Below are positions 1 through 35,635 of a stretch of 35,635 bases of DNA, piece by piece. Source of the stretch: a virus; the IMG/VR virus record IMGVR_UViG_3300020421_000071, positions 1 through 35,635 of that record. One strand, 5' to 3'. Every line of letters begins with the position of its first letter. Positions within the stretch are counted from its first letter, which is position 1. A model generated the notes under the pieces. The model was not told the origin of the DNA, did not search any database, and saw only the letters and a list, made by a program, of their open reading frames with translations. The translations under genes and the position numbers were made by a program.

Positions 1-1341
1 TGTTTGAATAACATTCCATGCGGTTTCTTCGCCTAACGGTATGGCTTCAGTGGGAAGCGGTTTTTGATTTCCGTCAGTGTCTTTGTAGAATCCGGGCCGG
101 AAGCTTAGTCGTTCTTGGCCGTTTACCATGAATACTCTAGCGCCGCCGGTGTTTTCTGAAGACAACGTATTGACGCTGTAAACATTTCCTTCCGTGCTTG
201 CCGCATTGGCGGCGTTAATTTGATCCAACTGTCCTTTGCCCGTGGGCAGTGACACGTCAATGTATAACGTTTTTCCGGTGGTGTTTTCTGTCACGACACG
301 CAGATCAGGCTTTGTAGTGGCCATTCTGAGGGCGGCCTCTTGTGTTGCCAGATCTAAGTCTTGTGCATACTTTTGTTGTGCCCCAGCTTGGCCAATACCT
401 GCCTGAAGCGCACCTAAACGCAGTTGCTGATCTTGTGCACGAATAGCGTCTTTACGATCTTGTGCTTGTGCCCCGAGGGCCGCGATCTCTGCGGCGGTAG
501 GCTCAAACGCCGACCCTATTTGAGATGCCAGAGAGCCCCCGGATTTGGGGTCACCCGCCGCTAGACGTAAGCCGCCGCGCGCTAACGCAAGCATTGCCTG
601 CGCTTTGTCCATTTTTTCGCGTTCTTCGGCTTCAGCGACACGATCGTCTGCGTCAACAATACTTTGAAACAAAGGCATTAAAGACTCGTATTGAGTTTTT
701 ACTTCACTGCCAAAATCAAAAGTTAGAGGTGAAAAGCCCCCGGCGGTGGAAGTAGGAGTGCTTCCATCCTGAAGATAAGCTACCTCACCGCCTTGTCTAA
801 AATTTTGTGGAGCAGGGGCCTCCGGTGCCCCTGCCATCATCAAGCTACCTACGCCCTGACCCATGTCTGTGGGTGCTCCGGCCTCTGTCATCATGTCGAT
901 GTCGCCGGTAAGTTGTTGCATCAGGTTGCCAATCCCGCTGTTCATGGCCCCCTCTTCCGTCATCATGATGACCGGCTGAACCATGGCCAGAACAGACTCT
1001 GGCGTTTGGTCCGCGTCCCCCTCTCCAACATATCCCGCAAGTTCATCACGTCGTGCGTCCAGCGGCATTTCGTTGCCCCTGAATGCGTTGATTAGCTCTT
1101 CGGTAGACTGCGCGCTGTCAATGCCCTGCATCATGTTCTGCGCGTATTCGGCCCCAAGCTGTTCGCCTGCGGATCTCGCCTCCATTTCAGTTTTCTCCAA
1201 CACGCCTGCCTGACGGGCCATCTCAGGGTCCATCTGCGGTTGTGGAGGAGCCATGGGCGGTGGTGCGGGGGCCATGTCCTGCGGCATGGGTTGCGCGGGG
1301 CCACCCATCTGTCGAAATAACGGTCTACTTAGTACGCTCAT
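1..1341 (-). CDS. Large internal virion/ejection-type protein, 3' end cut by the window edge
   Basis: An open frame of 447 codons runs from an ATG at 1341 to base 1 without a stop, so the C-terminus lies beyond the left edge. The start overlaps the stop of the preceding gene as TAATG, which implies coupled translation. The N-terminus (about residues 10-45) is rich in Met, Pro and Gln. An acidic, Met-rich helical region follows to about residue 170, then the motif FRQGGEVAYLQDG near residue 180. An Ala/Gln-rich helical stretch lies at about 230-330, and the last 100 visible residues look like a beta domain. I recognise no enzyme domain in the visible part. Its place after two Ala/Gln/Gly-rich proteins, at the end of the tail operon, resembles the ejected internal proteins of podoviruses; that role is inferred from position and composition. 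The missing C-terminus could hold a lytic domain. Confidence 0.72.
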   Translation of the reverse strand, partial: MSVLSRPLFRQMGGPAQPMPQDMAPAPPPMAPPQPQMDPEMARQAGVLEKTEMEARSAGEQLGAEYAQNMMQGIDSAQSTEELINAFRGNEMPLDARRDELAGYVGEGDADQTPESVLAMVQPVIMMTEEGAMNSGIGNLMQQLTGDIDMMTEAGAPTDMGQGVGSLMMAGAPEAPAPQNFRQGGEVAYLQDGSTPTSTAGGFSPLTFDFGSEVKTQYESLMPLFQSIVDADDRVAEAEEREKMDKAQAMLALARGGLRLAAGDPKSGGSLASQIGSAFEPTAAEIAALGAQAQDRKDAIRAQDQQLRLGALQAGIGQAGAQQKYAQDLDLATQEAALRMATTKPDLRVVTENTTGKTLYIDVSLPTGKGQLDQINAANAASTEGNVYSVNTLSSENTGGARVFMVNGQERLSFRPGFYKDTDGNQKPLPTEAIPLGEETAWNVIQT

Positions 1342-2660
1342 TAAAACATTCCCATAGCTTTGGCACCGCCTGCGGCGCTAAGTCCTGCAATACCCAATCC
1401 GGCGATCTGCTGGAAGGTGGACGGGTCTTGCGTTTGGCTAATCTGTGTTACCTGCTGTGAAGAAGGTGTGCCCTTATAAATGTCACTCAAGAACGAATAC
1501 TGCTGGTAAGGCATTTGATATAGTTGCATGTTGCTTTGACGCTGGGCGTCCAGAGCGGCCTGCTGAAGCGCCTGATCCCGCGCACCCAAGGCCTCAATGG
1601 TTTTGACATCGCCAAGGTTGAGTTGCTGTTGCAGTTGACCCATGCCTGCTTGCTGTAGACCCAACTGGCTTAGTTGACCGCCCAACTGACCACCGGCCTG
1701 TGCCAAAGAGCCTAGCCCCTGACCCATCTGGCCGCTTGCCTGCGCCAGATCCATTAACTGCGCTACGTCCGCCTGACCCAGTTGGCCATACTGTATGCCT
1801 AACTGACCAAGGCCCGCGCCTGCCTGCATGGCTGTGCCTGCCGCTTGCTGACCAAGACCGCCATAAAGCTGTGCCGCCTGCTGGCGTCGTTGTTGTGCCG
1901 CTTCAAAGGCCTGCTGTGCCTGCTGGGTTGCTGATCCGTAACCCGCCATACGAAGCTGGCCCGAGGTCCGTGCTTTCTGCTCCGCCAAGTTACGGTTCAA
2001 TTCTTGTTCTGCCACGGCTTGTCGAGAGCCGCCAAAGGCTCCCGTAGCGGCGGCCTGTGCGCCAAGTTGTTGCCGCTGTAGCTGACTGCCGCGATCAATG
2101 TCGCGCATGGCCTGCTGAACCACCTGATCTTCGTAGGGGTTCATATACAAACTGGTCAGGAAGGGGTCAAACTGACGGCCTGTGCCGCCAAGGGCCTGAT
2201 AGCCCGCCTGTGCCGCTTCGCGAGACATGTCTGCCGCACGACCAATGTCCCCTACGGCGGCCTGCTGATAGGCATAAGGCTGTGCCCGCTGTGCGGCGGC
2301 AATGTCGGAGGCTTGGCCCAGAACCTGTTGTCCCGCTCGGGTAGCGCCTAGCGCCTCCTGTAGCCCGCCAAAGCCATAATCTTCAGTGTACTGCTCACCA
2401 CGGCGCATGGCATCTAAGCCCGCTTGCATGTAAGGCTGGTATGAGCCAATGCCGCTTCTTGCCAAGACCGCCGCTTCTTGTTGAAGCGGCGTTAGCCCTG
2501 CTACTTGGTAAGCTGGCGGTAATACGGGCGGTTGCGCGTAATTCCGCATGTAATCCATATTGTTGGCAATAAATCTATTAACATCGCCCAATAAAGAAAT
2601 GCGATACGCTTCAATTTCAGGGTTTTCCTGAATCCGCTGAATTGTTGTATCAGTAGCCAC
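1341..2660 (-). CDS. Internal virion / DNA-ejection-type protein, Gln/Ala/Gly-rich
   Basis: This 439-residue protein begins MATDTTIQ from a GTG at 2660, two bases after the preceding stop. I prefer this start because a GAGAGGG purine run lies about nine bases upstream; the alternative TTG at 2678 has no such site. The N-terminal 60 residues are helical. The middle (about 150-240) contains MNPYEDQVVQQAM and a GAFGGSRQAV segment, both of which I associate with internal or ejection proteins of environmental podovirus-like phages. From about 240 to 345 it is heptad-like and very rich in Gln, Ala and Gly. The C-terminus ends in a small hydrophobic Gly/Ala segment. It lies between two other large proteins of similar composition, suggesting a set of three ejected proteins comparable in role, not in sequence, to P22 gp7/gp16/gp20. 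Confidence 0.75.
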   Translation of the reverse strand: MATDTTIQRIQENPEIEAYRISLLGDVNRFIANNMDYMRNYAQPPVLPPAYQVAGLTPLQQEAAVLARSGIGSYQPYMQAGLDAMRRGEQYTEDYGFGGLQEALGATRAGQQVLGQASDIAAAQRAQPYAYQQAAVGDIGRAADMSREAAQAGYQALGGTGRQFDPFLTSLYMNPYEDQVVQQAMRDIDRGSQLQRQQLGAQAAATGAFGGSRQAVAEQELNRNLAEQKARTSGQLRMAGYGSATQQAQQAFEAAQQRRQQAAQLYGGLGQQAAGTAMQAGAGLGQLGIQYGQLGQADVAQLMDLAQASGQMGQGLGSLAQAGGQLGGQLSQLGLQQAGMGQLQQQLNLGDVKTIEALGARDQALQQAALDAQRQSNMQLYQMPYQQYSFLSDIYKGTPSSQQVTQISQTQDPSTFQQIAGLGIAGLSAAGGAKAMGMF

Positions 2661-2661
2661 G

Positions 2662-4359
2662 TTAGACGGCCCTCTCAAACTGACTCATCATGTTATACAT
2701 TTTCCGCATTCCTGCCTCACGATTGCCGTTTCCTGCGCCACGCACAGCTTTGGCAGTCATGACAAACTCGCCATCAGATAGCATCGCTGGGATGTCGTCG
2801 GAAGTTTCAGTGCCGGGGCCATAAATTGGGCCGTTTTTGCGGGGGAAGTTTTGAATATCTCCGCCATTTGCGGCCCCCGGCGGGGGAGATTGGAACGGTA
2901 CGCCTACGGAATACTTATCCGGGTTTTGCCGAATAAGATCCATGCCTGTTAGGCCCCCAAACATGTCCTCTATTGGCTCCATTTCGGGTACGTCAAACGC
3001 GCCGGTAGCGGCGGCTAAGCCCGTAATCCCTAAAGCCGTAGGACCAAAACGTTGCAAAAAGCTTGGACCTGCATTGTCATAAGCTTTCTGAGCTATTTTG
3101 TCTGCCATTTCGGGAGAAATTTCTGGGAAAAGTTCTTTCAATTCTTTTAGTTTAGTGTCATATGCTCGTAATTTAGCGTTGAGTACATCATCTTTACTTA
3201 GGCCACCCCTAAACGCCCTGTTACCAAGCTGATCTAAGATGCTTTCTTTAGACGCTTTATATTCACCGGTAGCCTCTAAATCCACGTCAGGTTCCGGCTT
3301 TGAAATGTTATTCAAAGCGGCACTCTGTGCGGCACTTTGTGCCGCCAACTCCGGGGTAATGCCATAGGGTGCGGATTTAGAAAGATCTGTGCCTTTTACT
3401 ACAACTTCTTCCATTACGTTGCCGGTCCCTACGGGACCAGTGGGCGGCATGTTTGTTGAAGCCATTGCAACCGGATCGCCTGCATAGGGGGAAGGACCGG
3501 CGGCATATGTAATTCCATCTGCACCGGGGCCTACAGGACCAAAGGCGTCTGCAACCGCGTCCGAGGCTGTCACAGGTGCACCGGAAGTGGAACTAGCAAG
3601 AGCTTGATCGGCGGCAGTTTGAGTGGCCGCTTGACCTGTCAAACTTCCAAGGCCCTCGGTAAATTGTTGCGGTATGCTACTCAAGCTTTCACCAAAGCCC
3701 TGCGCTCCTGCGGCGAGTTTGTCAGCAAAAGTGGCCCCTTGACCTAATTGGCCCGCCGCTTGAAACCCTTCACTAATCCCTTGTCCAACCCCTGCCGTTA
3801 CCCCGGATATGACCGCCGCCTTAAAGGCGTCCTTGAGGTCACCACCTTGAATTAAGGTGCCAATTCCAGAGCCTAAACTTGCGCCTATGGGACCTGCCAC
3901 CATAAAGCCAACAGTAGAAAGAATAATCGGAGCAACTTTCTTGAAGACTTTAACGACGCCTTTGACAGCCTTCTTGATTCCTTTAAATATTTTCTTCAGG
4001 AAAAACTCAGGCTGGCCCGTGACGGGGTTGATGCTGTTTAGCTCGTTACCAACCACATAACGCTCTGGGTCAATGCCCATTTCTCGCATACGAGCAAACA
4101 AAGCTTCTTTTAACGCAGGGTCTTCTTCAAATACCGCCATGGGTATGACTGTCTCGCCCGTGGCAACGTGCGCTATGCGATCATCTTCTTCACGACCAAA
4201 TGCCGCTAGTTGATCCGCAGTGGGTTTTACAATGTCATAGTAGTTATCAGCGTTCAGGGCTTCGTCTGACCAATCCCCTACGGTGGCCGTAAGAAATGAG
4301 CCAAGGCCCTCTTCTGGGACCTCATAAGGTTCTGGAGTTCGTGATACGGCGGCGGTCAT
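2662..4359 (-). CDS. Internal virion/tape-measure-like structural protein
   Basis: This 565-residue protein has an acidic N-terminus, then a segment at about 115-165 combining a Lys-rich amphipathic helix with a hydrophobic, Gly-rich stretch that could insert in or cross a membrane. A Gly/Ala/Gln-rich middle follows. The C-terminus has AANGGDIQ (about 496-503) and then GPGTETSDDIPAMLSDGEFV, a motif often found at the C-termini of virion proteins in environmental phages. The Lys-rich helix plus hydrophobic stretch fits a protein ejected into the cell envelope, but this is inferred. No catalytic motif is visible. It starts at an ATG 40 bases after the preceding stop, with only a weak ribosome binding site. 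Confidence 0.75.
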   Translation of the reverse strand: MTAAVSRTPEPYEVPEEGLGSFLTATVGDWSDEALNADNYYDIVKPTADQLAAFGREEDDRIAHVATGETVIPMAVFEEDPALKEALFARMREMGIDPERYVVGNELNSINPVTGQPEFFLKKIFKGIKKAVKGVVKVFKKVAPIILSTVGFMVAGPIGASLGSGIGTLIQGGDLKDAFKAAVISGVTAGVGQGISEGFQAAGQLGQGATFADKLAAGAQGFGESLSSIPQQFTEGLGSLTGQAATQTAADQALASSTSGAPVTASDAVADAFGPVGPGADGITYAAGPSPYAGDPVAMASTNMPPTGPVGTGNVMEEVVVKGTDLSKSAPYGITPELAAQSAAQSAALNNISKPEPDVDLEATGEYKASKESILDQLGNRAFRGGLSKDDVLNAKLRAYDTKLKELKELFPEISPEMADKIAQKAYDNAGPSFLQRFGPTALGITGLAAATGAFDVPEMEPIEDMFGGLTGMDLIRQNPDKYSVGVPFQSPPPGAANGGDIQNFPRKNGPIYGPGTETSDDIPAMLSDGEFVMTAKAVRGAGNGNREAGMRKMYNMMSQFERAV

Positions 4360-4398
4360 ATGACTATCCCATAATCTCTTTTGATTGTACCAAAGCCC

Positions 4399-4698
4399 TC
4401 ACGGGGTTGATACCGTTACTGACCCCACGGTGCCTGTGCCAGACACACCCGCAGGGTGCGGTTTATATGCAATAACAATCTTTAAATTACCGTCCTGCTG
4501 AAAAATGGCCCCTGTTTCTAGGTTGTAGTCATTTTCCTGCAAGTTGGTCAAAGTCAGTTCCGTGTGCCGTGCATCGCCGGGGTTGTTAAACAACTCCAGA
4601 AACACGGAAAACGAACGCACCACCTCGGCCATATACTTGGGGTCATAGGCCATAGGTGCCGTTGGGAACTGCGGTAAAACAAGGCGGCGGCCACTCAC
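4399..4698 (-). CDS. Small virion protein with a C-terminal GSVTV beta repeat
   Basis: A 99-residue protein read from a GTG that overlaps the preceding stop (GTGA), so it is probably translated by coupling with the gp10-like gene. The first 70 residues form a mixed fold with YDPKYMAEVVRSF and a region around TELTLTNLQ. The last 17 residues, from PAGVSGTGTVGSVTVSTP, are one unit of the beta repeat that forms most of the 260-residue protein at 7740-8522 and also ends the 119-residue protein at 21141-21500. Genes of this type commonly sit beside the tail hub in marine podovirus-like contigs. A virion or tail-completion role is inferred from position; no biochemical function is known to me. Confidence 0.7.
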   Translation of the reverse strand: MSGRRLVLPQFPTAPMAYDPKYMAEVVRSFSVFLELFNNPGDARHTELTLTNLQENDYNLETGAIFQQDGNLKIVIAYKPHPAGVSGTGTVGSVTVSTP

Positions 4699-6560
4699 CT
4701 GCGACCATCCGGGCGTATATCAAGTCGGGGCGAACCGAAGCGCCACTGCACTTCAGAAGTATCCGAACTTATTCGCATAGCAAAGCTCCTGCCACGCAAA
4801 CGTAAATGTACCTGATCTGTGAACTGTTCTACAGGGGTTGTCGCAGATCGGGTGGTGACGGCATCGTCTGAGTTCAAGTAATTGCCGCCGGGGAAATTTC
4901 GCACCTTCGTAGTAAATGTCACAGCAGGTGAGCTGGCCGTAGAGTTCTCAAAGGTGATATCCGGAATAATCCGCCGAATGAAGGCAAACTGATCGCCATC
5001 ACCTATATCAATCTGGCTGGATTCTATGAATGCCGTGATCGCTGATTCGGGGACCGTGGTGCCATCGTCTAGGCCAAGTTCATGAAAATACTGCCGCCCG
5101 TCAGTAAACGTGGCGATAGGGAAGTCGTTGATACCCCGGTCAATCCACGCTGTGCGGGTTAAAGTGCCGTAGTACCACGCCTGCTCTTGGTAATTAAAAA
5201 CCACATAGCGATCTACTTCATTCGACTGAGAAGACGGGTAAAACCACCAGATCTCGCTATATGCCGAGTTACCCGCCGCAAAAACCTTTTCTTTTTGCTG
5301 ACGGTTAAAGTCATCGAAGACGTAAGATCGAACAGAGCAAGGAAGCCTTTGCACCTGACCCGCGTAGGCGTAAAACTCTTCAAAACCCATCCAGTACACA
5401 ACATCATCATGAGCAATTGCGGCTAAAGGCGAAATTACCGTGATGTTTTCGGACACCAAGTTAATACCAAAAGTGAAAGGTGGCCCCAAAAACTGCATGG
5501 CGTGTAGCGAAACATCAGTAAAAACAAGGATTTGTTGCCTTGTTTCAACAGCGCATATGATCTCCGAACCAGAGCCAATACGCAGATCTCCTGCGGTATT
5601 AGAAGGTAGGGACTGCCACGTTGTCGGGCTTTCCTGACTACTAAACCGTATCAACAGGGGGTCCTGAACCCCAATGTTGTTTTCGGGATCACAGCCAAAC
5701 GCAACAATATGCCTGTCACGATCCGACACTAGCACCTGTTTGGCTATCGTAGGCGTCGTGGCATCAGCGCCAGCCAAATCGGATATTGCCACCGCCCGTG
5801 CAGAAAGACCTGTGGTTTTGTCCCAATAAAAAATGCCGGAATCTCGGACGTTTATAATAAGGTCTTCACCAAAATTATCGTGTGTCCAGATACGCAAGAC
5901 TGTGGTAGTGCCCGCCGCAGTAGTAGCATCGCCCCACCCTTCACGGCCCCAAGTGCCTACGCCCCAGCCCGTACCGCTTACCGAGGTATCCAAACCCGTG
6001 TTGATTTGGTAAGCGCCAACTGTAGAACTACCGCCGTTACCACTGTCACTGGAGTTTGCAGAAACAGACGCTACGACGGTGTAGCTATTATCATTAATAA
6101 TTGTATCAATGCGATATTCAGCGTTAAGCACAGTGGCCGTAATGTTGCCCCCAAGCGAAACCGCGCCAGAAAACGTGACGTAGTCGCCTGCCACTGCTCC
6201 GTGGGCCGTGTCTGCTACTGTGATGGTCGCGGACCCATTCGTAGCACTAAAGGTTACATCTCCCGCCGCCGTGGTGGCTCGGACAGGGGTAATATCGTAA
6301 TAAAGACCACCCTCTTCAATGTAATATTTGAGGTGTGTTCCGAGGCCCATGTACTGCGAGCCGTCAAGCGCGACAAAGGGTTTGAGGGCACGACAGGTGC
6401 CTAAAAAGGTGTTTTCTGTAGCCCGCTCCCAGCCCCCTATTTTCTCGGGCACTCCAAACCGGAAACGTATTTTATCGCCATCAAACCACCCACCCTCATT
6501 AGTGTATGAGGTGGTTTCGCGATTTACACCCGGCCTAAATTGAAGTTTTGTTAGCGGCAT
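4695..6560 (-). CDS. P22 gp10-like tail hub / packaged-DNA stabilisation protein
   Basis: This 621-residue protein begins MPLTKLQFRPGVNRETT, the usual opening of P22 gp10-like proteins of podoviruses. The upstream in-frame ATG at 6593 would add 11 residues overlapping the previous gene and is less likely. After the N-terminal strand comes a GGWFDGDKIRFRFG segment and a short inserted Ser/Thr/Gly-rich domain (about 95-190). Propeller-like repeats follow, with HIVAFGCDPEN, WQSLPSNTAGD, and later WWFYPSSQSNEVDRYVVFNY and WYYGTLTRTAWID. In P22, gp10 binds gp4 under the portal and connects to the needle and tailspikes; the same location is expected here. The gene lies directly after a repeat-rich fibre gene and before the ejection-type genes. 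Assignment is by pattern recognition, not alignment. Confidence 0.82.
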   Translation of the reverse strand: MPLTKLQFRPGVNRETTSYTNEGGWFDGDKIRFRFGVPEKIGGWERATENTFLGTCRALKPFVALDGSQYMGLGTHLKYYIEEGGLYYDITPVRATTAAGDVTFSATNGSATITVADTAHGAVAGDYVTFSGAVSLGGNITATVLNAEYRIDTIINDNSYTVVASVSANSSDSGNGGSSTVGAYQINTGLDTSVSGTGWGVGTWGREGWGDATTAAGTTTVLRIWTHDNFGEDLIINVRDSGIFYWDKTTGLSARAVAISDLAGADATTPTIAKQVLVSDRDRHIVAFGCDPENNIGVQDPLLIRFSSQESPTTWQSLPSNTAGDLRIGSGSEIICAVETRQQILVFTDVSLHAMQFLGPPFTFGINLVSENITVISPLAAIAHDDVVYWMGFEEFYAYAGQVQRLPCSVRSYVFDDFNRQQKEKVFAAGNSAYSEIWWFYPSSQSNEVDRYVVFNYQEQAWYYGTLTRTAWIDRGINDFPIATFTDGRQYFHELGLDDGTTVPESAITAFIESSQIDIGDGDQFAFIRRIIPDITFENSTASSPAVTFTTKVRNFPGGNYLNSDDAVTTRSATTPVEQFTDQVHLRLRGRSFAMRISSDTSEVQWRFGSPRLDIRPDGRR

Positions 6561-6562
6561 TT

Positions 6563-7729
6563 TTAATAACTTTCTAATGCAACACGTTTCCACGTGTCTG
6601 TAGCTACGCAGACGTATATGTATGCCGTGTCATAAGCTATTTCACCTTGCGTACCGGAGGCATCCGAAGCCGGGGATTTTATAGTGTCTATTCTAAGCGT
6701 ATTACCCGTGGTCCTAAGCGTGGAAAATACACCTGTGCCGGGGGTGCTTGCGCCAATATTTGTGCCGTCAATTGCACCACCGTTAATATCTGCGGTAGTT
6801 ACGGTCAAATCCGTAAAAGTGCCCGCCACCGCTGTGCTTGCACCTATTACAGTGTTATCTATCGCCCCGGCATTGATGTCTACCGTGGCTAAAGTGGCTG
6901 TTCCAGAAGCAGAAAGGCTTGTAAAAGAACCTGTTGCGGGGGTTCCTGCCCCTATATTTGTACCGTCTATTTCACCCGCATTGATGTCTACAGTAGAAAG
7001 AGCGGCTGTTCCAGAACCCGTAATGTTGGTAAATACAGCGGTTGAGGCAGAACTTGCACCAATCGTAGTGCCGTCAATTGCGCCACCGTTGATATCAATC
7101 GTAGAAAAAGAAGATGAGCCTGTAGAAGTAACGTTGCCGGTGACATTACCTGTAACGTTGCCGGTGACATTACCCGTGACATCACCTGTCAAATTGCCGG
7201 TAACATTCCCCGTAACATTACCGGTTACGTTACCTGTAACAGCACCCGTAATAGGTCCAGTAAAAGCTGTTGCGAGTAGGTTGGTAAAAACTTGTGTGAC
7301 GGTGGCACCGGTTCCTGCCCCATCAAACTTTAAAACAACGTCTTTACCCGCAGGTATTTCAAAGTCGTTTGAGGCGCTATAGGTCCCTTGAAAAATAAGT
7401 ATTGAACGACTGCCACTCAATGAATTGCGAATATGAACGACTTTTTCTGCGTTGTTGGGAGTCAATTGGACGAATACCGTCCCACCTATATCGCCGCCAT
7501 CCGTAAACTCAATGAATTTGTTCCGGCCATTAGATGTAGATCCGTCGGTAATCGGCAGGTCATTAGGACTTCCCGAGCTTCCGGTGGCGGATAAATTGAC
7601 AGAAATAACACCATCTATCGCACTATCCAAAAGATCAAAGTTTATGTTGGTTGTGGTGCCCCATGTACCTGACTGCTCACCTGTAGCAATCTTTTCAACA
7701 CCAAGATTTGTCGTATATGTACTAGGCAT
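6563..7729 (-). CDS. Tail fibre-like protein with VTGN and DINGGAIDG repeats
   Basis: This 388-residue protein opens with MPSTYTTNLGVEKIATGEQSGTWG, a common N-terminus of phage fibre or virion proteins. A beta-rich N-terminal domain reaches about residue 150. About ten tetrapeptides of the VTGN type (residues about 157-200) then give a fibrous stretch, followed by longer units with DINGGAIDGT and IGAS separated by about 35-40 residues. The C-terminus, from ASGTQGEIAYDTAYIYVC, resembles a short beta domain with an Asp-Thr-Trp-Lys-Arg end seen at tips of many fibre genes. It should be a trimeric fibre or appendage outside the capsid. The Gly/Thr/Asn repeats create long antisense open frames that are not genes. 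Confidence 0.8.
   Translation of the reverse strand: MPSTYTTNLGVEKIATGEQSGTWGTTTNINFDLLDSAIDGVISVNLSATGSSGSPNDLPITDGSTSNGRNKFIEFTDGGDIGGTVFVQLTPNNAEKVVHIRNSLSGSRSILIFQGTYSASNDFEIPAGKDVVLKFDGAGTGATVTQVFTNLLATAFTGPITGAVTGNVTGNVTGNVTGNLTGDVTGNVTGNVTGNVTGNVTSTGSSSFSTIDINGGAIDGTTIGASSASTAVFTNITGSGTAALSTVDINAGEIDGTNIGAGTPATGSFTSLSASGTATLATVDINAGAIDNTVIGASTAVAGTFTDLTVTTADINGGAIDGTNIGASTPGTGVFSTLRTTGNTLRIDTIKSPASDASGTQGEIAYDTAYIYVCVATDTWKRVALESY
7120..7262 (-). repeat. 12-bp tandem repeat encoding VTGN tetrapeptides
   Basis: About ten imperfect 12-base units lie inside the fibre gene at 6563-7729. On the minus strand they encode VTGN, with LTGD and LTGN variants. The units differ mainly at third codon positions, so the peptide is conserved more than the DNA. 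This suggests selection on the peptide rather than very recent slippage. Confidence 0.85.
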
Positions 7730-7739
7730 GATGTCCTCT

Positions 7740-8522
7740 CTATGCCGCTATTTCGACCCAGTTAGCTGTCTGGTCGGGCGTAATATTGTTCCATGTCAGG
7801 ATGTTAACTTGTCCTACCGCTCCCGTGGCCTCTACGCCCGTAACGGGTACACTTATCTCTCCAGTAGCTTGTGCAACGCCTACGCTAGCAATTACTCTCA
7901 GACTACCGGTTGCCACGGAAACGCCGGAGCCTTCTCCGACAGTCACCGATCCAACGGCACCCGTAGCAGAAACGCCGGTTACGGATACTTGTCCCGCCGC
8001 CTCTACGGTGACGCTACCCACGCCGCCGGTAGCGGAAACGCCGGTTACGCTGACGTTTGCTTTGGCCTGCACTGTGGCCGATCCAACGGCACCCGTAGCG
8101 GAAACGCCGGTTACGGCAACCCCGACGCCTTCTCTAACTATAATTTGCAAGTCTGCATTGGCTAGAGCCGCCATCGGCTCTTCAACCAGCGCCAAACCTC
8201 CCAGTAATGAACCGCCACCATCTGTTGATGTCATCGGCATACTTGCCGATACGCCGGTTACATTGACTGTTGCGGGAATCTGAACGACAACAGAGCCGAC
8301 AGACGCCGTAGCCGCTATACCACCAGCATTTGCCGTGCTGTCGCCGTCAATTTGAACGCCACCCACGGTTCCTGTGGCAGAAACACCCGTTACAGAGACA
8401 TTTGCCCCCGTTGTAACGGTGACCGACCCCACTGCTCCGGTCCCAGAAACACCGTTAGCGACAAGTTCCGAGTCTCCTAAATCGGAAAAAGGTGCGGCGG
8501 AAAAGCTATTTAAGCCAAACAT
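7740..8522 (-). CDS. Virion protein made of GVSATGAVGSVTV beta repeats
   Basis: A 260-residue protein in which most of the sequence is repeats of about 20 residues with the consensus VSVTGVSATGAVGSVTV. There are roughly nine recognisable units, broken by a non-repeat insert near residues 88-110. The N-terminus MFGLNSFSAAPFSDLGD and the C-terminus WNNITPDQTANWVEIAA are unique caps. The alternation of Val/Thr with Gly/Ala fits stacked beta strands, as in a fibre or a decoration surface. Two other proteins in the window end in a single copy of this unit, so the array may have grown from such a tag or may bind partners bearing it. No enzyme motif is present. The exact role is unknown; a structural function is inferred. 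Confidence 0.75.
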   Translation of the reverse strand: MFGLNSFSAAPFSDLGDSELVANGVSGTGAVGSVTVTTGANVSVTGVSATGTVGGVQIDGDSTANAGGIAATASVGSVVVQIPATVNVTGVSASMPMTSTDGGGSLLGGLALVEEPMAALANADLQIIVREGVGVAVTGVSATGAVGSATVQAKANVSVTGVSATGGVGSVTVEAAGQVSVTGVSATGAVGSVTVGEGSGVSVATGSLRVIASVGVAQATGEISVPVTGVEATGAVGQVNILTWNNITPDQTANWVEIAA

Positions 8523-8560
8523 TTTTAGCTATGTAATCCCGCTTTGACTTTAGTGGTCAC

Positions 8561-8590
8561 AGTATACTACCCCCTACTCTTCTGTATTAA
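8561..8590 (-). promoter_or_regulatory. Possible sigma70-type promoter in the gap before the GSVTV-repeat gene
   Basis: Reading the minus strand, TTAATA at 8590-8585 is followed after 18 bases by TATACT at 8566-8561. This 51-base gap is one of the few places in the tail operon with room for a promoter. The match to consensus is moderate and nothing else supports it, so it is a weak candidate. Confidence 0.2.
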
Positions 8591-9044
8591 GAGGGTTATC
8601 TAAAATTCTTTCTATGCGCTCCTCTAAATCGTCTCGCATAGTTCTTAATTCGTTATTTATATCTCGGAGACTGTCGTTGACCCTTTCTTCAAGGGCGTAA
8701 ACATCATCCCGAAGCTCTCTGGTAGCTTCAGCAACGGTGTCATCTGTGCTTCGTGCGATTGACTCCACAACGTCTATATCAGCCTGTAGCCGATCCAACT
8801 CTCTTTCAAGGGCAGTAGTCAATGACTCAACATTGCCCATCTTCGTGTCAATCACCGCTAACGCTTCGTCATAGGAGCTAAAGTCAGGTGAGACGTATTC
8901 TGTCACGGCTTGCTCAGCCGTCAGCAACCGTTGATACAACTCAAAACCACCCCACATTGCGGCTAAAATGCTACCCAAAAAAGGTATTGCCAGTAATAAT
9001 TTACCGCCGGACACCTTCAGTCCCGCAAATTCTACCTCTGCCAT
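8574..9044 (-). CDS. Membrane-anchored coiled-coil protein of unknown function
   Basis: This 156-residue protein starts MAEVEFAGLKVSGGK, followed by one clear hydrophobic segment at about residues 16-34 (LLLAIPFLGSILAAMWGG). From about residue 60 to 150 it is charged and heptad-patterned, rich in Glu, Asp, Arg and Leu, so a long coiled coil is expected. There is no signal cleavage motif. Its start lies inside the end of the upstream 610-residue secreted-type gene (13-base overlap), so the two are likely co-translated. It is the third member of a block with the two signal-peptide proteins. The shape, a membrane anchor plus coiled coil, could suit a spanin-like, envelope-spanning or virion-tethering role; none of these is demonstrated. 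Confidence 0.75.
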   Translation of the reverse strand: MAEVEFAGLKVSGGKLLLAIPFLGSILAAMWGGFELYQRLLTAEQAVTEYVSPDFSSYDEALAVIDTKMGNVESLTTALERELDRLQADIDVVESIARSTDDTVAEATRELRDDVYALEERVNDSLRDINNELRTMRDDLEERIERILDNPLNTEE

Positions 9045-10864
9045 TGTATGTCCACCAATTCCTTGTATGTCTCGGACCCACCCATTCTCAGCACACCAAA
9101 AGGATCGACCCGTGGGGCGTTGTTTGGATACACCTGAGTGTTTTTATAAAATTCGTCGCGGTCAGACAGGTTTACGTCCTGATATTGACTGAAGTCAGAA
9201 TTATTGGATATCAAGAACACGGCAACAGATTGATCTGTAAAGCCACCTGTATCAGCCAAAGTGTCCAACTGACTATCAATACTTTGCTCTACCTGCGCTT
9301 GGCTCATAGTTTTAATAGCTACGGTGGCCTTTTGAACCATTCTCTGCTCTTGGATCGTAGGCTCGTCAATTTCAAAGCGGCTAAAGTCTGGCGGCTGTGA
9401 GCTTAGAAACTGACCGACACTTTGACCTGTAGCCAATGCATCATTGAAGTCGTCTTCAAATTGCGCTTGCGCTGGTGGGGCCACATCAACGGAGATCATA
9501 CTGTCTGACTGTTGTTGTTGCGAAAGCTGTATTAACGTCTGGCTGATGTTGGTTTGTTCGGTCGCCATTTGCCAATAGCTGTCAGCCCCCGACTGACCAA
9601 TAACCTGCGCTATCTGTTGCATTGGCTCTGATTTTTGTGACGCACTTCCTAATTTGCTCGATTGTGTTGATTGTACTGATTGCTCCTTAGCAAGAGACAG
9701 AGCTATTCCAATCACATCAACGGCGGGCCTTGCCATCGTGCGAACAGACTCCGCAACAGGCTCTGAGCGCGTTGTTGCCGCCACCTCCATAGGAACAGCC
9801 TGTCTCTCCTTAACAGGGCGCTCTATCGGCACCTCTTGCCTCACTTGCATAACTTCCGGGCTTGGACGCCTTGTAACCCTTGCAACCTCTGCAATAATTT
9901 CCTCTGGCTCTGCCTGTCTCAGCCTTTTCTCTTCTCTTACGGGCTCAACCTTTCTTTCTTTTTCAACGATAGGCGACGGCTCAACGACTTCCGCTTGCTC
10001 TTCAGCCACAGGAGGCGGTTCGTTTATGCGGGGCCTAGCTTGAGGAGGCGGTTCGCCAAACATTTCAGCTTCTTGAGATGTGTCTTGATAAGCCTGCGGG
10101 GGCGCAACCTGCTTGAGTGCTCTCGGCTTACCCGTTCTGTCGGGCTGGTCAAGGTACAAGAAATCGTCAGGAGAATCGCCAAAAACCACGTTTGTTGCTT
10201 GCTCGGCAAAAGTCGGAGGAGCTGGCTCTTCAACCACCACGACTTGCTGTGCGGCAAGAGCGTCCGCATAACCCGCGCAAGACGGATCATTCAGCGGGTT
10301 TGAGCAATCAGGCAGGATAACGGGATTCGTGTTGATTGGAGTATATATTGCGACCACAGAGGCATTTCGGACGGCTGGCCCGTAGTTTCCCGCCCAAAAT
10401 CCGCGATCTACTCCGTCAATTCGTAAACTCACCGCCTCATAGGCGCTACCAAAGTCATACACCTCCGCACCGCTGAAGGTCTGCCATTCTTGATTAAAGT
10501 CTCGCCGGTTGAATACTTCTCTAGCATCAGTGTCACCAGCTTCATTGCCCACCGCCAAAAATGCCTGTATCTCATCCTCAGTTCCATTCGGGTCAGCACA
10601 AAAACCACCGATCGAATTGTTGCAGTTGTACAATGCGTCAAACGACCAATTTAGCGTGAGAATTTGCAATGGGTCATATACAGGCAAAACACCAACCGCA
10701 GTCACATTACCCGTCCGGAAGCTATACCTGTAAGTTCCAGCCGTTGCGTTAAAAGCAACATTGTCTGACGCTTGCGTTAGACTTAAAAGGTTCTCAGACG
10801 TTTGCGTCTGGCCGTGCCCAACAACTGCGTAAAATAAAAGTAAGGCACTCGCGAGAAGCCTCAT
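9032..10864 (-). CDS. Secreted-type protein: signal peptide, beta domain, Pro/Glu-rich and Gln-rich regions
   Basis: I start this 610-residue protein at the ATG at 10864, one base after the upstream stop. That start gives a standard signal peptide (residues 1 to about 19, MRLLASALLLFYAVVGHGQ); an upstream in-frame start would bury it. Residues about 20-185 look like a beta-sandwich domain with two Cys in CNNSIGGFC. A short CSNPLNDPSCAGY motif follows near 190-205, and related Cys-Asn-Pro-Leu repeats occur in other phage proteins I recall. Residues about 215-390 are rich in Pro, Glu, Arg and Val and probably extended. Residues 400-520 are Gln/Ser-rich, and a helical C-terminus follows. It appears exported by the host Sec pathway, which is unusual for a gene in a tail operon. 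It could be periplasmic, on the surface, or on the virion. Function unknown. Confidence 0.78.
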   Translation of the reverse strand: MRLLASALLLFYAVVGHGQTQTSENLLSLTQASDNVAFNATAGTYRYSFRTGNVTAVGVLPVYDPLQILTLNWSFDALYNCNNSIGGFCADPNGTEDEIQAFLAVGNEAGDTDAREVFNRRDFNQEWQTFSGAEVYDFGSAYEAVSLRIDGVDRGFWAGNYGPAVRNASVVAIYTPINTNPVILPDCSNPLNDPSCAGYADALAAQQVVVVEEPAPPTFAEQATNVVFGDSPDDFLYLDQPDRTGKPRALKQVAPPQAYQDTSQEAEMFGEPPPQARPRINEPPPVAEEQAEVVEPSPIVEKERKVEPVREEKRLRQAEPEEIIAEVARVTRRPSPEVMQVRQEVPIERPVKERQAVPMEVAATTRSEPVAESVRTMARPAVDVIGIALSLAKEQSVQSTQSSKLGSASQKSEPMQQIAQVIGQSGADSYWQMATEQTNISQTLIQLSQQQQSDSMISVDVAPPAQAQFEDDFNDALATGQSVGQFLSSQPPDFSRFEIDEPTIQEQRMVQKATVAIKTMSQAQVEQSIDSQLDTLADTGGFTDQSVAVFLISNNSDFSQYQDVNLSDRDEFYKNTQVYPNNAPRVDPFGVLRMGGSETYKELVDIQWQR

Positions 10865-10865
10865 G

Positions 10866-11786
10866 TTACATCCGCCTTTCTGGAGTAGGCACTCGCTCTG
10901 GATAGGTTTCCCACAAAACCTTAGCCTCATCGCCTATCTGGCCCTCTATGGGGCAAGGTGTACCGGCATCCATCATAGAAGACCAGACCCGATAGTCTTG
11001 GCACATCAGGCTAACAGCGGCCACTCGCATCCCCATGTCATACAAGGTTTTGCTGAGCTTAATCCTTTCGCAGTTTTTATCTCGCACAGACTTGCCGGTA
11101 GAAAAACCAAGTATCTGCGTCTGCACCGCACCGGATATACCCGTGGTACATAGGTCTTGGCTGTAGCTACTGCCAATCGATGGGGCTATCGCACTGGGCG
11201 GCGGCGAGTTGATGTCCTGCGTGATTCTTTGAGTTGAGTCGCTGGTCGAATTGCTAGTTGAATTACTGTTGTTCGTGTTTACGTTGTTATTGTTTGAGTT
11301 CACCTCTGACCTAGAGTCACTCGTCTGATTAATGGTTGTGTCAGACGTAGAAAGACTCACACTGTTGCTTGTGCTCGTATTCTGATTGATGTTAGTGGCA
11401 GTACTAACCGAGGTGTTGTTGTTGGTATTGGTGTTGTTATTGGTGTTTGTGTTGACATTGGTATTGTTATTAGTTGAGTTGGTGTTGTTAATGTTTCGGA
11501 TCAGCCCATTGTAATTGGTGCTGTTAATATTTTGATTGAGGTTGGTGTTGTTATTAATCGCGCTTGAAGTCGAGTCAATGACTGACGTGTTAACATTTGT
11601 GTTTGTGTTGACGTTAGCGTTCGTAGACGTGCCCGTATAAGTCGTCGTATTGACGTTATTGTTGTTATTGGCATTGGTACTTGTGCTGGTGGATGACGAT
11701 GTCGTGTTTATATTCGTCGTTGTTTCTTCCGCCAGAGACAGAGTGGGCCAAAGCAAACACAAAAAAATGATAGGTAAACGATTCAC
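10866..11786 (-). CDS. Secreted-type Asn/Thr/Ser-rich protein with conserved Cys-containing C-terminal domain
   Basis: This 306-residue protein starts at a GTG at 11786, with AAGGTG six bases upstream overlapping the preceding stop. Residues 1-19 (MNRLPIIFLCLLWPTLSLA) are a clear signal peptide. Residues about 20-195 are almost only Asn, Thr and Ser, with NTNTN- and NNNTN-type runs, and resemble low-complexity or curli/prion-like tracts. Residues about 200-306 form a compact domain with CTTGISGAVQTQILG, then DKNCERIKLSKTLYDMGMRV, then CQDYRVW and AGTPCP; four Cys could make two disulfides in the periplasm. I associate this C-terminal domain with uncharacterised phage proteins and know of no assigned function. 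With the 610-residue protein just downstream it forms an exported pair. Confidence 0.78.
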   Translation of the reverse strand: MNRLPIIFLCLLWPTLSLAEETTTNINTTSSSTSTSTNANNNNNVNTTTYTGTSTNANVNTNTNVNTSVIDSTSSAINNNTNLNQNINSTNYNGLIRNINNTNSTNNNTNVNTNTNNNTNTNNNTSVSTATNINQNTSTSNSVSLSTSDTTINQTSDSRSEVNSNNNNVNTNNSNSTSNSTSDSTQRITQDINSPPPSAIAPSIGSSYSQDLCTTGISGAVQTQILGFSTGKSVRDKNCERIKLSKTLYDMGMRVAAVSLMCQDYRVWSSMMDAGTPCPIEGQIGDEAKVLWETYPERVPTPERRM

Positions 11787-11795
11787 AATTTCACC

Positions 11796-12656
11796 TTAAA
11801 ACGTAATGCTTCCAGAGCCGGTAAACGTATATATTTTGTAGCCTCCGTCAGTGGTCTGGGTTGGGCTTCCAGAGGTGGCGCTTGCTGTTAGAAGCGTCCT
11901 GATGATAACAACGCCTGAGCCGCCCGAGCCGCCACCGCCGCCGTATGAGCCATCTACCCCGGCCCCACCGCCACCGGAGCCTGTATTGGTGCCACCTGAT
12001 CCGGCTGTGCTGTTGGGTATGCCGCCAATTCCGCCGCCACCAGCGCCGCCTTGCCCTTGGTATCCGTTAAACGAAACGCCACCGCCTCCGCCGCCTGCGC
12101 GAGCCACAGCAGAGCCGGTTATGGAGCTTGTCGTTCCGCTACCACCGTTACCAAACTGCCCAATGCCGCCGCCGCTAACAGTCGGGGTAGAGCCTGCTTG
12201 CCCAGCGCCACCGCCGCCACCGCCAGCGCCCGAAGTGCCGCCGCCGTTTCCTGCTCCGCCAGCATTGCCCTCAGATGGGTTGTACGAGCCAGCATTGCCC
12301 GACCCGCCATTGGAGCCACCACCTAAAGCGCCGTTTCCACCACCTCCGGAGCCGCCACTATCCTCAGAATCGCCGCCGCCCGTTGTGTTGTAACCATAAA
12401 AAGAAGATGTCGAGCCGTTAGACCCAGCAGACCCCCCGGCCCCAATGGTCACGGTGTATGAATTTCCAAGGACCACATCAAGGTCTGTGAATTCCCTGTA
12501 ACCGCCAGCACCTCCACCGCCATTAGCGGTGCCAAGTGGCGAGCCGTTATCTCCGCCACCGCCGCCAGCAATAATAAGCGCGTCCATTAAAAGAGGTGCC
12601 GCTCCGGAGTTAAAACCTTTTAGGGATGCCGCACCGATTGTGGAGAAGAGAGGCAT
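11796..12656 (-). CDS. Glycine-rich adhesin-like tail protein (cassette B)
   Basis: This 286-residue protein has a short N-terminus, MPLFSTIGAASLKGFNSG, then LIIAGGGGG and a long Gly/Ser/Ala/Asn-rich body with GGGGG runs. It ends with GGSGGSGVVIIR followed by about 40 residues that close with YKIYTFTGSGSITF. Tandem Gly-rich blocks separated by short variable loops recall the polyglycine-II helix sandwich of T4-like gp38 adhesins, which bind receptors at fibre tips. That parallel is inferred from composition. The gene is joined to the upstream fibre gene by a TAATG overlap, so fibre and tip are probably made in a fixed ratio. A related protein with the YxxxTFTGSGS-like segment at the other end lies at 14137-15084. 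Confidence 0.75.
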   Translation of the reverse strand: MPLFSTIGAASLKGFNSGAAPLLMDALIIAGGGGGDNGSPLGTANGGGGAGGYREFTDLDVVLGNSYTVTIGAGGSAGSNGSTSSFYGYNTTGGGDSEDSGGSGGGGNGALGGGSNGGSGNAGSYNPSEGNAGGAGNGGGTSGAGGGGGGAGQAGSTPTVSGGGIGQFGNGGSGTTSSITGSAVARAGGGGGGVSFNGYQGQGGAGGGGIGGIPNSTAGSGGTNTGSGGGGAGVDGSYGGGGGSGGSGVVIIRTLLTASATSGSPTQTTDGGYKIYTFTGSGSITF

Positions 12657-13747
12657 TATGCGTACTGCGTTTGGCCAGCCAAAACAGTGAACGTAGCATC
12701 CGCCGTTTTGATGATGCTGAATGTGTACGAATCAATAGATGATGCGTTGCCGGAAGAGGGCGCTGTTCCACCTGACCACTCAGGAGTAACGCTTGACCCG
12801 TCTACTTGGTAGCTGTTGAGATAATAGGCAGACCCGCCCTGCGTCATCAAAACCGCCGCCGTCATGCTTTCTCCCACGGCCATAACACTGTTAAGGGTGG
12901 TTGAGCCGTTTCCGCGAAAGTTAATTGTTCTGTTGGCCGCTTGGTTTGCTGTATAAAGCTCCACGGCTTGCGTCAACAGGTCGAAATTGATTGTGCCTGT
13001 AGTGCTAGTTTGTACGGTGACCTTTTCGATCATCTCGGCAACAGAGGTCGTGCCGATAAAATTAACCTTGGCACTGGCGTCCGCCGTGACAGCCTTCGAC
13101 GCCTCTGACGTACCCAGCGTGGTAATGTCTACATAGTTAATTTCGGTGCCGGTGGCCGTTATGGCCGTGCTATCGTTGATCTTAGGCGACGTAAGCGTCT
13201 TGTTGGTAAGTGTCTGAGTTGCAGTGTCAGAAACAAGGTTGCTTCCCGTAGCGGGCAACACCAATGTGTTAGTTGCCCCCAAAGCATGAGGCGCACCCTG
13301 CACCGTCTGAGCGTGAGCATTTGCGGCTTCACAATAAAACTTAATTCTTGATGCCGTGCCGCTATTCTTGAGGTCTATAAGACCGCTCTCAATGCCGACA
13401 TTATCGTCAATAGTTACCTTGCCTGTAGCGTCCTCAAAGACGGCTTTTTCTGACGGGTACGCGCAAAATACAATCTTTGAGCCTGCCGATAGGTCCACTG
13501 CCGAACCGCTATTTGAGCTAGCAAAAACCGTCGTTCTAGTCAGGGTGTTTCCAGAGCTAGCATAAGTACCCAAGCCCACCTCAAAATCAGTGTTGTTGGA
13601 GTCAACAATTCCGTAGTAAGTCGTGTCGCCGTTAGACAAGACAGAAGAAAATGTGACGAAGTTTGACTCCGCCCCAGCCAGTGACAACGCGCCTGTACCT
13701 GTTGTTGCTGTGGTTTCTTTAACCCGATCTTTAATTACGAGAGCCAT
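12656..13747 (-). CDS. Modular tail fibre protein (cassette B)
   Basis: This 363-residue fibre is mosaic. Residues 1 to about 115 (MALVIKDRVKETTATTGTGA, later SSNSGSAVDLSAG) match the N-terminus of the 462-residue fibre at 18371-19759. Residues about 195-363, from TEINYVDITTLGTS to the end in GQTQYA, match the C-terminal two thirds of the 250-residue fibre at 15084-15836, including an identical YYLNSYQVDGSSVTPEW stretch. The middle is unique, with NKTLTSPKIND. The shared N-domain presumably docks to the same site or partner; the C-domain may hold the glycine-rich partner encoded immediately downstream. The ribosome binding site AAAGGT is well placed. Confidence 0.8.
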   Translation of the reverse strand: MALVIKDRVKETTATTGTGALSLAGAESNFVTFSSVLSNGDTTYYGIVDSNNTDFEVGLGTYASSGNTLTRTTVFASSNSGSAVDLSAGSKIVFCAYPSEKAVFEDATGKVTIDDNVGIESGLIDLKNSGTASRIKFYCEAANAHAQTVQGAPHALGATNTLVLPATGSNLVSDTATQTLTNKTLTSPKINDSTAITATGTEINYVDITTLGTSEASKAVTADASAKVNFIGTTSVAEMIEKVTVQTSTTGTINFDLLTQAVELYTANQAANRTINFRGNGSTTLNSVMAVGESMTAAVLMTQGGSAYYLNSYQVDGSSVTPEWSGGTAPSSGNASSIDSYTFSIIKTADATFTVLAGQTQYA

Positions 13748-13763
13748 AAAATACCTTTAACCT

Positions 13764-14132
13764 TTAAGGAAGGGGTCTATAGTCCAGAACCCATTCTTGA
13801 TCTTCTTCGGACCAGTTGTACACACCACCGTCAGTCGGATACGGAACTGGGGCTTCCCACTCGTAGTCGCTATTTAGCGTCCAGCTAGGGTATGGCCGTG
13901 GGTACAAAAAGACATCGTTGACCGAGTCATACGATCCCCCTACAGAAGCAAAACGCTGTCTAAAGTTGTTGTTGTAACTTGTCTGCACCCATTCCCCGCC
14001 GAGCAAGTTTTGGCAAAAATCCTTGCCAAGTTGCTCTTGCTCAGAACCGCCCTCATCCGTAATAACGTCATTGCTAACCACAATGACCCTGAGAACAGTG
14101 CCGTCGTCAGAGATTTCTGCAAAATGCGCCAT
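13764..14132 (-). CDS. Conserved phage virion/tail-associated protein
   Basis: This 122-residue protein begins MAHFAEISDDGTVLRVIVVSN and contains FCQNLLGGEWVQTSYNNNFR, FASVGGSYDSVNDVF and PYPSWTLNSDYEWEAPVPYP. Proteins with this ordered set of motifs are common in cyanophages and other marine phages, usually near tail fibre genes. The fold is probably a small beta domain with many aromatic residues in the C-terminal half. It sits between the two [fibre + glycine-rich] cassettes. A tail or fibre-accessory role is inferred from context; no biochemical function is known to me. Confidence 0.72.
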   Translation of the reverse strand: MAHFAEISDDGTVLRVIVVSNDVITDEGGSEQEQLGKDFCQNLLGGEWVQTSYNNNFRQRFASVGGSYDSVNDVFLYPRPYPSWTLNSDYEWEAPVPYPTDGGVYNWSEEDQEWVLDYRPLP

Positions 14133-14136
14133 GATT

Positions 14137-15084
14137 TTATACCGTCGGATGCCTAATAATCACAATGCCCGAGCCGCCAGCGCCGCCCGTGCCTGATTGA
14201 TAACAGCCGCTATTGCTAACGCCACCGCCACCACCGCCAGAGTTGGTGCCTCCTGACGAGCCATTACCATAACCGCCATAGCCTAAACCGCCTGAGCCAG
14301 AGCCTGACGTGCCGCCACCGCCACCACCGCCTGCGTAATAGTAATCTGAATAATTTTGCTGGGCTCCGTTTAGGTTAGAGCCATACCAGTTGACAATGCC
14401 GCCTTCTCCTCCCGCGCCGCCAACATTGTACGCGTTACCGCCATCGCCGCCGGAGCCTGAGTAGCCTTTTTTACCGCCGCCGCCGCCACCAGATGCCGCC
14501 GTGCCGTTACTAGTTCCATTACCATTACCGTAACCGCCAGAGCCGCCATAAGTCCCACCAGAGCCACCAGAGGAGTAGCCCCCGGCACTACCACCACCAG
14601 AACCCGAGGCGTTGCCATTGCTCGTTCCGGGCATTGTCCAGCCAAGGTTGCCTTGGGCACTGCCCGCGCCCGCGCCGCCGTTCGACGTAACAGAGTTAAA
14701 CGACGAGTCACTACCATTGCCGCCGCGTTGGCCCGCGCTCCCAGAAGCGCCACTGCCGCCCGCCCCTATAGTGACGGTGTAATCGCCCTCGGCGACATCA
14801 ATTTCGCTACCAGTGTCTAGCCATCGGAAAGCGCCTGATCCGCCTCCTGCGCCGGTGCCGCATATTGGGAACGCACCACCGCCACCGCCACCGCCACCAA
14901 TAATTACATACTGAACACCTGTAAGCGTTCCGCCGGATATAGACAAAGTGCCTGTGGATTTAAAGTATCTAAAGGTGTCGCCACCGTTGTTGTAAACAGC
15001 GTCACCGCCAGTGACCTCTAGCTTGCCTCCTCCGGGGTTAAATCCGCGAGCAGAGCCTCCCCCGGCTGTACCGAGCATAGGCAT
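14137..15084 (-). CDS. Glycine-rich adhesin-like tail protein (cassette A)
   Basis: This 315-residue protein opens MPMLGTAGGGSARGFNPGGG, then a beta segment GGDTFRYFKSTGTLSISGG, then VQYVIIGGGGG and a long Gly/Ser/Asn-rich body. It closes with GGAGGSGIVIIRHPTV. This order (strand, Gly-rich body, IVIIR) is a usual layout of the glycine-rich domain in phage tail proteins. The related protein at 11796-12656 carries its equivalent of the opening strand at the C-terminus. A receptor-binding tip function, comparable to the polyglycine sandwich of gp38 adhesins, is inferred. TAATG overlap with the upstream fibre gene suggests coupled translation. Variable loops between Gly runs are the likely specificity determinants. 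Confidence 0.75.
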   Translation of the reverse strand: MPMLGTAGGGSARGFNPGGGKLEVTGGDAVYNNGGDTFRYFKSTGTLSISGGTLTGVQYVIIGGGGGGGGAFPICGTGAGGGSGAFRWLDTGSEIDVAEGDYTVTIGAGGSGASGSAGQRGGNGSDSSFNSVTSNGGAGAGSAQGNLGWTMPGTSNGNASGSGGGSAGGYSSGGSGGTYGGSGGYGNGNGTSNGTAASGGGGGGKKGYSGSGGDGGNAYNVGGAGGEGGIVNWYGSNLNGAQQNYSDYYYAGGGGGGGTSGSGSGGLGYGGYGNGSSGGTNSGGGGGGVSNSGCYQSGTGGAGGSGIVIIRHPTV

Positions 15085-15836
15085 TATGCAAACTGCGTCT
15101 GGCTGGCAAAAACTGTAAACGCCGCGTCACCTGTCTTAATAACAGTGAACACATAGGAATCTACAGAGTTTGCGTTTCCAGAGGATGGCGCTGTTCCGCC
15201 AGACCATTCTGGGGTAACGCTAGAGCCATCCACCTGATAGGAGTTAAGGTAGTAAGCTGATCCGCCCTGCTTCATTAACACTGCACAGGTCATGCTTTCA
15301 CCGGTAGCCATAATACTGTTTAGGCTGTTAGAGCCATCCCCACGGAAGTTGATTGTTCTGTTTGCCGTCTGGTTGGTGTTGTAGAACTGCACCGCCTGCG
15401 TCAAAAAATCAAAGTTGATTGTGCCTGTGGTGCTTGTAGGGATGTCTACCTTTTCGATTATCTCAGCAAGTGACGTGGTGCCAATAAACTTAACCTTGGC
15501 ATTTGAATCTGCTGTTACGGCTTTTGACGCTTGAGAAGTACCTAAAGTGGTAATGTCTACATAGTTAATTTCTGTTGCCGTAGCCGTAACGCCATCAAGG
15601 ATGTTGATTTCTGCTGTAGAAGCGGTAACGCCGTCAAGGATGTTTAACTCTGCCGCAGTTGAAGTAATCGCAGTGCCTGCAATCTGAAGCGTAGTCGCGT
15701 TTACCTCTCCAGAACCGCCATAAATAACGCCTTTAGCGTTTACTATAGTTCCAGAAGAGGAGCCGTCTAAAAGGTTAATTTCTGCGGGAGTACTGGTGAC
15801 TGTACCTAAATCCGCAACAACTCTTGCGTTAGTCAT
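15084..15836 (-). CDS. Modular tail fibre protein, short form (cassette A)
   Basis: This 250-residue protein has three repeats of the type STAAELNILDGVT within residues 10-90, then EINYVDITTLGTSQASKAVT. A C-terminal domain of about 130 residues (INFDFLTQAVQFYN to the end in SQTQFA) is closely similar to the end of the 363-residue fibre. It lacks the MALV-type N-terminal domain of the other two fibres, so it may attach through another protein or form the distal part of a longer fibre. The start at 15836 has GGAG six bases upstream. It is coupled by TAATG to the glycine-rich gene, forming cassette A of a duplicated pair. Confidence 0.78.
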   Translation of the reverse strand: MTNARVVADLGTVTSTPAEINLLDGSSSGTIVNAKGVIYGGSGEVNATTLQIAGTAITSTAAELNILDGVTASTAEINILDGVTATATEINYVDITTLGTSQASKAVTADSNAKVKFIGTTSLAEIIEKVDIPTSTTGTINFDFLTQAVQFYNTNQTANRTINFRGDGSNSLNSIMATGESMTCAVLMKQGGSAYYLNSYQVDGSSVTPEWSGGTAPSSGNANSVDSYVFTVIKTGDAAFTVFASQTQFA

Positions 15837-15839
15837 TGT

Positions 15840-16358
15840 TTACTCCGTAGGCTTTGTTGGCCATGTGACTGTTCCCGGAAACCCTTCCTGCTGAGGAACG
15901 TCGCGCAACGCTTGTCTATATTCTGTCATCGCCTCTGGCATGGAGACATCCGACATCCCGTAGAAATCTGTATCCTCCAAAAGACCGTCCCGCGTAGCGC
16001 GCTCTTGGGCTTCTAAAGCGGCATGATCAGCGGCAATCTTGGCGTCTTTTTGCTCCTGCACGGTAATTACATTAATAGTTGTTACGCCATCTTCGTCCGT
16101 AATTTCCTCAGTAATTTCAGTAAACAGGTCTTGTACAACCCATTTCTCTTGCCATACATCGTCTACTTGCTCGACACCGTCTTTGACAGCGATTTCCCAT
16201 TCACCAACGTCAGGCTTTGCAACCTCCACTACCCTTGCTACACCCAGTGCCTCTAAGGTGGCATCCGTCCAAGATGAAGGCAGGGACATATGGTTATTTT
16301 CTTGCTGTAACTGGGACTGTGTTTTTGGCGTTCCGGTAGCCACTTCCACAAATAACAT
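15840..16358 (-). CDS. Tail fibre assembly / tail-assembly-chaperone-like protein
   Basis: This 172-residue protein begins MLFVEVATGTPKTQSQLQQE, followed by a segment with W and GVARVVEVAKPD, an acidic middle, and a helical KIAADHAALEAQERATRDGL. The C-terminus has FYGMSDVSMPEAMTEYRQAL and ends in PGTVTWPTKPTE. The pattern LL-D-(D/W)-x7-12-YRQALRD followed by WP is typical of the Phage_tail_APC family and of C-terminal domains of fibre-assembly proteins. It is likely needed to fold or attach the fibres encoded on both sides. Ribosome binding site AAGGA is eight bases before the ATG. Family placement is from motif memory, so the exact family name is less certain than the role. Confidence 0.72.
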   Translation of the reverse strand: MLFVEVATGTPKTQSQLQQENNHMSLPSSWTDATLEALGVARVVEVAKPDVGEWEIAVKDGVEQVDDVWQEKWVVQDLFTEITEEITDEDGVTTINVITVQEQKDAKIAADHAALEAQERATRDGLLEDTDFYGMSDVSMPEAMTEYRQALRDVPQQEGFPGTVTWPTKPTE

Positions 16359-16370
16359 ACTTGTCTTCCT

Positions 16371-18374
16371 TTAATACTTAGGCAGTGCCGCAGTAGGGGG
16401 TGTAAAAGCGGAGATGTACCTAGCCACGCCCTTGGTTATTCGGAAGTCGTCTAGGTTCCCTATTATGCTTGAAGAAGAATATAAGTCAGAGTAACCAATC
16501 CTGACGGTTGGCGTATCACTAAAATCATTGGCTTTTGTGAATGTGGCGTCTACCGCCCCATCAACAAACAGCCGTATTTTCCCTGACTCCCTAGTGACCG
16601 CAATGTGATACCACGTCTGATATGACATTGTTGTTGACCCCTGATTATTGCCTCCGTCTGTATAAAAATTTAAAACAAAGTTGCTGGCAGAAGGAGTGAC
16701 ACTAAAAAGAAATCCATTTCCGGTGCTAGAAGATGACCGCATGTCAATAATGCAACCGCCCGCCGAGCCTTGGGAGTTTGTGTTAGAGCTTAAATAAATC
16801 CATGATTCTATTGTAAAGTCGCCAGTTCCTAGAGCCAAAACATCATTGCTTGGAATCTCCAGATAGTCACCACCACTTCCAAACTCAATCGAAGCTGTGC
16901 CGTACTTTTTTAGGTTTGTTTCCAGCTCGACGCCAGATGTCTTGATGTTATTCAAGCCCGCCAAGTCGAATATGTTACCGTCCCTAAAATTAAGCGTAAT
17001 CTTGTTGCTACTAAAGGGTGACACTGGAGAGGTTGGAGGCGTAAAACCGGATGTGCGCTGGGAACTGCTACTTAACCGAAAGTCAGAAATGTATCCCCTA
17101 AACTTGCCATAACTGTTTGCGCCAATGGTGTCGTAACTAGAACTGCCAATTGGCGATTGATAACTAGTAGTGCCGCTTAGCGACTGCTGTTGGCCATTAA
17201 CAAACATGTATATACTGCTATAGTATATAGTGAGGCAGATGTGATTCCACTCGAAGAGGTTCATCGTGGTGGTAGTAGCCGCGCACTCTGCGCCATAGCC
17301 TAGCCACCATCTCAGGCGAAGTCTCTTGTTGCTGTCCGGGCCAAAGGTAGGGCCGTAATTTACATTGCTGGTACTGTCGCCAGTACTCCAAAAACCAGTG
17401 AGGCCCGCGCTTTCGGTTGGCGTAGCCGTCATATAAATCCAGCCTTCACAGGTAAAGGTGTTGTCTGTGCCAATCTGCTGGCTTGTATACAGGTAATTAT
17501 TTCCGGTGTTAGGGAACTGTACAGAACCACCATCGCTGGTTAAGGTTCTTGCGTTACTGTCCCTAAAAGGGCTACTTGGACTTACTGCTGGGTTCCCATA
17601 GGCGGTAAGGGCAAGGTTATTACTGGAGTTGTCCTTAAAGCGGTTGGACGAACAAGCTAAAAAATTTGTACTCCCGTCGTTGGTATACGGTGACGTACTG
17701 GGGGTAAAACTGGATGTATATCGCGAGGTAGCTGAAAATCTTACGTTGGATAGGTAGCCGTCAAAATAGTCGTTGAAAGAGCCGTCATCGTCTGCGCCCA
17801 GTTGATACCGGCCTATTGAACCAATATCGGCTGAGTCCGAGTAAGTGCCCTTTGGCTCTCCGTCAATATAAAGCGTTGTCGTGTTATTGTACCTAACGAT
17901 AGCAACATGAAACCAAACACGCTCTATTGCGGCATCAGGCGCTGTAATTCTGTGACTTGTACTCCAGTATGCAAAAGCGCCACCATTAATAGCCAGTACA
18001 GGCTTGTTGTTTGCGGACCCAGCCCTTGTATCAAACAAGACGGCGGTTTGAGTGGTGTCATTGCTTAACGCCCAGCACTCCAGCGTAAAGTCCCCTGTCC
18101 CAACAGAAACACTTGTGGCAATCGATCTTATGAAGTCGGTTGATCCGCCAAAAGCAACTGACCAGTTGTTTCCATAAGGGCTAAAAGAACCTTGATGGAA
18201 GGTTCCCACGACGGACATTGAGCTACCAGAATTCTTATTAATAGAATTGTTGTTGGCGCTATTTGTTCCATCGCCATCCATTAAAAGCACAACATCCGAA
18301 AAAGTCGCTATTCTCGGATCTGCGGCGACTCCGCCAGCGGCGGCTTGAATGGATTTTATAGCTGACCGACTCAT
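16371..18374 (-). CDS. Tail adhesin with three LamG/concanavalin A-like domains
   Basis: This 667-residue protein contains three successive LamG-like (Laminin_G_3 type) domains at about residues 30-235, 265-440 and 455-665. Each has the family signs: GTGDFTLECWA or GTGDFTIESWIYL or DNTFTCEGWIYM, then a WFHVAIVR, WNHICLTIY or WYHIAVTRESG strand, an LYIDGEPKG, MFVNGQQQ or LFVDGAVD strand, and a closing LSNVRFS, ISDFRLS or LDDFRITKG strand. Between domains lie linkers such as SRYTSSFTPSTSPY. LamG folds bind glycans or protein ligands, so a host-surface adhesin on the tail is the best reading. The gene overlaps the upstream fibre gene by ATGA, implying stoichiometric synthesis. No hydrolase motif is visible. 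Confidence 0.85.
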   Translation of the reverse strand: MSRSAIKSIQAAAGGVAADPRIATFSDVVLLMDGDGTNSANNNSINKNSGSSMSVVGTFHQGSFSPYGNNWSVAFGGSTDFIRSIATSVSVGTGDFTLECWALSNDTTQTAVLFDTRAGSANNKPVLAINGGAFAYWSTSHRITAPDAAIERVWFHVAIVRYNNTTTLYIDGEPKGTYSDSADIGSIGRYQLGADDDGSFNDYFDGYLSNVRFSATSRYTSSFTPSTSPYTNDGSTNFLACSSNRFKDNSSNNLALTAYGNPAVSPSSPFRDSNARTLTSDGGSVQFPNTGNNYLYTSQQIGTDNTFTCEGWIYMTATPTESAGLTGFWSTGDSTSNVNYGPTFGPDSNKRLRLRWWLGYGAECAATTTTMNLFEWNHICLTIYYSSIYMFVNGQQQSLSGTTSYQSPIGSSSYDTIGANSYGKFRGYISDFRLSSSSQRTSGFTPPTSPVSPFSSNKITLNFRDGNIFDLAGLNNIKTSGVELETNLKKYGTASIEFGSGGDYLEIPSNDVLALGTGDFTIESWIYLSSNTNSQGSAGGCIIDMRSSSSTGNGFLFSVTPSASNFVLNFYTDGGNNQGSTTMSYQTWYHIAVTRESGKIRLFVDGAVDATFTKANDFSDTPTVRIGYSDLYSSSSIIGNLDDFRITKGVARYISAFTPPTAALPKY

Positions 18375-19759
18375 CCTAAAGCCTGTCCCGCAGTGAAGCC
18401 GTAGTACGTCGTCCCGCCGTCGTGCGTGATAAAGACAAAGTAGTCAACGGCGTTGGCAGTAGCGGTTAGCGTTGGCGCTGTAGCGTCAGGCCAATCCACT
18501 GATCCGGGCCATGTAATGGTGTAGCCAGACGCGCTGGCGTCCTGCGCGATTTTTAACGTAAATGCAGATACCTTGCCGTTAGAGGCTGGGTTGCTGAAGG
18601 TAAACGTGGTGTTTTCTGTGAGCGTGTGGCTAAAATTAGTGCCGTCACGCAGGTTTACCGTCGTAGCATTAGAGCTAGATGACACGGCGTTATATTCTTC
18701 CGATATCCCGTTGTCGAATGTCACTACGCCATTTGCGTCGGCGGTAACTGCCTTGCTCGCCTGAGACGTGCCGAGAGTCGTAATATCGAGATAGTTAATC
18801 TCAGCCGCTGTGGCCGTCACCCCATCCAGAATGTTTAGTTCCGACGCGGTAGAAGTAACGCCATCTAAAATGTTTAGCTCTGCCGTAGTAGAGGTCACGC
18901 CATCAAGGATGTTTAACTCTGCCGTAGTAGAGGTCACGCCATCTAGAATGTTTAATTCCGCCGCAGTTGACGTAACGCCTAAATTAGTCAGCGCTGTTGC
19001 CGCATTTGCCACGTCAGACAGGTTGTTTGCCGCTAAAAGGCCATTTGCCACAGCAAACGTCTCGTAAGCGATAATTTCTACCGAGTCGCCGGTTGTAGCT
19101 CCAGAGGCGAGAACAACGGAAGACCCGTTGGTTGCAGTAACATCTGTCCCGACGACCAGCTTGGCTCCGTTAAGGTAGACATCTACATACCCTGCAACGT
19201 ATGCGGCAGAAAACGTGGTTTGCCCAGACGTTGCAGTTGCGTTAGTCCGCGTGTACGCAAACTGAGCGCCTACAGAGGTCCACGCAGATCCGTTATACCC
19301 TTCAAAGCCAGAGGTAGTGGTGTTATACCTAATCTGACCTTGGGCCGGTGTTGGGCGCTGTGCGGTTGTACCCGCAGGAAGTTTGAGGGCGGATGTGCTG
19401 GTAATGTTGACAGCGCCAGCAAAATTGGCATCGCCAGAAGCGTCAAGAAACACTGCTTTTCCAGCAGGGTAGTTAACAAACACTTCCTTGATTCCTGCTG
19501 ACAAGTCAACAGCAGAGCCACTGTTTGAGCTAGCAAGAACTGTAGTCCGCGTTACAGAGTTGCCGCCAGACGAAAATGTACCCAGCCCCACCTCAAAGTC
19601 GTTGTTTGTTTCGTCAACAATCGCGTAGTAAGTGGTGTCACTGTTAGACAGGACAGACGAGAACGTAACAAAGTTGTTTACCGCACCCGCGAGGGTAATC
19701 GCCCCCGTGCCTGTTGTAGTGGTGGTTTCTTTTACGCGATCAGCAACAACCAAGGCCAT
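18371..19759 (-). CDS. Modular tail fibre protein, long form
   Basis: This 462-residue fibre has an N-terminal domain (residues 1 to about 115, MALVVADRVKETTTTTGTGA) shared with the 363-residue fibre, then an RPTPAQGQIRYNTTTSGFEG segment typical of phage fibre beta modules. A FAYTRTNATATSGQTTFS domain follows, then five 13-residue units of the type STTAELNILDGVT. The C-terminal domain (from about 345, with TENTTFTFSNPASNGKVSAF and GYTITWPGSVDWPDA) is unlike the other two fibres. The gene is coupled by ATGA overlap to the LamG adhesin, which may sit on this fibre. The repeat array may set fibre length. Confidence 0.82.
   Translation of the reverse strand: MALVVADRVKETTTTTGTGAITLAGAVNNFVTFSSVLSNSDTTYYAIVDETNNDFEVGLGTFSSGGNSVTRTTVLASSNSGSAVDLSAGIKEVFVNYPAGKAVFLDASGDANFAGAVNITSTSALKLPAGTTAQRPTPAQGQIRYNTTTSGFEGYNGSAWTSVGAQFAYTRTNATATSGQTTFSAAYVAGYVDVYLNGAKLVVGTDVTATNGSSVVLASGATTGDSVEIIAYETFAVANGLLAANNLSDVANAATALTNLGVTSTAAELNILDGVTSTTAELNILDGVTSTTAELNILDGVTSTASELNILDGVTATAAEINYLDITTLGTSQASKAVTADANGVVTFDNGISEEYNAVSSSSNATTVNLRDGTNFSHTLTENTTFTFSNPASNGKVSAFTLKIAQDASASGYTITWPGSVDWPDATAPTLTATANAVDYFVFITHDGGTTYYGFTAGQALG
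18776..18970 (-). repeat. 39-bp tandem repeat array (STxAELNILDGVT units)
   Basis: Five in-frame 39-base units end to end: four encode ST(A/T)(A/S)ELNILDGVT and the last diverges to ATAAEINYLDITT. Related units occur in the fibre at 15084-15836 (about 15570-15665). The DNA of neighbouring units is similar enough to allow unequal recombination within and between fibre genes. Confidence 0.88.
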
Positions 19760-19761
19760 GA

Positions 19762-20208
19762 TTAAGCAATCCGAATAATGGCGTTAGAGGCATCCGCAGT
19801 AGGGAACACAATAGTAAAATCACCAGCACTAGAAGACTTGTCAGAGCCAAAGTCCAGAACAACAACGGTGTTTGTAGTTCCGCTCCCGCTACCTGCCGTG
19901 GTGTTGTATATAAGTGCTCCACGCGCCGTCAATGTTGACGAACCGAATGTAAGATCGGAAAAGTCGGTCAGAGCCGTGGTTCCTGACGTAGTAGGTGTAA
20001 CATTAGTTAGCGTCCCACCGCCCGCAGAATACCCTGTTCCGCTAATCTCGTTGCTTGTGGTGTAAGCAGTCGTAGTCGCATCAAAGCTCGCGCTGTTGGT
20101 GTACATTGCTAGCTTGAAGGTATCACCCGAGCTATTTGTGAAATCGTGTTTTGCCTGAAGCACCTCTTGCTTAAAACTGGTGCACATAAAATTTCCTGAA
20201 AAGGCCAT
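19762..20208 (-). CDS. Conserved phage virion protein upstream of the fibres
   Basis: A 148-residue protein. I choose the ATG at 20208 (MAFSGNFMCTSFKQEVLQ) because GGAG lies about nine bases upstream and this is the usual opening of the family; an earlier in-frame ATG at 20256 would overlap the preceding gene. The sequence continues with HDFTNSSGDTFKLAMYTNSA, a Thr/Ser/Gly-rich beta region with GTGYSAGGGTLTNV, then LIYNTTAGSGSGTTNTVVVL and an IVFPTADASNAIIRIA end. Proteins of this type are frequent in marine phage genomes between adaptor and fibre genes. A small tail or collar structural role is inferred; no function is established to my knowledge. Confidence 0.75.
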   Translation of the reverse strand: MAFSGNFMCTSFKQEVLQAKHDFTNSSGDTFKLAMYTNSASFDATTTAYTTSNEISGTGYSAGGGTLTNVTPTTSGTTALTDFSDLTFGSSTLTARGALIYNTTAGSGSGTTNTVVVLDFGSDKSSSAGDFTIVFPTADASNAIIRIA

Positions 20209-20209
20209 G

Positions 20210-20500
20210 TCATAATCTCCTGATAAGTTCAGCCAAGTCTTTGTGCCCTGCATCAAGCAAAGCGTTACCGACAGTCGTCCTGTCGCTTTGAACGGCCTCT
20301 TTCATATAAAAAACAAGAACCGCCCGTAAATGATCTTTGTATGCGATTGCTTGGTCCCGAATCGCGGGGGGTGCAGTGTCTGAAACACTGAGAAGCTTAT
20401 CTAAGCACCGTTCAGCAACCTCTTCAGGAGTGAAGCCACGATGTTGGGTGGTTTGAACTTCAACCATTCCGGCAGATAGTGTAACTCCTTCAAACATCAT
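20210..20500 (-). CDS. Conserved small phage protein (GFTPEEVAERCLDKLL type)
   Basis: This 96-residue, mostly helical protein contains GFTPEEVAERCLDKLLSVSD, then PPAIRDQAIAYKDHLRAVLV, and ends KDLAELIRRL. The same order of motifs appears in many tailed-phage genomes near head-tail connector genes. It overlaps the SU10-type adaptor gene by ATGA and is followed directly by the 148-residue virion protein. It could be a tail-completion or assembly factor. No membrane segment or enzymatic residues are evident. Confidence 0.72.
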   Translation of the reverse strand: MMFEGVTLSAGMVEVQTTQHRGFTPEEVAERCLDKLLSVSDTAPPAIRDQAIAYKDHLRAVLVFYMKEAVQSDRTTVGNALLDAGHKDLAELIRRL

Positions 20501-21144
20501 TGTTTAGGCCTTATTAGCATCCCGGTCATGTATTGATCTGTCACTTCCTTGGATTCCCCAAACTGCTTCATTCCAGCTAACGCATTTTGCAATTGGGAGG
20601 CGTACAGGCCCAATACGTCTTGTTCACCTTTCATAAAAATATAAGCTTCCAACAAACTGCCGTAGAGGAGGGCCAAAGGTGCATTTTCACTAAGCCACGA
20701 CTGAGCCGAATCCGCCAAACTGGTCAAACTGGCTGGGCGGTAGTAATAATGAAGTTCTGCTACCAAAGACGCGTCAGGCGTAGGCCCTAAAATAAAATTA
20801 GAACTATCGAAAAGCGCGTAATAACGCGGGGTCCCTGTGGTGCTTTCATTAGGATTGAACTCTTGAATAAAGTTCACGTCCTTAAATTCAACAAATACTT
20901 TTGACGAAGCCACCTCAAACGACAAAGAAAACGGCGCAAGAAAGTCCGACGGGCAATCTAGATACTTGTTTGACACAGTAGATGTACCCACCGCGTTTTT
21001 ACGAAACTCCGACAACTGAACGTTTTTAAGTATGCGCTCTTCTGCGTTGCGAATAAAAATAGGGATATTTGTGACAAACGTAGTTTCGTCGTTTTCCGTA
21101 TAATCCTGTATCGCCTGTTTTAGCTCACCGTATGTAAAACTCAT
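20497..21144 (-). CDS. SU10-type head-tail adaptor protein
   Basis: This 215-residue protein begins MSFTYGELKQAIQDYTEND, then TTFVTNIPIFIRNAEERILK and VQLSEFRKNAVGTSTV, the recognisable N-terminal half of the adaptor family named after phage SU10. The centre has a beta region (RYYALFDSSNFILGPTPD). The C-terminus is helical, with ALLYGSLLEAYIFMKGEQDV and a YASQLQNALAGMK helix. Such adaptors ring the base of the portal and connect it to tail proteins. It overlaps genes on both sides by ATGA, so the adaptor genes 22168-20210 form one coupled unit. This window also has a P22 gp4-like adaptor, so both ring types appear to be present. Confidence 0.85.
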   Translation of the reverse strand: MSFTYGELKQAIQDYTENDETTFVTNIPIFIRNAEERILKNVQLSEFRKNAVGTSTVSNKYLDCPSDFLAPFSLSFEVASSKVFVEFKDVNFIQEFNPNESTTGTPRYYALFDSSNFILGPTPDASLVAELHYYYRPASLTSLADSAQSWLSENAPLALLYGSLLEAYIFMKGEQDVLGLYASQLQNALAGMKQFGESKEVTDQYMTGMLIRPKQ

Positions 21145-21500
21145 GAGATTGTCACCGTAACTGAACCTACCGCGCCAGTTAAAGCATCGGTTGCATCAAT
21201 TTCTGACGGTAACTCTGCCACACCGGCTGTGGCCCAATTGCCATTACCCAAGTAACGAATACCGTTTGTGGTTTTAACTAAAAAAGCACCGGTCGGGTCC
21301 TTTGACTGTGGTCTGGGGTTAAGGAGAGCCTGTGGGTCAGGTCCCGTCCTGCGCGGCTGTAATTGAGGTTGCTTAGTCTCAAATTCATCGGGACCCACCA
21401 ACATGCCCGTCCATTCGCGTTTCATTTCGTTTAGTTTGTAACGAAACCCCGAACGATCAGAAATGCCGTAAGCATGTTTTCCTGTAGCAAATTTAGCCAT
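21141..21500 (-). CDS. Conserved phage protein with a C-terminal GSVTV unit
   Basis: This 119-residue protein is read from the ATG at 21500, which overlaps the preceding stop as TGATG. It begins MAKFATGKHAYGISDRSGFR and continues YKLNEMKREWTGMLVGPDEF, a motif pair I know from marine phage contigs near adaptors. A Pro/Gln-rich linker follows (QPQLQPRRTGPDPQALLNPR). The C-terminus has IRYLGNGNW and finishes in DALTGAVGSVTVTIS, one unit of the beta repeat that makes up the protein at 7740-8522. It sits between two adaptor genes, so a connector or tail-completion role is likely but unproven. Confidence 0.75.
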   Translation of the reverse strand: MAKFATGKHAYGISDRSGFRYKLNEMKREWTGMLVGPDEFETKQPQLQPRRTGPDPQALLNPRPQSKDPTGAFLVKTTNGIRYLGNGNWATAGVAELPSEIDATDALTGAVGSVTVTIS

Positions 21501-22168
21501 CAACTAAGCCTTAAATAAGCCATAGACGGCTGTATGTTGAGCGAAGCACGATCTCTATCCTCAGATGCCGCTCGCTCAAACTCTTCCTCGTAGACTGCTT
21601 TGAGAAGCTGTACCCGATCTGGAGCACGTTTGATAGCGAGGTAATATGCGAGTCCCGCCGCTAAACAAGGATAAAAACGAAACGGGATGTCCATCGTGTT
21701 AATAAACGTGTCGGCATCGTCAATCCGCACAAGCTTGTCAATAATGACTGTATCCGTGCTGTTCTCAGGAACAGGCCAAAGTTTGAGCGTGGGGTCAATT
21801 TGCCGGTCTACAAAAAACTGCGAAGGACGCGCTTGTGTCGTTTTAGTGGGGATATTGATGTACTCACTGCGACTAATTCTTTCTAGAGAAATATCTGTGC
21901 CATCCCTACGAACCACCGCATCTAAGACATCAATCGTAGAAGCACCAAGCGTGTAGTTGCCCGTGCCCTGAGTCAAAGTTACCGTTGTTTGCTCAATAGT
22001 CCATTGATTCAAGCCCCGGTTGGCCCAATCGCCCAGCATCAGATTCAACGACCTTTTTGCCGTTTTGAGGTCATAACCCGTGCGGACTTCTAGTCCACAC
22101 CGCTCAAACGCCTCTTCGATGTAATCGCTTACATCTAACTCAAAGTCTGTCGAACCCGATACGGCCAT
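21500..22168 (-). CDS. P22 gp4-like head-tail adaptor (tail accessory factor)
   Basis: This 222-residue protein has the helical N-terminus DVSDYIEEAFERCGLEVRTG, then LKTAKRSLNLMLGDWANRGL and NQWTIEQ, followed by a beta region with NYTLGASTIDVLDAVVRRDG and a LKLWPVPENSTDTVIID strand. C-terminal helices with FRFYPCLAAGLAYYLAIKRA complete it. These features match the adaptor family of P22 gp4, which closes the portal after packaging and receives gp10. Both the portal and a gp10-like protein are present in this window, which supports the call. Unlike true P22 gp4, no hydrolase activity can be argued from the sequence. Start overlaps the preceding stop (TAATG). Confidence 0.8.
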   Translation of the reverse strand: MAVSGSTDFELDVSDYIEEAFERCGLEVRTGYDLKTAKRSLNLMLGDWANRGLNQWTIEQTTVTLTQGTGNYTLGASTIDVLDAVVRRDGTDISLERISRSEYINIPTKTTQARPSQFFVDRQIDPTLKLWPVPENSTDTVIIDKLVRIDDADTFINTMDIPFRFYPCLAAGLAYYLAIKRAPDRVQLLKAVYEEEFERAASEDRDRASLNIQPSMAYLRLS

Positions 22169-22329
22169 TACTTATAACCTCGTACCCGTGGCTTTGGACA
22201 AGGGCTCATAGCTTCCTGCTTGTGTGCATTTACCGGGCCACCATCCTTCATAAAGCCCATCTTGTTTCGGACTTCTGTAGGTAGCTTTGATAAACCCTTG
22301 TTACCTTTAGGTATTTTCTTCAGCGCCAT
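22168..22329 (-). CDS. Very small basic protein with a FMKDGGPV motif
   Basis: This 53-residue protein starts at the ATG at 22329, inside the end of the upstream gene (23-base overlap), with AGGGG about nine bases upstream. An earlier in-frame start exists but would overlap far more. The sequence is Lys-rich (MALKKIPKGNKGLSKLPTEV) and contains FMKDGGPVNAHKQEA at residues 26-40, then CPKPRVRGYK. The GFMKDGG segment matches the GMKDGG of the 110-residue protein nearby. It is probably a minor virion component or assembly factor. No known domain. Confidence 0.6.
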   Translation of the reverse strand: MALKKIPKGNKGLSKLPTEVRNKMGFMKDGGPVNAHKQEAMSPCPKPRVRGYK

Positions 22330-23008
22330 TTTCGTCAACCCCTTCTGAATACAAATTATCAAACGTAATGTTTGGATCTGTATAGCTACTGTGCCCCTCC
22401 GCCGTATGTGTGTACTGACTAGGCGTAAAATCAGGCGCACCCTCTCCTGTGTTCCACAAAGCGGGTGACGTAGCTCGCACCCGGTTATTAGGCAATGCCA
22501 CCATATTACCGGCCCACGGGCCTTCTGTCAGATATAACAGATGACTTTGTTTATGCTGATCCGGAGAATCGGCAATGGTGTTTCCGGTATAATCAATAGT
22601 CATAACATACCGTGCCGCATAGAACTCATGATTAACCTTAGCTATCCACGGACTTGAGCTAACGCGATCTATTACAACCACACTGTGATCAATAGATTCG
22701 CAATCCCACGGCTGACAAAGATGGTCCTCCATCCTCTCCGGCCAATCATCTAAAGGCACATCGGCTACCAATGCTTGTATTGGCATACGTGCCCACATCG
22801 CTCCTCCGTGGACGTTTGACTCAACGTCATCGGAAGTGTCTGTAATTCCAGTAAAAACTACTTGAAAACTCAAGGATCTATCTGGAATTGTGTTTACCGC
22901 TATAGCAAGCGCATGTAAAAACTCACCATGATATCGCTGGTGGTCACATGTAAATTCTTTTCGCACCCAGCATTTAAAATACGGGATGTTGCTTATCAAA
23001 TGGGCCAT
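22307..23008 (-). CDS. Conserved phage protein of unknown function, aromatic and His-rich
   Basis: This 233-residue protein is read from the ATG at 23008; a TTG just before it is possible but less likely. It starts MAHLISNIPYFKCWVRKEFT, then DHQRYHGEFLHALAIAVNTI and LSFQVVFTGITD, HGGAMWARMPIQALVAD, HSVVVIDRVSSSPWIAK, FYAARYVMTIDYTGNTIADS, and LYLTEGPWAGNMVALPNNRV. I recall these blocks from uncultured marine phage contigs, always near head or adaptor genes, without an assigned function. The repeated His, Trp and Asp do not form a metal motif I can name. It is the only mid-sized protein in a run of tiny ones. Enzymatic or structural roles both remain possible. Confidence 0.7.
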   Translation of the reverse strand: MAHLISNIPYFKCWVRKEFTCDHQRYHGEFLHALAIAVNTIPDRSLSFQVVFTGITDTSDDVESNVHGGAMWARMPIQALVADVPLDDWPERMEDHLCQPWDCESIDHSVVVIDRVSSSPWIAKVNHEFYAARYVMTIDYTGNTIADSPDQHKQSHLLYLTEGPWAGNMVALPNNRVRATSPALWNTGEGAPDFTPSQYTHTAEGHSSYTDPNITFDNLYSEGVDENGAEENT

Positions 23009-23011
23009 CAA

Positions 23012-23344
23012 TCATCCGCCCATAGGCTTCTTTTTCTTCATCAGTGCGCCGCCCTTAGACTTTTTAATTGCGCCGCCCTTAGACTTTTTAATTGCGCCGC
23101 TGTTGGCTTTAAATTTGGGTGCCCCTACCCTCCCGGCCCCTCTAGGAGGGCGGACAAAACCCTTTCGGGGCCCCGTGGATTCGGGCGCTCCGCCATCTTT
23201 CATGCCGGCAGGCTTCATCATTGCGCCGCCCTTGGACTTTTTGATCGCGCCGCCTTTGGACTTCTTCATTGCGCCGCCCTTGGACGTTTTACTAGAACTG
23301 CCTCTAGGGGCACCATTACCTAAATTAACTCTACTACCAGCCAT
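23012..23344 (-). CDS. Lys-rich low-complexity protein with SKGGA repeats
   Basis: This 110-residue protein starts at the ATG at 23344, with GGAG seven bases upstream; a longer in-frame version would run through the previous gene and is unlikely. It is built of KKSKGGAI/M repeats at residues 19-45 and 83-102, separated by GMKDGGAPESTGPRKGF and a PPRGAGRVGAPKFKAN segment. It ends in KKKKPMGG. The charge is strongly positive and there are no hydrophobic blocks, so it is probably disordered and may bind DNA or the acidic capsid or scaffold. The SKGGA units resemble the x-x-GG-x motif seen in several other proteins here. Function unknown. Confidence 0.65.
   Translation of the reverse strand: MAGSRVNLGNGAPRGSSSKTSKGGAMKKSKGGAIKKSKGGAMMKPAGMKDGGAPESTGPRKGFVRPPRGAGRVGAPKFKANSGAIKKSKGGAIKKSKGGALMKKKKPMGG
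23041..23290 (-). repeat. Two clusters of 24-bp repeats encoding KKSKGGAI
   Basis: Clusters at about 23041-23100 and 23220-23290 contain near-identical 24-base units (gcgccgccctt followed by agactttttaatt or close variants). They encode the SKGGA blocks at the two ends of the 110-residue protein. The first cluster has nearly identical units and the second has third-position changes. Confidence 0.85.
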
Positions 23345-23354
23345 TTTACTTCTC

Positions 23355-23678
23355 CTATGTGTAACGAGTTCTTTTACGACGTTCAGACATGACTGCACCA
23401 CAGCCACGATGATTTTTGCGTATTTCGCCACCATTAGCCGCCATTTTGACCTTAGCCGCTTTAGTGTTCGACACGACTTGTTTACCTTGAGCCCCTTCAC
23501 GCTTCTTTTTTTTAGCTGTAGCGGCCCGTTCAGCTTTACTTAAACTGTTTGCTTTAGAACGAGGTAGGCAACGGTCTGGGCGCTTTTTATCTTTGGACGT
23601 GCCACATTCTCCAACAATGTTGCCACTGCTGTCGATGCGAACCCAATCTTGATCAAGCCACTTTTTAAGTTCGCCCAT
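23355..23678 (-). CDS. Small Lys/Arg-rich phage protein, two conserved segments joined
   Basis: This 107-residue protein has two parts. Residues 1-60 (KKWLDQDWVRIDSSGNIVGE, CGTSKDKKRPDRCLPRSKA, SLSKAERAATAKKKKR) follow a pattern seen in small proteins of marine phages and, I believe, in DUF5872-type proteins; the family name is uncertain. Residues 76-107 (KMAANGGEIRKNHRGCGAVM then SERRKRTRYT) match a short module that I recall as a separate small protein in other phages. The protein is very basic, with Cys at 25, 37 and 93. It overlaps the end of the 48-residue gene by 14 bases. DNA binding or capsid association is inferred from charge and context only. Confidence 0.68.
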   Translation of the reverse strand: MGELKKWLDQDWVRIDSSGNIVGECGTSKDKKRPDRCLPRSKANSLSKAERAATAKKKKREGAQGKQVVSNTKAAKVKMAANGGEIRKNHRGCGAVMSERRKRTRYT

Positions 23679-23811
23679 TGCCTTTTTTTCCAGATTTTTT
23701 TGAACCCGGCAGGGTTTTTTCTAAACGATCTGCTTGACCGGCGTGTAATTTAGAGGCTTTACGCAGTTCAGCTATCATTTTTCGTTTCTGAGCAACAGTC
23801 ATTTCAGGCAT
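23665..23811 (-). CDS. 48-residue helical basic protein
   Basis: A very short gene: ATG at 23811 to the stop at 23665-23667. GAGG about eight bases upstream overlaps the TGA of the preceding gene, and its own end overlaps the next gene's start by 14 bases. This is exactly the arrangement of its neighbours and supports a real gene. The protein begins MPEMTVAQKRKMIAELRKAS, then KLHAGQADRLEKTLPGSKKS. Residues 4-32 form an amphipathic, Lys/Arg-rich helix and the C-terminus is Lys/Gly-rich. It could be an assembly cofactor or a DNA-associated peptide. No family known to me. Confidence 0.62.
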   Translation of the reverse strand: MPEMTVAQKRKMIAELRKASKLHAGQADRLEKTLPGSKKSGKKGNGRT

Positions 23812-23820
23812 TTTAATACC

Positions 23821-24069
23821 TCATTTTCCTTTTCTTTTGCCACCTTTGGATTTTTTGGCGTAATTAGGGTCTTTACAGTATTTACTAGCCGCCAAATTAG
23901 CGTAAGCAGAGGGGTACGTGTCAAAGGTTCGCTTTGCCCACGCCTTTCCTTCAGGACAGATTTTACTGCCCTTACTTTTACTAGACGCCGCACCGCCTTT
24001 ACGCATGTAAGTGACTTGGACCTTAGCTTTTGTAGGCCCTGTTTTTACCCTTGATGTGGACATACCCAT
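23821..24069 (-). CDS. Small basic phage protein with a TYPSAYANLAASKYC motif
   Basis: This 82-residue protein begins MGMSTSRVKTGPTKAKVQVT with GAGG seven bases before the first ATG. It contains YMRKGGAASSK at residues 21-31, then ICPEGKAWAKRTFDTYPSAY and ANLAASKYCKDPNYAK, ending in a KSKGGKRKGK tail. The AWAKRTFDxYPSAYAN...YC pattern is a short conserved module of small phage proteins, probably a helical hairpin with Cys at 38 and 65. The rest is Lys-rich and likely disordered. It belongs to the cluster of tiny basic genes between the capsid and adaptor genes. A virion or DNA-binding role is inferred only from charge and position. Confidence 0.68.
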   Translation of the reverse strand: MGMSTSRVKTGPTKAKVQVTYMRKGGAASSKSKGSKICPEGKAWAKRTFDTYPSAYANLAASKYCKDPNYAKKSKGGKRKGK

Positions 24070-24078
24070 AATAAATCC

Positions 24079-24303
24079 TCACGCGTAAGTGTTTATTGCT
24101 CTACCCTTTGTAGCATCAGTAGAGGGGGTTGTATCAACAGATGTAGGCTGGAATTTTACCTTGGCCGCATCTAACGGCTGTTGTGAATTACTCAAAGTGG
24201 TCGGATTCATCGCAGGATTAGCCGCCCCCGCAACAATACCCGTAGGCTTCTGCATCATATTAGGCCACCTAACACCGCCCACCTGCAAAGGGTCACTAGC
24301 CAT
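24079..24303 (-). CDS. Small hypothetical protein, Pro/Asn/Thr-rich
   Basis: This 74-residue protein (MASDPLQVGGVRWPNMMQKP, later NPAMNPTTLSNSQQPLDAAK) has no predicted membrane segment, coiled coil or known domain. It is low in charge, unlike its basic neighbours, and rich in Pro, Asn, Thr and Gln, so it may be extended. It starts three bases after the stop of the membrane-protein gene and has only a weak binding site, so coupling is likely. Support comes mainly from the tight spacing on both sides. Confidence 0.55.
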   Translation of the reverse strand: MASDPLQVGGVRWPNMMQKPTGIVAGAANPAMNPTTLSNSQQPLDAAKVKFQPTSVDTTPSTDATKGRAINTYA

Positions 24304-24306
24304 GTA

Positions 24307-24492
24307 TCACCCGGTTACCCATTGACTGAGGACAGGAACACTTATAATTAAAACAGCTAAACCCCAGATTTTTATATCTAATGCTTTTAAAGAGTTTTTT
24401 TGGTCGTCTAAACGTTCTTCGATACGAGTGTAACGAAGCGCACACTCCGCCTCATGCTTTTCCAGCTTAGATAAAACGTCTTCTACCCGCAT
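24307..24492 (-). CDS. Small single-span membrane protein with N-terminal coiled coil (XhlA-like)
   Basis: I start this 61-residue protein at the ATG at 24492, which has AAGG ten bases upstream; a GTG three codons earlier lies too close to that site. Residues 1-40 (MRVEDVLSKLEKHEAECALR, then RIEERLDDQKNSLKALD) form a charged heptad helix. Residues about 42-58 (IWGLAVLIISVPVLSQW) are a membrane segment. The layout resembles haemolysin XhlA-type proteins found beside phage holins, but the lysis cassette lies 5 kb away. It may be a membrane-anchored accessory protein; function unproven. Confidence 0.62.
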   Translation of the reverse strand: MRVEDVLSKLEKHEAECALRYTRIEERLDDQKNSLKALDIKIWGLAVLIISVPVLSQWVTG

Positions 24493-24494
24493 AG

Positions 24495-24779
24495 TTACCA
24501 CGCCTTACAAGACCAATATCGTGCCGAAAACTTATCCTTTGCCGTGTCACAATTGTGACGTGCCCGAAAATTACTTCTACGCCCCGGTTGAGACTTCTTG
24601 ATCGACATATTCGGGTCACCAAAACGGACAAGCTTTACTTCATTGCCTTTTTTAGCCAAAACCGCACTTTTTTTTGATTTACCGGGAGTTTTTTTTGGCT
24701 TGTTATAGCCAGAAAACGTTTCTCCACGGTAACTCAAACGACCCGAAGGCAGTCTTTTTACGTTTTTGGTGGTTGCCAT
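24495..24779 (-). CDS. Small basic conserved phage protein (RARHNCDTAKDK motif)
   Basis: This 94-residue protein begins MATTKNVKRLPSGRLSYRGE and has a Lys-rich middle, GYNKPKKTPGKSKKSAVLAK, then VKLVRFGDPNMSIKKSQPGR. The C-terminal segment is RSNFRARHNCDTAKDKFSAR followed by YWSCKAW. This C-terminal module with two Cys recurs in small proteins of pelagiphages, cyanophages and other marine phages as far as I recall. It overlaps the preceding stop (TAATG). Strong positive charge suggests binding to DNA or to an acidic virion surface; this is inference. Confidence 0.7.
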   Translation of the reverse strand: MATTKNVKRLPSGRLSYRGETFSGYNKPKKTPGKSKKSAVLAKKGNEVKLVRFGDPNMSIKKSQPGRRSNFRARHNCDTAKDKFSARYWSCKAW

Positions 24780-25051
24780 TAGCTAAAAAACACCGTGATT
24801 GCCGTAATATTAGTTAAAACACTAACGTTGATATCAGACACTTTTATGCCCTCATCAGGAATATTGACCGAGTGTGTTTCGCTCGCAGAAAAATCCAAGT
24901 CCAATACAGTGCTTCCGCCACTCCCGTCTGTAATAGTAAGACGGGGCGTTCCTGAAGCAGAAAAAACTTGGATTTGACGAATACGAGCAGGCCCTACACC
25001 AGCAGAGCCCGTCCCGGTCAGACGCTTTGATCTTACGTCTGAATTAGCCAT
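24779..25051 (-). CDS. Small beta-rich virion protein
   Basis: This 90-residue protein (MANSDVRSKRLTGTGSAGVG, then ARIRQIQVFSASGTPRLTIT) alternates Val/Ile/Leu with Ser/Thr/Asp and ends VSVLTNITAITVFFS, consistent with a small beta sandwich. It has GGGAG before the ATG. It follows the 160-residue protein and precedes the basic-protein cluster. Proteins of this sort downstream of the capsid gene are often decoration or head-completion components. I do not recognise a family. Confidence 0.65.
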   Translation of the reverse strand: MANSDVRSKRLTGTGSAGVGPARIRQIQVFSASGTPRLTITDGSGGSTVLDLDFSASETHSVNIPDEGIKVSDINVSVLTNITAITVFFS

Positions 25052-25063
25052 GGGTATCTCCCG

Positions 25064-25546
25064 TTAGGATGCGTCAGAAGTGCTGGATATTCCAAAAAAC
25101 TTCAAAACAATGACCGTGTCGCCGCCGGGATCACCCGAAACAACAAGCTCAACCTCATCTGCTGTGCCCGTAGCCGCAGTGGTTGTACCACCCGACATTC
25201 CAAGGACACCATTACATGGGAAAAACCCTTTAAATCCGGTCGAATTCACAGCGGCTGAAATACCGTCAACAAAACCATCCGTATCAGCATCTGTGCCAAT
25301 GTCTTGAAGGTTTACAGCGTTCGCGGCGGCTGTAGTAACAGCGATTGTGACGCCCATAGGAATGAAGTTATCTGGGATACCAATTGCAGACTCTTTTCCC
25401 GTGGTGGCACCATCCGCTACCGTAATGGTCGTTTCATAAGTAGAAAGCGTCATTGTGCTAGTTACAGCACCGGTAGTGGAGTTTTTGGTTATATCTTGGA
25501 AACCGTTTTCAGAACGGACGGGACCGTTAAACGTAGTATTAGCCAT
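25064..25546 (-). CDS. Beta-rich virion protein downstream of the capsid terminator
   Basis: This 160-residue protein begins MANTTFNGPVRSENGFQDIT, an opening shared by many phage virion proteins. It is rich in Thr, Ala, Val and Gly (STYETTITVADGATTGKESA, then NFIPMGVTIAVTTAAANAVN) and ends in VELVVSGDPGGDTVIVLKFF. A beta fold is expected. It is the first gene after the terminator at 25631-25656 and has a good AGGAG binding site. A head decoration or spike role is possible. It shares only composition with the 216-residue protein on the other side of the capsid gene. Confidence 0.7.
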   Translation of the reverse strand: MANTTFNGPVRSENGFQDITKNSTTGAVTSTMTLSTYETTITVADGATTGKESAIGIPDNFIPMGVTIAVTTAAANAVNLQDIGTDADTDGFVDGISAAVNSTGFKGFFPCNGVLGMSGGTTTAATGTADEVELVVSGDPGGDTVIVLKFFGISSTSDAS

Positions 25547-25616
25547 GAGGTTCTCCTGTCGTGGCCAGTGTCAGCCTCAGTATGAGACTGTCAGGAAAAA
25601 TTTATATTAACATAAA

Positions 25617-25632
25617 TGTTCCACGTGGAACA
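25617..25632. promoter_or_regulatory. parS-like 16-bp perfect palindrome, copy 1
   Basis: TGTTCCACGTGGAACA is a perfect palindrome of the form TGTTNCACGTGNAACA, known as the bacterial chromosomal parS site bound by ParB; the C/G variant is the type used in pseudomonads. It lies between the capsid gene's terminator and the next gene and overlaps the end of the terminator's T tract. An AT-rich stretch (TTAATATAAAT on the minus strand) just downstream could be a promoter -10, so an operator role is also possible. The exact copy at 28591-28606 argues against chance. Confidence 0.7.
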
Positions 25633-25656
25633 AAAAAAGCCGCCCGAAGGCGGCTT
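25631..25656 (-). terminator. Intrinsic terminator after the major capsid gene
   Basis: On the minus strand AAGCCGCC-TTCG-GGCGGCTT forms an eight-base-pair stem with a stable TTCG tetraloop, followed by a run of T. It begins five bases after the capsid stop codon. Genes downstream are on the same strand, so partial read-through or a new start of transcription is needed; either would make capsid transcripts more abundant than tail transcripts. Confidence 0.92.
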
Positions 25657-25661
25657 GATTT

Positions 25662-26567
25662 TTAGGCACCCGGTGTGCCAAAGACACAACGCCAATCGGA
25701 AACCCCGAAACTGTAACGCTCACGCGCCTTGAAGCGCATGTTGCCAGTGTCGAAGTCACCTTCCATTGCAGTCTTGATGGGGCTTCTGTTAAACATCTTG
25801 AAGCCGTTAGGTGCGTCAGTCTTAATGAAGAACGCATCTGTGTCGGTCAAGAAATGGTTAACTACCGCGCCATCTGGGAGCATGCCCATAGACTTGGTTG
25901 CGTTGAGGTCATTGTCCGCAGTCCCCGGACGCAGGTTGGAGTTGATCACCCGCTCTGCAATAAATTGCAGTTCTTTCGGGATAATCATCTTCATACCACG
26001 TACCGCGATCTTCAGACCACGCTCATCCGTGAAACCAGCAATGTCAATTAGCATCTGCTCAAGAGAAGTCTCGTTGAGGTCAGCGGCGGTTGACAGCAGG
26101 TTTCGTTGATTCCCTGAAAGGGAAGGGTGAGCCGCAGAGCAAAGAGCCGCACCGTCTCCCACAGGAGAGCCAGTGCTAAAGGCGTTGTTCAAAATTGAAG
26201 CGCCCTTAATCTGCTTGGTCTGGGACATTGATCGTGCCAAAGCACGGGTGTAACGAGAAGCAAGGCGGTCATACAGGTTGTCTTCAATCGCCTCTTCGGT
26301 GATTGAAAACGCCAGTGCAATCGTTTCGTGAGTATAACGTGCAGTAAATGTCTCCTGCGCGTCATCAAACGAAATAGCACCACCCTCTGACTTAACCGGC
26401 GCAGTGCCGAAGCCAGACAGCATTACTTCTTCTTCAAAAGCACGATCTGAAGTCTCTTCTTCAAAGATTTCAGCGTGTTCCTGCTCATAGCGATCATACT
26501 CAAGTCCAAAGAGAGCGTTAAGCCCCGGCTCAAGTTCCTTCGCCAACTGTGCGCGAGAAATAGCCAT
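25662..26567 (-). CDS. Major capsid protein (HK97-fold)
   Basis: This 301-residue protein starts MAISRAQLAKELEPGLNALF and contains GLEYDRYEQEHAEIFEEETS, FTARYTHETIALAFSITEEA, DNLYDRLASRYTRALARSMS and CSAAHPSLSGNQRNLLS. Near the end are GLKIAVRGMKMIIPKELQFI, PDGAVVNHFLTDTDAFFIKT and a final RERYSFGVSDWRCVFGTPGA. This order corresponds to the HK97-fold capsid family of Mu gpT-like and podovirus coats: N-arm, spine helix with paired Arg, then the P- and A-domain strands. It follows the scaffold and two smaller head proteins and is followed by a terminator. The length of about 300 residues is usual for the family. No delta-domain protease segment is seen. Confidence 0.88.
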   Translation of the reverse strand: MAISRAQLAKELEPGLNALFGLEYDRYEQEHAEIFEEETSDRAFEEEVMLSGFGTAPVKSEGGAISFDDAQETFTARYTHETIALAFSITEEAIEDNLYDRLASRYTRALARSMSQTKQIKGASILNNAFSTGSPVGDGAALCSAAHPSLSGNQRNLLSTAADLNETSLEQMLIDIAGFTDERGLKIAVRGMKMIIPKELQFIAERVINSNLRPGTADNDLNATKSMGMLPDGAVVNHFLTDTDAFFIKTDAPNGFKMFNRSPIKTAMEGDFDTGNMRFKARERYSFGVSDWRCVFGTPGA

Positions 26568-26580
26568 TACCTAATCCCCC

Positions 26581-27231
26581 TTAAATGCCGGTTGAGTCGG
26601 CAGTGGTTTGCGAAGCAAAACCACGTGTGCCAGCGTTGAAATGAGCGTTCAATCGAACAAGGAGGTGCGCTCCCGCAGACGAATAATCATTGTTAGCATC
26701 ATCGTCAACCAGACCTACGATACGCAATGGTAGCGTTGCAGTGGTGTTAATTGTACTTACGCCCAATTGGGAATTTGACTTACCTGTATCGGTAGAACCG
26801 GTACGAGCAGAAGTTCCCAAGCTTGCGTTAGCAAAAACAGCCGTTAATGCAGTAGCTCGGTCAGTGAGAGTAGCATCCGCCGCGACGACGAACAGTTGAT
26901 CGGGGTTATCCGCCACAAGAGCCTTTACCGGGAAGTTAGTATCTACCGATACGCTTCCTGATCCGGGCCAATAGTTAAGAAACACAGGTTTCTTTTGTGT
27001 GGCATCGTGATATTCAACCCCTATTAGAACACCAAGGGCTTGCGTAGTGCCGCCATCGGTAGCTCCAGCTTGGTCTATAACGCCTGCGGCAGTGGGAACA
27101 CAAATACTTCCATTAAAGATAGCATTTGCGTTGTTACTAGCAATTTCATACTGAGTAACACCTGTGCTGTTAGCACCGCTTCCTACAAGACCTACAGGAC
27201 GAAGACCAAAGGCAGTTTCTTGATTTGCCAT
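26581..27231 (-). CDS. Head decoration / minor capsid-like protein
   Basis: This 216-residue protein begins MANQETAFGLRPVGLVGSGA, an opening I associate with virion proteins encoded directly beside capsid genes. It continues STGVTQYEIASNNANAIFNG, then LGVLIGVEYHDATQKKPVFL, YWPGSGSV, then DNPDQLFVVAADATLTDRAT. The C-terminus has RIVGLVDDDANNDYSSAGAH and VRLNAHFNAGTRGF. A beta-rich fold is likely. Position immediately before the coat gene suggests a stabilising or decoration protein on the capsid. It is not long enough to be a coat protein of the HK97 type. Confidence 0.75.
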   Translation of the reverse strand: MANQETAFGLRPVGLVGSGANSTGVTQYEIASNNANAIFNGSICVPTAAGVIDQAGATDGGTTQALGVLIGVEYHDATQKKPVFLNYWPGSGSVSVDTNFPVKALVADNPDQLFVVAADATLTDRATALTAVFANASLGTSARTGSTDTGKSNSQLGVSTINTTATLPLRIVGLVDDDANNDYSSAGAHLLVRLNAHFNAGTRGFASQTTADSTGI

Positions 27232-27257
27232 AGTTTAGTTCTCCATTCTGTGCGGCC

Positions 27258-27740
27258 CTATTTCTTGGGGCCGCCAAAAGTTACACGACTCTGACGCTCG
27301 GGTTTTCCGATTGTCATCGTTGGATGAGCGTTTTCTCGCAACATATCGCTTTCAACAGCTTCAATTTGGTCCGCGTTACGTTGAGCAAAGTACTCAGCGC
27401 GTTCTTCCACTGTTTCTACCGGTATGCGAGCGAGCATCAATCCGCCAACACCAAACACACCTTCATACTTACCTGATTCAATTACCGGAGATTCAAAATC
27501 TGGATACTCGTCTTGGCGAACAAGCTCATAGCCTTCTCGCAATCTTGCTGAAATATTCTTGGTGTCGTCAAAACCCCTTACTTCAGCGCGTATCCAACGA
27601 TGTTTGTAGCCCTCTGGCGCAGGTGGTGCATCTAACATAGACGGGGGAGTCCAAGGCTTACGCCGTCCCTGCTTCTCCCTTGACGCTGTTTCACGTGAGG
27701 AGCGGTCAATGCCCTCAAAGCCTTTCTTCTCTGTGGACAT
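27258..27740 (-). CDS. Conserved phage head protein of unknown function
   Basis: A 160-residue protein from the ATG at 27740 (MSTEKKGFEGIDRSSRETAS). GGAG seven bases upstream and the scaffold stop just before support this start over an earlier in-frame one at 27776. It contains KQGRRKPWTPPSMLDAPPAP, EGYKHRWIRAEVRGFDDTKN, ARLREGYELVRQDEYPDFES, then GVFGVGGLMLARIPVETVEE, and a basic end RQSRVTFGGPKK. The block HRWIRAEVRGxxDxxNIxxRLREGYELVR is common in marine phages between scaffold and capsid genes. Role in head assembly is inferred from place. Confidence 0.75.
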   Translation of the reverse strand: MSTEKKGFEGIDRSSRETASREKQGRRKPWTPPSMLDAPPAPEGYKHRWIRAEVRGFDDTKNISARLREGYELVRQDEYPDFESPVIESGKYEGVFGVGGLMLARIPVETVEERAEYFAQRNADQIEAVESDMLRENAHPTMTIGKPERQSRVTFGGPKK

Positions 27741-27744
27741 GGTA

Positions 27745-28686
27745 TTACTCCTTAACGTATTTCGCGTATTCTTCAAGCGGCACTCCCAATTTTTTAGCGA
27801 TTGCTACTTGGGTCTGAGAGAGTTTGACCCTTTTACCACTGCGCCCAGTTTTGGTGGAGCGAGAGACACCGGCAACAGTCTGAGCGGGTTTGCGGCCAGC
27901 GGATTGCTCCTCTCCAAATTTATGTGGGAATTCCCGTTTAATTCTGGAGTCCAATTCATTGTAGTAGTCATCGGACTGCGGGTCAAACCCTTCATCTTCA
28001 ATTAATTTCTTGTGAATTCCGAAGGCGGCAAACGTCATTGCCTCATCGTTTCCAAACCAAGAGTTCTTTTCAGCCCACACTTCGGCTTTAGGATCAGGCC
28101 TCTGCCTTTGCGGCTCTTGCGCTTGCTGTGGAACTTGCTGTGGAACTTGCTGTGGAGCCTCTTGTGGGGCTTGTTGGGCGCGAGATTCCGCTTGGCGTTG
28201 CGCCCGTGCATACCCGTCTGCGGCAATAGTAAGGTTGGTTAGCTCTTTCTGGGCCGCAATTTGACCCTCTGCATCTCCAAGCTCTACGGCTCGCCTATAA
28301 TTAGCTTCTGCCTGCTCTTGCTGTATAGAAATACGTTGACCGTACTCATTCATAAAGCCTTGATCTAACGTTTCCATACGATTGCGAATTTTTTCAGCCT
28401 CAGACTGCACGTTTTGTGCATATTTGATGGCTTCTTCTTCGCGGCGCTCGGCATCACGCATCTTCTTTGTAAGACGGTTGATGCGCTTTTGAACAGATTC
28501 ACTGTACTGTTCTATTTCTTCGTCTTCTTTAGAAGATTCTTCAACAACCTCTACTTCTGGCTTGGGCTCGGGCTCGGGCTCGGGATCAGATGTTCCACGT
28601 GGAACATCCTCTTTTTCCGGTTGCTCAAGCTCAACCTCTGTTTCTTCAGCGTCTCCCACGTCTAACTCAAATTGCGGCTCTGCCAT
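27745..28686 (-). CDS. Capsid scaffolding protein
   Basis: This 313-residue protein is strongly acidic in residues 1-60 (Glu/Pro runs), predicted coiled coil at about 62-170 (NRLTKKMRDAERREEEAIKY), Gln/Pro-rich at 170-200, and ends in a basic segment plus a short helical pair (KLSQTQVAIAKKLGVPLEEY). This is the usual build of scaffolding proteins, whose basic C-terminal helices bind the coat. The ribosome binding site AAAGGAGG is the best in the window, fitting a protein made in hundreds of copies. It lies upstream of the capsid genes and downstream of a co-chaperonin. Codons 27-32 (D-V-P-R-G-T) contain the second parS-like palindrome. Confidence 0.82.
   Translation of the reverse strand: MAEPQFELDVGDAEETEVELEQPEKEDVPRGTSDPEPEPEPKPEVEVVEESSKEDEEIEQYSESVQKRINRLTKKMRDAERREEEAIKYAQNVQSEAEKIRNRMETLDQGFMNEYGQRISIQQEQAEANYRRAVELGDAEGQIAAQKELTNLTIAADGYARAQRQAESRAQQAPQEAPQQVPQQVPQQAQEPQRQRPDPKAEVWAEKNSWFGNDEAMTFAAFGIHKKLIEDEGFDPQSDDYYNELDSRIKREFPHKFGEEQSAGRKPAQTVAGVSRSTKTGRSGKRVKLSQTQVAIAKKLGVPLEEYAKYVKE
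28591..28606. promoter_or_regulatory. parS-like 16-bp perfect palindrome, copy 2, inside the scaffold gene
   Basis: TGTTCCACGTGGAACA again, identical to the site at 25617-25632 and about 3.0 kb away. Here the symmetry extends to 20 bases (28589-28608). It falls in the acidic, low-constraint N-terminal region of the scaffold and encodes DVPRGT there, so the coding sequence has accommodated the site. Host chromosomal parS sites also often lie inside genes. Confidence 0.7.
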
Positions 28687-28697
28687 GGTTTCCTCCT

Positions 28698-29144
28698 TTA
28701 CAAACTAAGAATGTCTTCTGGATCGTCAATAATTGCTAAGATTTCATCATCGTTCAAAATCCTGCACTCCCCTCCGTCAATACGGAACCTAGACCCAGCA
28801 TAGCGAGCAAAGATTACCCATTGCTTTTCAGTGCACCACGGGCCATCTGGGAACTTATCGGCGTCCTTATAACAGAGCGGACCCTGCTTGACGACATAAC
28901 CCACCACCGTTTGAATCTGCGTGTCATTCAACACTTGATTGGGTATGTAAATACCGCCTTCGGTGGTTTCTTTGCCCCGGTATGGGAGGATTAACATGCG
29001 CCAGCCGGTAGGCTGTGGCATACGCTCCAAAAGACTTTTATCCATGGCCTCTGGGTCGAGCACCTTGGGTTGTGGAGCTTTGTAAAGGGATTTGACGCCT
29101 TCTGCGGCGGCGTCTAGGTCAATTTCTTCAGCTAGATCAGTCAT
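28698..29144 (-). CDS. GroES-like (Cpn10) co-chaperonin
   Basis: This 148-residue protein has an N-terminal extension of about 43 residues before the Cpn10 core. The core opens TGWRMLILPYRGKETTEGGI, with the mobile-loop region at about 55-70 and GGIYIP at 63-68 corresponding to the GroEL-binding loop. It goes on to VGYVVKQGPLCYKDADKFPD, WVIFARYAGSRFRIDGGECR and LNDDEILAIID, the typical closing strands. It probably replaces host GroES on host GroEL to fold the capsid or other virion proteins, as T4 gp31 does; no GroEL is present in the window. It sits directly before the scaffold and starts within the end of the 65-residue gene (8-base overlap). Confidence 0.88.
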   Translation of the reverse strand: MTDLAEEIDLDAAAEGVKSLYKAPQPKVLDPEAMDKSLLERMPQPTGWRMLILPYRGKETTEGGIYIPNQVLNDTQIQTVVGYVVKQGPLCYKDADKFPDGPWCTEKQWVIFARYAGSRFRIDGGECRILNDDEILAIIDDPEDILSL

Positions 29145-29334
29145 TTAGTTGCTCCTGTTTTTCTAGCAGGCCCGAGAGTTCCTGTGCTACATAATTCAAA
29201 GCCGATAGCTCACCCATAAGGTTTTGGTACTGCTCCATCGACTTAACGCCATTGTTTTCCAACAATTCTAAGACTTGTACGCGCCTGTCCTTAATAGACT
29301 TTTGAACAAACTGTACCAAGTATAATGAATCCAC
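29137..29334 (-). CDS. Small helical/coiled-coil protein before the co-chaperonin
   Basis: This 65-residue protein is read from a GTG at 29334 with GGAG five bases upstream; an ATG two bases away is in another frame. It is almost wholly helical: MDSLYLVQFVQKSIKDRRVQ, then LELLENNGVKSMEQYQNLMG and LNYVAQELSGLLEKQEQL. Similar short helical proteins occur near scaffold genes in several tailed phages as far as I recall. It is the first gene after a candidate promoter and heads the head-assembly operon. Function unknown; an assembly factor is plausible. Confidence 0.65.
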   Translation of the reverse strand: MDSLYLVQFVQKSIKDRRVQVLELLENNGVKSMEQYQNLMGELSALNYVAQELSGLLEKQEQLND

Positions 29335-29361
29335 ATGCGCTCCATCTCAGAAAGTCTTATC

Positions 29362-29390
29362 TATATACCACGACAGTCTAAAACGGGCAA
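29362..29390 (-). promoter_or_regulatory. Candidate sigma70-type promoter for the head-assembly operon
   Basis: On the minus strand TTGCCC (29390-29385) and TATATA (29367-29362) are separated by 17 bases in the 56-base gap after the M15 peptidase gene, one of the widest gaps in the window. Both hexamers match consensus at four of six positions. It would drive the co-chaperonin, scaffold and capsid genes. Confidence 0.35.
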
Positions 29391-29738
29391 CTAATATGTC
29401 CACATGACAGGACCAGTAGTGCGGATATCCACATGGACAAATGTCTTTGCAACACCCACTCCACCAAAACCTAAATTCAAGGCCTCTTCTACAACTTTTC
29501 GCCGCTCAATACCGTTTTCAACGTGTATGTCTGCGGCAATACCTTGAGCATGTGTTCCGGGCTTTACCTTAGCTTTTTCTAAAGTGTGGTTTGGGGATCG
29601 ATACCCCGAAGTGATGTGAAAAGGAAAGGCACACGCTTCACGAAGTTCGTCCAAACGATCAATAAACTCCGGAACAATCTCGTTTTCCCCGGTTTCCTGA
29701 CAAGCAAATTCTTCTTCTTTGAAGTATTTGTAAGTCAT
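29391..29738 (-). CDS. Peptidoglycan endopeptidase/endolysin, Peptidase M15 family
   Basis: This 115-residue protein has the M15 (DD-carboxypeptidase/VanY-like, M15_3) core: HITSGYRSPNHTLEKAKVKP at 41-60, GTHAQGIAADI at 61-71, a GFGGVGV turn and FVHVDIR at 100-106. The expected zinc ligands are His63, Asp70 and His102, all present, with Asp104 in the usual HxD arrangement. The domain covers the entire protein; there is no separate cell-wall-binding domain or signal peptide, so release depends on a holin. The gene overlaps the upstream small membrane protein by ATGA. It should cut peptide cross-links to release progeny. Confidence 0.9.
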   Translation of the reverse strand: MTYKYFKEEEFACQETGENEIVPEFIDRLDELREACAFPFHITSGYRSPNHTLEKAKVKPGTHAQGIAADIHVENGIERRKVVEEALNLGFGGVGVAKTFVHVDIRTTGPVMWTY

Positions 29739-29938
29739 TCTTTCTTGCCCGACCCCAAAAACAAACCAAAAGCGCCCGTCAGAGCGCCCGTCATAACAGA
29801 AACCAAAGCGGCTTGCTCTGGGTTTGGGTCAGGAAGATCCATGAACCACTCAACCACACGGTACGTCATGAAAATCATCACGAACATGACTAGCCGAGGC
29901 AATATTCTCCAGCGGTCAAGAACCTCGGGAGTGATCAT
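29735..29938 (-). CDS. Small two-helix membrane protein, putative holin/antiholin
   Basis: This 67-residue protein has two hydrophobic segments, at about 14-32 (PRLVMFVMIFMTYRVVEWF) and 43-62 (AALVSVMTGALTGAFGLFLG), joined by an acidic Pro-rich turn, with a Lys-rich end. This fits a class II holin or a partner of the 3TM holin encoded just before it. It overlaps both neighbours by ATGA. Which of the two membrane proteins makes the hole cannot be told from sequence. Confidence 0.72.
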   Translation of the reverse strand: MITPEVLDRWRILPRLVMFVMIFMTYRVVEWFMDLPDPNPEQAALVSVMTGALTGAFGLFLGSGKKE

Positions 29939-30336
29939 TTTTCACGGGCTACCTGTTTGGTCTTCTCAAAGGTCCGTAAACCACCGAGGCCAAGCATTCC
30001 CAGCAATACCGTAAGCAAGCTTTCCATCTCAAATACAGGTAACGGAGGGGCTTCCACACCAGCAAATGTGATGACAAAAACAGCAATAGGCTGACCGACA
30101 AAGTGCCAAGCCAAAGCAACCCCGCAAGTCCACCCAACAAAAGGTCGCCAACCTGCGACAAACATAGACTTATGCGCCGCTTCAGCCTTGTTAATCTCAA
30201 TTTGACCTTTTGCAAGCTCTTGAGCATGACGCTCGGACATTGTTGCAATTTCATGTGCAAGCTTCGCTTTTTCATCAGCATCGGGTATGAACTTGTCTAG
30301 CAATCCCGTAACAGGGCCTATCAGGGCTTGTAACAT
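29935..30336 (-). CDS. Holin of the 3TM gene-transfer-agent type
   Basis: This 133-residue protein starts MLQALIGPVTGLLDKFIPDA, then a charged helical stretch (EKAKLAHEIATMSERHAQEL, KGQIEINKAEAAHKSMFVAG), and WRPFVGWTCGVALAWHFVGQ. Hydrophobic segments follow at about 63-92 and 105-120, with LLGMLGLGGLRTFEK near the end. The order (amphipathic helix, WRPFVGW, Gly-rich C-terminal helix) is the pattern of GTA_holin_3TM proteins, found in phages and gene transfer agents. It opens the inner membrane so the M15 peptidase encoded downstream can reach the wall. TAATG overlap with the upstream gene. Confidence 0.85.
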   Translation of the reverse strand: MLQALIGPVTGLLDKFIPDADEKAKLAHEIATMSERHAQELAKGQIEINKAEAAHKSMFVAGWRPFVGWTCGVALAWHFVGQPIAVFVITFAGVEAPPLPVFEMESLLTVLLGMLGLGGLRTFEKTKQVAREK

Positions 30337-31223
30337 TAGAATCCACTCAGTGAGGCTTGAATTTGAGAAGGCGGAATACCGAAATAGCTTAACTGGCCGA
30401 TTCCTTGATCAATAGGGGGAATCATGCCTTGGTTATAAAACTGTTGGTATCGATACGAATCTAACATCTCCGGAGTAGGTGGGATGTATCCCGCCGGAGG
30501 GTCAGACGGCAGTTGCGCTAAATAAGGGTTGTTCATTGGCGGAGGAGCGGTGGGCGTGGTATATGAATAGGACCCCCCGGTAACTCCGCCCACTGGCGGT
30601 TGGCCCCCTCCCGGTTGTCCTACCCCCGGTTGCCCCGACCCCGGAAGCCCTATCGGCGTTCCAGAGCCTCCCGAAGATCCTTGTGCCGCCAAAAGCTCTT
30701 TAAGCGCCGCAAGCTCTTCTTGCATAGCCGTGAACTGATCTTGAAACTCTGTAAAATAACCGGGAGGGCCTTGGGTAGCATACGTTTTATAGCCTTGAGG
30801 CACATTTCCTGCGGCTAACTGAGATTGACGGTCTAAATATCTTTCATAATCATCCTGCTTAGGGTTTTTCATACCAGCATACGCAATGCTGTCCCGAAGC
30901 TCCTCTCCCGAAAGGCCAGAGTTTACCCAATACAATAAGCCCTTTTCTTCCGCAGGACGCCCGAAAAGCTCTATGTACATCTGATTTACATCAGCCGCCC
31001 GATCCGCATAACTTTTTTGTGCGAACTGCTCCTGTGCGGCCTGAAAATTAGTGTAATCCTGACCAGTTGGGTTACTCGCCGCGCCCGCAATCAAAGCATC
31101 ACGAAGTGCTTCTCCCGTCAGCCCAGACTCCATCCAATACGCGGCACCTGCGTCTTCCGCGCCGGTTTCACGATCAAAAAGCTCGTTATATAGGGCGTCT
31201 AACCGTTCTCTAGAAACCGCCAT
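30336..31223 (-). CDS. DUF4214-type repeat protein with Gly/Pro-rich linker
   Basis: This 295-residue protein contains two similar helical modules, at about residues 8-50 and 80-122. Each has Y-x-E-L-F-x-R, then YWMESGLTGEALRDALIAGA or YWVNSGLSGEELRDSIAYAG. This is the DUF4214 signature, otherwise seen in large surface and S-layer-associated bacterial proteins. A coiled-coil-like stretch (FTAMQEELAALKELLAAQ) follows, then a Gly/Pro/Gln linker (about 185-225) and a Pro/Tyr/Gln-rich C-terminus. No secretion signal is present. The position between portal and holin genes suggests a virion protein, possibly internal or collar. DUF4214 in a phage structural operon is uncommon, so the function is open. 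Confidence 0.72.
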   Translation of the reverse strand: MAVSRERLDALYNELFDRETGAEDAGAAYWMESGLTGEALRDALIAGAASNPTGQDYTNFQAAQEQFAQKSYADRAADVNQMYIELFGRPAEEKGLLYWVNSGLSGEELRDSIAYAGMKNPKQDDYERYLDRQSQLAAGNVPQGYKTYATQGPPGYFTEFQDQFTAMQEELAALKELLAAQGSSGGSGTPIGLPGSGQPGVGQPGGGQPPVGGVTGGSYSYTTPTAPPPMNNPYLAQLPSDPPAGYIPPTPEMLDSYRYQQFYNQGMIPPIDQGIGQLSYFGIPPSQIQASLSGF

Positions 31224-31231
31224 AAGTCACC

Positions 31232-31432
31232 TCAACAGCTAGTGAACCGTGAGCCGCGAAGCGCGGCACCCATGCCACGTTTCTTGCCGGTTGTAGACTT
31301 ACCCGTCATAGTATCGGGCGTCTTTTCTTCCTTTGCCACGGCGTAAGGAATTGAACCCTGACCTTGAATCTCGGCTTTAGCAACGGGATTAGGTGGATTC
31401 TTAGGTGGTGCACCATCAACTTTGACTTTCAT
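31232..31432 (-). CDS. Small basic, Pro/Lys/Gly-rich protein after the portal
   Basis: This 66-residue protein (MKVKVDGAPPKNPPNPVAKA, then TGKSTTGKKRGMGAALRGSR) ends in RFTSC. It begins one base after the portal stop, so translation is coupled. It is basic, without hydrophobic blocks, and its GKKRGMGAALRGSRF end is a motif I have seen in other small phage proteins after portal genes. Virion or packaging-associated role is inferred. Confidence 0.6.
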   Translation of the reverse strand: MKVKVDGAPPKNPPNPVAKAEIQGQGSIPYAVAKEEKTPDTMTGKSTTGKKRGMGAALRGSRFTSC

Positions 31433-31433
31433 G

Positions 31434-33869
31434 TCAGTTGTTCCTCATTTTCATAATTTCTCTTTCACGTGCGGCATCAATTCTAGCTTGTGTTTGACGC
31501 TCTTGGCTAGCTAGCCGTTGCTGGAACTCAGTCTGCTTATTAGCCATACGCTGTTGATCCATCTGCAATTCAGCTTGATCTATCTGCATATCAGATTGTT
31601 GCTTCTGAGCATCCAACTGAAGCTCCTGTTGCTTGAGTTGTACAAGCGGATCAGGGCCTTGGCCGGTTATCTGAGCAGTAAGCTGTTTCAACTTAGCAAA
31701 TTCCTGCGCGTTTAATTGAGCCACCATAGACTCCAACTGAAGCTCTAGATCCGGAGTTAACGCCTGACCGCCCGTCTGTTGCAACAACTGCGCCGTCGCC
31801 ATCTCCTGACACTTGATCTTTACGTGCTCAATAATGTGCTTCTGAAGGGCAATAGCCGCCTGCGGCAACGCTTGTAACATGGGGGATGTTCCAAAAATTA
31901 AATGTGCCATGATATGGGCATCATGGTCTTGCCCCTCAAACGCTTTCAATTGCACACCGTCAATAACATCCATATTTTCTTGAGCCGGATCTTTCGGTAT
32001 CGGGTCCTCAGAAGAAGGCGCAATAAGTATCTTATCAACATCATTGACGCCCAAAGCCTCATACATACGCCGATACGCCTCATGCAAATCATGGATTTGC
32101 GGGGCCTGCATGGCCATCTGCAATTGAGACTGAGCCAGAGAAATACGCTGTGCCTGCGAGAACGAGTTGGGGTTTGATACCGGAACCACATCAACCCTGT
32201 CATCAAAGTCTTGACGCATGATCGTGCGATCACCGCCCGCTACCGCATACGGATACTCCTGCGGCAAATACTCCGACATGACCCGCGCAAGGAGCTTAAA
32301 CTCCTGCCTCATGCCATAGTGCAGGCGCTTGTGCACCGCACTCATGACCCGTGAGCCTTGTTCCAATAACGCTACCGTCGTGCCAACAGCCGCCTGCTGG
32401 TTGCCGTCGCCCACCTTCATATCAGTAATCGTCGCGAACCGACGACCCGCATCAACTACAAAGCCCAAAAGCTGGAACAGCGTACTGTCCGGACCCTTAA
32501 ACGGCAAAGGCATCAACGAATCACGGATAGCCCCACCGGGTGCGTCCACGTCCCTGAACTCACCGGGCTGTAGCGGCTCCTCATCGTCCCTGACCCGTAG
32601 GCCACGGGCCTTGAAGCCTGCCGGTAGATTCGACAGCGTACCTGCGTCAATAAGCTGACGTAGCGCCGCAGTGGCCGTGCGCGACAGACCACCAATCGTG
32701 TGAATCAAACCAAGGCCATAGAACCCAAAACCGGGCAAGAACTTGTAGTGTACGAAATATTGGATCTTTTTCTTTAGATCATCATCTTCTTTAAAATTGC
32801 GTCGAATGGACAGTATCTGGCCGTTATCTTCGCTTATCGTGACGGTATACGGGATCTTAATGCCCGTTGGCTCGCCATCTTCCCCCATGTCTTCAAAACC
32901 TTCCAGATCCAAATTGACATGGCATTCAAGCAACGTGCAGTCATAATCCACGTTACTTGGCTCAACGCCTTCCAATTTGTCCATCTGGTCAGTGACTTCG
33001 TTGCTGTCACCCTGAGATGGGATTACCGGAATGTCTCTGTAAAACCCCATGACCTGCCGAATACGCAGATCATTAAACGACATCTTCAAAACTTGCGTGA
33101 TGTTTTCGCAAGAATCCACGTCAGACGCGCTATAAGGCACCACAATGTCCTCTGCGGGCACAAACTTGCTGACCGCACGGTTCATAGCCTCATCGTAATA
33201 AACCTTCTTAAACGTCGATCCAGCCAGCGGCAAATAAAACAGCATCTGGTCAAACTCAGGCGTGTACTCCTCCATCACGTTGGTGATGTAGTAGTTCATA
33301 AAGTCTTTTACACGATGCGCCTGTGCTTCATTACTTTTGGTTTTTTCCCCCATAACATTGGTCCTTACAGGACCAGAAGGCGGCAAAAGCTCGTTAAAGG
33401 CCTGCGCCTGAAACTGCGTAGCGGCCTCTGCCAACAAGGGGTGGGTGACGCCCGTAGCGCCCCGGAAAGGCATCGTGCGGTCTTCGTAGTTGTAGCCTAG
33501 AAGCTCCAAACCCTTAGAATACGCGTCCTCCCACTCAGAGCGAGAGGCTTTGTTAGCGTCAAACTCGCTTAAAAGCTCTGAAGATAGGCGACTAAGCTCT
33601 CTATCGTCCAACTCCTCTGCCAAGTTGCGGTAGAAATCGCCGTCATCAAGGCCAACCATGGCCATAGGATCAAAATCGATAGTAACGCCACCGTCTTCCT
33701 CTGGCTCAATCTCTATGCCTTCTGGCAAAACGTCGTTGACAGAACCTACAAAAGTGCCCGGTGCGGCCACTTCAATGTCTAATTCCATCTCTTCTTCATT
33801 GATTTCCGGCCCCATGGCCGTAGTGTCCATCAACGAGGATAGCTGTGTTTTATCGTCACCGTTGGCCAT
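31434..33869 (-). CDS. Portal protein, P22-like, extended
   Basis: This 811-residue protein has a very acidic N-terminal 80 residues, then the conserved core RSEWEDAYSKGLELLGYNYE (110-129), MPFRGATGVTHPLLAEAATQ (133-152) and AQAFNELLPPSGPVRTNVMG (155-174), followed by YFVHYKFLPGFGFYGLGLIH. These are hallmarks of the large portal proteins of podovirus-like phages in the P22 portal group. Residues about 690-811 are an extended Gln/Arg/Met-rich coiled coil (LQLDAQKQQSDMQIDQAELQ), which in P22 forms the barrel that reaches into the head. Twelve copies form the packaging vertex. AGGAG lies just upstream of the ATG, and TGATG joins it to the upstream gene. No protease fusion is seen. Confidence 0.9.
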   Translation of the reverse strand: MANGDDKTQLSSLMDTTAMGPEINEEEMELDIEVAAPGTFVGSVNDVLPEGIEIEPEEDGGVTIDFDPMAMVGLDDGDFYRNLAEELDDRELSRLSSELLSEFDANKASRSEWEDAYSKGLELLGYNYEDRTMPFRGATGVTHPLLAEAATQFQAQAFNELLPPSGPVRTNVMGEKTKSNEAQAHRVKDFMNYYITNVMEEYTPEFDQMLFYLPLAGSTFKKVYYDEAMNRAVSKFVPAEDIVVPYSASDVDSCENITQVLKMSFNDLRIRQVMGFYRDIPVIPSQGDSNEVTDQMDKLEGVEPSNVDYDCTLLECHVNLDLEGFEDMGEDGEPTGIKIPYTVTISEDNGQILSIRRNFKEDDDLKKKIQYFVHYKFLPGFGFYGLGLIHTIGGLSRTATAALRQLIDAGTLSNLPAGFKARGLRVRDDEEPLQPGEFRDVDAPGGAIRDSLMPLPFKGPDSTLFQLLGFVVDAGRRFATITDMKVGDGNQQAAVGTTVALLEQGSRVMSAVHKRLHYGMRQEFKLLARVMSEYLPQEYPYAVAGGDRTIMRQDFDDRVDVVPVSNPNSFSQAQRISLAQSQLQMAMQAPQIHDLHEAYRRMYEALGVNDVDKILIAPSSEDPIPKDPAQENMDVIDGVQLKAFEGQDHDAHIMAHLIFGTSPMLQALPQAAIALQKHIIEHVKIKCQEMATAQLLQQTGGQALTPDLELQLESMVAQLNAQEFAKLKQLTAQITGQGPDPLVQLKQQELQLDAQKQQSDMQIDQAELQMDQQRMANKQTEFQQRLASQERQTQARIDAAREREIMKMRNN

Positions 33870-34381
33870 CAGGCTCTCCTAGTGTACGGGGCGTATGCGC
33901 CTACGCCGCGTTGAATATCATATCGCGCTTCCCCGCCCAAAGCATAGCCTCGCATCTTACGACTCTCTTCGGGCGTCATGTATTCTGCTTTTTTAGATAA
34001 GATAAGCTGGCGGATAAGCTCCTCTGCTTCTTCCCTTGTTCCAGCAGGAAGTCCATAGCCTAACTTGTTGTTATATAAATCCATGCGGCGACCACGGTGC
34101 TCCGGGTTTAAAAATTCAGAAATACGGTCTAATCCAAAATCCTCGCGATTTTGAATTGATTTAAACGCACGTTCTGGGTCGGGTGTTTGTGTAGCTAACC
34201 ACCCCAAAGCTATGTGTCTTGCGGCGTCTCCCGTGCCATCAAATTGACCGGCTTCTCCGTATTTTTCTCCAACAGACTTAGCCCAAGAAATGGCGTCATC
34301 GTCCATACCTAAATGTGCCGCGTATTTTGATTCTGCGTAAGAACGAGCCCTATTAATTAAACCCATTATTCCATCGGACAT
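33869..34381 (-). CDS. DUF6973-like protein (DAARH / MDLYNNKLG motifs)
   Basis: This 170-residue protein contains GTGDAARHIALGWLATQ around Asp52-His56, then MDLYNNKLGYGLPAG at 100-114. The pair D-A-x-R-H and (M)D-L-x-N-N-x-x-G is the pattern of a DUF6973-like domain found in phage and bacterial proteins. The His and Asp/Asn could line an active site, but no reaction is established to my knowledge. Residues 146-152 read YALGGEA, a variant of the GG motif seen elsewhere in this window. It directly precedes the portal, overlapping by one base (TGATG). It could be virion-borne or an assembly factor. Confidence 0.7.
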   Translation of the reverse strand: MSDGIMGLINRARSYAESKYAAHLGMDDDAISWAKSVGEKYGEAGQFDGTGDAARHIALGWLATQTPDPERAFKSIQNREDFGLDRISEFLNPEHRGRRMDLYNNKLGYGLPAGTREEAEELIRQLILSKKAEYMTPEESRKMRGYALGGEARYDIQRGVGAYAPYTRRA

Positions 34382-34382
34382 T

Positions 34383-35635
34383 TTATCTAGCCATGGGCAT
34401 GATGCCCTGTTGCATTACAGGGGCCGTGGGCCGTGGTGCGAGTTTCGCGAGGTTGCGACGAAGAGTCGCTTTCGACCGCTCGGGGTTCAAGAAAGACTCA
34501 ATGCCTTCACCTGTAGTCTGCAAATTGGCCATGTCCCCACTGTAAACATCAACAATACCGCCTTCAGCAAAGCCGGGGCCGGGGCCAAAGCTGGGGCTAG
34601 AATTATACTCAATGTCTTTAACATCCAAGGCCGAGATAGTGCCGTCATCGTTGACAAAATATTGCGTGTCACCAATTCGCGTAGACGTTGTGCCGCCATC
34701 TCCGCCATACAACTGCCGCGTTCGAGTTTTTTCAACATCTGTAAGTAAAGAGGGGTCCACAAGAAACGGTACTGCGGAATTACTTCTGGCCCCTTCAAGC
34801 GCGCTCATAAACGCCTGCTGTTGGTCCGCGCCCATGCGATCAGAAACACCCGAATAAATAATGCCTTGGTTGGGGTCGTAGATTAGATCTCCACCATACG
34901 ACCCTGTGCCGCTCTGACCAGCCAAAATGTTCATAAAGTCTTGCGTGGAAAGATTTCTTAAAGAGCCCTGCTTGACCTGCTGTCCTTGCAATATGCCACG
35001 CTTTCCGTGGATGTAGTTATCCACTCCTGCAAAATCCGCCGGGTTTAAGTACTCCTGACTAAAATCTACTGCGGCCATTGAATCCGCATAATAAGGCTGG
35101 GGCGTTGCGTAGTAGTCCATTGTCGGAGCCAACGGATTTCGACCGCTTCCCGCAAATAATTGTCCCTCTTCAGAGTTTCTTATTTCGTCTACGATATCGA
35201 AATACCTTTGACGCCCTCTTTGCCCACCCAAGTCAAATGCTTCAAGGATTTTGTCAGAGTAATAATCCATGGCGGAATGCTCCGCACCTCGCCCCAAATA
35301 TTGACCAAAAATATCTGCCGTATGCTGACGCGCTCTTTTTCTTTGATACGCCCGCTCTTGGCCGGAAAGAAAATCAAAATCATATTTACGAGGACCGGGG
35401 TCCACGCCTGCTACGTTCATAATGGCACTTGAAATAACTTCGTATGAAGGCAAACCCGGAACGGGGGCGCTTGGGGTGGTGCCCGTGTCCGTAGTGCCCG
35501 TGTCCGTAGTACCGGTGTCCGTAGTACCGGTGTCCGTAGTACCGGTGCCCGTAGTACCGGTGCCCGTAGTGCCCGTGCCCGTAGTGCCCGTGCCGGTCGT
35601 CGGATCACCTACCGTACCATCTACAGGAGTCGCGG
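34383..35635 (-). CDS. Structural protein with TT(D/G)TG repeats, 5' end cut by the window edge
   Basis: The frame is open from the stop at 34383 to the right edge, at least 416 codons, so the N-terminus lies outside. Internal TTG at 35453 is probably not the start because the frame continues through an in-frame repeat with a clear pentapeptide pattern. The visible part has an N-terminal Thr/Gly/Asp repeat (about 40 residues), then SAPVPGLPSYEVISSAIMNV, a helical region rich in Tyr, Arg and Gln (FDFLSGQERAYQRKRARQHT), and a C-terminal region with GFAEGGIVDVYSGD. The end is FLNPERSKATLRRNLAKLAP and an MQQGIMPMAR tail. No enzyme motif. The repeat could be a flexible linker. Virion role is inferred from the neighbouring portal. 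Confidence 0.7.
   Translation of the reverse strand, partial: ATPVDGTVGDPTTGTGTTGTGTTGTGTTGTGTTDTGTTDTGTTDTGTTDTGTTPSAPVPGLPSYEVISSAIMNVAGVDPGPRKYDFDFLSGQERAYQRKRARQHTADIFGQYLGRGAEHSAMDYYSDKILEAFDLGGQRGRQRYFDIVDEIRNSEEGQLFAGSGRNPLAPTMDYYATPQPYYADSMAAVDFSQEYLNPADFAGVDNYIHGKRGILQGQQVKQGSLRNLSTQDFMNILAGQSGTGSYGGDLIYDPNQGIIYSGVSDRMGADQQQAFMSALEGARSNSAVPFLVDPSLLTDVEKTRTRQLYGGDGGTTSTRIGDTQYFVNDDGTISALDVKDIEYNSSPSFGPGPGFAEGGIVDVYSGDMANLQTTGEGIESFLNPERSKATLRRNLAKLAPRPTAPVMQQGIMPMAR
35481..35600 (-). repeat. 15-bp tandem repeat, eight copies, encoding TT(D/G)TG
   Basis: Eight contiguous 15-base units of the type gcccgtgtccgtagt, read on the minus strand as Thr-Thr-(Asp or Gly)-Thr-Gly. The first four units in protein order carry Gly and the last four carry Asp. 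Units differ at only a few positions, suggesting recent expansion. Confidence 0.93.

What the first reader, a model, noticed from the sequence alone, without database searches (positions are those of the whole stretch)
8574..11786. Three-gene block of two Sec-exported proteins and a membrane coiled-coil protein in the tail operon
The 306 aa and 610 aa proteins both have clear signal peptides and are followed by a 156 aa protein with one membrane segment and a long coiled coil. The genes are coupled (one-base gap, then 13-base overlap) and lie amid virion genes. Tail proteins are normally not exported. The set could assemble on the cell envelope late in infection, for example to block superinfection, alter the surface, span the envelope at lysis, or be captured by virions. 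I know of no assigned function.
Basis: partly seen in the sequence, partly recalled or inferred. Interest (0 to 1): 0.75.

Follow-up and report, generated by a model that had tools for sequence, protein, structure and literature searches.

The report
Conserved exported trio near phage lysis genes
Three neighbouring genes, found together in hundreds of ocean and lake viruses of bacteria, encode two exported proteins and a membrane-anchored rod that probably form one complex in the bacterial envelope and may help the virus burst its host, but nobody seems to have described or tested them.

Summary
Window genes A (10866-11786, 306 aa, signal peptide, Asn/Thr/Ser-rich, conserved four-helix C-terminal domain), B (9032-10864, 610 aa, signal peptide, lectin-like beta domain, disordered linker, helical tail) and C (8574-9044, 156 aa, one membrane segment, coiled coil) are adjacent, coupled and under strong purifying selection. 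C ends in an almost invariant Asn-Pro-Leu motif (258/261). At least 600 IMG/VR stretches carry A; bacterial genomes almost never do. The trio is not a tail module. In other phages it sits beside endolysin, holin or terminase genes; in pelagiphage lysis cassettes it is present or absent as a unit, even with other genes interleaved, and A alternates with another exported protein. I propose an envelope-spanning complex acting at lysis, analogous to spanins but not a spanin: no lipoprotein, no cysteine in C. Function is unproven. Related phages without the trio also lack recognisable spanins, so absence of spanins is no evidence. No family with known function matches.

The parts
10866..11786 (-). 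Gene A, 306 aa exported protein (PHROG 20531, no function known)
   Evidence: ORF; phrog_20531 E 4e-12; relatives in at least 600 IMG/VR stretches and in 11 of the phage records tested
11730..11786 (-). Signal peptide of A (residues 1-19, SPase I type; no canonical lipobox)
   Evidence: sequence; crude rule, conserved in 220/224 homologues and 78/80
11211..11729 (-). Variable Asn/Thr/Ser-rich stretch of A (56 N, 41 T, 30 S in 173 residues); about 11 to 500 aa in homologues
   Evidence: predicted disordered
10878..11210 (-). Conserved Cys-containing domain of A (DxNCERIKLS...GMRVAAVSLMCQD...GTPCP), predicted four helices, confidence about 90 over the helices
   Evidence: alignments; structure; no PDB relative
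9032..10864 (-). Gene B, 610 aa exported modular protein
   Evidence: strong purifying selection
10808..10864 (-). Signal peptide of B (about residues 1-19)
   Evidence: sequence; 214/222 homologues
10337..10759 (-). N-terminal beta domain of B (residues 36-176), weakly like sugar-binding jelly rolls (Fbs1/FBXO6 sugar-recognition domain, CBM4), motif DRGFWAGNYGPAVRNASV
   Evidence: low-confidence model, Foldseek, sequence hits E 0.026 and 0.049 to FBXO2/FBXO6; suggestive only
9485..10249 (-). Disordered Pro/Glu/Gln-rich linker of B (residues 206-460)
   Evidence: most relaxed part, dN/dS 0.13-0.23
9035..9484 (-). Conserved helical C-terminal part of B ending LVDIQWQR
   Evidence: alignments; dN/dS 0.03-0.08
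8574..9044 (-). Gene C, 156 aa membrane-anchored coiled-coil protein without cysteine
   Evidence: dN/dS 0.004-0.04
8934..8999 (-). Membrane segment of C with the conserved G-rich motif (..AAMWGGFELY)
8589..8597 (-). Near-invariant C-terminal Asn-Pro-Leu motif of C
   Evidence: NP[LI] in the last 9 residues of 258/261 homologues
29391..30336 (-). The window's own endolysin (29391-29738), 67-aa membrane ORF (29735-29938) and holin (29935-30336), about 18 kb from the trio; context, not part of it
   Evidence: phrog_894 and phrog_3427; sequences

Best explanation
A, B and C form one late, envelope-spanning complex that acts in host lysis and virion release, a functional analogue of a spanin. C sits in the inner membrane by its N-terminal segment and reaches into the periplasm as a coiled-coil rod whose conserved Asn-Pro-Leu end contacts B or A. 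B is exported by Sec; its conserved helical end docks on C or A, its flexible linker crosses the peptidoglycan layer, and its N-terminal sugar-binding-type domain holds outer-layer or wall glycans. A is exported and disulfide-stabilised; in some lineages a hydrophobic C-terminal tail could insert in a membrane. When holin and endolysin remove the wall, the assembled complex disrupts or pulls on the outer membrane. Shown: export signals, co-inheritance as a unit, conservation, and lysis-cassette neighbourhood in several lineages. Inferred: physical complex, topology of C, sugar binding, and the lysis role itself.
For: Almost perfect co-occurrence in fixed order. Signal peptides on A and B across lineages. 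One membrane segment plus coiled coil in C, of i-spanin-like size. Immediate lysis neighbours in several lineages: endolysin phrog_181 in L038, holin phrog_3427 in L008/L040, M15 peptidase in HTVC023P, lysozyme near it in HTVC033P and ctXG6705, several endolysins or terminases after C. In 50 M15-endolysin-seeded loci with enough upstream sequence, A, B and NPL-type C are all present (4) or all absent (46), even where gp15/gp16 genes separate A from B. Between homologous flanks (PurM 71% and M15 93% identical) HTVC027P and L354 carry a different exported protein, gp14, in A's place, with similar signal-peptide DNA in front. Strong purifying selection on C, A's domain and B's tail fits a structural machine more than an arms-race surface protein. 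Known carriers with a recorded host infect Gram-negative Pelagibacter or Roseobacter.
Against: In this window the trio is about 18 kb from holin and endolysin. It is optional: HTVC027P, HTVC010P, HTVC011P and HTVC008M infect Pelagibacter without it. Trio-less pelagiphages HTVC010P, HTVC011P and HTVC027P show no credible lipoprotein spanin either, so missing spanins in trio phages prove nothing. gp15/gp16 membrane proteins coexist with the trio and could themselves be the lysis membrane proteins. The positive-inside rule does not settle the orientation of C. No lipobox in A or B and no cysteine in C. Nothing shows physical contact or timing.
Confidence: 0.4

Rival explanations
1. Surface or periplasmic interference: the exported set masks or occupies receptors or glycans late in infection, blocking superinfection, re-adsorption of progeny to debris, or entry of competitors. 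B's swappable N-terminal domain is the binding part and A's low-complexity stretch a spacer or coat.
For: Export signals; different N-terminal domain types in B in front of a conserved tail; lectin-like fold hints; the set is optional.
Against: Strong purifying selection even on the beta domain within the clade; lysis-cassette placement; no known exclusion family matches. No outer-membrane anchor or secretion route is evident for B.
Confidence: 0.22
2. Extracellular fibre or aggregate builder: A's Asn/Thr/Ser-rich part assembles into amyloid-like or coat material, as proposed for pelagiphage curli, with B and C as its envelope base.
For: A is 73% N/T/S over 173 residues. Pelagiphages do carry a secreted-fibre system, curli (PMC9599517, PMC7029224). 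CsgG occurs in trio-less HTVC008M and in none of 11 trio carriers, which would fit alternatives but is one case.
Against: The rich stretch shrinks to about 11-25 residues in several lineages while the trio stays intact, so it cannot be the core function; no CsgG-like pore in the carriers tested.
Confidence: 0.12
3. Regulator of lysis timing or of holin/endolysin in the periplasm (antiholin-like or endolysin-holding complex) rather than an outer-membrane disrupter.
For: Same neighbourhood evidence as the best explanation; A alternates with gp14 next to one and the same endolysin.
Against: Size and number of parts are large for a timer; the holin is distant in this window.
Confidence: 0.1
4. Virion-associated proteins that are released into or act in the periplasm at entry, or are picked up by particles.
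For: Position among tail genes in this window and next to tail or structural genes upstream of A in others.
Against: Cleavable signal peptides would remove A and B from the cytoplasm where tailed virions assemble; the context is not tail-specific across lineages.
Confidence: 0.08

Closest known systems
Two-component spanins (lambda Rz/Rz1, T7 gp18.5/18.7)
   Same: Inner-membrane protein with one N-terminal membrane segment and a coiled coil, about 150 aa, encoded with an exported partner, often beside lysis genes; proline-containing flexible partner region.
   Different: Partners A and B are large SPase-I-type exported proteins, not small lipoproteins; C has no cysteine; there are three components; no sequence match.
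Phage-encoded curli / type VIII secretion genes of pelagiphages (CsgG, CsgF, CsgA/B)
   Same: Exported multi-gene set in pelagiphages; repetitive low-complexity secreted protein.
   Different: No CsgG in any of 11 carriers tested; no curlin match to A; the repetitive part of A is dispensable.
PHROG 20531
   Same: A is a member by profile (E 4e-12).
   Different: The family has no assigned function; B and C did not match it.
F-box-associated / sugar-recognition domain (FBXO2, FBXO6) and CBM4-type jelly rolls
   Same: Beta domain of B: shared D..FWAG.YGP.V.N.SV motif and fold-level hits.
   Different: E-values 0.026-0.05 and a low-confidence model: a lead, not a membership.

Membership tests
Two-component spanin | i-spanin: one N-terminal membrane segment plus periplasmic coiled coil | tested here: inconclusive
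   C has the segment and the coiled coil; flanking charges do not decide orientation (mean net N-flank +0.2, C-flank -0.5)
Two-component spanin | o-spanin: outer-membrane lipoprotein with lipobox | tested here: not met
   A and B have no canonical lipobox; no credible lipoprotein gene in six carriers or in the window, while the same rule finds lambda Rz1 and T7 gp18.7
Two-component spanin | periplasmic cysteines for intermolecular disulfide (nearly universal, PMC6139136) | tested here: not met
Two-component spanin | encoded in or near the lysis cassette | tested here: inconclusive
   True for several relatives, not for this window, where holin and endolysin are about 18 kb away
Two-component spanin | disrupts the outer membrane at lysis | not testable with these tools
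   needs a deletion or a complementation assay
Unimolecular spanin | N-terminal lipoprotein signal plus C-terminal membrane segment in one protein | tested here: not met
   A has a C-terminal hydrophobic tail in some lineages (for example 50/72 and 28/28 members of two clusters) but no canonical lipobox, and no such tail in the window
Curli / type VIII secretion | CsgG outer-membrane pore in the same genome | tested here: not met
   none in 11 carrier records; found only in trio-less HTVC008M
Curli / type VIII secretion | curlin repeats in the secreted subunit | tested here: not met
   Pfam scan of A at E up to 1 gives no curlin match
Superinfection-exclusion protein | expression blocks adsorption or DNA entry | not testable with these tools
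   no family match in Pfam, PHROGs, NCBIfam or PADLOC
PHROG 20531 | profile match | tested here: met
   A, E 4.3e-12

The most novel reading that the evidence does not exclude
A widespread, lipoprotein-free, three-component system for breaching or bridging the Gram-negative envelope at phage lysis, used by many phages of abundant marine and freshwater bacteria in place of or beside spanins, with a conserved membrane rod and exchangeable sugar-binding heads.
Probability: 0.25. Interest if true: 0.85.

Novelty: new variant of a known kind. Interest (0 to 1): 0.6.

Why it matters
The set occurs in at least 600 IMG/VR stretches, in podoviruses and a T4-like myovirus of Pelagibacter, in Roseobacter phages, and in contigs of 200-350 kb. 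Even close relatives lack any functional label, and the search of open papers found no description of the set. How pelagiphages open the outer membrane is unclear: none of the carriers or trio-less pelagiphages examined here shows a recognisable lipoprotein spanin. If the trio acts there, it answers part of that question; if it acts on the surface instead, it is a common way for marine phages to remodel infected cells. Cultured carriers (HTVC115P, HTVC023P, HTVC033P, HTVC202P, Mosig, Baldr, CRP-207, CRP-810) make it testable now.

Tried and rejected
(1) Tail-operon role: rejected as general, because the context changes between lineages. (2) 'Trio replaces spanins because carriers lack spanins': true for carriers but trio-less pelagiphages lack them too, so not used as evidence. 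(3) Strict allelic swap of the whole trio for gp13-gp16 (my idea from HTVC023P versus HTVC027P): rejected, since gp15/gp16 coexist with the trio in L318, L334, L358, L372 and in HTVC115P; only A and gp14 alternate. Profile hits between A and gp14 reflect the shared signal peptide only. (4) Four apparent 'C without A' loci were gp15-type paralogues without the NPL tail. (5) A as curlin: no match. (6) Pfam, NCBIfam and PADLOC hits to C (E 1e-3 to 3e-5) are coiled-coil noise, below the curated cut-offs where these exist. (7) GenBank 'lysozyme' label on CRP-207 gp73 is wrong by sequence: it is C. (8) Topology of C by flanking charge: undecided. (9) Fold of the A domain: no PDB relative, only unnamed viral proteins in BFVD. 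(11) NIDO-like guess for the second B head type: no Pfam support.
Full report
OBSERVATION. A and B start with plausible SPase-I signal peptides; the B start at 10864 (610 aa) is preferred over the longer mechanical ORF because the signal peptide begins there and relatives share that start. The gap between A and B is one base and B/C overlap by 13 bases. Neighbours are tail or virion-like. The window is a virus record whose portal is 52-60% identical to those of HTVC023P-type podoviruses. Its holin and endolysin are at 29.4-30.3 kb, about 18 kb away.

ARE THE FAMILIES REAL AND LINKED? Searching with B alone gave 21 contigs; where the contig reaches far enough, A precedes and C follows. Of 83 A-bearing loci with at least 3.8 kb downstream, 80 have a membrane plus coiled-coil protein with an NPL tail within 4 kb. 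Starting from C, 111 of 111 loci with more than 3.6 kb upstream have A on the same strand, median distance 1.9 kb. After clustering A domains, C follows in 17/17 evaluable clusters at 70% identity and 37/37 at 80%. Signal peptides by one crude rule: A 220/224, B 214/222, other frames of at least 100 codons 504/1838. The rule is generous, so the comparison rather than the absolute number is the evidence. dN/dS across six relatives: A domain 0.014-0.037, C 0.004-0.04, B tail 0.03-0.08, B linker 0.13-0.23, where computable. In 84,980 bacterial and archaeal species genomes only 27 contigs matched, from MAGs, bins or single-cell genomes; I read them as phage contigs, so the families appear essentially phage-only.

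ANATOMY. A: signal peptide, a low-complexity stretch of N/T/S (73% in the window) whose length ranges from about 11 to 500 residues, then a domain of about 110 residues with invariant cysteines. The helices of that domain are predicted with confidence about 90 and have no PDB relative. Some lineages add a hydrophobic C-terminal tail. B: signal peptide, a beta domain, a Cys-containing CSNPLNDPSCAGY motif (repeated in relatives such as L035), a disordered linker, and a conserved helical end. The head differs between lineages while the tail persists. The window's head is predicted at low confidence as a jelly roll; fold and sequence searches both point weakly to the sugar-recognition domain of FBXO2/FBXO6. 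C: a G-rich membrane segment (..MWGGFELY..), a coiled coil without cysteine in the window, and a terminal NPL in 258/261 homologues. In some loci (for example L094, L095, L110) three more exported proteins lie between B and C.

NEIGHBOURHOOD. Context differs between phages: A-B-C then terminase (HTVC202P, Baldr, S28-C10), then M15 peptidase (HTVC023P), after a lysozyme (HTVC033P), before a membrane protein and lysozyme (ctXG6705), before an endolysin (L038) or holin (L008, L040). A scan of genes after C found endolysins, holins and terminases most often (genes from several loci in that list, such as L008, L038, L040 and L049, were added by hand, so it is illustrative, not an enrichment test). 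Genes before A are more often tail or virion genes.

THE MOST INFORMATIVE COMPARISON. Loci were collected by the HTVC023P M15 endolysin alone. Of 50 with enough upstream sequence, 4 carry A, B and NPL-type C, and 46 carry none; no partial set remained after checking, the four weak C hits being gp15 paralogues without NPL. In those four, gp15 and gp16 sit between A and B, so linkage by mere adjacency does not explain the joint presence. In HTVC027P and L354, with homologous flanks (PurM 71%, M15 93% identical between HTVC023P and HTVC027P), a different exported protein (gp14) lies where A would be, and its signal-peptide DNA aligns with that of A in L318 while the mature parts differ. The trio therefore behaves as one unit inside a lysis cassette, and A shares its slot with another exported protein.

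WHAT IT PROBABLY DOES. The parts suit an envelope-spanning complex acting at lysis: an inner-membrane rod, a long flexible exported protein with a possible glycan-binding head, and a second exported protein. This is inference. Counter-evidence is real: in this window the set is far from the lysis genes; several pelagiphages do without it; and trio-less pelagiphages also lack recognisable spanins, so I do not use the missing lipoproteins of carriers (control) as support. I put 0.4 on the lysis-complex reading, 0.22 on surface interference, 0.12 on fibre building, 0.1 on lysis timing and 0.08 on virion association; the rest is left for roles not considered.

MEMBERSHIP. It is not a spanin by definition: a lipoprotein partner and a cysteine in C were tested for and not found. 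It may still work like one. It is not curli: no CsgG in any of 11 carriers. A is a member of PHROG 20531, which has no function. No model in Pfam, NCBIfam or PADLOC gives a credible match.

NOVELTY. Papers on pelagiphages discuss curli and lysis but the text searches found no description of this set; the library is open-access only. I rate it a new variant of a known kind (phage late envelope or lysis factors), with a categorically new lysis system as the outlying possibility.

Noticed in passing
L094:3992-5302; likewise L090, L093, L095, L096, L104, L108, L110: Three additional signal-peptide proteins of about 165, 125 and 140 aa sit between B and C in a subgroup, with no Pfam match; they look like a second exported sub-module, possibly pilin- or chaperone-like.
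   Followed up: partly
L318:3710-4402 versus L354:3744-4304 and L309:2957-3490: A and the unrelated exported protein gp14 share signal-peptide DNA but differ after it, suggesting recombination at the signal-peptide boundary.
   Followed up: partly
L031:3292-3873: CRP-207 gp73 annotated 'putative lysozyme' is the C protein (membrane segment, coiled coil, NPL end).
   Followed up: yes
7740-8522: Gene just downstream of C encodes a degenerate repeat protein (VSVTGVSATGAVGSVTV units), also found behind C in several close relatives.
   Followed up: no
22307-23011 and 28698-29144: Window carries a ferredoxin-like auxiliary gene (phrog_3704) and a GroES-like co-chaperonin (phrog_3188).
   Followed up: no
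29735-29938: 67-aa membrane ORF between endolysin and holin, a possible second lysis membrane protein.
   Followed up: no
L112:6678-6812 (CRP-810): A second, weak match to the A domain (E 6e-4) lies just upstream of the main one, perhaps a decayed duplicate; the main copy is annotated 'OmpA family protein'.
   Followed up: no
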